Assembly (NCBI GenBank): GCA_016930795.1
Contig: JAFGFY010000070.1
Span: 1 to 40,601, forward strand
Origin: Deltaproteobacteria bacterium
GTDB taxonomy: Bacteria > Desulfobacterota > DSM-4660 > Desulfatiglandales > HGW-15
Length of the DNA: 40,601 nt
Direction: 5' to 3'
Shown: piece after piece, positions 1 through 40,601 of the stretch
How positions within the stretch are numbered: the stretch's first letter is position 1
Layout of the letters: every line of letters starts with the position of its first letter
Position numbers and translations under genes: made by a program
Notes under the pieces: model-generated
What the model was told of the DNA's origin: nothing
Seen by the model: only the letters and a program-made list of their open reading frames with translations
The model's database searches: none

Positions 1-189
1 AGGCTGAAGGTCGAAGACTGAAGACTGAAGGTAAGAGAATAATAGTGCGATGTTATGTTTTTCTTTTAGACTTCTCTTAAGCAGAAACTTGTTCCGAACA
101 ACCTTGTGGTGAACTTTGGTGTAAAGAGAGGTCTTCTACCTTTAACTTATCTTTTCCTTCAGCCTTCAGCCTTTTACCTTCAGCCTTAT
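1..189. repeat. Inverted pair of heptad tandem arrays
   Basis: Positions 1-35 read as 7-nt units of the type AGGCTGA / AGGTCGA / AGACTGA. Positions 155-189 hold the same unit on the opposite strand (TTCAGCC repeats). About 120 bases of AT-rich, non-repeated sequence separate the two arms. The structure lies just downstream of the priA stop. No gene is visible in 1-190. The layout resembles the octad arrays at 31252-31366 and 38506-38600. Confidence 0.6.
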
Positions 190-190
190 C

Positions 191-2692
191 CTAAAGCATT
201 TGATAAGGATCTATATCCACTATGAGTCCTACCCCGCTCCTCCTCAGCATCCTTCTCGTCACCACCTCGATCTCCTTTAAAAAATAGTGAAGCAGCCCCG
301 TTTTTTTGCATTTGATGAGGATCTGCCAGCGATACTTGCCCCTTAACTTGGCCAGAGGGGCCTCAGCAGGACCCAACACCTGAACATCCTTTCCTCTCTT
401 CGGCCATTGCTCCAGCACGCCTCTGATCCCTTTTCCCACACGCTGCGCCATATCGGCCGTGTTCTGCGAGCTGTTCCCCTGGAGTCTCAGGCAGGCCAAA
501 TAAGAAAATGGGGGATAACCCAATTCCTCTCGCAGCGTCGTCTCTTTCTGAAAAAACATCAAGTAGTCATGTGCTTTGGAACTCGTAATCGCATAATGCT
601 CAGGGTTGAACGTCTGGACAATGACCCTCCCCTTGTCTTCGCCACGGCCGGCCCTTCCTGTGACTTGTGAAAGAATTTGAAAAGTCCTCTCACCGGCCCT
701 GAAATCGGGAAAACCAAGAGAAAAATCCGCGGCGATCACCCCCACAAGGGTGACATTAGGGAAATCATACCCCTTGGTGATCATCTGGGTTCCCACTAGG
801 ACATCGGTCTCATGGTCACTAAACTGTTTCAGTATACGGAACGTCTGACCTTTCCGGCGTGTGCTATCACGATCCATCCTGGCGATACGCGCATCAGGAA
901 GGGCTTCTCTCACCTCTTGCTCCAGTTTTTCGGTGCCGAATCCGTACGCCCTCATATCCGCATGCCCGCACGAGGGACATGTCTTGTGTACCTCTGAATG
1001 AAAGCCGCAATAGTGGCAGGCAAGGCGATTTGTGGTAAAGTGGTAAGTCAGGCCCAGATCGCAGTTCTTGCACTTGACTGCCTGGCCGCATGAACGGCAG
1101 AGATAAACCCGGTTAAACCCCCGTCGGTTTAAAAAAAGGAGCGTCTGTTTCCCTTTGGCTAGGTTTCCCTTTAAGGCCTCCTTCAAGATCGGACTCAGAA
1201 TCCCATTCCCCCCCTCCTCTTCAGATACGGTCTTCATATCCACAATCTCGACTTCCGGCAGGGGTCTTTTTTCGATACGATCCGGCATGGAAAGTAACTG
1301 ATATCTTCCCGTGGCGCCATGATGGAAAGACTGAACCGATGGCGTCCCTGAACCCAGGATAACCATGGCCTTTTCCAGTTTCCCCCTGACCACAGCCGCA
1401 TCTCTTGCCTGGTACCTGGGACCACCCTCCTCCTGTTTGTACGATACATCATGCTCTTCATCCACAATGATGAGGCCCAGTTTCTGAAAGGGTGAAAACA
1501 GGGCGGAACGCGCCCCAATCACCAGATCCACATCTCCCCTGGCCATTCTAGCCCACTCATCATACCTCTCTCCGGCACTCAGACCGCTGTGGTAGACGGC
1601 CACTCTGTCCCCGAGTCGAGATCTGAACATACCCTCCATGTACACAGCAAGAGCGATTTCAGGCACCATCAGAATAGCCTGACGCCCAAGCCGTAGGGTT
1701 TGCTCCACAGCATTGTAATAGATCTCTGTCTTGCCGCTCCCCGTCACCCCATAAAGGAGAAACGTGGAAAAGGCCTTTCTTTTGAGACTCTTTCGAATCT
1801 CTACCAAGACCTTTTCCTGCTGAGCATAGAGTTTTGAAGGAATAGGAGAAGGGAACAGGATCTCTCCAGCCGGATTTCTGACCACGGGCGCGTCGTATTT
1901 TTCTAATACACCATTCTTGACCCATTTATTGATCAGATAGGGGCCGTTATCGAACCTGGATGAAATCGACTCCAACAGGATCCCGTCTGAATCGAATACG
2001 GTCTCCAGGAATTCCCGCTCGTCTCTGGCCTTGAAGCTTTCACCCTCCTGATCGAGAATGACCGCCGGATCTGATCCTGCCTTAGGCCTGACGAATCTTC
2101 GCATAAGGGGGCCAATTTCTCTCTTCCTTCCCCTCTCTTCGATGATCAACCAGCCCTTTCTCTGAAGGGTATAGGCAAGATCCAGAGGAGATGAGAGTCC
2201 TTTGCCCGGATTCGTTTTGACCCATTGCAGAAGCTCTCTTTCGTCGGTACGGGCAGGGCGCTTCGACCTCCTCGACAAGCTCGGGGCAGGCAGGCTCAGG
2301 GCAGGCAGATTCTCCAGAATACTCAAGCCGTTGTCTGTCAGCCGTCCCGTTTTGACAGGTCGCACATTGAGACCTCCAGGTAAGGCCGACTGGATAAGTC
2401 TCCCCAGGGGATAAAGATAGTAATCGCTCATCCACCGGAACAAAGAAACAAGGTTTTCAGAAAAAAGAGGTTCAGTATCCAGGACATCAAGGATGTCCTT
2501 GAGATCATCCCCCTGGTTTCCTATTTTCTTCTCCAGTATATAGCCGATGACCTCCCGATCGCGAAAAGGGACCCGCGCCCTACGGCCAATCTCCGCCAGG
2601 GGAATCAAATGCTCAGGAATGCCATAGGAGTAGGTCTCCTTTAGAGGAAGAGTGACGGCAATATCTACATAGGGTTTTTCTTGGTCAGTCAA
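191..2692 (-). CDS. priA: Primosomal protein N' (replication restart helicase PriA)
   Basis: PriA is a 3'-to-5' superfamily 2 DNA helicase that recognises stalled forks and reloads the replisome. The protein starts with the typical DNA-binding region (VDIAVTLPL... YSYGIPEHL). It carries the Walker A motif GVTGSGKTE, a DEEHD helicase box, and a zinc-binding insertion with paired cysteines (CRSCG, CKNCD, CHYCG, CPSCG). The C-terminal helicase motifs and domain follow. About 833 residues is slightly long for the family. I chose the TTG at 2692 because it begins about eight residues before the conserved VDIAV and 13 nt after the upstream stop. An ATG at 2743 in the same frame would overlap the upstream gene. 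An AGAGAGG lies rather far upstream of the TTG, so the start is uncertain. A dispersed repeat has entered the linker after the N-terminal domain (see 2251-2308). Confidence 0.93.
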   Translation of the reverse strand: MTDQEKPYVDIAVTLPLKETYSYGIPEHLIPLAEIGRRARVPFRDREVIGYILEKKIGNQGDDLKDILDVLDTEPLFSENLVSLFRWMSDYYLYPLGRLIQSALPGGLNVRPVKTGRLTDNGLSILENLPALSLPAPSLSRRSKRPARTDERELLQWVKTNPGKGLSSPLDLAYTLQRKGWLIIEERGRKREIGPLMRRFVRPKAGSDPAVILDQEGESFKARDEREFLETVFDSDGILLESISSRFDNGPYLINKWVKNGVLEKYDAPVVRNPAGEILFPSPIPSKLYAQQEKVLVEIRKSLKRKAFSTFLLYGVTGSGKTEIYYNAVEQTLRLGRQAILMVPEIALAVYMEGMFRSRLGDRVAVYHSGLSAGERYDEWARMARGDVDLVIGARSALFSPFQKLGLIIVDEEHDVSYKQEEGGPRYQARDAAVVRGKLEKAMVILGSGTPSVQSFHHGATGRYQLLSMPDRIEKRPLPEVEIVDMKTVSEEEGGNGILSPILKEALKGNLAKGKQTLLFLNRRGFNRVYLCRSCGQAVKCKNCDLGLTYHFTTNRLACHYCGFHSEVHKTCPSCGHADMRAYGFGTEKLEQEVREALPDARIARMDRDSTRRKGQTFRILKQFSDHETDVLVGTQMITKGYDFPNVTLVGVIAADFSLGFPDFRAGERTFQILSQVTGRAGRGEDKGRVIVQTFNPEHYAITSSKAHDYLMFFQKETTLREELGYPPFSYLACLRLQGNSSQNTADMAQRVGKGIRGVLEQWPKRGKDVQVLGPAEAPLAKLRGKYRWQILIKCKKTGLLHYFLKEIEVVTRRMLRRSGVGLIVDIDPYQML
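2251..2308 (-). repeat. Dispersed GC-rich repeat inside priA
   Basis: On the minus strand this stretch contains tandem CTGCC-rich units followed by GAGCTTGTCGAGG. In another frame it reads as the peptide PACPELVEE, a signature of a repeat family common in environmental genomes. It is in frame within priA and encodes a Ser/Pro/Arg-rich linker at about residues 129-148. Its base composition differs from the surrounding priA sequence. Confidence 0.55.
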
Positions 2693-2705
2693 TGGTGTGA
2701 ACCGA

Positions 2706-3467
2706 TTACCTCTCTGAGTCTTTCCCTTTCCGTAAAATCTCATCCTGTTCCGTAGCTTGGTCCGGTATGGAACGCATGTCTGCTCCATCAAAGACCGCAG
2801 GATCAATGGGCACGTTGGCCAGCAAAGTATCGATCACGTAATTCTCTCTGAAGCCCCTGGGATCGAAGTAGTTCATCTCAAAGGGATACCATCCATTGTC
2901 TATCTTCCTATAATCACTGAACAGAACTGTAATGGTCGCTTTGCCGTCATGCGTGGGAAAGGAATAAGTGAGGACAAGAGGGATGAACCTCTTCTTTTCA
3001 ATGATTATCTTTGGAGCATCCGGGTCTTTACTGCCGATCCGGTAAGCGACGGTCTCCTCCACCCGGGTAAGGCCGACCGCGTTGAGGTTGATCCCCATAC
3101 GAGTCAATAGTCCCCTCACCCCTTCATCGCTGTCTGCCATGAGTAAACTGCGGAAAGAGGTGTCCGGTTCTATCAACCTTTCCTTCGACGGGTTTTGGAC
3201 CTGAGAGCGAAAGAGGCCGGAAGACTCCATCCAGATCTTTTCCTGATAGGATTCCCATTCTTCTTCGTTTCCGTCATCTTTTCGCCAAGTTGTCTGGATG
3301 ATGATCAAGGCGCTGAATTCAGAGGAATTTTTGACCATGTAAGAAATAATCTGACTTGAAGGTAAAATATAGCCCAGACATCTATCTGATGATATGACGA
3401 AACAACATGTAAGGAGGCACAGGCATGTCACGTATCGGGTCAGTCTATTCGCCTTCCCCATCCTCAT
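2706..3467 (-). CDS. Exported LolA-like protein of unknown role
   Basis: This 253-residue protein has an N-terminal signal segment (about residues 10-32, VTCLCLLTCCFVISS). The rest is beta-rich, with segments such as KIWMESSGLFRSQV and VLFSDYRKIDNGWYPFEM and the closing LANVPIDPAVF. That pattern is typical of LolA-like outer-membrane lipoprotein-sorting folds, so it probably acts in the periplasm. Its ATG overlaps the plsC stop by four bases (ATGA), so it is translationally coupled to the acyltransferase. Its TAA lies 13 nt before the chosen priA start. The operon plsC - LolA-like - priA mixes envelope and replication roles. LolA itself is not claimed: length and sequence differ, and only the fold type is inferred. 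Confidence 0.72.
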   Translation of the reverse strand: MRMGKANRLTRYVTCLCLLTCCFVISSDRCLGYILPSSQIISYMVKNSSEFSALIIIQTTWRKDDGNEEEWESYQEKIWMESSGLFRSQVQNPSKERLIEPDTSFRSLLMADSDEGVRGLLTRMGINLNAVGLTRVEETVAYRIGSKDPDAPKIIIEKKRFIPLVLTYSFPTHDGKATITVLFSDYRKIDNGWYPFEMNYFDPRGFRENYVIDTLLANVPIDPAVFDGADMRSIPDQATEQDEILRKGKDSER

Positions 3468-4201
3468 TCCTCTTCACCCATCCGGCTCATTATGGCATCT
3501 CGAACAACCTTCATGAGCCTGTCCACATCTTTCTTGGAATAATCTTTGATGGAAATGGGTTTGCCAATATTCAAACCAAAGGCGCCCTTTTTGATCCTGA
3601 AGCCTCCTTTGGTCATAATATGCCGACTGTTGATGATGGTCACTGGGACGACGTCGGATTCGGCTTTCAGTGCCAAGCGGAAGCCCCCATTCTTAAACGG
3701 CTGAAGCCTGCCATCCTCACTCCGCGTCCCCTCCGGGAAAATAAGCATGGAAACACCTTTTTTCATCTTCTCCGCCGCCTCATCCATGCTCTTTACTGCT
3801 TTTCTGTGGTCCGTTCTGTCCAGAGCCACGTGTCCTAACGATTTAGCGGCAAACCCGAAAAGCGGGATCCTCATGAGTTCCTGTTTCAAAACAAACCTGA
3901 AATTCACAGGAAGGTAAGCAAACAGGGCAAAGATATCAAAATAGCTCTGGTGATTAGTGACATAGACACGGGGAATTTCACTGTCCACGTTTTCCAATCC
4001 TTTCACATTGACTTTGACGTCACAGATCCAAAGCGCGACTTTCGCCCATGGAACAGAGCAATAGGAATGCCCCAACTTCCCGCTCCGGTCAAAAAATGAC
4101 AAAAGGATTGCCCAGAGACTGAAGAGTATGGAGTGAAAAAAAATGACGATATATAAGCAGATGGACCTAATCATGGGGTAAGGCCTCAAATTCCGAACCA
4201 A
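3464..4201 (-). CDS. plsC: 1-acyl-sn-glycerol-3-phosphate acyltransferase
   Basis: PlsC transfers a second acyl chain to lysophosphatidic acid at the inner membrane, giving phosphatidic acid for phospholipid synthesis. The 245-residue protein has an N-terminal hydrophobic anchor (about residues 12-37). It carries the HX4D catalytic motif NHQSYFD (residues 83-89) and the substrate-binding motif FPEGTRS (155-161), followed by FKNGGFRLA. Length is normal for the family. It is the first gene of a leftward unit with the LolA-like gene and priA. It is divergent from the small gene at 4344, and the AT-rich gap between them serves both directions. Family assignment is firm; the exact acyl-acceptor preference is not readable. 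Confidence 0.9.
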   Translation of the reverse strand: MVRNLRPYPMIRSICLYIVIFFHSILFSLWAILLSFFDRSGKLGHSYCSVPWAKVALWICDVKVNVKGLENVDSEIPRVYVTNHQSYFDIFALFAYLPVNFRFVLKQELMRIPLFGFAAKSLGHVALDRTDHRKAVKSMDEAAEKMKKGVSMLIFPEGTRSEDGRLQPFKNGGFRLALKAESDVVPVTIINSRHIMTKGGFRIKKGAFGLNIGKPISIKDYSKKDVDRLMKVVRDAIMSRMGEEE

Positions 4202-4246
4202 GCACCCCTTTTTTTGAGGAAAAATCGGAATCCATAGCGATAATTA

Positions 4247-4275
4247 TTGACATATCAATATCTTTATATTATAAT
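4247..4275 (+). promoter_or_regulatory. Consensus sigma-70 promoter
   Basis: A perfect -35 box TTGACA (4247-4252) is followed by exactly 17 bases and a perfect -10 box TATAAT (4270-4275). Transcription would begin near 4282, leaving a leader of about 60 AT-rich bases before the ATG at 4344. It is the best promoter match I found in the window. Confidence 0.75.
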
Positions 4276-4343
4276 AAATTATAATTAAATTATAAACAAC
4301 TATGGTTATTTAATGTCTAATATCAGGAGATGAGGAACCGCTG

Positions 4344-4529
4344 ATGTCATATTATATTGTTTGCCAAAAGAAAAGAAACAATCCTCGCATGGATATCCGC
4401 ATATGCCAGAAGAAATGCGAGTTAAAAAACAATTGTCCCGAATACATCGCACATCTCAGAATCTTGACCCAAAGTGAAAATATCCCTTCCTATTCGGAAT
4501 CACAGTCCATAGCCATGGCTTCGAATTGA
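4344..4529 (+). CDS. Small Cys-containing protein, unknown function
   Basis: This 61-residue protein is preceded by GAGG eight bases before the ATG and by a consensus promoter, which makes it a credible gene despite its size. The N-terminal half is basic and holds four cysteines at residues 7, 21, 25 and 31 (VCQKK, ICQKKCELKNNC). This suggests a small metal site or redox role, but the spacing matches no zinc finger I can name. The C-terminal third is polar and probably flexible. It stands alone between divergent plsC and convergent mazG. No signal peptide or membrane segment is visible. Function is not recognised. Confidence 0.6.
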   Translation: MSYYIVCQKKRNNPRMDIRICQKKCELKNNCPEYIAHLRILTQSENIPSYSESQSIAMASN

Positions 4530-4556
4530 AGGATGAACAGATCAAATGGCTTGATT

Positions 4557-5297
4557 TCACTCTTTTGTCATATCTCCTTTTACGAGGGCTTTTTCCGCCT
4601 CATTGAATCTTTCAATGAATCTCTGATTGCTCTCTCTTAGTAGATTTTCGGCATTTAGTCCCCAATCTCTCGCCAGATTGGCCATGTCAAAGAGGAGATT
4701 ACCCATCTCTATTCCGATCTGCTTCTTGTCTTCGCTGGAAACAGCCTTTTTCAGCTTCGCAAACCTCGTCTCAACCCCGCTCCATGCGTTTTTGTCAACG
4801 AACCCGTCAAGATCTGCTTGTAAGGCCCTCTCATTCAATCTATGGGCCTTCAGAAGAGCAGGCAGATCAGCCGGTAAACCTTGAAGGAGTGAAAAAGAGG
4901 TCCCGGGGGAGCCTTTTTCTCTTTTCTTTATCTCCTGCCAATTCTCGGCTACCTCTTCCGCATTGTTCACCACCACTGTTCCGAAGACATGAGGGTGGCG
5001 TCCCTTCATCTTTTCTGTGATCCTCTCTACCACATCGACGAAATCAAACTCACCACGTTCCTCACCAAGGTCTGCCAGAAATAGGATCTGGAAAAAGAGG
5101 TCACCCAATTCTTGACACACATCATCAGGGCATCCCCTTTCCACCGCGTCCACAACCTCATAAGCTTCTTCAAGGACATACATCCTTATAGTGGAATCGG
5201 TTTGAAGGGCGTCCCATGGGCATCCATTCGGACCGCGGAGCCTTGATAACAGATCGATCAAAGCGAATAAGGACCTGGAAAGAGCCTCTTTATCCAT
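4557..5297 (-). CDS. mazG: Nucleoside triphosphate pyrophosphohydrolase MazG
   Basis: MazG hydrolyses (d)NTPs to the monophosphate and pyrophosphate, cleaning damaged nucleotides and tempering stress signalling. The 246-residue protein keeps the two-domain length of the enterobacterial enzyme. The first domain has the metal-binding helices LEEAYEVVDAVERG and ELGDLFFQILFLADLGEE. The start LIDLLSRLRGPNGCPWD is the classic MazG opening. The second domain (from about residue 140, LLKAHRLNERA) keeps the helical pattern. The start lies directly after the cvpA stop, so the two form an operon. No oddity was seen. Confidence 0.92.
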   Translation of the reverse strand: MDKEALSRSLFALIDLLSRLRGPNGCPWDALQTDSTIRMYVLEEAYEVVDAVERGCPDDVCQELGDLFFQILFLADLGEERGEFDFVDVVERITEKMKGRHPHVFGTVVVNNAEEVAENWQEIKKREKGSPGTSFSLLQGLPADLPALLKAHRLNERALQADLDGFVDKNAWSGVETRFAKLKKAVSSEDKKQIGIEMGNLLFDMANLARDWGLNAENLLRESNQRFIERFNEAEKALVKGDMTKE

Positions 5298-5298
5298 C

Positions 5299-5856
5299 TT
5301 ATTCGACTACATCCTCGATCTTCTCTGATAAGACCTCGGTCATTTTTTCAGCTTTTTCTGTAATCCTTTCCTTCCAGACCTCGTAAAGCTCCGGAGATAT
5401 GAAGCGCAGCATGGATTGAGACGAGGAGATGACCCATTGAGACGTCTTTGATTCGGCAATGAGGGGTGTTTGGGCCGGCAGCAAAAGAGTAAGGAGAATA
5501 ATGGCTACATAAATAAAGAGCCCCCCCTTTACAGCGGCAAAACCCGCACCAAGCACATGGTCGGACCATCCGAAAACGGTCTTTCTCAAAAGGAGTTTCA
5601 AAAGCCATCCCAAAAGGCTGCATACAAGAACCACCATGGTAAGGATGACCACAAAGCTGAGCGGGGAAAGATAGGGGCCGGACGGGACATGATGTGCCTT
5701 CAAACATTCAGCCATTTGGGGATAAAACATGCAGGCCATCCATATTCCCATCACAATGCCGACAAAGGAAGCAATTTCTCGGATAAGCCCGCGGAAGATC
5801 CCTTTCAGAATAAAGAAAGCCATAATACCAATGGCGATGATATCAAGCAGACTCAT
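5299..5856 (-). CDS. CvpA family inner-membrane protein
   Basis: This 185-residue protein has four hydrophobic segments (about residues 3-20, 26-46, 62-88 and 103-127), as in CvpA, a membrane protein linked to colicin V production and envelope stress. The opening LLDIIAIGIMAFFILKGIFRGLIREI fits the family, as does VLGAGFAAVKGGLFIYVAIIL. The C-terminal 50 residues are charged and probably cytoplasmic. It is the first gene of a cvpA-mazG pair with one base between stop and start. A short hairpin (AAGCCC-ATG-GGGCTT at 5872-5886) lies just upstream of its start. Confidence 0.85.
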   Translation of the reverse strand: MSLLDIIAIGIMAFFILKGIFRGLIREIASFVGIVMGIWMACMFYPQMAECLKAHHVPSGPYLSPLSFVVILTMVVLVCSLLGWLLKLLLRKTVFGWSDHVLGAGFAAVKGGLFIYVAIILLTLLLPAQTPLIAESKTSQWVISSSQSMLRFISPELYEVWKERITEKAEKMTEVLSEKIEDVVE

Positions 5857-6098
5857 ACGGAATCTCTACCAAAGCCCATGGGGCTTCGTCAAGAGAATAT
5901 CAAATTGAGCATTGATCATCTATTATTGGGCATGGGTCATTGTGATAGGTGTTGGCGGAAGCGGAATCTCAAAGAAGCCCTGGTCCAAGCAAGGATATTG
6001 AGGAATGACGACGCGCCAAGGAAACAAAAGATCTTAGCTCTACTTGACAAAATTACATGTAATGTGGCAGAATTGTGTATTATTAATACTTCTTGTTC

Positions 6099-6122
6099 AT
6101 CCGCTAAGGCGGATTAATTTTT
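6099..6122 (+). terminator. Terminator-like hairpin in the HD-GYP leader
   Basis: ATCCGC and GCGGAT form a 6-bp stem around a TAAG loop, followed by TAATTTTT. It has the form of an intrinsic terminator on the plus strand. It sits only 25 bases before the HD-GYP start, so it may act as a leader attenuator or end an unseen short transcript. No plus-strand gene is visible in 5857-6098. A related ATCCGC/GCGGAT pair occurs at 40357-40379, so it may also be a small dispersed repeat. Confidence 0.45.
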
Positions 6123-6146
6123 GGGACAGCGTTTTCTGATTCCATT

Positions 6147-7385
6147 ATGTTAAGTGAAAGAGAAAAAATCGACCTGATTGCCCAAATCACCCTGGACATC
6201 AATAAGGCAAAAGACATCGATATCCTCCTGGAGAGGATCCTCACTAATGTAAGAAAATTCTCCAATGCAGACGCCGGATCTATCTATCTCAAGGAGGGAG
6301 ATGAACTGAAGTTCAGTTATACGCAGAATGAAACACTTCAACAAAGGCTGGACCGCGGTAAGAAACTTATTTTCAACACTTTTTCCATCCCGATTGACGA
6401 AAACTCCATTGCCGGCTACGCGGCCAAAGAACGCAAAGTACTCAATATCCCTGACGTCTACAAGATGAACAACGGCCAACCCTACACCTGGGATTCTCAC
6501 TTTGACATACTCTCAGATTATAGGACCCGTTCCATGCTCACCGTTCCCATGACCGATCAGCGGGGAGACCTGCTGGGAGTCATGCAGGTCATCAATGCTC
6601 GGGACGATCAAGGGGAAGTCATTCCTTTTCCCCGATCCGACGAGCCTCTCATTCAGCATTTGGCTATGACAGCCGCTCTCTCCGTAGATCGGGCCCAGAT
6701 GACACGGGATATCATTCTGAGAATGATTAGCATGGCGGAATTGAGGGATCCCAAGGAGACCAGTAGTCACGTCAACCGTGTTGCTGCCTATTCTGTTGAA
6801 CTCTTTGAAGAATGGGCGAGAAGGCAGGGCTGGGCGTCTGAACAGATTGAGAGACAAAAGGATTCACTAAGAATGGCTGCTATGCTTCACGATGTGGGCA
6901 AAATCGCGATTACCGACCTCATTCTTCGAAAACCTTCCCCTCTGACAAAAGACGAATTCGAGATCATGAAGAGCCATACCTATGTGGGAGCGTGTTTGTT
7001 TAAAAATGTGCGTTCCGGTTTTGAAGAGTTAGCCGCAGAAGTGGCCCTCAACCACCATGAGAAATGGGATGGGACAGGATATCCCGGCCATATTGACCCT
7101 CTTACAGGTAAACCCTTGCCCGGTTTTGAGGGGAAGAATGGCCATCCCAGGCCCAAGAAAGGAAATGAGATTCCCATTTTCGGAAGAATTGTTGCCGTGG
7201 CTGATGTGTATGATGCCTTGTGTTCTCCAAGATCCTACAAAGAACCCTGGAATGAAAGCCGGATTCTCGAAGAGATGAGCAGCTTATCCGGGACCCATTT
7301 TGACCCGGAAGTCGTTGACGCGTTTTTTTCTTGTCTGGATGGAATCCGGTTTGTGGCGAAACGGTATCCGTATGAAAACTTATAG
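6147..7385 (+). CDS. GAF and HD-GYP domain cyclic-di-GMP phosphodiesterase
   Basis: This 412-residue cytoplasmic protein has an N-terminal GAF sensor domain (about residues 20-180) and a C-terminal HD-GYP domain (about 190-400). HD-GYP enzymes hydrolyse cyclic-di-GMP at a di- or tri-iron centre. The catalytic features are visible: HVNRVAAYS, LHDVGK (HD at 248-249), ILRKPSPLT, LNHHEKWDGTGYP (HHE 303-305, GYP 311-313) and VAVADVYDAL. No membrane segment or receiver domain is present, so the GAF domain probably binds the input ligand. It is a single-gene unit, divergent from cvpA. No strong ribosome-binding site precedes the ATG. The enzyme family is secure; the ligand is unknown. Confidence 0.9.
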   Translation: MLSEREKIDLIAQITLDINKAKDIDILLERILTNVRKFSNADAGSIYLKEGDELKFSYTQNETLQQRLDRGKKLIFNTFSIPIDENSIAGYAAKERKVLNIPDVYKMNNGQPYTWDSHFDILSDYRTRSMLTVPMTDQRGDLLGVMQVINARDDQGEVIPFPRSDEPLIQHLAMTAALSVDRAQMTRDIILRMISMAELRDPKETSSHVNRVAAYSVELFEEWARRQGWASEQIERQKDSLRMAAMLHDVGKIAITDLILRKPSPLTKDEFEIMKSHTYVGACLFKNVRSGFEELAAEVALNHHEKWDGTGYPGHIDPLTGKPLPGFEGKNGHPRPKKGNEIPIFGRIVAVADVYDALCSPRSYKEPWNESRILEEMSSLSGTHFDPEVVDAFFSCLDGIRFVAKRYPYENL

Positions 7386-7432
7386 GGTGTTGGACTGAGA
7401 CTAACGTTGCTTACAATCCATACTCTCTCCTT

Positions 7433-7666
7433 TCATTCCTTTCCTTGATCTTCCTCTTCAACTCCCAGGATGGATTCATATCTTTCAGCCTGTTGCCTCT
7501 CAAGTTTTTCCATGCCTTTCTCGACTTTCTGGTACTGCTTGACTGCGCGGTTTCCTGTTACTTCATCCACCACCTTTTCGCCGCTCTCACAACCCTGGAT
7601 CAGGCCTACGCCAAGAAAAACGGGCCACACGACCCTTACGAGAATACGCCAACCCCAGTGTTTCAT
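7433..7666 (-). CDS. Small putative lipoprotein
   Basis: This 77-residue protein opens with a hydrophobic segment and a lipobox-like GLIQGC at about residues 21-26, where the second-last position is atypical. The mature part is a charged helix rich in Glu, Lys and Gln (KQYQKVEKGMEKLERQQAE), likely a coiled coil. GGGAGG lies ahead of the ATG and overlaps the end of the 7673-7900 gene, so the two form an operon. It is probably anchored to a membrane on the periplasmic side. Function is not recognised. Confidence 0.6.
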   Translation of the reverse strand: MKHWGWRILVRVVWPVFLGVGLIQGCESGEKVVDEVTGNRAVKQYQKVEKGMEKLERQQAERYESILGVEEEDQGKE

Positions 7667-7672
7667 GGCCTG

Positions 7673-7900
7673 TCATCCTCCCTTCTTTTCTCTCTGCAAG
7701 TTGCCGATTTCATCCACTAGCCTAACGATGATGTCCACTAACTCCGATTTCGAAAAACCATCTCTCATCTCATGCCAGTCTTTCTGTGTCAAAGAGGTCA
7801 GTTGATGAATCAGCAGTTGATTCATTTCGGGTGCTGAGACCCCGGCTTGACCTAATTGCTCAACGATCCCAAAGTATATATCGTTGAAATCTAGTGTCAT
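7673..7900 (-). CDS. Small helical protein, unknown function
   Basis: The start MTLDFNDIYFG at 7900 is chosen because GGGGAGGAAT directly precedes it; a longer in-frame start at 7957 has no such site. The 75-residue product is predicted to be helical and acidic (IVEQLGQAGVSAPEMNQ, KSELVDIIVRLVDEIGNLQ), with no signal or membrane segment. It is the first gene of a two-gene unit with the small lipoprotein. I do not recognise a family; a small adaptor or structural role is only a guess. Confidence 0.6.
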   Translation of the reverse strand: MTLDFNDIYFGIVEQLGQAGVSAPEMNQLLIHQLTSLTQKDWHEMRDGFSKSELVDIIVRLVDEIGNLQREKKGG

Positions 7901-8297
7901 ATTCCTCCCCGTTTGTAAAACCAGAAGACACCCTATTCCATCGAATCCAACAATCATGTTAGATCACTTACCGACGTCTATCAGAGATAGTTTTCGGTTT
8001 TTTCAAGGTACCCAACACCTTCAATTATACTCCATGAGATAGGGCGATAGCAATACATTTAGCCGGAAGCGTGACCCTCATTTTAAACACAGAACACCAC
8101 ATTCTTATATCCATTATGAGCCTAATCTGATAGAGTGGATTGCACTCAGCAAGAAACCGGGACTCGTCTTTTGTTCATTCCAGGAGGGAAGTCATACCGA
8201 AAAAATCGCTGGCATAACAAAGACGTCGGCGCCATGGCCTTGGCGCTCCGGCAGCCTGTTTTGTTCTGTCTATGAGGATGACACGGGAGGGTATGAT
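7901..8297. other. Gene-free stretch upstream of the secreted repeat protein
   Basis: No open frame of note, tRNA or clear terminator is seen in these 397 bases. The right end holds GGGAGG eight bases before the ATG at 8298. No convincing promoter pair was found. Confidence 0.5.
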
Positions 8298-9452
8298 ATG
8301 AAGAGACCTAGCGCCATATTATGCGAATCCTTGCGTTACGCTTGCTTCACCTTAGCAGTAGCCTTTGGATTCGTGACTATCATAGGGACTGGTGGGGGTG
8401 GAAGTGGCAGTACAACTCAACCAGCCAGTCAGAATCTCATAACCACTTTTACCGCGCCACGAATTGCTTCTTCAATCGGAAATATGACAACAGGCATCGA
8501 AGGAGCGTTATTCGCGATTACTCTGGATGTTGGAAGCGGCGCGTATTCTCCTAAGACACTTTTTCAACACGTGGATGATTTCGTACAGGACAAAGGAGCC
8601 CCACTAACTGGGTCCAGTCTACCCGTCCGGTTGTTGGGATCAATATCTGACACAGAAGATTGTTATAATGGAGGATCGGTTACCACAACGATCTCCTGGG
8701 ATGGATCGCTAGTGCCGACGGATTGCAGTGATGTCATTGACCCCGCTTTAGATTTCCTATTTGAGGATTGTCAAGAGGACTCCGAGACCATGAACGGAGC
8801 TGTAGGTATCTCCTTTGAGGGCACGCTTTGTCAAAAAACTCCACCCGAATTCAGCATGTACTTCACTGATTTTTCCTATCAGAACCAGAACGATGATTCT
8901 GATTTTGTCATGGATCTCAGTATGGATTTTAAAGACGTCCAATACGACGACTCAGACTATATGCTTGGGATGTATCTGGCAATGGATGGGAGAATCTATG
9001 GGACCATTGAGGGTGATTCCGTTGATTTAATCTATGATGACTGGGCCATGGATTTTGATGAAATAGGCTATGACGTATCCAATGAGATCACCGGGTTATA
9101 TCTCAGCCTTGACGGCTCGTTTTCGGGATCCATTAAAGGAAGTTCATTTGACGAAGCCTATCAGAATATTGTCATAACTTTTCAAAATACAACGATAGAT
9201 TCCGTTCCCGGGATTTCCTTCACCGTAGACGGTTCTTACAACGGCGGATGCCTGGACGGTTGGATAAACATTGAAACAGTGGACCCCATCTTCATACCCC
9301 ATTCCGGTGATTCCCCAACCTCCGGTCAACTGAGGATCTCCGGCAGCGGTGAGGCAACAATCCTATTTAAGAGTAACGGCAGCATGACCATTTCTGTTGA
9401 TGGAGAGGAATTAAGTTACTCCAACTATGACGATCTCCCATCCTGTATTTAA
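8298..9452 (+). CDS. Secreted acidic repeat protein with IIGTGGGG signal end
   Basis: This 384-residue protein has a signal segment (about residues 12-30) ending in FVTIIGTGGGG and then a Ser/Thr-rich spacer. That glycine-rich end recurs in exported Desulfobacterota proteins and stands where a lipobox Cys would be, but no Cys is present. The body is acidic. From about residue 214 to 331 it contains three related units of about 42 residues, beginning VQYDDSDYMLGMYL, IGYDVSNEITGLYL and TTIDSVPGISFTV. Each has a YL-SLDGS-SGSI-like strand pair, suggesting a repeated beta structure. Seven cysteines, four of them before the repeat region, may form disulfides outside the cytoplasm. GGGAGG precedes the start. 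Function is not recognised; a surface or periplasmic structural role is inferred. Confidence 0.7.
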   Translation: MKRPSAILCESLRYACFTLAVAFGFVTIIGTGGGGSGSTTQPASQNLITTFTAPRIASSIGNMTTGIEGALFAITLDVGSGAYSPKTLFQHVDDFVQDKGAPLTGSSLPVRLLGSISDTEDCYNGGSVTTTISWDGSLVPTDCSDVIDPALDFLFEDCQEDSETMNGAVGISFEGTLCQKTPPEFSMYFTDFSYQNQNDDSDFVMDLSMDFKDVQYDDSDYMLGMYLAMDGRIYGTIEGDSVDLIYDDWAMDFDEIGYDVSNEITGLYLSLDGSFSGSIKGSSFDEAYQNIVITFQNTTIDSVPGISFTVDGSYNGGCLDGWINIETVDPIFIPHSGDSPTSGQLRISGSGEATILFKSNGSMTISVDGEELSYSNYDDLPSCI

Positions 9453-9702
9453 CGGTCAGAGAGGATTTTCAATTTCGATCGAGCATAACGAACATATCAA
9501 ATCAGCCACTTATGTCTACCAAAGACAGTTTATTGAATCTCCTTTGACAGCAATATTTGGCATTGTGAGTTCAAATATGGTATTCATTCAGAGAGAGTTC
9601 GCGAATGATTTTTAGGGGTCTTTGAAGAGCGAAACACCCGTGCGAGATGAGTTGGATAGGTGACTGGTTCGACCATTATGACTGATTCGGCATAATACAC
9701 TT

Positions 9703-10017
9703 ATGAACACTTCCACATACCAGCTTGTTAAAATACACGTCCTATCTTTCTTCGACCTAACAAAGGACGCGATGCATATTTATATCGGCCTTTCAGCCTT
9801 CCTTCTCTGGGTGCTGGTCACCAGGAAGTCTCTCGGTTTATGGAAGAACTTAATCCCCGTGCTTATCGCGGCCATGCTCATGGAGACATTTGACCTAAGG
9901 GATGATTTCAACTCCTTCGGCCATTTTCGATGGAGCGCAAGTCTTCATGATGTACTGAATACAGTGTTTTGGCCTGCTATTATTGTTATCCTTTTTAAGT
10001 TTCGTCTCATAAAGTGA
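9703..10017 (+). CDS. Small membrane protein, conserved hypothetical
   Basis: This 104-residue protein has three hydrophobic segments: about residues 25-40, 49-60 and 87-100. The conserved-looking parts are LSFFDLTKDAMHIYIGL, ETFDLRDD and SASLHDVLNTVFWPA. Their polar Asp/His/Arg residues inside or beside the membrane segments suggest more than a simple anchor. It stands alone, 145 bases before the phosphoglycerate kinase-like gene. The 250 bases before it hold no gene I can support. No Shine-Dalgarno is obvious. Function is not known. Confidence 0.6.
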   Translation: MNTSTYQLVKIHVLSFFDLTKDAMHIYIGLSAFLLWVLVTRKSLGLWKNLIPVLIAAMLMETFDLRDDFNSFGHFRWSASLHDVLNTVFWPAIIVILFKFRLIK

Positions 10018-10162
10018 CATGGGCTAATAACAAGAGGAGCATCCATCCTCCCATGAATACCTCCGTGGGACATACCCGACACCAAGCTTTTCATCGACAG
10101 TCTCAGAGAAGGTTTCTGTCGGCTCTTCCAACAATCACCCGTAAGAAAAAGGAAGGTAAAGA

Positions 10163-11488
10163 ATGACTGAGCTGAATATAGACCCGCGTCTGCCCCTCAT
10201 TCAAGATGCTGATCTCAGAGATAAACTTGTCCTGGTTCGAGTGGATCATAATGTGGTTAAAAGGGGCGAAATACGAGACCCCTACCGAATCGACTCTACA
10301 TTGGGCACCCTTTATAACATTGTGGAAAGGGGCGGAAGACCCGTTGTAATGACCCATGTAGGGCGCACGCGGGACAAAAAGACAGGGCATATCAAGGCAG
10401 ATGAGAACACATCTGTCGGACCGGTGGTTGAGTATCTTGAACGAAAACTCCACACTGAGTTTGTTGTGCCCCATCTGCAAGTGGACCCTGATTGGGGCAT
10501 CAAAGAAATTGATACCTCTATAAACCTGCATATCAGAGATCTGAGGGCGCACAGGATTGGGGGTATCTATCTGCCAAATACGCGCTGGTTTCAGGGAGAA
10601 GAAGAGACGGGAGAAAAAAGGAACCGGTTTTCTCTTCAGCTGGCCGGTCTGGCAGATGTCTTTGTAAACGATGCCTTTGGGTCTTGGCAACCCCACGTAT
10701 CCACCGTAGACATCACCAATCACCTCCCCAGCTTTGCCGGTTTTCTTCTCCAAAAAGAGCTTCGTAACCTCAAGAAAGTCCTTGAGCCGGAGCGGCCCTT
10801 TGTCGCGGTGGTGGCCGGTGCCAAATATGACACCAAGATCGGGCCGCTCAAGGAAATCTACAAAAAAGTGGACTATCTTGTTTTGGGCGGCCTGATCTAC
10901 AATACGTTTCTGTGTGCCAAGTATGATATTCGAATCAACGGAGTCACAGAGTCGGACATTCTCACTGCCAAGGATCTGGTCAAACAGGACGAAGAGGCCA
11001 AAAAAATCATCGAGCTTCCATTATTGGTGGAATCGGATACCATTGAGGGAAGGATAGAGGGGAAATACAGGACTATAGATATTGAGCATTTCAAACAGAG
11101 GAAAGAGTATGGTTACATTCTGGACGTGGCCCCGGAATCCTTTGATCTCCCCGGCGTCGCTCATGTCATTGATTCGGCTAAGACGATATTTGTCAACGCC
11201 GTCATGGGTCTTACTCCCCACTTCTTTGAAGGCTCCCAAAAACTGGACCGGACAATCGACTCAAATCGTGACGCCCAGAAGTTCTACGGCGGAGGGGATA
11301 CTCTCCAGGAATTCAAGAACCTGAGCCCCGGCCTCTATCTGGCGGCTATGGACAGTGCCCAGTACTATTTCTTTACCGGTGGGGGTACGGTTTTGAAGGC
11401 CATTGAAGAGGGCACACCATACGGACTCGAACCCGTAAAGGCCCTCATGAAAAACGCGGAGTCAAGAGCCTCCGGCATAATCCCATAA
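10163..11488 (+). CDS. pgk: Divergent phosphoglycerate kinase
   Basis: Phosphoglycerate kinase transfers phosphate between 1,3-bisphosphoglycerate and ADP. At 441 residues this protein is longer than the usual 390-415. The fold markers are present: VLVRVDHN (24-30, normally VDFN), YRID, THVGR (64-68), LPNTRWFQGEEE, FVNDAFG, VAGAKYDTKIG, GGLIYNTFL, GGGDT and FTGGGTVL. Two active-site regions differ. The stretch normally reading AAHRAHAS is shortened to SWQPHVS, losing the Arg that binds 3-phosphoglycerate (Gln at about 176). The nucleotide-site FEMPAF segment reads LTPHFFEG. AAGGAAGG precedes the ATG. It is convergent with the UROD-like gene and has no glycolytic neighbour. It is homologous to PGK; canonical activity is uncertain. 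Confidence 0.82.
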   Translation: MTELNIDPRLPLIQDADLRDKLVLVRVDHNVVKRGEIRDPYRIDSTLGTLYNIVERGGRPVVMTHVGRTRDKKTGHIKADENTSVGPVVEYLERKLHTEFVVPHLQVDPDWGIKEIDTSINLHIRDLRAHRIGGIYLPNTRWFQGEEETGEKRNRFSLQLAGLADVFVNDAFGSWQPHVSTVDITNHLPSFAGFLLQKELRNLKKVLEPERPFVAVVAGAKYDTKIGPLKEIYKKVDYLVLGGLIYNTFLCAKYDIRINGVTESDILTAKDLVKQDEEAKKIIELPLLVESDTIEGRIEGKYRTIDIEHFKQRKEYGYILDVAPESFDLPGVAHVIDSAKTIFVNAVMGLTPHFFEGSQKLDRTIDSNRDAQKFYGGGDTLQEFKNLSPGLYLAAMDSAQYYFFTGGGTVLKAIEEGTPYGLEPVKALMKNAESRASGIIP

Positions 11489-11525
11489 CAGTCAGTTCAT
11501 CCCTGTCTTGTTCATATTCTCCCCC

Positions 11526-12518
11526 TCACCCTCTCTCTGCGATCTCTTCGAGAATTTGCCGGTACAGGCTGTATTTGGAAAAAGAGATATCCGCCCTTGG
11601 TCTGTCGTCCAGACAGGGAAGGTAGCGTCCCTTTTTGAGAATGGGAAGAACGGTGCTCTCAATCGCGCTTCTGAGGGTCATTTCATCCCGCCTCAATGCC
11701 CCTGTATCGATTCCGCCGATCAGGGAGATGTGATCACCGAAATGACGGCGGAGAGCCGCGTACTCCATACTGGCGACTACGATATTACTGATCCATAGGG
11801 TGTTGATCCCGACATCGACCAGAGGACCGAGAAGAGAGGTCACGTCTCCCCCGGTGGTGCAGAAGATGCGAAGGGGGACATCATATTTCTCCAATTCAGA
11901 TATGGTTTTCTTGTACACAGGGATTGCATAGCGTTTGAACATGTCAGGAGAGATGACCGGGCCATGGTTGGAGGCAATGGGCTCATAAAAAGATGCGTAA
12001 TCCACACGAACCTGTGAAAGCACCCGTTCAAGACAGATACAATAGAATTCAGACGTTCGGTTGAGAAGGTCTTGGACCAACCTCGGTTCCAGGATCAGAG
12101 CGCTGCAGGCATCATTAAATGACTTCCAGTCCCCCACGCCAAGCTGTTGCAGAAGACCACCCCCAGAGGCCTCAACGTATAGGACCCGGCCCGCTTCTCT
12201 GAGGCGATCGGCCCGCTCGATAAAATCCTTTTCATACCGGGCAGGGTCATTGACATCATAGTGCCGATCAAAGGCCGATGGGTCGTGAAGCAGGTCGGGC
12301 GCCATCCTGAAAAATGGGGAACTGCGCAAGGTAAGCCCTACAGAATAATGCGTCTCGAGCCCAAAGGTTTCAGCCACGGAGTTGTTCGGAGAAAGCCCTT
12401 CTCTGACCCAACGATCCAGCGTTTCTTCTGCCGGTTCGAGATCATAATAGGGAAAACGGTCGGCACCTTTACCCAGGAGGGTCCCCAAAAAACGTTCCCG
12501 CTCATTCATTGTATCCAT
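11526..12518 (-). CDS. Uroporphyrinogen decarboxylase-like (MtaA/CmuA-type) protein
   Basis: This 330-residue TIM-barrel protein belongs to the UROD superfamily. In anaerobes most members are cobalamin- or coenzyme M-dependent methyltransferases rather than haem enzymes. It opens with NERERFLGTLLGKGADRFPYYD, typical of the methyltransferase branch. It continues with DYASFYEPIASNHGPVISP and SLIGGIDTGALR. The zinc-binding H-x-C of MtaA-type enzymes appears only as IFCTTGGD, so one ligand differs. No corrinoid-binding partner gene is adjacent. GGGAGATAAGA precedes the start. It may demethylate a corrinoid protein or act on a small methylated substrate; haem synthesis is unlikely given the divergent barrel motifs. 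Confidence 0.75.
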   Translation of the reverse strand: MDTMNERERFLGTLLGKGADRFPYYDLEPAEETLDRWVREGLSPNNSVAETFGLETHYSVGLTLRSSPFFRMAPDLLHDPSAFDRHYDVNDPARYEKDFIERADRLREAGRVLYVEASGGGLLQQLGVGDWKSFNDACSALILEPRLVQDLLNRTSEFYCICLERVLSQVRVDYASFYEPIASNHGPVISPDMFKRYAIPVYKKTISELEKYDVPLRIFCTTGGDVTSLLGPLVDVGINTLWISNIVVASMEYAALRRHFGDHISLIGGIDTGALRRDEMTLRSAIESTVLPILKKGRYLPCLDDRPRADISFSKYSLYRQILEEIAERG

Positions 12519-12632
12519 TCTTATCTCCCTCTATTATACGTCACTTCATGACGCTTCATCTGGCCTCAAACGCCCTTTCAGGTTATTCTAGTTAATGAGT
12601 ACCCTCACTGTAAAACCGATTCGAATCCAGGA

Positions 12633-12827
12633 AGGGTCATGGTGTCTTTTCGGAGTGACTGTTGGGAGGCCTTCGTCATTTCAGGATGTTAGAGAGTGGG
12701 GGACCCCCTGGCTTCCCGCTTCGTAGAAGCGGGAAGAACAGCGGAGGGGGAAGGTTTCACCCGACTCTAATATCCTGAAATGACCAGGCCGTGAGACTCG
12801 GAATCGGAGAAAAGATACCATGACCCT
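12633..12827. repeat. Nested inverted-repeat (MITE-like) element
   Basis: The ends match as an inverted repeat: AGGGTCATGGTGTCTTTTC (12633-12651) against GAAAAGATACCATGACCCT (12809-12827). A second pair of arms lies inside (12675-12700 with 12760-12784, sharing GTCATTTCAGGAT). CCCCCT pairs with AGGGGG (12704-12709, 12745-12750). At the centre is a perfect 11-bp stem with a GTA loop (12712-12736). About 195 bases thus fold as one nested structure. It holds no gene. It lies between the NifA-like gene and the UROD-like gene and may also end leftward transcription. Confidence 0.75.
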
Positions 12828-12883
12828 ATGCCTTTACAATTACTTCTGAGCCTCCGCTAACGGGGAGATCTCTGGGATCATCC

Positions 12884-14425
12884 CTATCGATACTGCTTGG
12901 GGTCTATATGATACTTCTTGACTTTGTATCCGAAAATGCGTTCCGTCGTCTCCAGATCCTTTGCCGCTCGCCTCATGTTCCCCCTGCGGCTCTTTAGCGC
13001 GTCAATAAGCAGCTCTTTCTCAAAGCGCTCAACTGCTTCAGTTAAAGACCGGGACTGGAGTGTTCCTGTCTCCTCGGCTGTTTGAAGAGTGGGGGGCAAG
13101 TGATAGCTGTGAATCACCTGGTCATCACACAGCAAAACCGCCCGCTCCATACAGTTTTCCAGTTCTCTGACATTTCCCGGCCAGTGATATTGCGTAAGGG
13201 CGTCAATAGCCGGAGTGGAAATCCTCTTTATATCTTTGCCGTATTCATTGGCATATTTCTCAAGAAAATAGTCGGCCAAAAGGAGAATGTCGGCCTCCCT
13301 CTCCCTTAACGCGGGCAGATAAATCGGGTACACGTTCAGGCGGTAAAAAAGATCTTCACGGAAAGTCCCCTCTTCAACAGCCCCTGAAAGGTCCTTATTG
13401 GTCGCGGCGATCAGACGCACATTGACCTGAATGGTCTTTGTCCCCCCAAGCCTTTCCAGTTCCTTCTCCTGCAAGACCCGAAGCAATTTCCCCTGACTCT
13501 CCAGAGCAAGTGATCCAATTTCATCAAGGAAAATCGTCCCTCCGTTAGCCCGCTCGAATTTGCCCTCTTTTTGTCGATCTGCCCCGGTAAAGGCACCCCT
13601 CTCATGCCCAAAGAGTTCCGCCTCAACAAGGTTGGAGGGGAGCGCGGCACAATTGACCTTTACAAAAGGTTTCTCCAAACGCAGGCTGTTGTAATGAATG
13701 GCATTAGCCGCGAGTTCCTTTCCCGTCCCGCTCTCCCCCAACAGGAGCACGTTGGCATTACTTTTTGCTACTTGGGTAATCAGATAAAAAACCTCCTGCA
13801 TCTTTCTGCTGTTGCCGATAATGTTGGTGAAGCTGTATTTTTTACCAAGTTCCTGTCGAAGCCTCAGGTTTTCGCCCCTTTGTTCCTCTCTCTCACTGTT
13901 GATTTTTTCCAGCAATGCCACCTTCTGGGCGATCAGACCGCTGATGATCGTGAGCAGCCTGACGTCATCCTCCAAAGGAGAGGCGGCTTCGAAGACCCGA
14001 TCCGCGCTGAGCGTCCCGATGACCCTTCCCCCCTCTTTTATGGGGACACAGATGAATGAGATCTTCGATTTGTCCAATTGTCCTCTGATTCCGGTCCTGT
14101 CAAGAAAGAGCGGTTCATCCTCGATATGGGGGATAGCCATGGGCCGCCCTGATTCTATAACTCGGCCTGTGATCCCCTCCCCCAACTTGTAGCGTCCCTT
14201 GGTCTTTGTCTTGGATGACATTCCGTGGGCCACCTCAATATGGATTTCAGCGGTCTCAGGGTTAAGGAGGGTGATGGAACCACGGTTCATGCCCAGATAT
14301 TCGGACAACAGGTCTAGGACCCTATAAAGGGCCTTTCTCAAATCTAGAGTGCCATGAATGGCCCTCGTGATTTCATAGAGACACCCGATCTCGTCGGGTT
14401 TGGGGCTGGGGATTTTGGCAGGCAT
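12884..14425 (-). CDS. NifA-like sigma-54-dependent activator with GAF domain
   Basis: This enhancer-binding activator opens sigma-54 promoters by ATP hydrolysis. The 513-residue protein has a GAF domain (about residues 10-175, with [15 protein letters not shown]) and a central AAA+ domain. The AAA+ domain shows Walker A GESGTGKE, the sigma-54 contact loop GAFTGA and Walker [13 protein letters not shown]-terminal Fis-type helix-turn-helix follows ([21 protein letters not shown]). The layout and the last 40 residues resemble NifA, but no nitrogen-fixation gene is near. It lies directly downstream of the TRAP operon in the same direction, so control of dicarboxylate-type uptake is a fair inference. 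The start at 14425 has AAGGAC eight bases upstream; an ATG at 14470 has none. No sigma-54 site was found ahead of dctP. Confidence 0.88.
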
Positions 14426-14696
14426 TGTACAACGTCCTTTTATCTTCGGTATCAGTTCTAAATCATACATTTATGATGGCAGTTGACCGCAAAGATACCA
14501 AAATGTAGCTTAATGAACAAGTCTTAAAAATGGATCACCCCAAATGAGTTCGTCCACTGCCAATATCTCAACACAGAATCAGGACTCTCGCCCTTCCCCT
14601 CTCCATCACACCCTTTAGCTTCCAATCATTTCTAGATCTTTTCGGAATAACTGGTATCGGGAAGTTCTTTCTCATTGAATAGTCGTTTGATGACGC

Positions 14697-15995
14697 CTAT
14701 TTGAGCATCATACTCGGCAACCACAAGCTGATTTGGGGAAATGCGACGATGACAGCGAGAAACAAGATTTCAAAAAGCAGGAATGGAATAACACCGCGTA
14801 TGATATCGATGGTGGGGATGTTAAAGATGGTTTTCACGGCAAAGAGATCGGTCCCCATGGGCGGTGTGATGAGGCCGATCTGGGTATTTACGAGAAATAC
14901 AACGCCGAACCATATAGGATCAAATCCCAGGCTGGTGATCAGAGGGACGAAAATGGGGATGGTCAATAGCGTGATGGTAATCGGATCGATAATACAGCCC
15001 AAGAAGAGTAGAATAAGATTAATGACCACAATGACCTGCCAACGAGAAATGGATTCTGATTGCACTAGAGTCAGCAGACTCTCCGCCACGTTGGTACTGG
15101 CCATGACATAGGTAAAAAAGGAAGCGCCTATGACAATAAACAGGATCAGGGCGTTAACTGTCGCGGCATCCATGAGCGCGTCGCGCAACCCTTTCCATCT
15201 CAAACCGTAAACCGTCACTCCCAGGATTAAGACCAAAAAACTGCCGACACCCGCTGTTTCCGTCGGTGTTGCGATGCCGAAATAAATTGATCCTAGAATG
15301 CAAATCATGACTAGGGTGACTCCCCAAATGCCCTTGAGGGAGGTAAAACGCTCTTTCCAGGGAACCGAATAGGTCTTTGGGGCAAGGTGGGGCCTCATAT
15401 AGCACAGCACAACGGCCGGGACGGCTAGAAAAGCGACGAGAAGGATACCGGGGATGATACCGGCGATGAACAACTGCCCCAGGGATACATTGGTTAGAAC
15501 AGCATAGATGATCATCGTGGCGCTGGGCGGGATCAAGGGGCCGAGAACGCCGCCTGCCAGCAGGGCACCCAGGCTGAACCCCCGATCGTAGCCTTGCTTT
15601 TCAAATTCAGGTACGGCGACTTTACCGACCACGACAATAGCGGCCGCGCTGGTGCCTAATGTGGCTGCCAGCATGGCCTCGCCGACGACACCGGCGACTA
15701 CCATGCCGCCGCGTAACCGGGAGAGCCAGTTGGCTGCGGCACGGAAGAGATCCTTGCCCATTCCCGATTCAGCGATAATGGATCCTAATAGAACGAACAG
15801 AGGGAGGGGCGTCCAACCCAAATTGAACAGGGTGCTGAATGGGGAAATGCCGGCTTTGTATAGGGTGCTGGGGCCGTAGAAGATGAGGGCCGTAACTATG
15901 GCGGTAAAACCGAGGGAGTAGGCGATCGGCACGCCGATCATCATGAGGATAAATAGACCGAGAATGCAAATAAGACTGACAATAGCCGGATCCAT
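14697..15995 (-). CDS. dctM: TRAP transporter large permease (DctM)
   Basis: DctM is the large membrane subunit of tripartite ATP-independent periplasmic transporters, which use a sodium or proton gradient. This 432-residue protein has about twelve hydrophobic segments. Family landmarks are visible: LFILMMIGVPIAYSLG near the start, MLAATLGTSAAAIVVVG, GVLGPLIPPSATMIIYA, FLGCIIDPITITLLTIP and QIGLITPPMGTDLF. It is the last gene of dctP-dctQ-dctM, with 34 bases between dctQ and dctM. AAGGGA precedes the ATG. The substrate is an organic acid by family, but which acid is not readable. Confidence 0.93.
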   Translation of the reverse strand: MDPAIVSLICILGLFILMMIGVPIAYSLGFTAIVTALIFYGPSTLYKAGISPFSTLFNLGWTPLPLFVLLGSIIAESGMGKDLFRAAANWLSRLRGGMVVAGVVGEAMLAATLGTSAAAIVVVGKVAVPEFEKQGYDRGFSLGALLAGGVLGPLIPPSATMIIYAVLTNVSLGQLFIAGIIPGILLVAFLAVPAVVLCYMRPHLAPKTYSVPWKERFTSLKGIWGVTLVMICILGSIYFGIATPTETAGVGSFLVLILGVTVYGLRWKGLRDALMDAATVNALILFIVIGASFFTYVMASTNVAESLLTLVQSESISRWQVIVVINLILLFLGCIIDPITITLLTIPIFVPLITSLGFDPIWFGVVFLVNTQIGLITPPMGTDLFAVKTIFNIPTIDIIRGVIPFLLFEILFLAVIVAFPQISLWLPSMMLK

Positions 15996-16029
15996 TTCTC
16001 GTCATTCCCTTTGTCCACTTAGGCTGGAC

Positions 16030-16554
16030 TCACGATCTCCTCGTGATAGGATGGATTATATTCTTTATGCCCTGGATCAACTGTGAGACCAGCACGAGAC
16101 AAAGCAAGGCCGTGCCGATGGGAACCATCATCTTTACAGGGAATAGAGGTTCTTCCCAACTGGATTGACTGGTTTCCCAGATAATCATGGAATAGATGGC
16201 GTTGTCCCAGCTTTTCCAACAAATGATCCCCACATAAAAGAGCGCCATGATCGGTGTGAAGATATTGACCAGAATGTCCTCCAAACGGGGCGAGAGACGT
16301 CCCGCAATGAAATCCACCCGTAGATGCCGTCTCTGTCTTTGGAGACCGGCCACGGCAAAGACCACACAGGCCAAAAGCAACATGGTGCTCAGTTCGTATG
16401 AGTAGGGTTCCGGATTATTGAAGATATACCGGCGCCCAACGCCGTAGGTACTTAGCAAGGACATAATCAGTATGAGTATTCCGCTAAAAAGTAATCCCCA
16501 CTCGCTGATTCGTGTAATCGCCCTTTCGATTGTCAAAAAGATTTTTTTCATCAT
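16030..16554 (-). CDS. dctQ: TRAP transporter small permease (DctQ)
   Basis: This 174-residue protein has four hydrophobic segments (about residues 18-38, 54-72, 95-115 and 140-160), the standard DctQ topology. It holds the partly conserved YELSTMLLLACVVFAVAGLQRQRRHLRVDFI, where the RRHLRVD turn after the second helix is typical. It forms the membrane complex with DctM. It lies between dctP and dctM, 68 bases from the dctP stop. Sequence is only loosely conserved in this family, so context carries part of the call. Confidence 0.88.
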   Translation of the reverse strand: MMKKIFLTIERAITRISEWGLLFSGILILIMSLLSTYGVGRRYIFNNPEPYSYELSTMLLLACVVFAVAGLQRQRRHLRVDFIAGRLSPRLEDILVNIFTPIMALFYVGIICWKSWDNAIYSMIIWETSQSSWEEPLFPVKMMVPIGTALLCLVLVSQLIQGIKNIIHPITRRS

Positions 16555-16575
16555 GCGTTTGCCTGCCTGCCAGCC

Positions 16576-16595
16576 ACAGCCTTGGCCTCGGCTGT
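16576..16595 (-). promoter_or_regulatory. Intercistronic hairpin between dctP and dctQ
   Basis: ACAGCC and GGCTGT form a 6-bp stem with an 8-base loop in the dctP-dctQ gap. Hairpins here often protect the binding-protein part of the message and give it higher expression than the permeases. No T-run follows, so it is not a strong terminator. Confidence 0.35.
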
Positions 16596-16622
16596 TCCGT
16601 ATATAAGTTCCAGAAAACCACG

Positions 16623-17645
16623 CTATTTATATTCATATCTAGCGTTCGCCGCTTGGGCAGCTTTTTTCACTGCGGCAGCAAATTCCGGCCCCATATCTTC
16701 ATAGAGCTTGTCGCAATATGGTCTAACCATATCGGCCCAGCGGTCCCGCTCCTCCTTGGACAGGTGATAGACATCGATTCCCATTTGCCTCAAAGTAACC
16801 GTGTTCTCTTCGGCAACATTGACGAAGAAATTGTTGCTCTCGATCTGCTGTTGTTTCCCTATATTGACAATGCTCTCTTGAAGATCTCCAGGCATTTTCT
16901 TGTACATATCCAAATTGACGGCAATGATCATGGCGGCCGGGATCAGATACCCCCGGGTCACATATTGGGCGACCTCATTCATTTTGAACATGATCATCAT
17001 GGGTGAGGACTGCATGGACGCGTTTACAACCCCTTTTTGCAGGGCTTGATACCCCTCCGAGAAAGGCATGGCCACCGGCGCGCCCCCCATGTACTCAATA
17101 AATTTGGCTGACTGGGGAGAAACAGACTGGACCAGCAGGCCTTTCCAGTCCGAGGCTGTTTTGATCGGTTTCGTGCTGATGACGTCCAGGGCCAGGCAGG
17201 TAAAGGATAGGATCGCTTTGGAGTTGAATTTCTTCTCCATAATCTCACTATAGAGCGGCATCAGCTCGACCTGAAGGGCGGCATCGGCTTCGGCGTTGTT
17301 GGCTAAGAAGGGAAGCTCCGCCGCGGCAAACCTGCGGTCCATGCTGGCAAACAGACCGATGGGAAAACCCGCCATTTCGACGGCGCCGGTCCGCAAGGCA
17401 TCCATACTCTCACCGATCTTTACCAGGGATTCACTGGGATGCACCTCTATTACATAACTCCCTCCAGCGCGTTGATTGAACTTGTCCGCAAAGGTCTCGA
17501 GTTGCACCGTTAGCGGATCCATAGGCGGCCAAGGACCAGCCAGACGCAGGACTTTGGTTTTAGCGGACTTGGCCCAAACAGCGGGTGTATTGATAAAAAA
17601 CAAGACCGCAATGATGGAGAATATAAGCATTAATACCTTTTTCAT
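16623..17645 (-). CDS. dctP: TRAP transporter solute-binding protein (DctP)
   Basis: DctP captures the substrate in the periplasm and delivers it to DctQM. The 340-residue protein starts at 17645, where AAAGGGG stands five bases upstream; an earlier in-frame start has no such site. A signal peptide ends near residue 24 (INTPAVWAKS). The mature protein has family segments LRLAGPWPPMDPLTVQLETFADKF, GESMDALRTGAVEMAGFP, KGLLVQSVSPQSAKFIEYMGGAPVAMPFSEGYQALQKGVV and a C-terminal helix. The conserved Arg of the binding site may be replaced, since the usual G-x-K-[IV]-R reads KGLLVQS. That hints at an unusual ligand. It is the first gene of the operon. Confidence 0.9.
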   Translation of the reverse strand: MKKVLMLIFSIIAVLFFINTPAVWAKSAKTKVLRLAGPWPPMDPLTVQLETFADKFNQRAGGSYVIEVHPSESLVKIGESMDALRTGAVEMAGFPIGLFASMDRRFAAAELPFLANNAEADAALQVELMPLYSEIMEKKFNSKAILSFTCLALDVISTKPIKTASDWKGLLVQSVSPQSAKFIEYMGGAPVAMPFSEGYQALQKGVVNASMQSSPMMIMFKMNEVAQYVTRGYLIPAAMIIAVNLDMYKKMPGDLQESIVNIGKQQQIESNNFFVNVAEENTVTLRQMGIDVYHLSKEERDRWADMVRPYCDKLYEDMGPEFAAAVKKAAQAANARYEYK

Positions 17646-18166
17646 GTTTTCCCCTTTCGATTTATTCGACTTCACCAGTACACCGACGGCTTAAGGCACC
17701 GTTATGAAATAATACATCTGACAACCTGTCGTCAAGACAAGGATTATTTCAACACGATACATATGATGGAATCCGGAGGGCCAGTCGGAAAGACGATTAC
17801 TGAGAATTCGGCGGGTTACGGATGCGTTCGGATCCGTATATTGGAAAAGACAAAGCTTACTTCCAATAATCGAAAGGAAAGCCAACGGCTTTTTTGGTGG
17901 AATATCAAAAGGATTTTCGTCTTTGTGGTATGATTCAGAACTCGCGGCTTTAGTAGCATAATACTCTTTTATCAAAGGCTTGGCTGTAAGTGTGAGTTCC
18001 AGAAGGTGAATCATGTGAACACTGTAGGATGAGGCGTATCCTATGCCTTTGATCCATATAAACTGAAAAACATCCCAAAAATCTTTAGATCTGAGTAGGA
18101 TTTGGAAATGACTCAAGGTAATCCAAAGGCATCACTATCAATGCTCATAATGGGTTTTCTTTGTAG
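17646..18166. other. dctP upstream region with operator-like palindrome
   Basis: This stretch holds no gene I accept. At 17719-17734 the sequence TGACAACCTGTCGTCA is a near-perfect inverted repeat (TGACRAC-CT-GTYGTCA), about 75 bases ahead of dctP. It is a plausible operator. No GG-N10-GC sigma-54 promoter was recognised. A leftward open frame of 141 codons (17691-18116) lacks an ATG and a convincing sequence character. Confidence 0.35.
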
Positions 18167-18231
18167 TGCTAACAGTCGAGCTAAGCCGGTTGCGGAGCAG
18201 GTCGGCTTGAGTGATTTGTTCGGCGTTAGGC
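18167..18231 (-). repeat. attC-like site after the antiporter gene
   Basis: Read on the minus strand it starts with GCCTAAC, a perfect RYYYAAC box that contains the antiporter stop codon, and ends with GTTAGC. Between them CAAGCCG and CGGCTT pair as the inner L boxes around a 14-base loop. The order and spacing match short integron recombination sites of the aadA type. Length is 65 bases. Confidence 0.65.
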
Positions 18232-19392
18232 GGTTTCCTTTACCCGCCGGAGTGCCAGTCGCGTCATCGGTGGCCCCACGATTTCGAACACTACGGTGGA
18301 AGCCAGTACGACCGATAACAACACTTCTGCGCGCTCGGGGAACTGCTGGGCGGCAACGAGCGCCATACCCACGGCGACGCCTGCCTGGGGCAACAATGCA
18401 ACGCCCATCCAACGGCCCGTACCCTCCGGCATGGCTCGCCACCGTGCGCAGACAGAGGCGCCCAGCAGGCGTCCGGCGACCCGAGAGACGACATATGTAG
18501 CGCCTAGCCACCCTACTGCCGCCAATGCTTCCAGTTCCAGCGCCGCTCCAGCGAGCAGGAAGAAGACGAGCATGAACGGCCACTGGATGTGCTCGATAGC
18601 GTGGAACGGCCGATCGTGGTGCTTGGCCAGATTGGCCACCGCAGTGCCCATGACCACGGCGGCAAGCAGGAAAGACACCTCAAGCCAGCGGGCTGCGCCC
18701 AGGCATAAGAAGACGAGCCCCAGCGCCTCGGCCACGGTCGGGTCGCCGGGCGAGATTCGGCCGGTGGTGTAGGCCGCCGGGATGCCCAAGAGCACTCCAA
18801 CGAACAATGCACCGCCGATATTCCACGCCCCGTGGGTCAGCGCGTTCATCCCGTCACCGCCATCAAGCATCGCCGCCGCAGCCAACAGCAGACTGAACGT
18901 GAGTACCCCCCAGGCGTCGTCCACCGCCACCACACCTAAGAGGGTCTCGGTGAACGGCCCCTCGGCGCCGCTTTCTCGCACAACATCGGTCGTAGTCGCC
19001 GGTGCTGTTGCTGTCGCCAAGCCGCACAGCAGTAACGAGAGACCGAGGTCGTCGGTCAGGAGCCAAACGGCGGCGAACACCAACGCGGCGGTCATGCCGA
19101 CAACCGCGAGTGACAAGGCTAGGACGTCAGTCCCGTGGCGTTTCAGAGTCATGCGGGTCAGGTGGCCCCCCAGCAGGAACCCGACCATGGTCAGGGCGAC
19201 TTGGGAAACGACGGTAAACCACTCCGTTCCGGCAGGGTCTAGCCAACCCAGCAGTGACGGGCCGAGGGCCACGCCGGTGATGATTAACAGCGTCACCCGG
19301 GGAATCGGTGTGTGCCGGCCCAGCGATTCCGCTGCCAGGCCGACCAGGAAAATAATTCCCAAAAGGAGTAGCATCGAGGTCGTGGAAGTCAT
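18226..19392 (-). CDS. Cation:proton antiporter (CPA2/KefB-like) on a cassette
   Basis: This 388-residue integral membrane protein has about twelve hydrophobic segments and no soluble C-terminal domain. It would exchange Na+ or K+ for protons. Landmarks are PRVTLLIITGVALGPSLLG, VGFLLGGHLT (membrane re-entry region), TATAPATTTDVVRE and the paired acidic residues VVAVDDAWG that carry ions. The C-terminal part has GVALLPQAGVAVGMALV. Codons and bases are clearly richer in G+C than the neighbours on both sides. CAGGAG precedes the ATG. The TAA stop lies inside the GCCTAAC box of an attC-like site, the usual arrangement in integron gene cassettes. Transfer from another lineage is the likely origin. 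Confidence 0.85.
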   Translation of the reverse strand: MTSTTSMLLLLGIIFLVGLAAESLGRHTPIPRVTLLIITGVALGPSLLGWLDPAGTEWFTVVSQVALTMVGFLLGGHLTRMTLKRHGTDVLALSLAVVGMTAALVFAAVWLLTDDLGLSLLLCGLATATAPATTTDVVRESGAEGPFTETLLGVVAVDDAWGVLTFSLLLAAAAMLDGGDGMNALTHGAWNIGGALFVGVLLGIPAAYTTGRISPGDPTVAEALGLVFLCLGAARWLEVSFLLAAVVMGTAVANLAKHHDRPFHAIEHIQWPFMLVFFLLAGAALELEALAAVGWLGATYVVSRVAGRLLGASVCARWRAMPEGTGRWMGVALLPQAGVAVGMALVAAQQFPERAEVLLSVVLASTVVFEIVGPPMTRLALRRVKETA

Positions 19393-19503
19393 AGGTACTC
19401 CTGAGGCCAGATGGTTATATGACGGTGCCGGCGCGGTGCCATCATCCCGCTCATCGTGCTCCCATGGGCCAAGCTATCTTCGGCCCTAGTCGTCTTTGTT
19501 ACC

Positions 19504-19649
19504 GGCTAATGCGAAGTTGAGTCGCTGGAGACGAGCCGTCGGAGCTTTAGCTCCGTAAGGCAAGAAGCCAGTCGATCTCGAATGACTGGTTGGAGCCGCC
19601 TGCGGCGACAACCAGGAATTGAGAGCGAAGGCTCAACTCCGCGTTGGCG
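19504..19649 (-). repeat. Long attC-like inverted repeat
   Basis: Minus-strand ends are CGCCAAC (19649-19643) and ATTAGCC (19510-19504), with inner arms GAGTTGAG and CTCAACTTC pairing. Inside are further stems: CTGGTTG/CAACCAG with GCCGC/GCGGC (about 19585-19615), and GGAGC/GCTCC around TTTA (about 19540-19553). At 146 bases it would be a long attC. The usual G at the crossover is A here. A structured RNA is the main alternative. Confidence 0.4.
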
Positions 19650-19672
19650 GTTTCCGCGTAGCGGAAACCGCC
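19646..19672. repeat. Perfect 12-bp palindrome with GTA loop
   Basis: GGCGGTTTCCGC (19646-19657) and GCGGAAACCGCC (19661-19672) pair perfectly around GTA. It bridges two attC-like sites. The same GTA loop closes the inner stem of the element at 12712-12736. No T-run follows on either strand. Confidence 0.7.
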
Positions 19673-19741
19673 AATGCGATGACTCACCGGTGTGAGTGGA
19701 GTGCCAGCGGAACTCACATCCGGTGCATTCAGTTGTTGGCC
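19670..19741 (-). repeat. attC-like site overlapping the antitoxin stop
   Basis: On the minus strand it runs from GGCCAAC, which lies in the last antitoxin codons, to GCATTGGC. CACCGG/CCGGTG and GTGAGT/ACTCAC form the inner stem, with unpaired bases on one side, as in attC sites. Length is 72 bases. The crossover G is A here, so its activity is doubtful. Confidence 0.5.
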
Positions 19742-20037
19742 GCCTCTTCCGCGTGGAGGGCATCAAGGACTGCAGTTGGGTTCCTGGATGCGACACGCAG
19801 CAATGCCTTGGCTGGACCCTCTGGTTTTCTTCTCCCTTGTTCCCAATTTTGTAGAGTTCGAACGCTCACTCCTATCATGAGGGCGAATTCGTCCTGGGAG
19901 ACTTTGAGCTTTTTACGCACGGTCTTGATTTCGGGCGGTTTGATTTCATAAACACGGCTCGGCTTCCTATGCCCAGTCTTGATCTCCCCAGCTTCCTTGA
20001 CGCTGGCGAGCAGTTTTTCGAAATGCTTTTTCTTCAT
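19729..20037 (-). CDS. XRE-family antitoxin (NadS/HigA-like)
   Basis: This 102-residue protein is the DNA-binding antitoxin of a type II toxin-antitoxin pair. A short N-terminal toxin-binding part is followed by a Cro/C1-type helix-turn-helix (about residues 35-90: VRKKLKVSQDEFALMIGVS, VRTLQNWEQGRRKPEGPAKALL), close to the NadS type. Its ATG overlaps the toxin TGA (ATGA), and AAGGAG lies inside the toxin end, so the two are translationally coupled. The order is toxin first, as in HigBA. It probably represses the promoter at 20355-20382 by binding the palindrome there. The stop lies within an attC-like site, which suggests the pair is a mobile cassette. Confidence 0.88.
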   Translation of the reverse strand: MKKKHFEKLLASVKEAGEIKTGHRKPSRVYEIKPPEIKTVRKKLKVSQDEFALMIGVSVRTLQNWEQGRRKPEGPAKALLRVASRNPTAVLDALHAEEAANN

Positions 20038-20348
20038 GTCAAGAACTCCTTTACCATTTTCCGGAGCAACTTCAGTTGATCCGGCGTCAGGTCTTCTTGT
20101 TCAGTCTTTCGGTATGGAAACAGCATGAAAATGGTGTCCGGAGGATCCCAATAATAGATGACTCGCAAGGACGCCCGTTTGCCGGAACCGGGAAGATTCC
20201 AGCGGATCTTCCGCAAGCCTCCACTCCCTCGGATTACCTTCCCGGCCTTCGGCCGCAGCATTAAAACCGACTGAAGCTTCTGGTAGCTCTCATCCGGAAG
20301 GATGTCGGTGATTTCCTTTGTGAAGATGGAGGTCTCGATGAAAATCAT
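20034..20348 (-). CDS. RelE/HigB-like toxin
   Basis: This 104-residue protein has the look of a RelE-superfamily ribosome-dependent mRNA interferase paired with a NadS-type antitoxin. It opens MIFIETSIFTKEI, then LRPKAGKVIRGSGGLRKIRW, RASLRVIYYWD and FMLFPYRKTEQEDLTPDQLKLL, which are the usual strands and final helix. The ATG at 20348 is preferred over an in-frame ATG at 20366. The -10 box at 20360-20355 would lie inside the longer version, and transcription should begin almost exactly at 20348, giving a leaderless message. The toxin precedes the antitoxin with a 4-base overlap. It is on the same strand as the antiporter cassette. Confidence 0.85.
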   Translation of the reverse strand: MIFIETSIFTKEITDILPDESYQKLQSVLMLRPKAGKVIRGSGGLRKIRWNLPGSGKRASLRVIYYWDPPDTIFMLFPYRKTEQEDLTPDQLKLLRKMVKEFLT

Positions 20349-20354
20349 AAAGGC

Positions 20355-20382
20355 AGTATACGCCATTGGCGTATTTTGTCAA
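20355..20382 (-). promoter_or_regulatory. Toxin-antitoxin promoter with built-in operator
   Basis: On the minus strand TTGACA (20382-20377) and TATACT (20360-20355) stand 16 bases apart. A perfect inverted repeat ATACGCC-AAT-GGCGTAT (20374-20358) fills the spacer and overlaps the -10 box. Antitoxin binding there would block RNA polymerase, the usual autoregulation. Confidence 0.75.
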
Positions 20383-20406
20383 GAGGGATCTGATATCCAA
20401 TAGCTT

Positions 20407-20470
20407 GGCCAACATTGCCGATCACCAGGCGCACGGTTTTTCGCGCACCGGTGTATTGGCCTGGTTAGGT
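20407..20470 (-). repeat. attC-like site upstream of the toxin-antitoxin cassette
   Basis: Minus-strand ends are ACCTAAC (20470-20464, a perfect RYYYAAC) and GTTGGCC (20413-20407, one mismatch to GTTRRRY). Between them GCCAATACACC pairs imperfectly with GGTGATCGGC, and GCGC with GCGC around a short loop. Length is 64 bases, nearly the same as the site at 18167. A decayed reading frame ends with its TAA on the first base of ACCTAAC. Confidence 0.5.
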
Positions 20471-20721
20471 TACTTATTCATATGAATTTTAAAGGCCTCA
20501 AATATTCCGTCTTTCGGAAAAATGTACTTCATACCCTCTTCAGTCTGTAACTACTTTTCCACAAAGACTTTTCAACCCTCAAATGTAACGATCCCCATAT
20601 GGGACAAATGCATCCATTTTCTGACGCCAAAAGTTGTCATACCCATTTCGTAGTCTTTATCGATGTAACATGAACAACTAAAACTCGAATGGAAATATCG
20701 CAATCCCAAGATAACACTCAA
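20470..20721 (-). pseudogene. Possible remnant of a cassette gene
   Basis: One minus-strand frame runs from 20721 to the TAA at 20472-20470. It contains plausible coding text (DKDYEMGMTTFGVRKWMHL, then EEGMKYIFPKDGIFEAFKI). It is broken by an in-frame TGA (20574-20572) and TAG (20553-20551). The final TAA abuts an attC-like box, as in intact cassettes. The frame is short and no family is recognised, so this may be chance. Confidence 0.25.
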
Positions 20722-20743
20722 TTAATCATGCATGATCAAGGGG

Positions 20744-21046
20744 TTACAGTTGCCTCGTGCTCATGATCGTCAACAGTGGCAGATAAGCCTCGGCTCTCTT
20801 CGAAAAAGCGAAGTGATCATAACCTTTCGTATACACGAGCGACATGAAGCGGTCTATCGGGGAAACCCTGATTTTTGGGGTGATGTTCCTGACTGACTGT
20901 GATCGGCTCTGATCACAGAGATCCTTAAGGTATTCGAAAGAATCATGGGCTCTAAAAACGTGATAGGTGCTTTCAATGTTATTGAATGTCATCCCAATGA
21001 AGCGCCCCGCCGCAAGCAGCGGAGTATCAAACTCGATGCTTCGCAA
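20744..21046 (-). CDS. Doubtful small hypothetical protein
   Basis: This frame encodes 100 residues from a TTG, with GGAAG eight bases upstream. It has no signal peptide, membrane segment or recognisable motif. It lies between the cassette region and the gene at 21156, on the same strand. Nothing else occupies the space, but the evidence for a real gene is weak. It could be decayed sequence. Confidence 0.22.
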   Translation of the reverse strand: MRSIEFDTPLLAAGRFIGMTFNNIESTYHVFRAHDSFEYLKDLCDQSRSQSVRNITPKIRVSPIDRFMSLVYTKGYDHFAFSKRAEAYLPLLTIMSTRQL

Positions 21047-21110
21047 TAATTGGCTTCCTTACATTTGGGAGATGTCTTTCAGCTAAATGCAGGGATCTTC
21101 AATACGGCTA

Positions 21111-21140
21111 ATACATCAATGAACTTAGGTGGGGATCGGA
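21111..21140 (+). repeat. Direct repeat copy A
   Basis: The 30 bases ATACATCAATGAACTTAGGT plus GGGGATCGGA match 21889-21918 at 26 of 30 positions in the same orientation. The two copies bracket the gene at 21156-21527 and about 780 bases in all. Confidence 0.55.
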
Positions 21141-21155
21141 GATACCAAAGATGGT

Positions 21156-21527
21156 TTAATGAACGGATTCTTCGCAGCAACGGATGATTTGAAACCGCAG
21201 AATTCGGCTGGTCACAACGCTGTTCTCAAACTCCAGATGCAATCCATGGGCTGCTAGAATGTCTTCTTTGATGGCATGTCCACCCCAAGTACAGCCATTG
21301 ATCCCAATATTGATCGGCGACAAACCATGGAGATCGAACCAGCCTCCAGTGACAGTATAAAGGCCTTGCTCGAAAGAATGGATGACGTAAGTAGAATTTC
21401 TTGTGGTGACAACCAACCGGTCGCCAAATTCCAACTCACTCTTGTATACCGCTTCCAACCGGTCGGTATCGTCGACAATACCGCCCAGTGTACGGTATCG
21501 AGTCATGGTTTGTTCCGCATCCGACAT
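21156..21527 (-). CDS. Conserved hypothetical protein
   Basis: This 123-residue cytoplasmic protein is preceded by AGGAG six bases before its ATG. A beta-rich core is visible: EFGDRLVVTTRNSTYVIHSF, YTVTGGWFDLHGLSP, INGCTWGGHAIKEDILAAHG and FENSVVTSRILRF. The CTWGG and GWFD segments look conserved, and I have seen similar unnamed proteins in other bacteria, but no function is known to me. It is a single-gene unit, bracketed by the direct repeat at 21111 and 21889. The palindrome TTGTG-TAA-CACAA (21596-21608) lies about 70 bases upstream and could be an operator. Confidence 0.68.
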   Translation of the reverse strand: MSDAEQTMTRYRTLGGIVDDTDRLEAVYKSELEFGDRLVVTTRNSTYVIHSFEQGLYTVTGGWFDLHGLSPINIGINGCTWGGHAIKEDILAAHGLHLEFENSVVTSRILRFQIIRCCEESVH

Positions 21528-21595
21528 TCAATACTCCTAAAGATGTTAGCCATAAGAGATATCATGTACAGATGATCAGGGGCAACCTATTTCTC

Positions 21596-21608
21596 TTGTG
21601 TAACACAA
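21596..21608. promoter_or_regulatory. Operator-like palindrome TTGTG-TAA-CACAA
   Basis: Perfect 5-bp arms around TAA, 69 bases ahead of the leftward gene at 21527 and far from the rightward gene at 21974. The rest of 21528-21760 is AT-rich with no gene visible. Confidence 0.3.
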
Positions 21609-21760
21609 AATTCGCTTTGCACTGTAACGTTAGTCTGTAAAACAGTTGAAATCATTGGGATTCATGTAAATGGTGATTTTCCTCAATTTAATCTAAACGG
21701 CATGTGGTTTATTTATCGTCTCACGAAATCCACCTGCTACATGGCGTTATCGCGTTCTTC

Positions 21761-21790
21761 TTGACACACAAGTCAATATTCTCTTATACT
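21761..21790 (+). promoter_or_regulatory. Sigma-70 promoter of the HsdR-N-like gene
   Basis: TTGACA (21761-21766) and TATACT (21785-21790) are 18 bases apart. The -35 box is the left arm of TTGAC-N6-GTCAA (21761-21776), an operator-like inverted repeat. Transcription near 21797 leaves a leader of about 175 bases that includes direct repeat copy B. Confidence 0.6.
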
Positions 21791-21888
21791 AATATCTGAA
21801 AAAGTCATTTCTATCAGCTAATTAACAAGTTCCAAAATCCATTATCCAACTGTCTGTAAGTTCGATTTTCCAGGAGGAATGACGGTTG

Positions 21889-21918
21889 ATACATTAATAA
21901 ACTTAGGTTGAGATCGGA
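21889..21918 (+). repeat. Direct repeat copy B
   Basis: This 30-base copy (ATACATTAATAAACTTAGGT, then TGAGATCGGA) differs from 21111-21140 at four positions. It lies in the leader of the gene at 21974. Confidence 0.55.
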
Positions 21919-21973
21919 TAATTGACTAGGAGAGACAGATTTAAATGTTGTATGTTACCAGATGAGGTGGGCC

Positions 21974-23068
21974 ATGGAGAAAAACATATTAGAGTTTATA
22001 GAGGAAATCCAATCTGACGCGAGATATGATTCCTTTGATGAAGCGGCTGTCAAACAAGGTATTGTTTTAAAGCTTCTTTCACTTTTAGGCTGGGATCCTT
22101 TTGATATCAATCAAATCAAACCGGAGTATGTCGTAGAAGATGGGAGGGTCGATTTCTCATTGCTGCACAAGAACTCCAGTATGGTATTCATTGGTGTCAA
22201 AAAAGGGACAGACGCCCTCACAGAATATCAGGAGGAGCTATCGGATTACGCGGTTCAGGATGAAGTCCCGCTTGTTGTCTTGACCGACGGCATTGTCTGG
22301 TGGTTTTGCCTTCCGCTTTTAGAAGGATCGGCGGAAGAAAAAAGAATCTATGCCATGAATGTGAATGAGCGAAAAGCCGAGGAATTGGCTCAAAGCTTTG
22401 ATATCTTCCTCTCCAAAGAAAATGTTCAATCCGGGAAGGCCGTAAAGGCCGCGGAAGAAATCCATAATGCTAGGAAGAAGCTCCATTTGATAAGGGAGAG
22501 TCTCCCGAAGGCCTGGGAAAAAGTCCTGAGCGAACCGGAAAAATGGCTTCATGAGATTCTGGCGCAAGCGACAAATGAACTCTGCGGATACATGCCGGAC
22601 GAGGAAACAACAAAAAAGTTTATCGCATCGCAAATAGATGCTAAGGCGGCCATCGCCGGTATTCTAAAACAGAAAGTGGAGGCTCATCCCGAGCAAGACA
22701 AAGCTATAGCGCCAAAGTCAAAAAAAGCGGCCGTCAAAAAGGACGAATTTAAAGGTAAAAGCATCGTCTCTTTTTCGTTGAAGGGGAAAGAACACAAGGT
22801 AGAGTCTTGGACGGGCATGCTTCTCAAGGTTTGTGAGATTATCGCTCAGGAAAACCAGGACGACTTTGATACGGTTCTGACACTGCTTGGAACGAATAGG
22901 GAGTATTTTAGTCGAAACCCCTATGAATTGCTTACTTGTGAGAAGGTCCCGGGGACGCAGATATATGTGGATGTGAATCTGAGTCCTATAGGAGTGGTCG
23001 TTCTCTCCCACAGGGTCCTCTCATTGTTTGGATACAAGGAGAAAGACCTCTCCGTCAAAACCAAATAG
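21974..23068 (+). CDS. Solitary HsdR N-terminal-domain-like protein
   Basis: This 364-residue protein begins like the N-terminal nuclease domain of type I restriction subunits (VKQGIVLKLLSLLGWDPFD, IKPEYVVEDGRVDFSLL). The PD-(D/E)xK core normally has D...ExK. Here D60 is present, but the last part reads FIGVKK, so Gly replaces the catalytic Glu and cleavage is doubtful. After a helical middle and a Lys/Ala-rich linker, residues about 265-360 form a second domain (WTGMLLKVCEIIA, FSRNPYELLTCEKVPGTQIYVDVNLS). That domain also occurs in standalone members. No methylase or specificity gene is adjacent. The ATG at 21974 has GAGGTGG upstream; an ATG four codons earlier has none. Confidence 0.75.
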   Translation: MEKNILEFIEEIQSDARYDSFDEAAVKQGIVLKLLSLLGWDPFDINQIKPEYVVEDGRVDFSLLHKNSSMVFIGVKKGTDALTEYQEELSDYAVQDEVPLVVLTDGIVWWFCLPLLEGSAEEKRIYAMNVNERKAEELAQSFDIFLSKENVQSGKAVKAAEEIHNARKKLHLIRESLPKAWEKVLSEPEKWLHEILAQATNELCGYMPDEETTKKFIASQIDAKAAIAGILKQKVEAHPEQDKAIAPKSKKAAVKKDEFKGKSIVSFSLKGKEHKVESWTGMLLKVCEIIAQENQDDFDTVLTLLGTNREYFSRNPYELLTCEKVPGTQIYVDVNLSPIGVVVLSHRVLSLFGYKEKDLSVKTK

Positions 23069-23244
23069 TTATTCAGTATAATACTAAGGAGCCTACAAAG
23101 GTAAAACTCGAGAAGGCTATGGAAAAACACATTCTCTCCAAAACGGATTTTATAGGAGTATATCAACGGAATTGAGTTGCATAGGATCTCTTATTCATTA
23201 CTTTATAATATTCAGAGTACCCTTCAAGAAAAATCAAGAGCACC

Positions 23245-23343
23245 TTGACAATTCCATATGGATTATCCTAAATTCTCATTAAATATCGCTGAGTTTTGTT
23301 AATAACCTTTCAATCCCGTTAAATCCCTTCGCGATTTAACGGG
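23245..23343 (+). promoter_or_regulatory. Leader region with weak promoter and hairpin
   Basis: TTGACA stands at 23245-23250 with only a weak -10 candidate (TAAATT) 18 bases on. At 23315-23343 CCCGTTAAATC and GATTTAACGGG form a perfect 11-bp stem with a 7-base loop. It lies 45 bases before the phosphatase-kinase ATG and lacks a T-run, so it could be a leader control element. The rest of 23069-23388 holds no gene. Confidence 0.45.
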
Positions 23344-23388
23344 GCCAACTTGACATCCATCAAAACGCGTCGTTCGGGAGGTGTGACC

Positions 23389-25392
23389 ATGAGACGGACA
23401 AAAAGAATGATCACTATTGTTTTTGCCGGTCTTCTCCTTTTAACCATCGGGTGCGCGACCACCCCTTCAAAGCGTCCCGCGATCGGAGAAAAGCCACATT
23501 ATAATAGAACCGTCGCCGTCGGAGACATCCACGGCAGTTTCAGCGGGTTGGTGTCGATTCTCAGGGAAGCCTTCCTCATCGATGACGGGAACCAATGGAT
23601 CGGAGGCGACACTCTGCTGGTGCAAACAGGTGATTTGTTCGATAGGGGGTCGGATGTTCGACCGGTCATGGACTTGTTGATGTCGCTTCAGAGCCAAGCG
23701 GAAGCCTCGGGTGGAAGAGTCGTGGTCCTTTTGGGAAACCATGAAGTATTGAATCTCGTCGGTTCCCTGACATATGTAAACCCGGATGCTTATCGGGATT
23801 TTGTTGGACCTGAGTCTGAAGAAAAACAGCGTCGCGCGTTTGAGCGACGGCAGGCTGTTTTCGGGACTTCCGCCGGCACCGAAAGCGAAGATTCGGAATC
23901 CCGAACACAAGATTGGATGGCCACGCATCCTCCCGGATTTGTAGAATATACCGAGGCCCTGGGCCCGGAAGGGCGTTACGGCAAATGGCTTCGAAGCCAG
24001 CCGGCCATATTCAAGTACGGCGGCACTATCTTTGTTCATGCCGGCATCAGCCCGGCCTTCACGGATCTATCCCTGTCCGCGATCAATGACGATGTGGCTT
24101 CTCAGATAGCTGAATTTGATCGTATCAAGTCCTACTTGGTACAAAAAGGGTACGTGGAGCCCTTCTTTTCTATTTCAGAGGTCATACCCGTAGTGAACGC
24201 GATTTTAGAGTCTGCCGATACCAAGGATCTATCAACTCCCGATCTGGAGACGATTGATCGTTTGAATGAAAGCAAACCCTATCTGGATGGATTTTACGAT
24301 GCATCTTCCCTGATGAATGATGAAGGCCCCCTATGGTTTCGAGGGTTCGCTCAATGGAGCGATGAGCAGCTTGTCTCGTATCTTCCGGAATGGCTTGACA
24401 AAAACAACGCCTGGCGAGTGGTCGTCTCGCACACCCCACAGGCGGACGGAAGGATTCAAGCGAGGCTGGTCGAAAGCCTCTTTCTTATCGACACCGGAAT
24501 GCTCTCCGAATTCTATAAAGGCGGACGTCCCTCAGCATTGGAAATCAAAGACGACGATGTTACGGCGTTGTACGAGTCTGGAGAACGGGTCGTATTTCCC
24601 GCGGCCAAGATCGATTACGTCCCAGGGCATGTCTGGACCGCCAAGGATGGAACCCCTCTCCCGTTTGAGACTCTGGATGAGATCGAGGCATTTTTACTCA
24701 CCGCTTCACCGACGTTCCTAGAAACGATTCGTGCCGGTGTCAATCGACCCAAAAAGTACCTGCTCCACAAAGACGAGCTTCAGACAAGGGCTATCTTTCG
24801 ATGGGAAAGCGAGACCGGCGGGACCATAACCCCGGAGTTCTCCCACAAGACCCGGGGTTTTCGTGACAGTTACCTGAGTGAAATCGCTGCCTATGAAATG
24901 AATCATATTCTCGGCCTCAACAATCTTCCTCCCACGGTCCTGAGAACGATTGACAACAAAGAAGGCACCCTTCAATTATGGGCAGAACAGACCACGCGAG
25001 ATGATGATATGCAACGGAAGGGGATACTTCCACCCGCGGTGACCCCTTGGAACAGGCAAATGTCGGACATGCGGGTATTCGACAACCTGATCAATAACTT
25101 TGATCGGAACCAGACCAATATACTGATCGATGAGAATTGGCAGATGGTATTGATCGATCATACCCGATCCTTTGCCCGAGACAAGACCCTATACCTACCT
25201 GAGAAGATCTCTCGTTGCTCCAGGGGACTGTGGTATGCCCTTCGCCATCTCGATGAGGGGCATGTCAGGGCACTCCTATCCCCTTACCTGAAGACGGATG
25301 AAATCGATGCCTTGTTTGTCCGACAGCAACGGCTCATTGAGTTGATTCAGGATCTCATTATCCGCGATGGAGAAGAGGAAGTGCTTTTTTAA
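23389..25392 (+). CDS. Lipoprotein joining a calcineurin-like phosphatase and a kinase-like domain
   Basis: The 667-residue protein has a lipoprotein signal ending LLTIGC (Cys22), so it should be anchored outside the inner membrane. Residues about 40-350 form a metallophosphatase of the Shewanella-like type. Motifs are VGDIHGSFSGL (45-49), GDLFDRG (81-87), GNHE (116-119), FVHAGISP and VVSHTPQ. Residues about 453-650 resemble atypical kinases. RAIFRW stands at the lysine-strand position, with Arg in place of Lys. YLSEIAAYEMNHILGL holds a likely helix Glu, FDRNQTNIL the catalytic Asp572 and Asn577, and VLIDHTRSF the metal-binding Asp590. The start follows GGGAGG; an upstream in-frame ATG has none. 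It is a single-gene unit. Opposing activities on one exported substrate are inferred, not shown. Confidence 0.82.
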   Translation: MRRTKRMITIVFAGLLLLTIGCATTPSKRPAIGEKPHYNRTVAVGDIHGSFSGLVSILREAFLIDDGNQWIGGDTLLVQTGDLFDRGSDVRPVMDLLMSLQSQAEASGGRVVVLLGNHEVLNLVGSLTYVNPDAYRDFVGPESEEKQRRAFERRQAVFGTSAGTESEDSESRTQDWMATHPPGFVEYTEALGPEGRYGKWLRSQPAIFKYGGTIFVHAGISPAFTDLSLSAINDDVASQIAEFDRIKSYLVQKGYVEPFFSISEVIPVVNAILESADTKDLSTPDLETIDRLNESKPYLDGFYDASSLMNDEGPLWFRGFAQWSDEQLVSYLPEWLDKNNAWRVVVSHTPQADGRIQARLVESLFLIDTGMLSEFYKGGRPSALEIKDDDVTALYESGERVVFPAAKIDYVPGHVWTAKDGTPLPFETLDEIEAFLLTASPTFLETIRAGVNRPKKYLLHKDELQTRAIFRWESETGGTITPEFSHKTRGFRDSYLSEIAAYEMNHILGLNNLPPTVLRTIDNKEGTLQLWAEQTTRDDDMQRKGILPPAVTPWNRQMSDMRVFDNLINNFDRNQTNILIDENWQMVLIDHTRSFARDKTLYLPEKISRCSRGLWYALRHLDEGHVRALLSPYLKTDEIDALFVRQQRLIELIQDLIIRDGEEEVLF

Positions 25393-25417
25393 AGGATAAC
25401 ATGTCCAGCATCATTTT

Positions 25418-25566
25418 CTAGGAGGCTGTCAGAGAATAGCAATTTTTTTCAAAATCAAGGAATGTCTGAAGAAATTACCACAGGCATATAGTTAATATTC
25501 CGAGGATAATTTTTTCGGGCATGATGAAGAGTTGGGGAAAAAGGGCATTATCGGACAGTCTCCTAG
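25418..25566. mobile_element. MITE-like element with terminal inverted repeats
   Basis: The left end CTAGGAGGCTGTCAGAGAAT (25418-25437) matches the reverse complement of the right end (25547-25566, CTAGGAGACTGTCCGATAAT) with few mismatches. The similarity fades over about 30 bases. CTAG at both tips could be a 4-bp target duplication. The inside is AT-rich and codes for nothing. It ends one base before the stop codon of the NTT-HEAT gene. Confidence 0.65.
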
Positions 25567-25567
25567 C

Positions 25568-28500
25568 TTAAGGAGCATGGGCGTATCTTTCAGTAAGTTC
25601 CCTGATTCGCTCTGTCATCATTTTCAGGACACCCCTCAGAACATCATGCCGGCTCATCATGATATCATAGAAATTCTCTCTATTGATCTTCAGCAGTAAT
25701 GTTTCATCCATGGCGGTTGCACTCGCCGAACGAGGACTACCGTCTAGAAGAGCCATTTCGCCGAAATAATCCCCTTTGACGTGCCGCCTAACCTCCAATT
25801 GGTCGATGTGAATGCGTATTTCTCCGCTAACTATCACATAGAGACAATCCCCTATGTCACCCTTGCGAAACAGGGTGGAACCCTTCTCTAAGCGCTCCTC
25901 CTCCATAACCTGTGCAACGTGAAAGAGCTCCTCACCGGAAATCCCCTTAAACAGGGACGTACCTTTTAAAATGATGGTCTTCTCAAGAGTTGAAAGCATG
26001 TTCGACTCCTTTATTGCTTCCCGAAAACGGTCTTTAGGAAATTCCCGTAAATCATTCAATACGGTTTTCTCCCGTGCCACATCACGACCTATGATTTCGC
26101 TCTGCAGTCCGTCATCGGGAAAAGATAGCCAATCGACTTCTTCCAATACAGCCACAAGGCCTTGACTCAGGGTATAATCCAGGGCCACACCTGAGGACCA
26201 CTCATTCGTGGATTGAATCCATTGAAGTAATTTTTTGTCTAAGTCATTGGGCAAATCGCGGAAATAACGCCGGCCGGCCAGGGAGCGGTCTTTGATGGAC
26301 ATGGGCTTTATCAACGGAATCATCCAGCCGCTCTCATTCTTGGGCAGGATGTTTTCTAGGACTTCCAGGAGATCCGGTATTTTGCTCGTGTCCCCTGATT
26401 GCACATATATCAAATAGGTTTCAACGGGTGTCTCCGGTACGCGCAACACAAGCAGTTTAAACAATATTACAGCAAGCTTTCGAATTTCGTTCTTGAAGAG
26501 ATCTCTGAGCAGCAGGCTCTCAGATGTCTTCTCAATTCCGCTCAACAGCTGGTAGTCCTCATAAATATCCCGCGCGATTCTTGACCCCTCTTTTTGGAAT
26601 TGGGTCAATACACTAGCGGGAAGGGGATTTTGCCTGGCGATCTCAAGTAACGTATCGACGGTTTCTGCCTGGATGGGTATTGACGACTCTTCGAACAACG
26701 AGACAAGACAGCGAATCGAATTGAGATCGGGGTAAACTCTCAGTGTCCGGATGATCTCAATCTGGTGATACATGGATGTCTCCGGGAGGTAACAGGCACG
26801 ATCCATCGCGGCAATCACTTTATCCGCGGGATATGTCTTTAACAGACCTCGAGCGCTTGTTCGAAGCTGGGGACAATCCAAACAATCAATTACATGGGGT
26901 ATGAGATTTTCATCTCCCCTGTGATGAACGATCTTCAGAGTCTCCATACGAATACGAATGGATTCGCTTTCTAAGCATTCCCGGAGTTGTGCGTCGGTGA
27001 GAAGCGTTGGAATATAAAGAAGCATTTGCAGGACGAGAATTTTCTGTGTTTCATCTTCACTCTTGAGCAATTCACCAAGGGTTGAGCGAGCGACTTCACA
27101 GAACTCTCTGTCCATAATCAGGATAGCGATGGCTGCCGCGGCCCTTATGTCGGCCTCTCCTTCCATTTCTCCTTCAAGCATTTTTCCTAAGCTTGGGATC
27201 ATCTCTGTCATGTGCCTTTTTCCGGCGATGATCAGAGCATCCTTGGTCAGCGGTCCTTGTTCTTCGATCTTTGCCCGGATTTCCGTATTTGAAACGATTT
27301 CGGGTTGTTCAGCAGTCATGCTTAGGATTTTTTTCTGTACCAGAGGAGATGCCTCCCAAAAGAGTCGATTGAGGGTGTTACGCCATGGAATCAATGACAG
27401 GTTCTCAATCAGTTCCAGGACAAAGACTTGTTGGGCTGCTTCATCGCTGTCGAGTGCTCGGTCAATGGTTGCGATAATGTCGCTGTCAGTGGTATCAAGT
27501 CGCATTCGTTCAAAATCCAAACGACGTTTTTCAATGGCCAACATCAGTGATGAAACGTATTCTCTCTTCAGACGATAAGCACTCAGCACCCAGATACCGA
27601 TGGCCACCAAAGCGATAAAGCTAAGGAGACGCAGCAAAACAGGATAGCTCAAATGCCATGTAGTGAGCAATGCATAGATCAAGACTCCCGTGAGCCCCTG
27701 CAAGCCGGTTCTAATCGTGCCCTCGATAAAAAGCTTGCGGTTCTGTTTGCCGTCAGGGCCTACAGGGACCCATAAAAGCTCCAATGAAGTCTTGTTGACA
27801 GTGAACTTGGTAATCTGTTCCAATATTTTCGTGATCAAGGAACTGTAAAACAGCGGATTGATGAGGAGAGACAAAGAACCTATGCCCAGACCAGCGGGCA
27901 GGGCGAGCATGGCCGGCAAAACACCGAACCTGGTCAGTATCCAGCCCGTCAAGAATACCTGCGCAAAAAGAGAAATGGCCCCTGTCAAAGCGTAAAAGAT
28001 GCCAAAGAAGCTGGCGAGATCCTGTTCCATGGGAAAGAATTGATTGGAGAGAATCAAGAATTGGTACTCCACAATCACGGTAGCCACCGCAGCAGCCCCG
28101 ACCGCAAGGGCTATCATCCTCATATAACCGTCTAAGAATCCGGTTTTGTCTCTTCTCTTCTCCTTCCTTGATTTCTCCGATACGCCTCGGATAAAGTATG
28201 GCCGTATCAGCCACGCCATCAGGACACAGCAGAGAATAAATCCGGCGGCCAAAGTCAGCAAATAGGCAGATCCGAATCTATTGACAAAGGAGGGAATGCT
28301 GGTGCCAATCACGATTCTGGCCACCGGACTGCCGGCCAGAATGATGCCGAATAACCGTTTGGCCTGTCGTGAATTAAACACCATTCCAGCCGCCACCCAG
28401 AATTGGACGCTAATGACTGTCGTGATGACATCAACCCATATATATAGAATCGGAATAACCCCCCCCTCAAGATGAGATTGGATCAATATTAGGCTTAAGA

Positions 28501-28771
28501 TAAAGGTCAAACTACTTAAGGTGATACCGGGAATGAGATCCAGACGTTTCGCCAAGAAATTGTAGACGACCACAGTGAGGGCTACGGCACAGGCCGCCGC
28601 AAGGAACATAAGAGGAAGATAGGATATGTCGAACCTGTTAAGGAAATAGGCGTCTCTAGCGGTTTTGCTTACGGTGAGTGTGGCACCAAAGAAAAAGAAA
28701 TAGGTGAAGAGGAGAACAACAGGCTTCCCCTCACCTTCTTTGATGTTGAGGAGTCTGTAGAGGTGTTTCAT
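25568..28771 (-). CDS. NTT transporter-like protein with HEAT repeats and cNMP-binding domain
   Basis: This 1067-residue protein begins with about twelve membrane segments (residues about 15-420) of the ATP/ADP-translocase (NTT) type, with LTVSKTARDAYFLNRF near the start. Residues about 430-800 are helical repeats of the HEAT type with alternating Leu/Ile and Glu/Arg. Residues about 935-1050 form a cyclic-nucleotide-binding domain: LFKGISGEELFHVAQVM, GDCLYVIVSGEIRI, and the phosphate cassette FGEMALLDGSPRSASATA with its Arg. NTT-HEAT fusions occur in free-living bacteria; the cNMP end adds a ligand switch. The ATG at 28771 follows the histidine-kinase stop by four bases, so the two are coupled. 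Nucleotide exchange is not proven; it may serve as a membrane sensor. Confidence 0.85.
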   Translation of the reverse strand: MKHLYRLLNIKEGEGKPVVLLFTYFFFFGATLTVSKTARDAYFLNRFDISYLPLMFLAAACAVALTVVVYNFLAKRLDLIPGITLSSLTFILSLILIQSHLEGGVIPILYIWVDVITTVISVQFWVAAGMVFNSRQAKRLFGIILAGSPVARIVIGTSIPSFVNRFGSAYLLTLAAGFILCCVLMAWLIRPYFIRGVSEKSRKEKRRDKTGFLDGYMRMIALAVGAAAVATVIVEYQFLILSNQFFPMEQDLASFFGIFYALTGAISLFAQVFLTGWILTRFGVLPAMLALPAGLGIGSLSLLINPLFYSSLITKILEQITKFTVNKTSLELLWVPVGPDGKQNRKLFIEGTIRTGLQGLTGVLIYALLTTWHLSYPVLLRLLSFIALVAIGIWVLSAYRLKREYVSSLMLAIEKRRLDFERMRLDTTDSDIIATIDRALDSDEAAQQVFVLELIENLSLIPWRNTLNRLFWEASPLVQKKILSMTAEQPEIVSNTEIRAKIEEQGPLTKDALIIAGKRHMTEMIPSLGKMLEGEMEGEADIRAAAAIAILIMDREFCEVARSTLGELLKSEDETQKILVLQMLLYIPTLLTDAQLRECLESESIRIRMETLKIVHHRGDENLIPHVIDCLDCPQLRTSARGLLKTYPADKVIAAMDRACYLPETSMYHQIEIIRTLRVYPDLNSIRCLVSLFEESSIPIQAETVDTLLEIARQNPLPASVLTQFQKEGSRIARDIYEDYQLLSGIEKTSESLLLRDLFKNEIRKLAVILFKLLVLRVPETPVETYLIYVQSGDTSKIPDLLEVLENILPKNESGWMIPLIKPMSIKDRSLAGRRYFRDLPNDLDKKLLQWIQSTNEWSSGVALDYTLSQGLVAVLEEVDWLSFPDDGLQSEIIGRDVAREKTVLNDLREFPKDRFREAIKESNMLSTLEKTIILKGTSLFKGISGEELFHVAQVMEEERLEKGSTLFRKGDIGDCLYVIVSGEIRIHIDQLEVRRHVKGDYFGEMALLDGSPRSASATAMDETLLLKINRENFYDIMMSRHDVLRGVLKMMTERIRELTERYAHAP

Positions 28772-28775
28772 GGGC

Positions 28776-30296
28776 TCACTGTAATTTGAGAGGGAAGACA
28801 ATGGAAAACGTGCTTTGTCCGGAGGAAAGGCATTCTGATTTATCCCTAATAAATTGACATTTTGAAATTCTGCCCGGACATAGATCTTCGTCTTTTGGAA
28901 TATATTTACAGCGTGAGCTTTTGAAATCCAAAGAGAATCCTAAACGTTCAGAAAAGCATTTTGTCCTAAGCAGATCTGATCCGGACCCTCCGGCGTTGAA
29001 CTCATAAGCCCTTTTAGACGAATACAACTCAGTCTTCTGTGTATGAAAAAACCCGCCGAAAATCAGTTGTTGGTTATCAGGGGTAATCCCGACACCGAAA
29101 TCCTGAAAACTGACCCGGATTTCGTCATCTTTTTTTCTGGCAACGATTTTGATTGTCCCCTCATCCGGGGTGTTCTCAATGGCATTTCTGAGCAAACCCG
29201 AAAAAACCTTGTCCAGCACATTCCTGTCCATATACACGGAAAGGTCCTTATCTAAATCAAGGGTGATGTTCAATTCTCTTTGTCCCATAGAGGCGATGGA
29301 GCGTTCATATACATCACTCAAGAAAGGAGTAAGAGCGATTTGCTCCATATGGACTTCTTCCTTATGGAATAAGGCCTCCAGTCGTTTGCAGATATACTCC
29401 AACACTTCAGCGCCTTCGCCCCGATATGATTCATTGAATTCCCAAGCCAAATCGGCAGCGCTTTGCAGAAGACCCAGAATCCCCTCTTTTTCTTTCACTC
29501 GTTTCTGATTGAGGATGTCATCAATCCTTGCCTGCAGATCGAGCAAACGTTTTACATTCCGACGGCCACGATCCAGCATGTTATCAAGGCCTGAAATATT
29601 CGCCTCATTGAGTTCTCTCTCAACACGACTGAGGATGGCCATGATCACGGCCAAAGGTGTTCTGAGTTCATGGGATAGATGGTTAATCACCTTTTCTTTG
29701 GCCAGATCCAGAACCCTAAGATCGTCGTAAAGCTTGGCGTTTTCAATGGCAATAGCCATATAGTGAGACGCGGAAATAAGAAATGCCTGATCTTCTTTAT
29801 TGAAATCACCTGTCTTCTTATTCAATGCCTGGAGTGTTCCAATACACTTTTTTTCTCGATTGATAAGCGGAATGCTCAAGATGTTTCGGGTCTTGAAACC
29901 GGTCTTCTTATCGACCTCCGGCAAAAACCGGGGATCGCTGTACGCGTCATTGATGATCAGGGGGCTCCTGTTTTGAAAAACCCAGCCCGCTACCCCTCTG
30001 TCTTTGGGGATCCGGACTTGGTCTTTCTTAAGGTCTGTTGACACCATAGACCATAATTTCTCCCCTGCAGAGTCAATCAAGAACACCGATGCTTTTTCCG
30101 TGTTCATGACCTGATTGGTTTGTTCAATGATCAAAGGAAACAGGGCCTCGATGTCCATTTCAGAGGTCATAATCTGACCCAATTCAAACAGCATTTTTTG
30201 ACGCCGGATCGTTTCCGCGGCAATCCGTTCACTTTCTCTTCGGAGAGTTCCTCTTCTTTCGTCCTGTGATTTCTTACCGTTCAAGGTCGTCACCAT
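28776..30296 (-). CDS. GAF-domain sensor histidine kinase
   Basis: This 506-residue cytoplasmic kinase has a GAF domain (about residues 45-195, with GVAGWVFQNRSPLIIND), a dimerisation/phosphoacceptor helix with HLSHELRTPLAV (His209), and an ATPase domain with NAIENTPDEG and FQDFGVGI. The ATP lid is unusual: after GGFFHTQKTELYSSKRAYEF the glycine box reads GGSGSDLLR. A Cys-bearing insertion follows (RCKYIPKDEDLCPGRISKC) before the last strand FSIVFPLKL. The cysteines may bind metal or sense redox state. No membrane segment is seen. Its stop lies four bases before the NTT-HEAT-cNMP start. A response regulator is divergent across a 268-base gap and is the likely partner. No clear Shine-Dalgarno precedes the ATG. 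Confidence 0.9.
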   Translation of the reverse strand: MVTTLNGKKSQDERRGTLRRESERIAAETIRRQKMLFELGQIMTSEMDIEALFPLIIEQTNQVMNTEKASVFLIDSAGEKLWSMVSTDLKKDQVRIPKDRGVAGWVFQNRSPLIINDAYSDPRFLPEVDKKTGFKTRNILSIPLINREKKCIGTLQALNKKTGDFNKEDQAFLISASHYMAIAIENAKLYDDLRVLDLAKEKVINHLSHELRTPLAVIMAILSRVERELNEANISGLDNMLDRGRRNVKRLLDLQARIDDILNQKRVKEKEGILGLLQSAADLAWEFNESYRGEGAEVLEYICKRLEALFHKEEVHMEQIALTPFLSDVYERSIASMGQRELNITLDLDKDLSVYMDRNVLDKVFSGLLRNAIENTPDEGTIKIVARKKDDEIRVSFQDFGVGITPDNQQLIFGGFFHTQKTELYSSKRAYEFNAGGSGSDLLRTKCFSERLGFSLDFKSSRCKYIPKDEDLCPGRISKCQFIRDKSECLSSGQSTFSIVFPLKLQ

Positions 30297-30358
30297 TCAT
30301 GCGGCTTATGTCACGTAGAGTTAGAGGGCATTTTATAATTGAACTGAGATTATTCAAG

Positions 30359-30439
30359 GAAAATGCTCTCACCTCCAACATTTTTTCATTCCGACCGACC
30401 CTTCATTTGGTATGAAGACCCCAAATAAGGAGCATTTTC
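30359..30439. promoter_or_regulatory. Inverted repeats between kinase and response regulator
   Basis: GAAAATGCTC (30359-30368) and GAGCATTTTC (30430-30439) are perfect inverted copies 61 bases apart, and ATTTGG pairs with CCAAAT between them. The site lies in the divergent control region of the kinase and the regulator. It could be a shared operator or a looping RNA leader. Confidence 0.4.
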
Positions 30440-30564
30440 ATCTATGGAGCAGTTTTGACTTGACTATATACTAAGGCATCTGATAGGAACGTAGCGGTGA
30501 TATGATAATCCATTGAATTCAAAACGCCTAGTAAAAATAGACCGTTAGCAAGGAGGAACGTGAC

Positions 30565-31101
30565 ATGGCAACGGATGACATTCTAAAGGGGAAAAAGATC
30601 CTCATTGTCGATGATGAAGAAGATATTCTTGAAATATTGAAGCTTTTCCTCGAACAGTGTGACATAGAGACCGCGTCTACCTTTGATGAGGCCAAGGAAC
30701 TATTAGAGAAGAGCACTTATGATGTAGCCATCTTGGACATTATGGGTGTCAGGGGCTTTGAACTCTTGGGGATCGCCAGCGAGAGGGCAACCCCGGCCCT
30801 GATGCTCACCGCGCACGGTCTAAATCCTGAAAATCTGATAAAATCCATCCAAGAAGGCGCCAAATCCTACATCCCCAAAGAAAAGATGAATGAGATAGAT
30901 GTCTATCTCAAAGAGATATTCTTTGCCAAAGAGGAGGGAGTGGAGAAGCCGGGAAATTGGTTTGCCCGCCTCAGTTCTTTCTTTGATGAGCGGTTCGGCT
31001 CCAATTGGAAAAAAGAGGATGAGAAGTTTTGGGCGGAATTTGACAAGAATTTCAAAGTTTCAGAGGAGAAGCTTGCTAAGATCAAGTATTGGATTGGATA
31101 G
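30565..31101 (+). CDS. Single-receiver response regulator
   Basis: This 178-residue protein has one receiver domain (about residues 8-125) and a charged, aromatic C-terminal tail of about 50 residues that has no DNA-binding motif. Receiver residues are complete: Asp16-Asp17, phosphoacceptor Asp58 (AILDIMG), Thr82 (LTAHG) and Lys105 (SYIPK). The tail (NWFARLSSFFDERFGSNW, then KFWAEFDKNF) may bind a protein or membrane partner. AAGGAGG precedes the ATG. It faces away from the GAF histidine kinase at 28776 and is its probable partner. It would act by protein contact, perhaps on the NTT-HEAT-cNMP protein. Confidence 0.88.
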   Translation: MATDDILKGKKILIVDDEEDILEILKLFLEQCDIETASTFDEAKELLEKSTYDVAILDIMGVRGFELLGIASERATPALMLTAHGLNPENLIKSIQEGAKSYIPKEKMNEIDVYLKEIFFAKEEGVEKPGNWFARLSSFFDERFGSNWKKEDEKFWAEFDKNFKVSEEKLAKIKYWIG

Positions 31102-31232
31102 AATCTCGCTTTTCTATTTTTTTCGTTATACACCCTGATCAGTCAAGATCCAACAAGGCTCTGATTACCCTTGGTAATTTCCTTTATGGCCGGGAAAGAA
31201 GCTCAAGGATTTCAGAGTCTTTTTTTGGATTT

Positions 31233-31366
31233 TTCTCCCAATGAATTGGGAGAAGGGATCAAGGATCCGAGGTTTCAAGGATTCAGACTACCAGATCTTC
31301 AGTTCCTTATAGTTCTTTAGTATTTCACTTGAACCCTTGAATCCTGGGCCCCTTGAACCCTTTGAG
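31233..31366. repeat. Hairpin plus inverted octad arrays
   Basis: TTCTCCCAAT and ATTGGGAGAA (31233-31254) form a perfect 10-bp palindrome around GA. Directly after it, 8-nt units of the type CAAGGATY run to 31287. After about 40 unique bases the inverted units appear (CCTTGAAY type, 31326-31366). It sits between convergent genes. The rest of 31102-31433 holds nothing recognisable. Confidence 0.6.
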
Positions 31367-31433
31367 CATCTCGGCTTGAAAGAAAAAGGCTTTATTAATT
31401 AACGACAGACTCTTTTGGAAGATGATCCTTTTT

Positions 31434-32864
31434 TCAGACCATTGGGTTCTCTACCGCCCTTTCGGTTATGTTTTTGTTCTCAATCCCGATCACCACGGCC
31501 AGGGCAAACCACACGACAACAAGCCCAATACAGAAAAGCGCGAATTGGCTTGTCTGAAAAGCCAACCAGGTTGTGCCAATATAAACCAGTACAGCAGACA
31601 AAACATCTCCTGCGCGAACAAAAAAGGTGTCGGTGGCTTGTTTGGCCTTGTACTTTTCTTCTCTTGTCGTAGGCAAGAAAAGCGCGTGGCGCACTGTATT
31701 TTGGAGAGAATAATCCGTAGAGTTTTCCGCTGTCTTGGCCCAACGGATGATGGTCATGACAGGGATAAAAGCGATAACGAAATATCCGCATAAGGCAATG
31801 AAGGGCAAAACAAGCAGCGCGATTCGAATACCTAGATATTTTAGAATTCGGGAGACAAGAAATAGCTGTATAAGCAGTCCTGCCAAATTCACACCGGTAT
31901 AAAACTTGGCATAGAAGTTGCCAATATACTCTTCGGTATAGGATTGAATATATTCAGAGTTGATCTTTGCAAGGCCCTCTTCCTTCGCACCGCCCTCGAT
32001 CAGCCTTTTTTGCGCATATTCAATGGCCTTTTCTGCAATTTCAGGGTCGCCGGCAAGCTCCTCTGCTCTGTTTTGCACTGTACGACCCAAGATATACTCA
32101 CCCGTCGTATTCACCCAATTTGTGAACAACATGAGAAGAGCAATGAACAAAAGATATCTTGTCTTGAAGACGAGACTGAATGCTCCTCCTTTTTCGAAGG
32201 GTTGACTCACTTCTTTTGTTCTGTCTTCTGCTCGATCCCTGTCCGCTTTGTCGCGTGAATCGACAATGTTTGTCAGAATCAGGCTGCCAAGAAGAAGAGC
32301 CCCCGCGACAAGCAGGAGTTGGTAGACTCCCAACGGTTCAATCAGAGCGTCCGTGATCATACCTCCCAAAACAGCCCCCGAGGAGGCGCCAAACGCGATG
32401 ATGACAAAGATCCGTTTACCCGCTTCAGGCGTATATATGTCATTGGCAAATGCCCAGAATTGAGCGACCACCATCATATTGAATATGCCTAGCCACAAGA
32501 AAAATACTACGCCGAGGGGAACTCTTATGAGCGCGAGAATATAGAAAACTGCCAGACACCCAACAAAAAAACAGGTCACTGAATTGATCAACTGTCGACG
32601 GGGAAACCGACCTGCAAGCCTGGCATACAGAGGCACAATCCCAAGGAACAAGAGGGCCTGTCCCGCGGAGGCATAGCTCTTAATTTCAGCCCCTCCCCCT
32701 GTGAGAATCAAGGCCTCACGTACGGGTTTCATGATGTAATATGACGTGAGGATAAGGAATACGCTCAGAAATAGCAGGATGGCGGATCTCCCTTCACCTT
32801 TCTTGACTTCCGTAAAGAGGTTCAGGAATTTTTCTATGTTGTTTTTTGGGCGGGTTGTCGTCAT
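31434..32864 (-). CDS. NTT/MFS-type transporter (ATP/ADP translocase-like)
   Basis: This 476-residue membrane protein has about twelve hydrophobic segments. The start LILTSYYIMKPVREALILTGGGAE is typical of NTT-like carriers in free-living bacteria, as is NMMVVAQFWAFANDIYTPEAGKRIF. A charged loop of about 70 residues (about 250-330, GDPEIAEKAIEYAQKRLIEGG) interrupts the middle. It is related in plan to the NTT part of the gene at 25568 but lacks the HEAT and cNMP parts. It lies 11 bases after the sppA stop, so the two form an operon. The substrate is unknown; nucleotides are possible but not supported by direct evidence. Confidence 0.85.
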   Translation of the reverse strand: MTTTRPKNNIEKFLNLFTEVKKGEGRSAILLFLSVFLILTSYYIMKPVREALILTGGGAEIKSYASAGQALLFLGIVPLYARLAGRFPRRQLINSVTCFFVGCLAVFYILALIRVPLGVVFFLWLGIFNMMVVAQFWAFANDIYTPEAGKRIFVIIAFGASSGAVLGGMITDALIEPLGVYQLLLVAGALLLGSLILTNIVDSRDKADRDRAEDRTKEVSQPFEKGGAFSLVFKTRYLLFIALLMLFTNWVNTTGEYILGRTVQNRAEELAGDPEIAEKAIEYAQKRLIEGGAKEEGLAKINSEYIQSYTEEYIGNFYAKFYTGVNLAGLLIQLFLVSRILKYLGIRIALLVLPFIALCGYFVIAFIPVMTIIRWAKTAENSTDYSLQNTVRHALFLPTTREEKYKAKQATDTFFVRAGDVLSAVLVYIGTTWLAFQTSQFALFCIGLVVVWFALAVVIGIENKNITERAVENPMV

Positions 32865-32875
32865 GAAGAAACTTA

Positions 32876-34654
32876 TTATCGTGGGACCAAATCGTAAGGG
32901 AGCCTCGCGTAAACGCCCTTCGGATCATTTAAAAGGGCGATCTTCTTCTTTAGTTCCTCCAAGCCTCTGAAGCCATCCCCTATAGGAGATGGAGGCGTGA
33001 TTCCAAGTGCCTTCATAATCTCCTCAGCAACTCCCCTCTTCTTCTGATACTGAACGAGACTGTAATCCTCTCCAAGCCCCGCCCTCATGGCAGCGGCATC
33101 AATGGCATCGTAGAGTCCGCCCAACCGATCCACCAACCCAAGTCTGTGCGCCTCCACACCGGACCAGACTCTTCCCTGGGCGATTTCCTCGAGAACCTCT
33201 CGGTCCAATTTTCTCCCCTCACAGACCTTGGTCAAGAACTCATCGTAGATGAAGTCCACCAGCCTCTGAATCACGGCCAGTTCCTCTTTTGTCTTGTTCC
33301 TAAAGATAGATATCATATCCGCTTTTTCAGCGGTCCGCACAACATCCACATTGATTCCAAAATCATTCAACAGTCTTTCCACATTGGGCAGCATCCCCCA
33401 GACACCGATAGAGCCTGTGATGGTATTGGGCCACGCAATAATCTCGTCCGCGTATGCAGAGATCCAGTAGCCCCCGGACGCGGCCACTGTTCCCATCGAG
33501 ACCACAAGGGGTTTCTGTTGCTTGAGGAGTCGTGTCTCTCTTTGAATCACCTCGGACGCGGTTGCACTCCCCCCGGGGCTGTTCACACGCAGAACCACTG
33601 CCTTAACATTTTCGTCATTTCTGGCTTTGCGCAGCAACTTGGCCAGAGTGTCACCCCCCACCTCGTTTTCATTTGGTCCCTCAACAATCTCACCTTCGGC
33701 GTATATTATGGCGATCTGGTTCGTTGATCCGTGCTTCTCTGGTGTGATGGCCTTTTGGTAAGAAGCCACTGAGATCACGTTTTTGAGTTCCTCCCCAGGC
33801 TTGGACCCGGTCAACTCCTTCAATTCACTGAGAACATCGTCATAGTAGATCGATTTATCCAGAAGACCTTCCCTCACTCCGGTTTCGGCCCCTAAGTAAC
33901 CGTCATCTGACATCAGGACATGTAGTCTTTTCAAATCTACATTCCTCGACAACGCGATGGCTTCCAGATAGACATCGGCAATATCGTTCAAGTATTTTTC
34001 AATCTGTTCACGATTCTCTTCGCTCATTTTTTCTAAAATATAGGGTTCGACCGCAGACTTATACTTGCCAACACGAGTGACCTGAACATCAATCCCATAT
34101 TTGTCAAATGCCTTCTTGAAGAATATGATTTGAGTGGCCAAACCATTGAATTCGAATGTCCCAAAAGGGTTCATATAGAGGCGATCGGCCAGGGAGGCAA
34201 CAAAGTAATTGGCCTCATCATAGACACTCTCAAAGGCGATAATCGGTTTTCCTGATTCCTTGAATCTCACCAAAGACTCCCTTACCTCTTTCAAGGCCGC
34301 CCAACCTGATTGGTACCCGGCATTTGGGACTTGCCCTGTCAAGTAGATGCCCACAATACGGTCGTCATTTGAAGCAGACTCTATGGATTCCAATACGGTC
34401 CGAAGAGGAACGGCTTCTTTCATTTCATCGCCTAATGCCCCTCCCTGCAACACATCTTGGAAAGATATGCCCGTAGGTTTGTCTGAAATAGGTATGGAGA
34501 GATCCAGGGCTAAAACCGCTTTCTTGGGCATCGGAGGGCCCTTTTCAAATAACGTGACGACGCCAATCAGGAACACAAAAATACAGACCATGAGGAAAGA
34601 AAAGACAAACAATCCAAGAACTGTCGCAAAAAAATTTCTCAAAAAAGCCTTCAT
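32876..34654 (-). CDS. sppA: Signal peptide peptidase SppA, long form
   Basis: SppA cleaves leftover signal peptides in the inner membrane. The 592-residue protein has an N-terminal anchor (about residues 5-33) and two ClpP-fold halves, as in the 67-kDa enterobacterial form. The general-base Lys (about 199) lies in GKYKSAVEPYILEKMSEENR. The nucleophile Ser (about 392) lies in GTVAASGGYWISAYAD, with LRVNSPGGSATASEVI before it. The start at 34654 has AAAGGA six bases upstream, while an ATG five codons earlier has none. It is followed after 11 bases by the NTT-like transporter gene. It is divergent from the peptidase gene at 34965; the gap between them holds no other gene. Confidence 0.92.
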   Translation of the reverse strand: MKAFLRNFFATVLGLFVFSFLMVCIFVFLIGVVTLFEKGPPMPKKAVLALDLSIPISDKPTGISFQDVLQGGALGDEMKEAVPLRTVLESIESASNDDRIVGIYLTGQVPNAGYQSGWAALKEVRESLVRFKESGKPIIAFESVYDEANYFVASLADRLYMNPFGTFEFNGLATQIIFFKKAFDKYGIDVQVTRVGKYKSAVEPYILEKMSEENREQIEKYLNDIADVYLEAIALSRNVDLKRLHVLMSDDGYLGAETGVREGLLDKSIYYDDVLSELKELTGSKPGEELKNVISVASYQKAITPEKHGSTNQIAIIYAEGEIVEGPNENEVGGDTLAKLLRKARNDENVKAVVLRVNSPGGSATASEVIQRETRLLKQQKPLVVSMGTVAASGGYWISAYADEIIAWPNTITGSIGVWGMLPNVERLLNDFGINVDVVRTAEKADMISIFRNKTKEELAVIQRLVDFIYDEFLTKVCEGRKLDREVLEEIAQGRVWSGVEAHRLGLVDRLGGLYDAIDAAAMRAGLGEDYSLVQYQKKRGVAEEIMKALGITPPSPIGDGFRGLEELKKKIALLNDPKGVYARLPYDLVPR

Positions 34655-34964
34655 CTCAAATCCTTTCATAGTCGAAATTGTTGAAGATATATCGGATAAA
34701 ACGATCGCTTCTGTTTGCGCAAGTGTAGGAAGAAACGAACAGATGTGTCAAGGAGAAAAATTTTGTGAAAATATGTGGTTATGGCGTTTTCCTCACAGCT
34801 CTTTCAGAAAAATATGAAGGAGCGGATTGCAAAACATGGGATTGTCCGGTAGATTACATGTTTTGGATATGAACACAAGACTCTGGAGGTCATGTCCGAC
34901 TTTGCAAATGGTAATCAGGGTGTTTCCGACTATTCATTTTAACCCTGATAGAAGGGAAGCTTCT

Positions 34965-37226
34965 ATGCAGCACAAGCATCCGACTCTTTTTTTTATTATG
35001 TTATGCGCGCTATCGGGAAGTACCGCTTGCATTACGACAAGCGATTCGAGGCTCTTAGCCACAGAAAACAGTCCTGAAAATAAGAGGCTTACCTTTCAGC
35101 AGGCCTACAACCCGCGGCAGAGTAGTCCTAGACTCGTTCGAGAGCTGCCGGAATTCGAAGCCTGGCTTGATGACAAACACCTTCTGGTCAAGCAAGAAAA
35201 AGGATTTGGACCCAAAGTCCAGGCTAGACTATTAAAGGTCGATACGTCTTCAGGTAAAAAGAATCTTTTTCTCGACTACTCAACCCATAACGAGGACATG
35301 CCCGATGGTCTGAAACTCGAGGACTTCGCCGATTGTTCCGATGATTATTCACAGTTTGTACTGAAACACAACGAGCATTTTTACCTATACGATGTTGAGA
35401 CACGAGATCTGAAATCCATCGGCGATGATGCGTCGAAGGTCAAGAACATCACTCTCTCGCCCGACGCGAAGAAGATCGCGTTCACAAGGAACCACAACCT
35501 TTTCATCATTGATATGAAAAGCGGACGGGAACTGCAACTCACTCAAGATGGATCTGAGACCGTCTATAACGGCTATGCGTCTTGGGTCTACTTCGAGGAA
35601 GTTCTTGGCCGCGATTCCGAATATAAGGCCTTTTGGTGGGCGCCGGACAATGAGAAAATCGCCTTTCTCAGGTTCGATGATGAGAGAGTCCCTGAGTTCC
35701 CTATCTTCGACGCCGAAGGCACCCATGGTCAACTCGAAGTGACGCGCTATCCCAAAGCGGGAGATCCAAACCCCGAAGTCAGGTTAGGGATTGCGCACGT
35801 GGACTCGGGGGATATTGTATGGGTCGATACGGATCCGAAAGCCGATCATTACCTGGCCTGTCCATCCTGGACGCCTGACTCAAGAAGACTTCTGTTCCAG
35901 TGGATGAATCGAGGACAGAACAACATCAAGCTCTATTTGGCCGACCCGACCACCGGCAAGAAGGTTGAGATATACGATGAGAAACAACCCAACTGGGTAG
36001 AATTCTTTGAAGACATTTACATCTTTAAGAACGGCAGCGGATTTCTCCTCAACTCCGACGTCGGCGGGTGGCCTCATCTCTACTATTACGATATGGAGGG
36101 TAGCCTGAAGAAACGCCTGACCAACGGAGAGTGGTCCGTCCAAAACATTAAACGGGTCGATGAAAAGAATGGGACGGTCTTCTTTCAGGGAACCAGAGAC
36201 GAAAAAACCGAAACGCATCTCTACCGAGTTGATCTGGATGCCAAAGAAATCATACGCCTGACTGAAAATCCGGGGTCCCATAACTGTGAAATCTCACCGG
36301 AAGGAACGTTTTTCGTCGATACTTATAGCAACATCCATCATCCCGACAAACGGGAGATCAGGGATGCTACGGGTGTATTACTACACAGTCTCGATGACGC
36401 TAAACTCCCCGCATTCGACGATTACGCATTGGGGAAGGTCGAACTGTTTACTATTCCTTCAGGGGACGGATACGACCTCCCGGCCATGTGGACCCTGCCC
36501 CCCGATTTTGACAAATCCTCAAAATACCCGGTGATCTTTACCATCTACGGCGGACCGAGCGCGGGAACCGTGAAAAACCATTTCGGCCGACTGGAAAAGC
36601 ATTACCTCGCGCAACACGGCATCATCGTCATTTCCGTGGATCATCGAGGATCCGGTCATTTTGGGAAGACGGGCACGGCGCTGATGCACCGAAACCTAGG
36701 AAAATGGGAAACGCAAGACCTGATCACCGCTGTTAAATGGCTTACAAAAAAGCCCTTTATCGATCGAGATCGAATCGGAATTATGGGATCAAGTTACGGT
36801 GGCTATGTCACCTGTATGGCCTTAACCTATGGGGCCGACTATTTCACGCACGGCATCGCGAATTCCTCGGTCACGGATTGGACACTTTACGACACCATTT
36901 ACACTGAGCGGTATATGGACACTCCGACAAAGAACCCTGAAGGATATGAATTCGGGTCTGTCCTCACACACGCCAAAGGATTGAAAGGGAAGTTGTTCAT
37001 TACCCACGGCACTACGGATGACAATGTGCATATGCAGAACACCATGCAGCTCATCTCCAAACTGGAGAACATGTATAAGGACTTCGACCTGATGATCTAC
37101 CCCGGCCAACGTCACAGCATTTCTCCTCCCAAACAAAATCATCTCAACCGAGAAATCGTCAGGTTCTGGTTTCGTCATTTCTTAGATAAAGAATTGGATG
37201 TCGACGAGGAAAAGGAGGGAGGATGA
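34965..37226 (+). CDS. Dipeptidyl-peptidase IV-like serine peptidase, exported
   Basis: This S9-family enzyme removes dipeptides from peptide N-termini. The 753-residue protein has a signal with a lipobox-like end SGSTAC (about residue 24), so it is likely a periplasmic or outer-membrane lipoprotein. Residues about 50-480 form the beta-propeller, with WVYFEEVLGRDSEYKAFWW holding the Glu-Glu that grips the substrate amino end. The C-terminal hydrolase has YGGPSAG, GSSYGGY (Ser610), HGTTDDNVHMQN (Asp) and GQRHSI (His). The ATG at 34965 follows GAAGGGAAG; the frame is open 46 codons further upstream without a good site. It probably feeds amino-acid use. It is a single-gene unit. Confidence 0.9.
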   Translation: MQHKHPTLFFIMLCALSGSTACITTSDSRLLATENSPENKRLTFQQAYNPRQSSPRLVRELPEFEAWLDDKHLLVKQEKGFGPKVQARLLKVDTSSGKKNLFLDYSTHNEDMPDGLKLEDFADCSDDYSQFVLKHNEHFYLYDVETRDLKSIGDDASKVKNITLSPDAKKIAFTRNHNLFIIDMKSGRELQLTQDGSETVYNGYASWVYFEEVLGRDSEYKAFWWAPDNEKIAFLRFDDERVPEFPIFDAEGTHGQLEVTRYPKAGDPNPEVRLGIAHVDSGDIVWVDTDPKADHYLACPSWTPDSRRLLFQWMNRGQNNIKLYLADPTTGKKVEIYDEKQPNWVEFFEDIYIFKNGSGFLLNSDVGGWPHLYYYDMEGSLKKRLTNGEWSVQNIKRVDEKNGTVFFQGTRDEKTETHLYRVDLDAKEIIRLTENPGSHNCEISPEGTFFVDTYSNIHHPDKREIRDATGVLLHSLDDAKLPAFDDYALGKVELFTIPSGDGYDLPAMWTLPPDFDKSSKYPVIFTIYGGPSAGTVKNHFGRLEKHYLAQHGIIVISVDHRGSGHFGKTGTALMHRNLGKWETQDLITAVKWLTKKPFIDRDRIGIMGSSYGGYVTCMALTYGADYFTHGIANSSVTDWTLYDTIYTERYMDTPTKNPEGYEFGSVLTHAKGLKGKLFITHGTTDDNVHMQNTMQLISKLENMYKDFDLMIYPGQRHSISPPKQNHLNREIVRFWFRHFLDKELDVDEEKEGG

Positions 37227-37353
37227 AAATCGAAAAAGACATTTCATGAAACTGTTGTAAGATCTTGTCGGAATCATAACCCTTTGGTACTAAGAATGGT
37301 GAGGGTTTGTTTCAAGGAAATATATAAGCGAATCATAAAGGAAGGAGGAACCT

Positions 37354-37599
37354 ATGGGAAAACAACAGGAAACTTGGGTATGTGCACACTGTGGTTATAG
37401 TGCGGATGGTCGGTTTTCCGGGGATATTTGCCCCAAGTGTAATTTGACCTATTGGAAATGCAGTAAGTGCGGTTATCTTCTTACAGCCGGCGCGCCACCC
37501 AATGAATGCCCGCAATGCAAAGCGAAGTGTGAATTCAACAATGTCACATGCTATACGCCGGACTGCGGCGGCCCAGGAAATATAGATCCCAGACTCTAG
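37354..37599 (+). CDS. Small multi-zinc-ribbon protein
   Basis: This 81-residue protein has eleven cysteines. Four CxxC pairs (10/13, 26/29, 36/39, 52/55) form two rubredoxin-like or zinc-ribbon knuckle pairs: VCAHCG, ICPKC, KCSKCG and ECPQC. A conserved-looking tail NNVTCYTPDCGGPGNIDPRL adds three more. Similar proteins are common in sulfate-reducing and other anaerobic bacteria, where electron transfer or metal binding is suspected. AAGGAGGAACC stands before the ATG. It is a single-gene unit between the peptidase and thioredoxin genes. Iron versus zinc binding cannot be told from sequence. Confidence 0.82.
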   Translation: MGKQQETWVCAHCGYSADGRFSGDICPKCNLTYWKCSKCGYLLTAGAPPNECPQCKAKCEFNNVTCYTPDCGGPGNIDPRL

Positions 37600-38026
37600 A
37601 GTCATGTCCCAGAAATGCTTTCCATTATTATGAGCAAATTCTTTAACATGTGGGGGCATACGGGTCTCTTTTCAGTTTCGCCACCATCTATCCAGAGGTC
37701 GTGGAGCGGCCATTCGACGGGCTCATGATCCTGAGCGACGTCGAAGGACACCGAAATTTTGCAAATTATGAAGAAGCCCCACGAACAATGTGCCCACAGC
37801 GACGGCATTCCTTGTGCTTGTCCACAGAACGCTGTCCTCTTTGGGGGGCGGTAAGAGGCTTGGGCCTCTTTTGGGTGGTGGAACTGAAAAGAGGCCCCCA
37901 TGCCCCCTTGAATCTGTGCGGCAGGTACGTACTATTGAAGCTCCCCGCGGCAAGCCGCGGGGAATGCGCTCACTGTGAATTTTTAAGTTAATTCTAAGAC
38001 ATGACAATCGAGGAATAGGAAAAATT
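37600..38026. other. Repeat-rich gap before trxC
   Basis: No gene is supported in these 427 bases. At 37713-37744 TTCGACGGGCTCA and TGAGCGACGTCGAA form a palindrome of a widely dispersed repeat type. At 37853-37896 two exclusive hairpins share GGCCTCTT (AAGAGGC/GCCTCTT or GGCCTCTTTT/AAAAGAGGCC). A REP-like element follows at 37934. Confidence 0.5.
37934..37984. repeat. REP-like palindrome, copy 1
   Basis: ATTGAAGCTCCCCGCGG is followed by CAAG and CCGCGGGGAAT, a stem of 8-9 bp, then the tail TGCGCTCACTGTGAATTTT. A second copy with the same head and tail lies at 40373-40460. It lies 43 bases ahead of trxC. Confidence 0.65.
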
Positions 38027-38476
38027 ATGGCTACAGAAGATCTCATTATAAGGTGCGCAAAATGCGGCACAAAGAATCGGGTTTCAAAAACGCGATTGGG
38101 GGAGAGGCCCATATGCGGCAAGTGCAAGGACCCGTTGAAAGTATCAGGAGTGGAATCCTCTCCTATTGATGTGAAGGATCAGACATTTAACCAGGAGGTC
38201 CTTAATCATCATGTACCGGTTCTCGTGGATTGCTGGGCCCCCTGGTGCGGTCCCTGCCGCATGGTTACCCCGATACTTGATCAACTGGCATCTGAATATG
38301 CAGGCAGGCTCAGAATCGCGAAACTCAACACGGATGAGAATCCGGTCACAGCCTCACAATATGGGATACAAAGTATCCCCACTATGCTCCTCTTTAAAAA
38401 CGGGCAACTCAAGGGCCAAATAGTAGGGGCTCAACCCAAACAGGAAATCGAGAGGCAGATCCAACCGCTTCTTTAG
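38027..38476 (+). CDS. trxC: Thioredoxin 2 with N-terminal zinc site
   Basis: Thioredoxin 2 reduces protein disulfides in the cytoplasm and is linked to oxidative stress. The 149-residue protein has an N-terminal zinc-finger part with two CxxC pairs (IIRCAKCGTKN, ICGKCKDPL; residues about 10-38). The thioredoxin fold follows, with the active site WAPWCGPCRM (about 76-85), the cis-proline loop SIPTMLLFKNG and a final helix. Length matches TrxC (about 140) rather than TrxA. AGGAAAAATT precedes the ATG. A perfect 9-bp hairpin (CCTTCGGCT-GA-AGCCGAAGG, 38486-38505) follows its stop. It is convergent with epmA. Confidence 0.93.
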   Translation: MATEDLIIRCAKCGTKNRVSKTRLGERPICGKCKDPLKVSGVESSPIDVKDQTFNQEVLNHHVPVLVDCWAPWCGPCRMVTPILDQLASEYAGRLRIAKLNTDENPVTASQYGIQSIPTMLLFKNGQLKGQIVGAQPKQEIERQIQPLL

Positions 38477-38485
38477 AGTCAACCA

Positions 38486-38600
38486 CCTTCGGCTGAAGCC
38501 GAAGGCTTGAGGGGCCAAGGAGTCAAGGGATCAAGGGGCCAAGTGAAAAAACGATTATGCCTTCCCTTGAATCCTAGAATCCTGGGACCCTTGAATCCTG
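38486..38600. repeat. Hairpin plus inverted octad arrays
   Basis: A perfect 9-bp palindrome around GA (38486-38505) is followed by 8-nt units of the type CAAGGAGT, CAAGGGAT, CAAGGGGC (to about 38545). A short spacer follows, then inverted units of the type CCTTGAATC (about 38563-38600). This is the same plan as 31233-31366, again between convergent genes. Confidence 0.65.
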
Positions 38601-38673
38601 ACTCTCTAAATAAAATCGAACTGAAGTCTTCGTCTAAAGGCGAGGGATTTTCTCCCATTCCCAGAATGGGACA

Positions 38674-39627
38674 TTAAAGTTCTTCAGGCGCAAAGGAAAC
38701 GACATCGTCAATCTTTGTCGTATCAGCAAATAACATGGCAAGCCTGTCCACACCAAGGGCAATGCCCGCTGAAGAAGGCATATCAGGAAGAGATTCAAGA
38801 AATTTTTTTGGAAAGGGATAGACGCTCTTTCCAAGTTGCTCTCGTTTGCGCCGGTCTCTCTCAAACCTGGTCTTCTGCTCCTCTGCATCCGTCAGCTCTG
38901 TAAAGGCGTTGGCCAACTCCAACCCTCCCATATAGATCTCAAACCTCTCGGCAAAATCCGGGGCGCCTTTTTTAAGTCTGGCCAAAGAGGCAAACCTCGC
39001 GGGATAATCGAAGAGAAAAACGGGTTTGGATAGTCCCAGGTATGGCTCAATATCTTCCACCATGATTTCATCGAAGCAGCCCTCTTTCAAAGCCTTCTCC
39101 ATGGATATGGAGCTGTAACGGTTAAAGGCCTCCTTGACTGATATCCTTTCCCATGGTCTTTCCAGGTTTATATGGCGTTTCTGGTATAGGATGCTCTGCC
39201 CAAAACCGAGATCACGGGAGACAGAGAGGACCATCTCCTCACACTCATTCATGAGGGACATATAATCAGATCCCGCATGATACCACTCCAGAAGCGTGAA
39301 CTCGGAAAGATGTTTTCTACCCCTTTCTCCCTCTCGAAAGCACTTGCATATCTGAAATATTCTAGGGTAACCGGCGGACATCAATCGTTTCATGCATAAC
39401 TCAGGTGAGGTATGTAAGAACAGGTTACCGACTTTGATGGCATCAACATGAACTTCCGGGGCCGGCGCAGGAATAAGGTGGGGGGTCTCAACTTCCAGAT
39501 AAGCGTGATCAATGAAGAATGACCGTACGGCATGAATGATTCCGGCTCGCAACTGGAGATTCTCACTCTTGGCTGCCAGTCCCTCCCGGTCCCCTTTGCC
39601 GGGGCTATTCTTTGACCCGGGTAACAT
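38674..39627 (-). CDS. epmA: EF-P lysyl-transferase EpmA (PoxA/GenX)
   Basis: EpmA is a truncated class II lysyl-tRNA-synthetase relative that attaches beta-lysine to elongation factor P. The 317-residue protein lacks the anticodon-binding domain and keeps the catalytic core. Motifs are YLEVETPHLIPAPAPEVH, LHTSPELCMKRLMSAGYPRIFQICKCFREGE (motif 2 region), SEFTLLEWYHA, GGLELANAFTELTD and GIALGVDRLAMLF (motif 3). Its start overlaps the end of efp by 23 bases, so enzyme and substrate are made together. The first 20 residues look unconserved, and a start slightly downstream is possible. EpmB, which makes beta-lysine, is not in the window. Confidence 0.92.
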   Translation of the reverse strand: MLPGSKNSPGKGDREGLAAKSENLQLRAGIIHAVRSFFIDHAYLEVETPHLIPAPAPEVHVDAIKVGNLFLHTSPELCMKRLMSAGYPRIFQICKCFREGERGRKHLSEFTLLEWYHAGSDYMSLMNECEEMVLSVSRDLGFGQSILYQKRHINLERPWERISVKEAFNRYSSISMEKALKEGCFDEIMVEDIEPYLGLSKPVFLFDYPARFASLARLKKGAPDFAERFEIYMGGLELANAFTELTDAEEQKTRFERDRRKREQLGKSVYPFPKKFLESLPDMPSSAGIALGVDRLAMLFADTTKIDDVVSFAPEEL

Positions 39628-40168
39628 ACTCCCCGGTCCGGGTGTCTACGGTTATCTTTGTGCCTTCCTCGATAAAGGGGGGGACTCGCAAAACATAGCC
39701 CGTCTCCAGGGTAACCGGCTTGCTATCGCCCGAGACAGAGTCTCCTTTGGCCCATGGATCAGCCTGGTTCACTGTGAGGTTCACGAAATTGGGCAAAGTG
39801 ATCCCTATGGGCATATCTCCAAAAAGCAGTATATCCACTTCGAGACCGTCAATAAGATAGTTCTTGGCATCTCCCACTTGTTCAGATGAAAGAATGGGCT
39901 GTTCGTAGTTTTCTAGATCCATGAAACAGTATTCGTCATCCTGGTTGTATAGATACTGCATTTTGCGTTCCCGAAGATCGGCCTTTTCAAAAGTATCGAC
40001 CGAGCGGTAGGTCCGATCAATAACTGCCCCGTTGATCATATTTCGGAGTTTGCAGCGGTAAAGGGCCTGGCCTTTTCCCGGCTTGGAAAATTGAAAATCA
40101 ATGATGACATAGGGCTCATTGTCGATTTGAATCTTGAGCCCTTTCTTTAGGTCGCTGGCACTATACAT
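39605..40168 (-). CDS. efp: Elongation factor P
   Basis: EF-P helps ribosomes stalled on polyproline form peptide bonds. The 187-residue protein has the three beta-barrel domains of the family. The modified lysine is Lys32 in SKPGKGQALYR, in the PGKGQA context recognised by EpmA. The C-terminal domain contains GITLPNFVNLTVNQADP and VLRVPPFIEEGTKITVDTRTGEYV. GAGGAATGTCCC precedes the ATG, and a sigma-70 promoter lies about 60 bases upstream. It is the first gene of efp-epmA, overlapping epmA by 23 bases. Confidence 0.96.
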   Translation of the reverse strand: MYSASDLKKGLKIQIDNEPYVIIDFQFSKPGKGQALYRCKLRNMINGAVIDRTYRSVDTFEKADLRERKMQYLYNQDDEYCFMDLENYEQPILSSEQVGDAKNYLIDGLEVDILLFGDMPIGITLPNFVNLTVNQADPWAKGDSVSGDSKPVTLETGYVLRVPPFIEEGTKITVDTRTGEYVTRVKE

Positions 40169-40228
40169 GGGACATTCCTCATTTAAAAAGTGTGGGAGTG
40201 CTACAAACCTCTAGATAACACGAGAGCA

Positions 40229-40257
40229 TCTATAATGGATTTGGGAGGATGAGTCAA
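40229..40257 (-). promoter_or_regulatory. Sigma-70 promoter of efp-epmA
   Basis: On the minus strand TTGACT (40257-40252) and TATAGA (40234-40229) are exactly 17 bases apart. Transcription near 40222 leaves a leader of about 54 bases. Confidence 0.65.
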
Positions 40258-40356
40258 AAGAAATCTATTTCACGGCTGGGAAGCCAGGGGACTATTCCAT
40301 AACCATTTGAAATCACTTGCCCGACACAATACCAGACGGACAATGCCGGGAGGGTT

Positions 40357-40460
40357 ATCCGCCTTTAGCAAACGCGGATTGAAGCTCCCCGCGGAAAGCC
40401 GCGGGAATCTTCCAAATGTAAGGACCTTGCTTTTATTGTACTGCGCTCGCTGTGCATTTT
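40357..40460. repeat. REP-like palindrome, copy 2
   Basis: ATCCGC/GCGGAT (40357-40379) forms a first stem. Then ATTGAAGCTCCCCGCGG, AAAG and CCGCGGGAAT form a second (stem at 40388-40405). The tail TGCGCTCGCTGTGCATTTT comes 33 bases later than in copy 1 (37934). The rest of 40258-40601 holds no gene I can support. Confidence 0.6.
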
Positions 40461-40601
40461 CAAAAAAAACTTCATCACCATTCTCTTGATGTTCAACTGA
40501 AGCTTACCATCGAGTTATGGCCTGCTCATGGACCGAAATGATCGCGAAAATCATGCTCAGAAGAGTATCAAACCAGCTTTTGAACGGGAATCTTCGGGGC
40601 A

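Follow-up and report, generated by a model that had tools for sequence, protein, structure and literature searches.

FAM20-like kinases belong to a type found in the Golgi of animals, and ATP import is also needed by the eukaryotic secretory lumen. As far as we are aware, the bacterial periplasm is generally believed to lack its own supply of ATP, and we know of no pairing of CotH kinases with transporters of the NTT family. NTT proteins fused to HEAT repeats and a cyclic nucleotide-binding domain (cNBD) are already known from free-living bacteria, cyanobacteria, and oomycetes, and cAMP has been proposed to adjust NTT-mediated ATP uptake, with no partner genes given beyond the cNBD (Major, Embley and Williams 2017; PMC5381601). 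The FAM20 secretory-pathway kinases FAM20B and FAM20C act outside the cytosol (PMC7948968), the CotH spore coat kinases are bacterial atypical kinases distantly related to FAM20C that act on an outer cell layer (PMC7821199), and a review describes the route of ATP into the periplasm as unknown, E. coli having no ATP/ADP translocase (PMC7432876). Here we analyzed a stretch of 40,601 nucleotides from a deltaproteobacterium (hereafter the window), which encodes an NTT-HEAT-cNBD protein, a second NTT, and a predicted lipoprotein, K1, in which a PPP-type protein phosphatase is fused to a FAM20-like kinase domain. We tentatively favor the reading, which we regard as quite possible, that this locus is an envelope phosphorylation module, in which the NTTs would supply periplasmic ATP to exported K1 and a cyclic nucleotide would gate the HEAT-cNBD form. 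Neither exported kinase neighbors nor overlapping cyclases, both of which were seen here, are described in Major et al. 2017 (PMC5381601), and we found no description of a link between exported kinases and NTTs in the literature.

The NTT-HEAT-cNBD membrane protein (1067 aa; 25568–28771, minus strand; ATG start at 28771) contains a TLC/NTT domain (PF03219, residues 117–405, 28.7 bits versus a Pfam cut-off of 21), a weak HEAT_2 match below the Pfam cut-off (E = 0.0089), and a strong cNMP_binding domain (PF00027, residues 959–1040, 5e-22) carrying the phosphate-binding cassette FGEMALLDGSPRSA, the Glu and Arg of which are retained in most of 41 aligned rows. HEAT repeats are clear in relatives of this protein (2e-15 in L101), and the order NTT, HEAT, cNBD, which an earlier note on this DNA had also recognized, is the same as in the fusions reported by Major et al. 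2017 (PMC5381601). The protein is 49–53% identical to its relatives L045 and L003. Many NTT-HEAT-cNBD genes of a related family adjoin genes for cytoplasmic ATP-grasp-like proteins and peptide transport instead, which counts against the module. We also considered and rejected a role in anti-phage defence: cNBDs are present in Pycsar effectors as well, the library matches were mainly to the cNBD, and the window contains no cyclase or TIR effector that would support such a role.

The earlier note was silent on the second, single-domain NTT (476 aa; 31434–32864, minus strand) and on the convergent K1 gene (23350–25392, plus strand). The second NTT has a clearer family match (PF03219, 50.3 bits versus the same Pfam cut-off of 21, 2.3e-13), lies 11 bp downstream of a signal peptide peptidase SppA gene (32876–34669, minus strand; TIGR00705, 1.1e-152), and is 38–39% identical to the NTTs that form same-strand pairs with K1 in L043 and L044. 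Both NTTs of the window scored below the TIGR00769 cut-off. By profile, they share the carrier family of the plastid and parasite ATP/ADP translocators (AtNTT1; PDB 9j3j, 9j3n), and the single-domain NTT set matched the solved structure 9j3n at 6.5e-29. In contrast, K155 and K527, which AtNTT1 requires for nucleotide binding (PMC3306366), are not conserved in either of the two by inspection of alignments: the second NTT has not kept the K155 equivalent and has Asp in place of K527, which is retained only in the L128-type and L104 NTTs, and both equivalents appear to be absent from the NTT-HEAT-cNBD protein, for which the mapping is less certain. The substrate may therefore differ, which again counts against the module.

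K1 (680 aa; likely start at the in-frame ATG at 23389) combines two domains. Its phosphatase part (23452–24600, plus strand; Metallophos 1.4e-10 in Pfam) bears the motifs GDIHG, GDLFDRG, and GNHE and, by these motifs (GDxHG, GDxxDRG, GNHE) and by similarity, fits the Shewanella-like PPP phosphatases (PDB 1v73, 2z72, 2zbm), the best PDB match being a Shewanella protein-tyrosine phosphatase (2.3e-23); K1 differs from these in being a predicted lipoprotein with a fused kinase domain. The kinase part (24601–25392, plus strand; FDNLINNFDRNQTNILID...LIDHTRSF) was assigned by profile comparison with the whole PDB, where the best matches were FAM20B (1.2e-10), FAM20A (3e-10), and FAM20C (4.4e-7), and the domain of the window copy alone again ranked FAM20B and FAM20A first. 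The FAM20 secretory-pathway kinases are thus its nearest solved relatives, whereas K1 is bacterial, shorter, and phosphatase-fused, and scored below the Pfam FAM20C cut-off (PF06702, 17.9–18.5 versus 26.8 bits), which counts against the module. The catalytic Asp of the DR motif and the metal-binding Asp are present (NxDRNxxN and LIDH align with NADRHHYE and HLDN of FAM20B), and the expected ATP-binding Lys is Arg in four of six copies, the window copy included, which likewise counts against the module, and Lys in L043 and L044. CotH, which we set beside K1 by description, differs in being a spore coat kinase. The N-termini of the K1 copies carry a hydrophobic signal sequence (by inspection and a hydropathy rule), with a lipobox LTIGC read by inspection in the window copy, and export is predicted from this signal sequence; kinase activity, and with it any substrate, is putative. 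An AlphaFold model of the kinase domain alone, built from single-sequence input, reached a pLDDT of 37 and was set aside.

A genome-wide search of 17 family genomes and 85 class genomes identified seven K1 copies, five of which are immediate neighbors of an NTT gene, with three arrangements among them: convergent with NTT-HEAT-cNBD (the window, 175 bp from stop to stop, and G016, 112 bp), on the same strand as a single NTT (G016, 12 bp, and G008, 20 bp), and in divergent orientation next to an NTT remnant (G008). The convergent orientation in the window means that K1 and the transporter do not form a single operon, and no NTT was found near the two other copies (L042 and L073, one of which has no upstream flank); both points count against the module. 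A further match in G094 (E = 1e-7) was left out because it is short and falls in a GC-rich stretch with dubious frames, and a search of 84 genomes from the phylum to which L003 belongs, run with no positive control there, yielded no K1. K1, rather than the histidine kinase discussed below, is the conserved neighbor of the transporter.

The same pattern of adjacency to NTTs is repeated by K2 and K3, which are predicted exported ATP-binding enzymes unrelated to K1. K3, an exported PPDK_N protein (PF01326, 1e-28), precedes a single NTT at all six loci, in different genera. K2, a HipA-like lipoprotein, is flanked in one case (G378) by a single NTT/Omp85 pair on one side and an NTT-HEAT-cNBD gene on the other; its identity comes from motifs and sub-threshold HipA matches (0.016–0.19), its profile matched no kinase in the PDB, and the K1 and K2 profiles gave no meaningful alignment. 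At the K2 loci L122 and L123 no NTT was seen, which counts against the module, and L121 is too short to judge. In L131, L094, L126, and L127, exported phosphatases are encoded next to NTTs. Altogether, exported phospho-enzymes made up 10 of 95 immediate NTT neighbors versus 3 of 379 genes further out, a comparison in which the labels were partly chosen after seeing the neighbors and the copies share ancestry, so that binomial and Fisher values are not read as probabilities here. The NTT-linked loci are likewise not independent, representing three K1 arrangements, one K2 event, and one K3 operon lineage, which counts against the module. These repeated adjacencies of exported kinase-like enzymes suggest that the transporters are a source of extracytoplasmic ATP.

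Upstream of the transporter lies a soluble histidine kinase gene (28776–30296, minus strand; GAF, HisKA, and HATPase_c domains) whose G2 region reads GGSGSDLLRTK versus the usual GxGLGL motif and which contains a Cys-rich insert. As the earlier note had it, four bases (GCCC) separate its TGA stop (28778–28776) from the transporter ATG, and a receiver-only response regulator (178 aa; 30565–31101, plus strand; PF00072, 5.8e-14) is encoded divergently; its single receiver domain (residues 12–109, with a C-terminal tail of about 70 residues) retains, by reading, the conserved residues: the acidic pair, the phospho-acceptor Asp, the Thr, and the Lys. Conservation of the kinase–transporter pair, which that note had proposed to survey, was not found: no histidine kinase adjoins the related transporters L045, L003, and L094, and the best family relatives of this kinase (L183, 52% over 220 aa; L185, 47% over 191 aa; L184, 39%) have no adjoining NTT. 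Sensory genes of several kinds, class III cyclases included, do recur around NTT-HEAT-cNBD genes, with sensor-type class III cyclases abutting or overlapping them at L061, L135, and L050/L053.

Under the envelope phosphorylation module, the NTT-HEAT-cNBD protein and the nearby single NTT would translocate nucleotide through the inner membrane, most probably exporting cytoplasmic ATP in exchange for ADP or AMP, and the HEAT-cNBD part would gate transport on cAMP or cGMP; transport, its direction, and its gating are each predicted from sequence and gene context. Periplasmic ATP would then reach lipoprotein K1, whose FAM20-like domain may phosphorylate envelope or surface targets and whose PPP domain may take the phosphate off again, with the histidine kinase and receiver probably a lineage-specific sensory add-on. 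The earlier note had instead proposed a nucleotide-sensing system, in which the NTT part would be a receptor or regulated carrier under the histidine kinase and receiver, with a cyclic nucleotide as second input. The cyclic-nucleotide input fits the retained cassette residues and the adjoining cyclases, whereas the histidine kinase and receiver as a conserved core do not hold up. The 4-bp spacing speaks for the full proposal, as do the unrelated histidine kinases next to NTT-HEAT genes at L097 (15 bp apart) and L166 (in divergent orientation), but with this kinase's own relatives away from NTTs, a receiver without an output domain, and nothing that ties the receiver physically to the transporter, we consider it decidedly improbable.

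Nucleotide salvage, in which the NTTs would import nucleotides, neighboring exported phosphatases or nucleotidases would process external nucleotides or phosphate esters, and the kinase-like domain would bind or act on a small molecule, accords with the importer function of characterized parasite NTTs (PMC5381601), with an exported 5'-nucleotidase gene divergent from the K3-NTT operon, and with the purple-acid type of the phosphatases in L126 and L127. However, it leaves unexplained why signal peptides are found on domains from three unrelated families of kinase or ATP-binding type, and the window phosphatase is closest to a protein phosphatase rather than a nucleotidase, so that salvage appears unlikely. 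Rather unlikely, too, is an NTT-HEAT-cNBD protein that no longer transports and serves as a cyclic-nucleotide sensor or scaffold anchored in the membrane, with partners bound by its HEAT part: the loss of the AtNTT1 contact lysines and a weak PF03219 match beside a well-kept cNBD would fit, yet many carrier-domain residues are invariant among relatives, including charged ones in the membrane part, and a single-domain NTT often shares the cluster (the window, L101, and L128), fitting transport by the cluster. Finally, K1, the NTTs, the histidine kinase, and the receiver could be unrelated genes that merely lie together, as the convergent and divergent orientations and the few genera sampled would allow; this is the least probable of the alternatives, given only seven K1 places in 85 genomes, five of them beside an NTT in three arrangements, and a chance of adjacency per copy of about 0.1–0.2% (assuming at most 3 NTT genes in about 4500).

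More broadly, cyclic-nucleotide-controlled NTT carriers might provide exported kinases of free-living bacteria with ATP in the periplasm, a bacterial parallel to the eukaryotic secretory lumen, which is supplied with ATP and contains FAM20 kinases; this generalization is possible but somewhat doubtful. If true, it would offer an answer, open to testing, to what NTTs do in free-living bacteria, outside parasites and plastids, and would add a bacterial reference point for how FAM20-type secretory kinases evolved. If NTTs do feed exported kinases, bacteria could phosphorylate envelope proteins or glycans reversibly.

The earlier note proposed that a nucleotide transporter of the NTT (TLC ATP/ADP, PF03219) family serves as nucleotide receptor or regulated carrier under an adjacent histidine kinase and receiver, with a cyclic nucleotide as second input. 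Its gene descriptions agree with our annotation. The stop codon of the histidine kinase (28776-28778) lies four bases upstream of the transporter ATG (28771), and Pfam assigned GAF, HisKA and HATPase_c domains to the kinase and a lone receiver domain to the divergent regulator. In the 1067-aa transporter (NTT-HEAT-cNBD) it detected a TLC/NTT domain, a HEAT region that matched weakly and a cNMP-binding domain that matched strongly. The kinase (28776-30296) has an unusual C-terminal part, in which FNAGGSGSDLLRTKCFSERLGF and a Cys-rich insert, CKYIPKDEDLCPGRISKCQF, replace the usual G2 box. We found that the kinase-transporter pair is not conserved: the closest transporter relatives detected, L045 (same family, 49-50% identity), L003 (a Poribacteria MAG, 53%) and L094 (about 52%, NTT part only), lack an upstream histidine kinase. 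In its place L045 has a TPR protein, L003 an ion channel and L094 an exported phosphoesterase. Similarly, no NTT adjoins the best in-family relatives of the window histidine kinase (L183-L186).

Unlike the histidine kinase, K1, a predicted 680-aa lipoprotein (23350-25392, forward strand) convergent with and downstream of the NTT-HEAT-cNBD gene, is a conserved neighbour of the transporter. Searching 85 genomes of the class revealed seven K1 copies, five directly adjoined by an NTT gene; no NTT was seen near the remaining copies, L042 (which lies at a contig edge) and L073. In the window and genome G016, K1 converges on NTT-HEAT-cNBD; further copies share a strand with a single-domain NTT, 12 bp away in G016 and 20 bp in G008, and one more G008 copy diverges from an NTT remnant. 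As G008 and G016 belong to one genus, these five copies count as three arrangements. The remnant (L041:8897-9529) retains only the C-terminal half and is apparently a decayed copy. The window also encodes a single-domain NTT (31434-32864), 11 bp behind sppA (32876-34669) on the same strand, and, upstream of K1, a protein (21962-23068) that matches the HsdR N-terminus (type I restriction) below threshold and the SeqA C-terminus weakly.

The first K1 domain carries PPP phosphatase motifs (GDIHG, GDLFDRG, GNHE), with a Shewanella protein-tyrosine phosphatase as top PDB match (2.3e-23). For the second, kinase-like domain, a six-sequence profile retrieved FAM20B, FAM20A and FAM20C as top whole-PDB matches (1.2e-10 to 4.4e-7), with the catalytic DR motif and metal-binding Asp aligned. 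Because this domain falls below the Pfam FAM20C cut-off and, in the window copy, has Arg at the position of the ATP-binding Lys (which L043 and L044 keep), it is best termed FAM20-like, rather than a proven FAM20 member. A match to the SCO1664 family likewise stays below that family's own cut-off.

Other exported phospho-enzymes occur at NTT loci. K3, unrelated to K1, is also exported and carries a PPDK_N ATP-binding domain (1e-28). At each of the six loci found, in genera of two families (one locus is frameshifted), a single-domain NTT gene follows it directly. Where sequence continues, genes for another exported protein and for a TM-HEAT-cNBD protein with weak NTT similarity come next, and an exported 5'-nucleotidase diverges from the cluster (L128:2683-14774; L058:2234-13446; L162:51-7009). 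In this cluster a weak phosphohistidine-domain match lies before the ATP-binding domain of K3, an order reminiscent of glucan water dikinase. K2, a lipoprotein with kinase-type motifs (VIKFD, HVDIKGPN, IDFG; HipA-like below threshold), lies in genome G378 between a single NTT plus an Omp85 gene and an NTT-HEAT-cNBD gene. An Omp85 barrel gene directly precedes K2-type lipoproteins at L101:64-7142, L121 and L122:7643-10758; L101 has NTTs on both sides, and L122 and L123, from two Poribacteria MAGs (G385, G346), share a gene set and about the same sequence, possibly because the MAGs share contigs or come from close strains. K1, K2 and K3 thus make three unrelated families, kinase-like or ATP-binding and exported, whose clusters contain a HEAT-cNBD membrane protein or a single-domain NTT, and in some cases, as in the window, both. 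L131 has an exported tyrosine phosphatase gene after an NTT, and in L094, L126 and L127 the neighbour of the NTT-HEAT gene is an exported metallophosphatase. At NTT-anchored loci, exported phospho-enzymes made up 10 of 95 immediate neighbours versus 3 of 379 more distant genes, a descriptive count because some categories were chosen after the neighbours were seen; the stronger argument comes from where K1 and K3 lie across whole genomes. The genomes compared are drafts from two phyla, many contigs end within clusters, and signal sequences were called by hydropathy rules and reading by eye.

The NTT-HEAT-cNBD fusion is not new: Major, Embley and Williams described it in free-living bacteria as a widespread family with a single origin and no known function, and suggested that cAMP might adjust ATP uptake (PMC5381601). 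A related but more distant NTT-HEAT-cNBD family (L047, L048, L059, L129, L134, L137, L139, L140) recurs beside genes for a peptide ABC transporter, an acetyltransferase-like protein and ATP-grasp-like proteins of the cytoplasm, and probably plays a different role. Several sensor kinds recur beside NTT-HEAT genes. Class III cyclases with membrane sensors (dCache, HAMP, MASE10) overlap or directly precede NTT-HEAT-cNBD (L050:5401-10457; L053:5236-10286; L061:4567-9315; L135:7255-12031), suggesting a dedicated cyclic-nucleotide source for the cNBD, an FHA-cyclase adjoins the NTT remnant in L041, and unrelated histidine kinases adjoin NTT-HEAT genes in L097 (15 bp) and L166 (divergent). These varied sensors, together with the Glu and Arg of the cyclic-nucleotide cassette, which most relatives retain, support the cyclic-nucleotide input proposed earlier, and make the window histidine kinase one among several alternative sensory additions.

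The simplest reading of these gene contexts is that NTTs would bring a nucleotide, probably ATP exchanged for a lower-phosphate nucleotide, to the periplasmic face of the inner membrane, where predicted exported phosphotransferases would use it, the HEAT-cNBD form being under putative cyclic-nucleotide control. Against this supply reading, lysines needed by AtNTT1 to bind ATP and ADP (PMC3306366) are, by inspection, absent from the window NTTs, and the window K1 and transporter genes do not form one operon. Rival readings are that NTTs and their neighbours salvage external nucleotides, that NTT-HEAT-cNBD has a non-transporting sensor role, or that the two-component model applies, with the four-base spacing in its favour and the unconserved pairing against it. 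Our searches of open-access PMC papers turned up none that connects exported kinases with the NTTs found in free-living bacteria.
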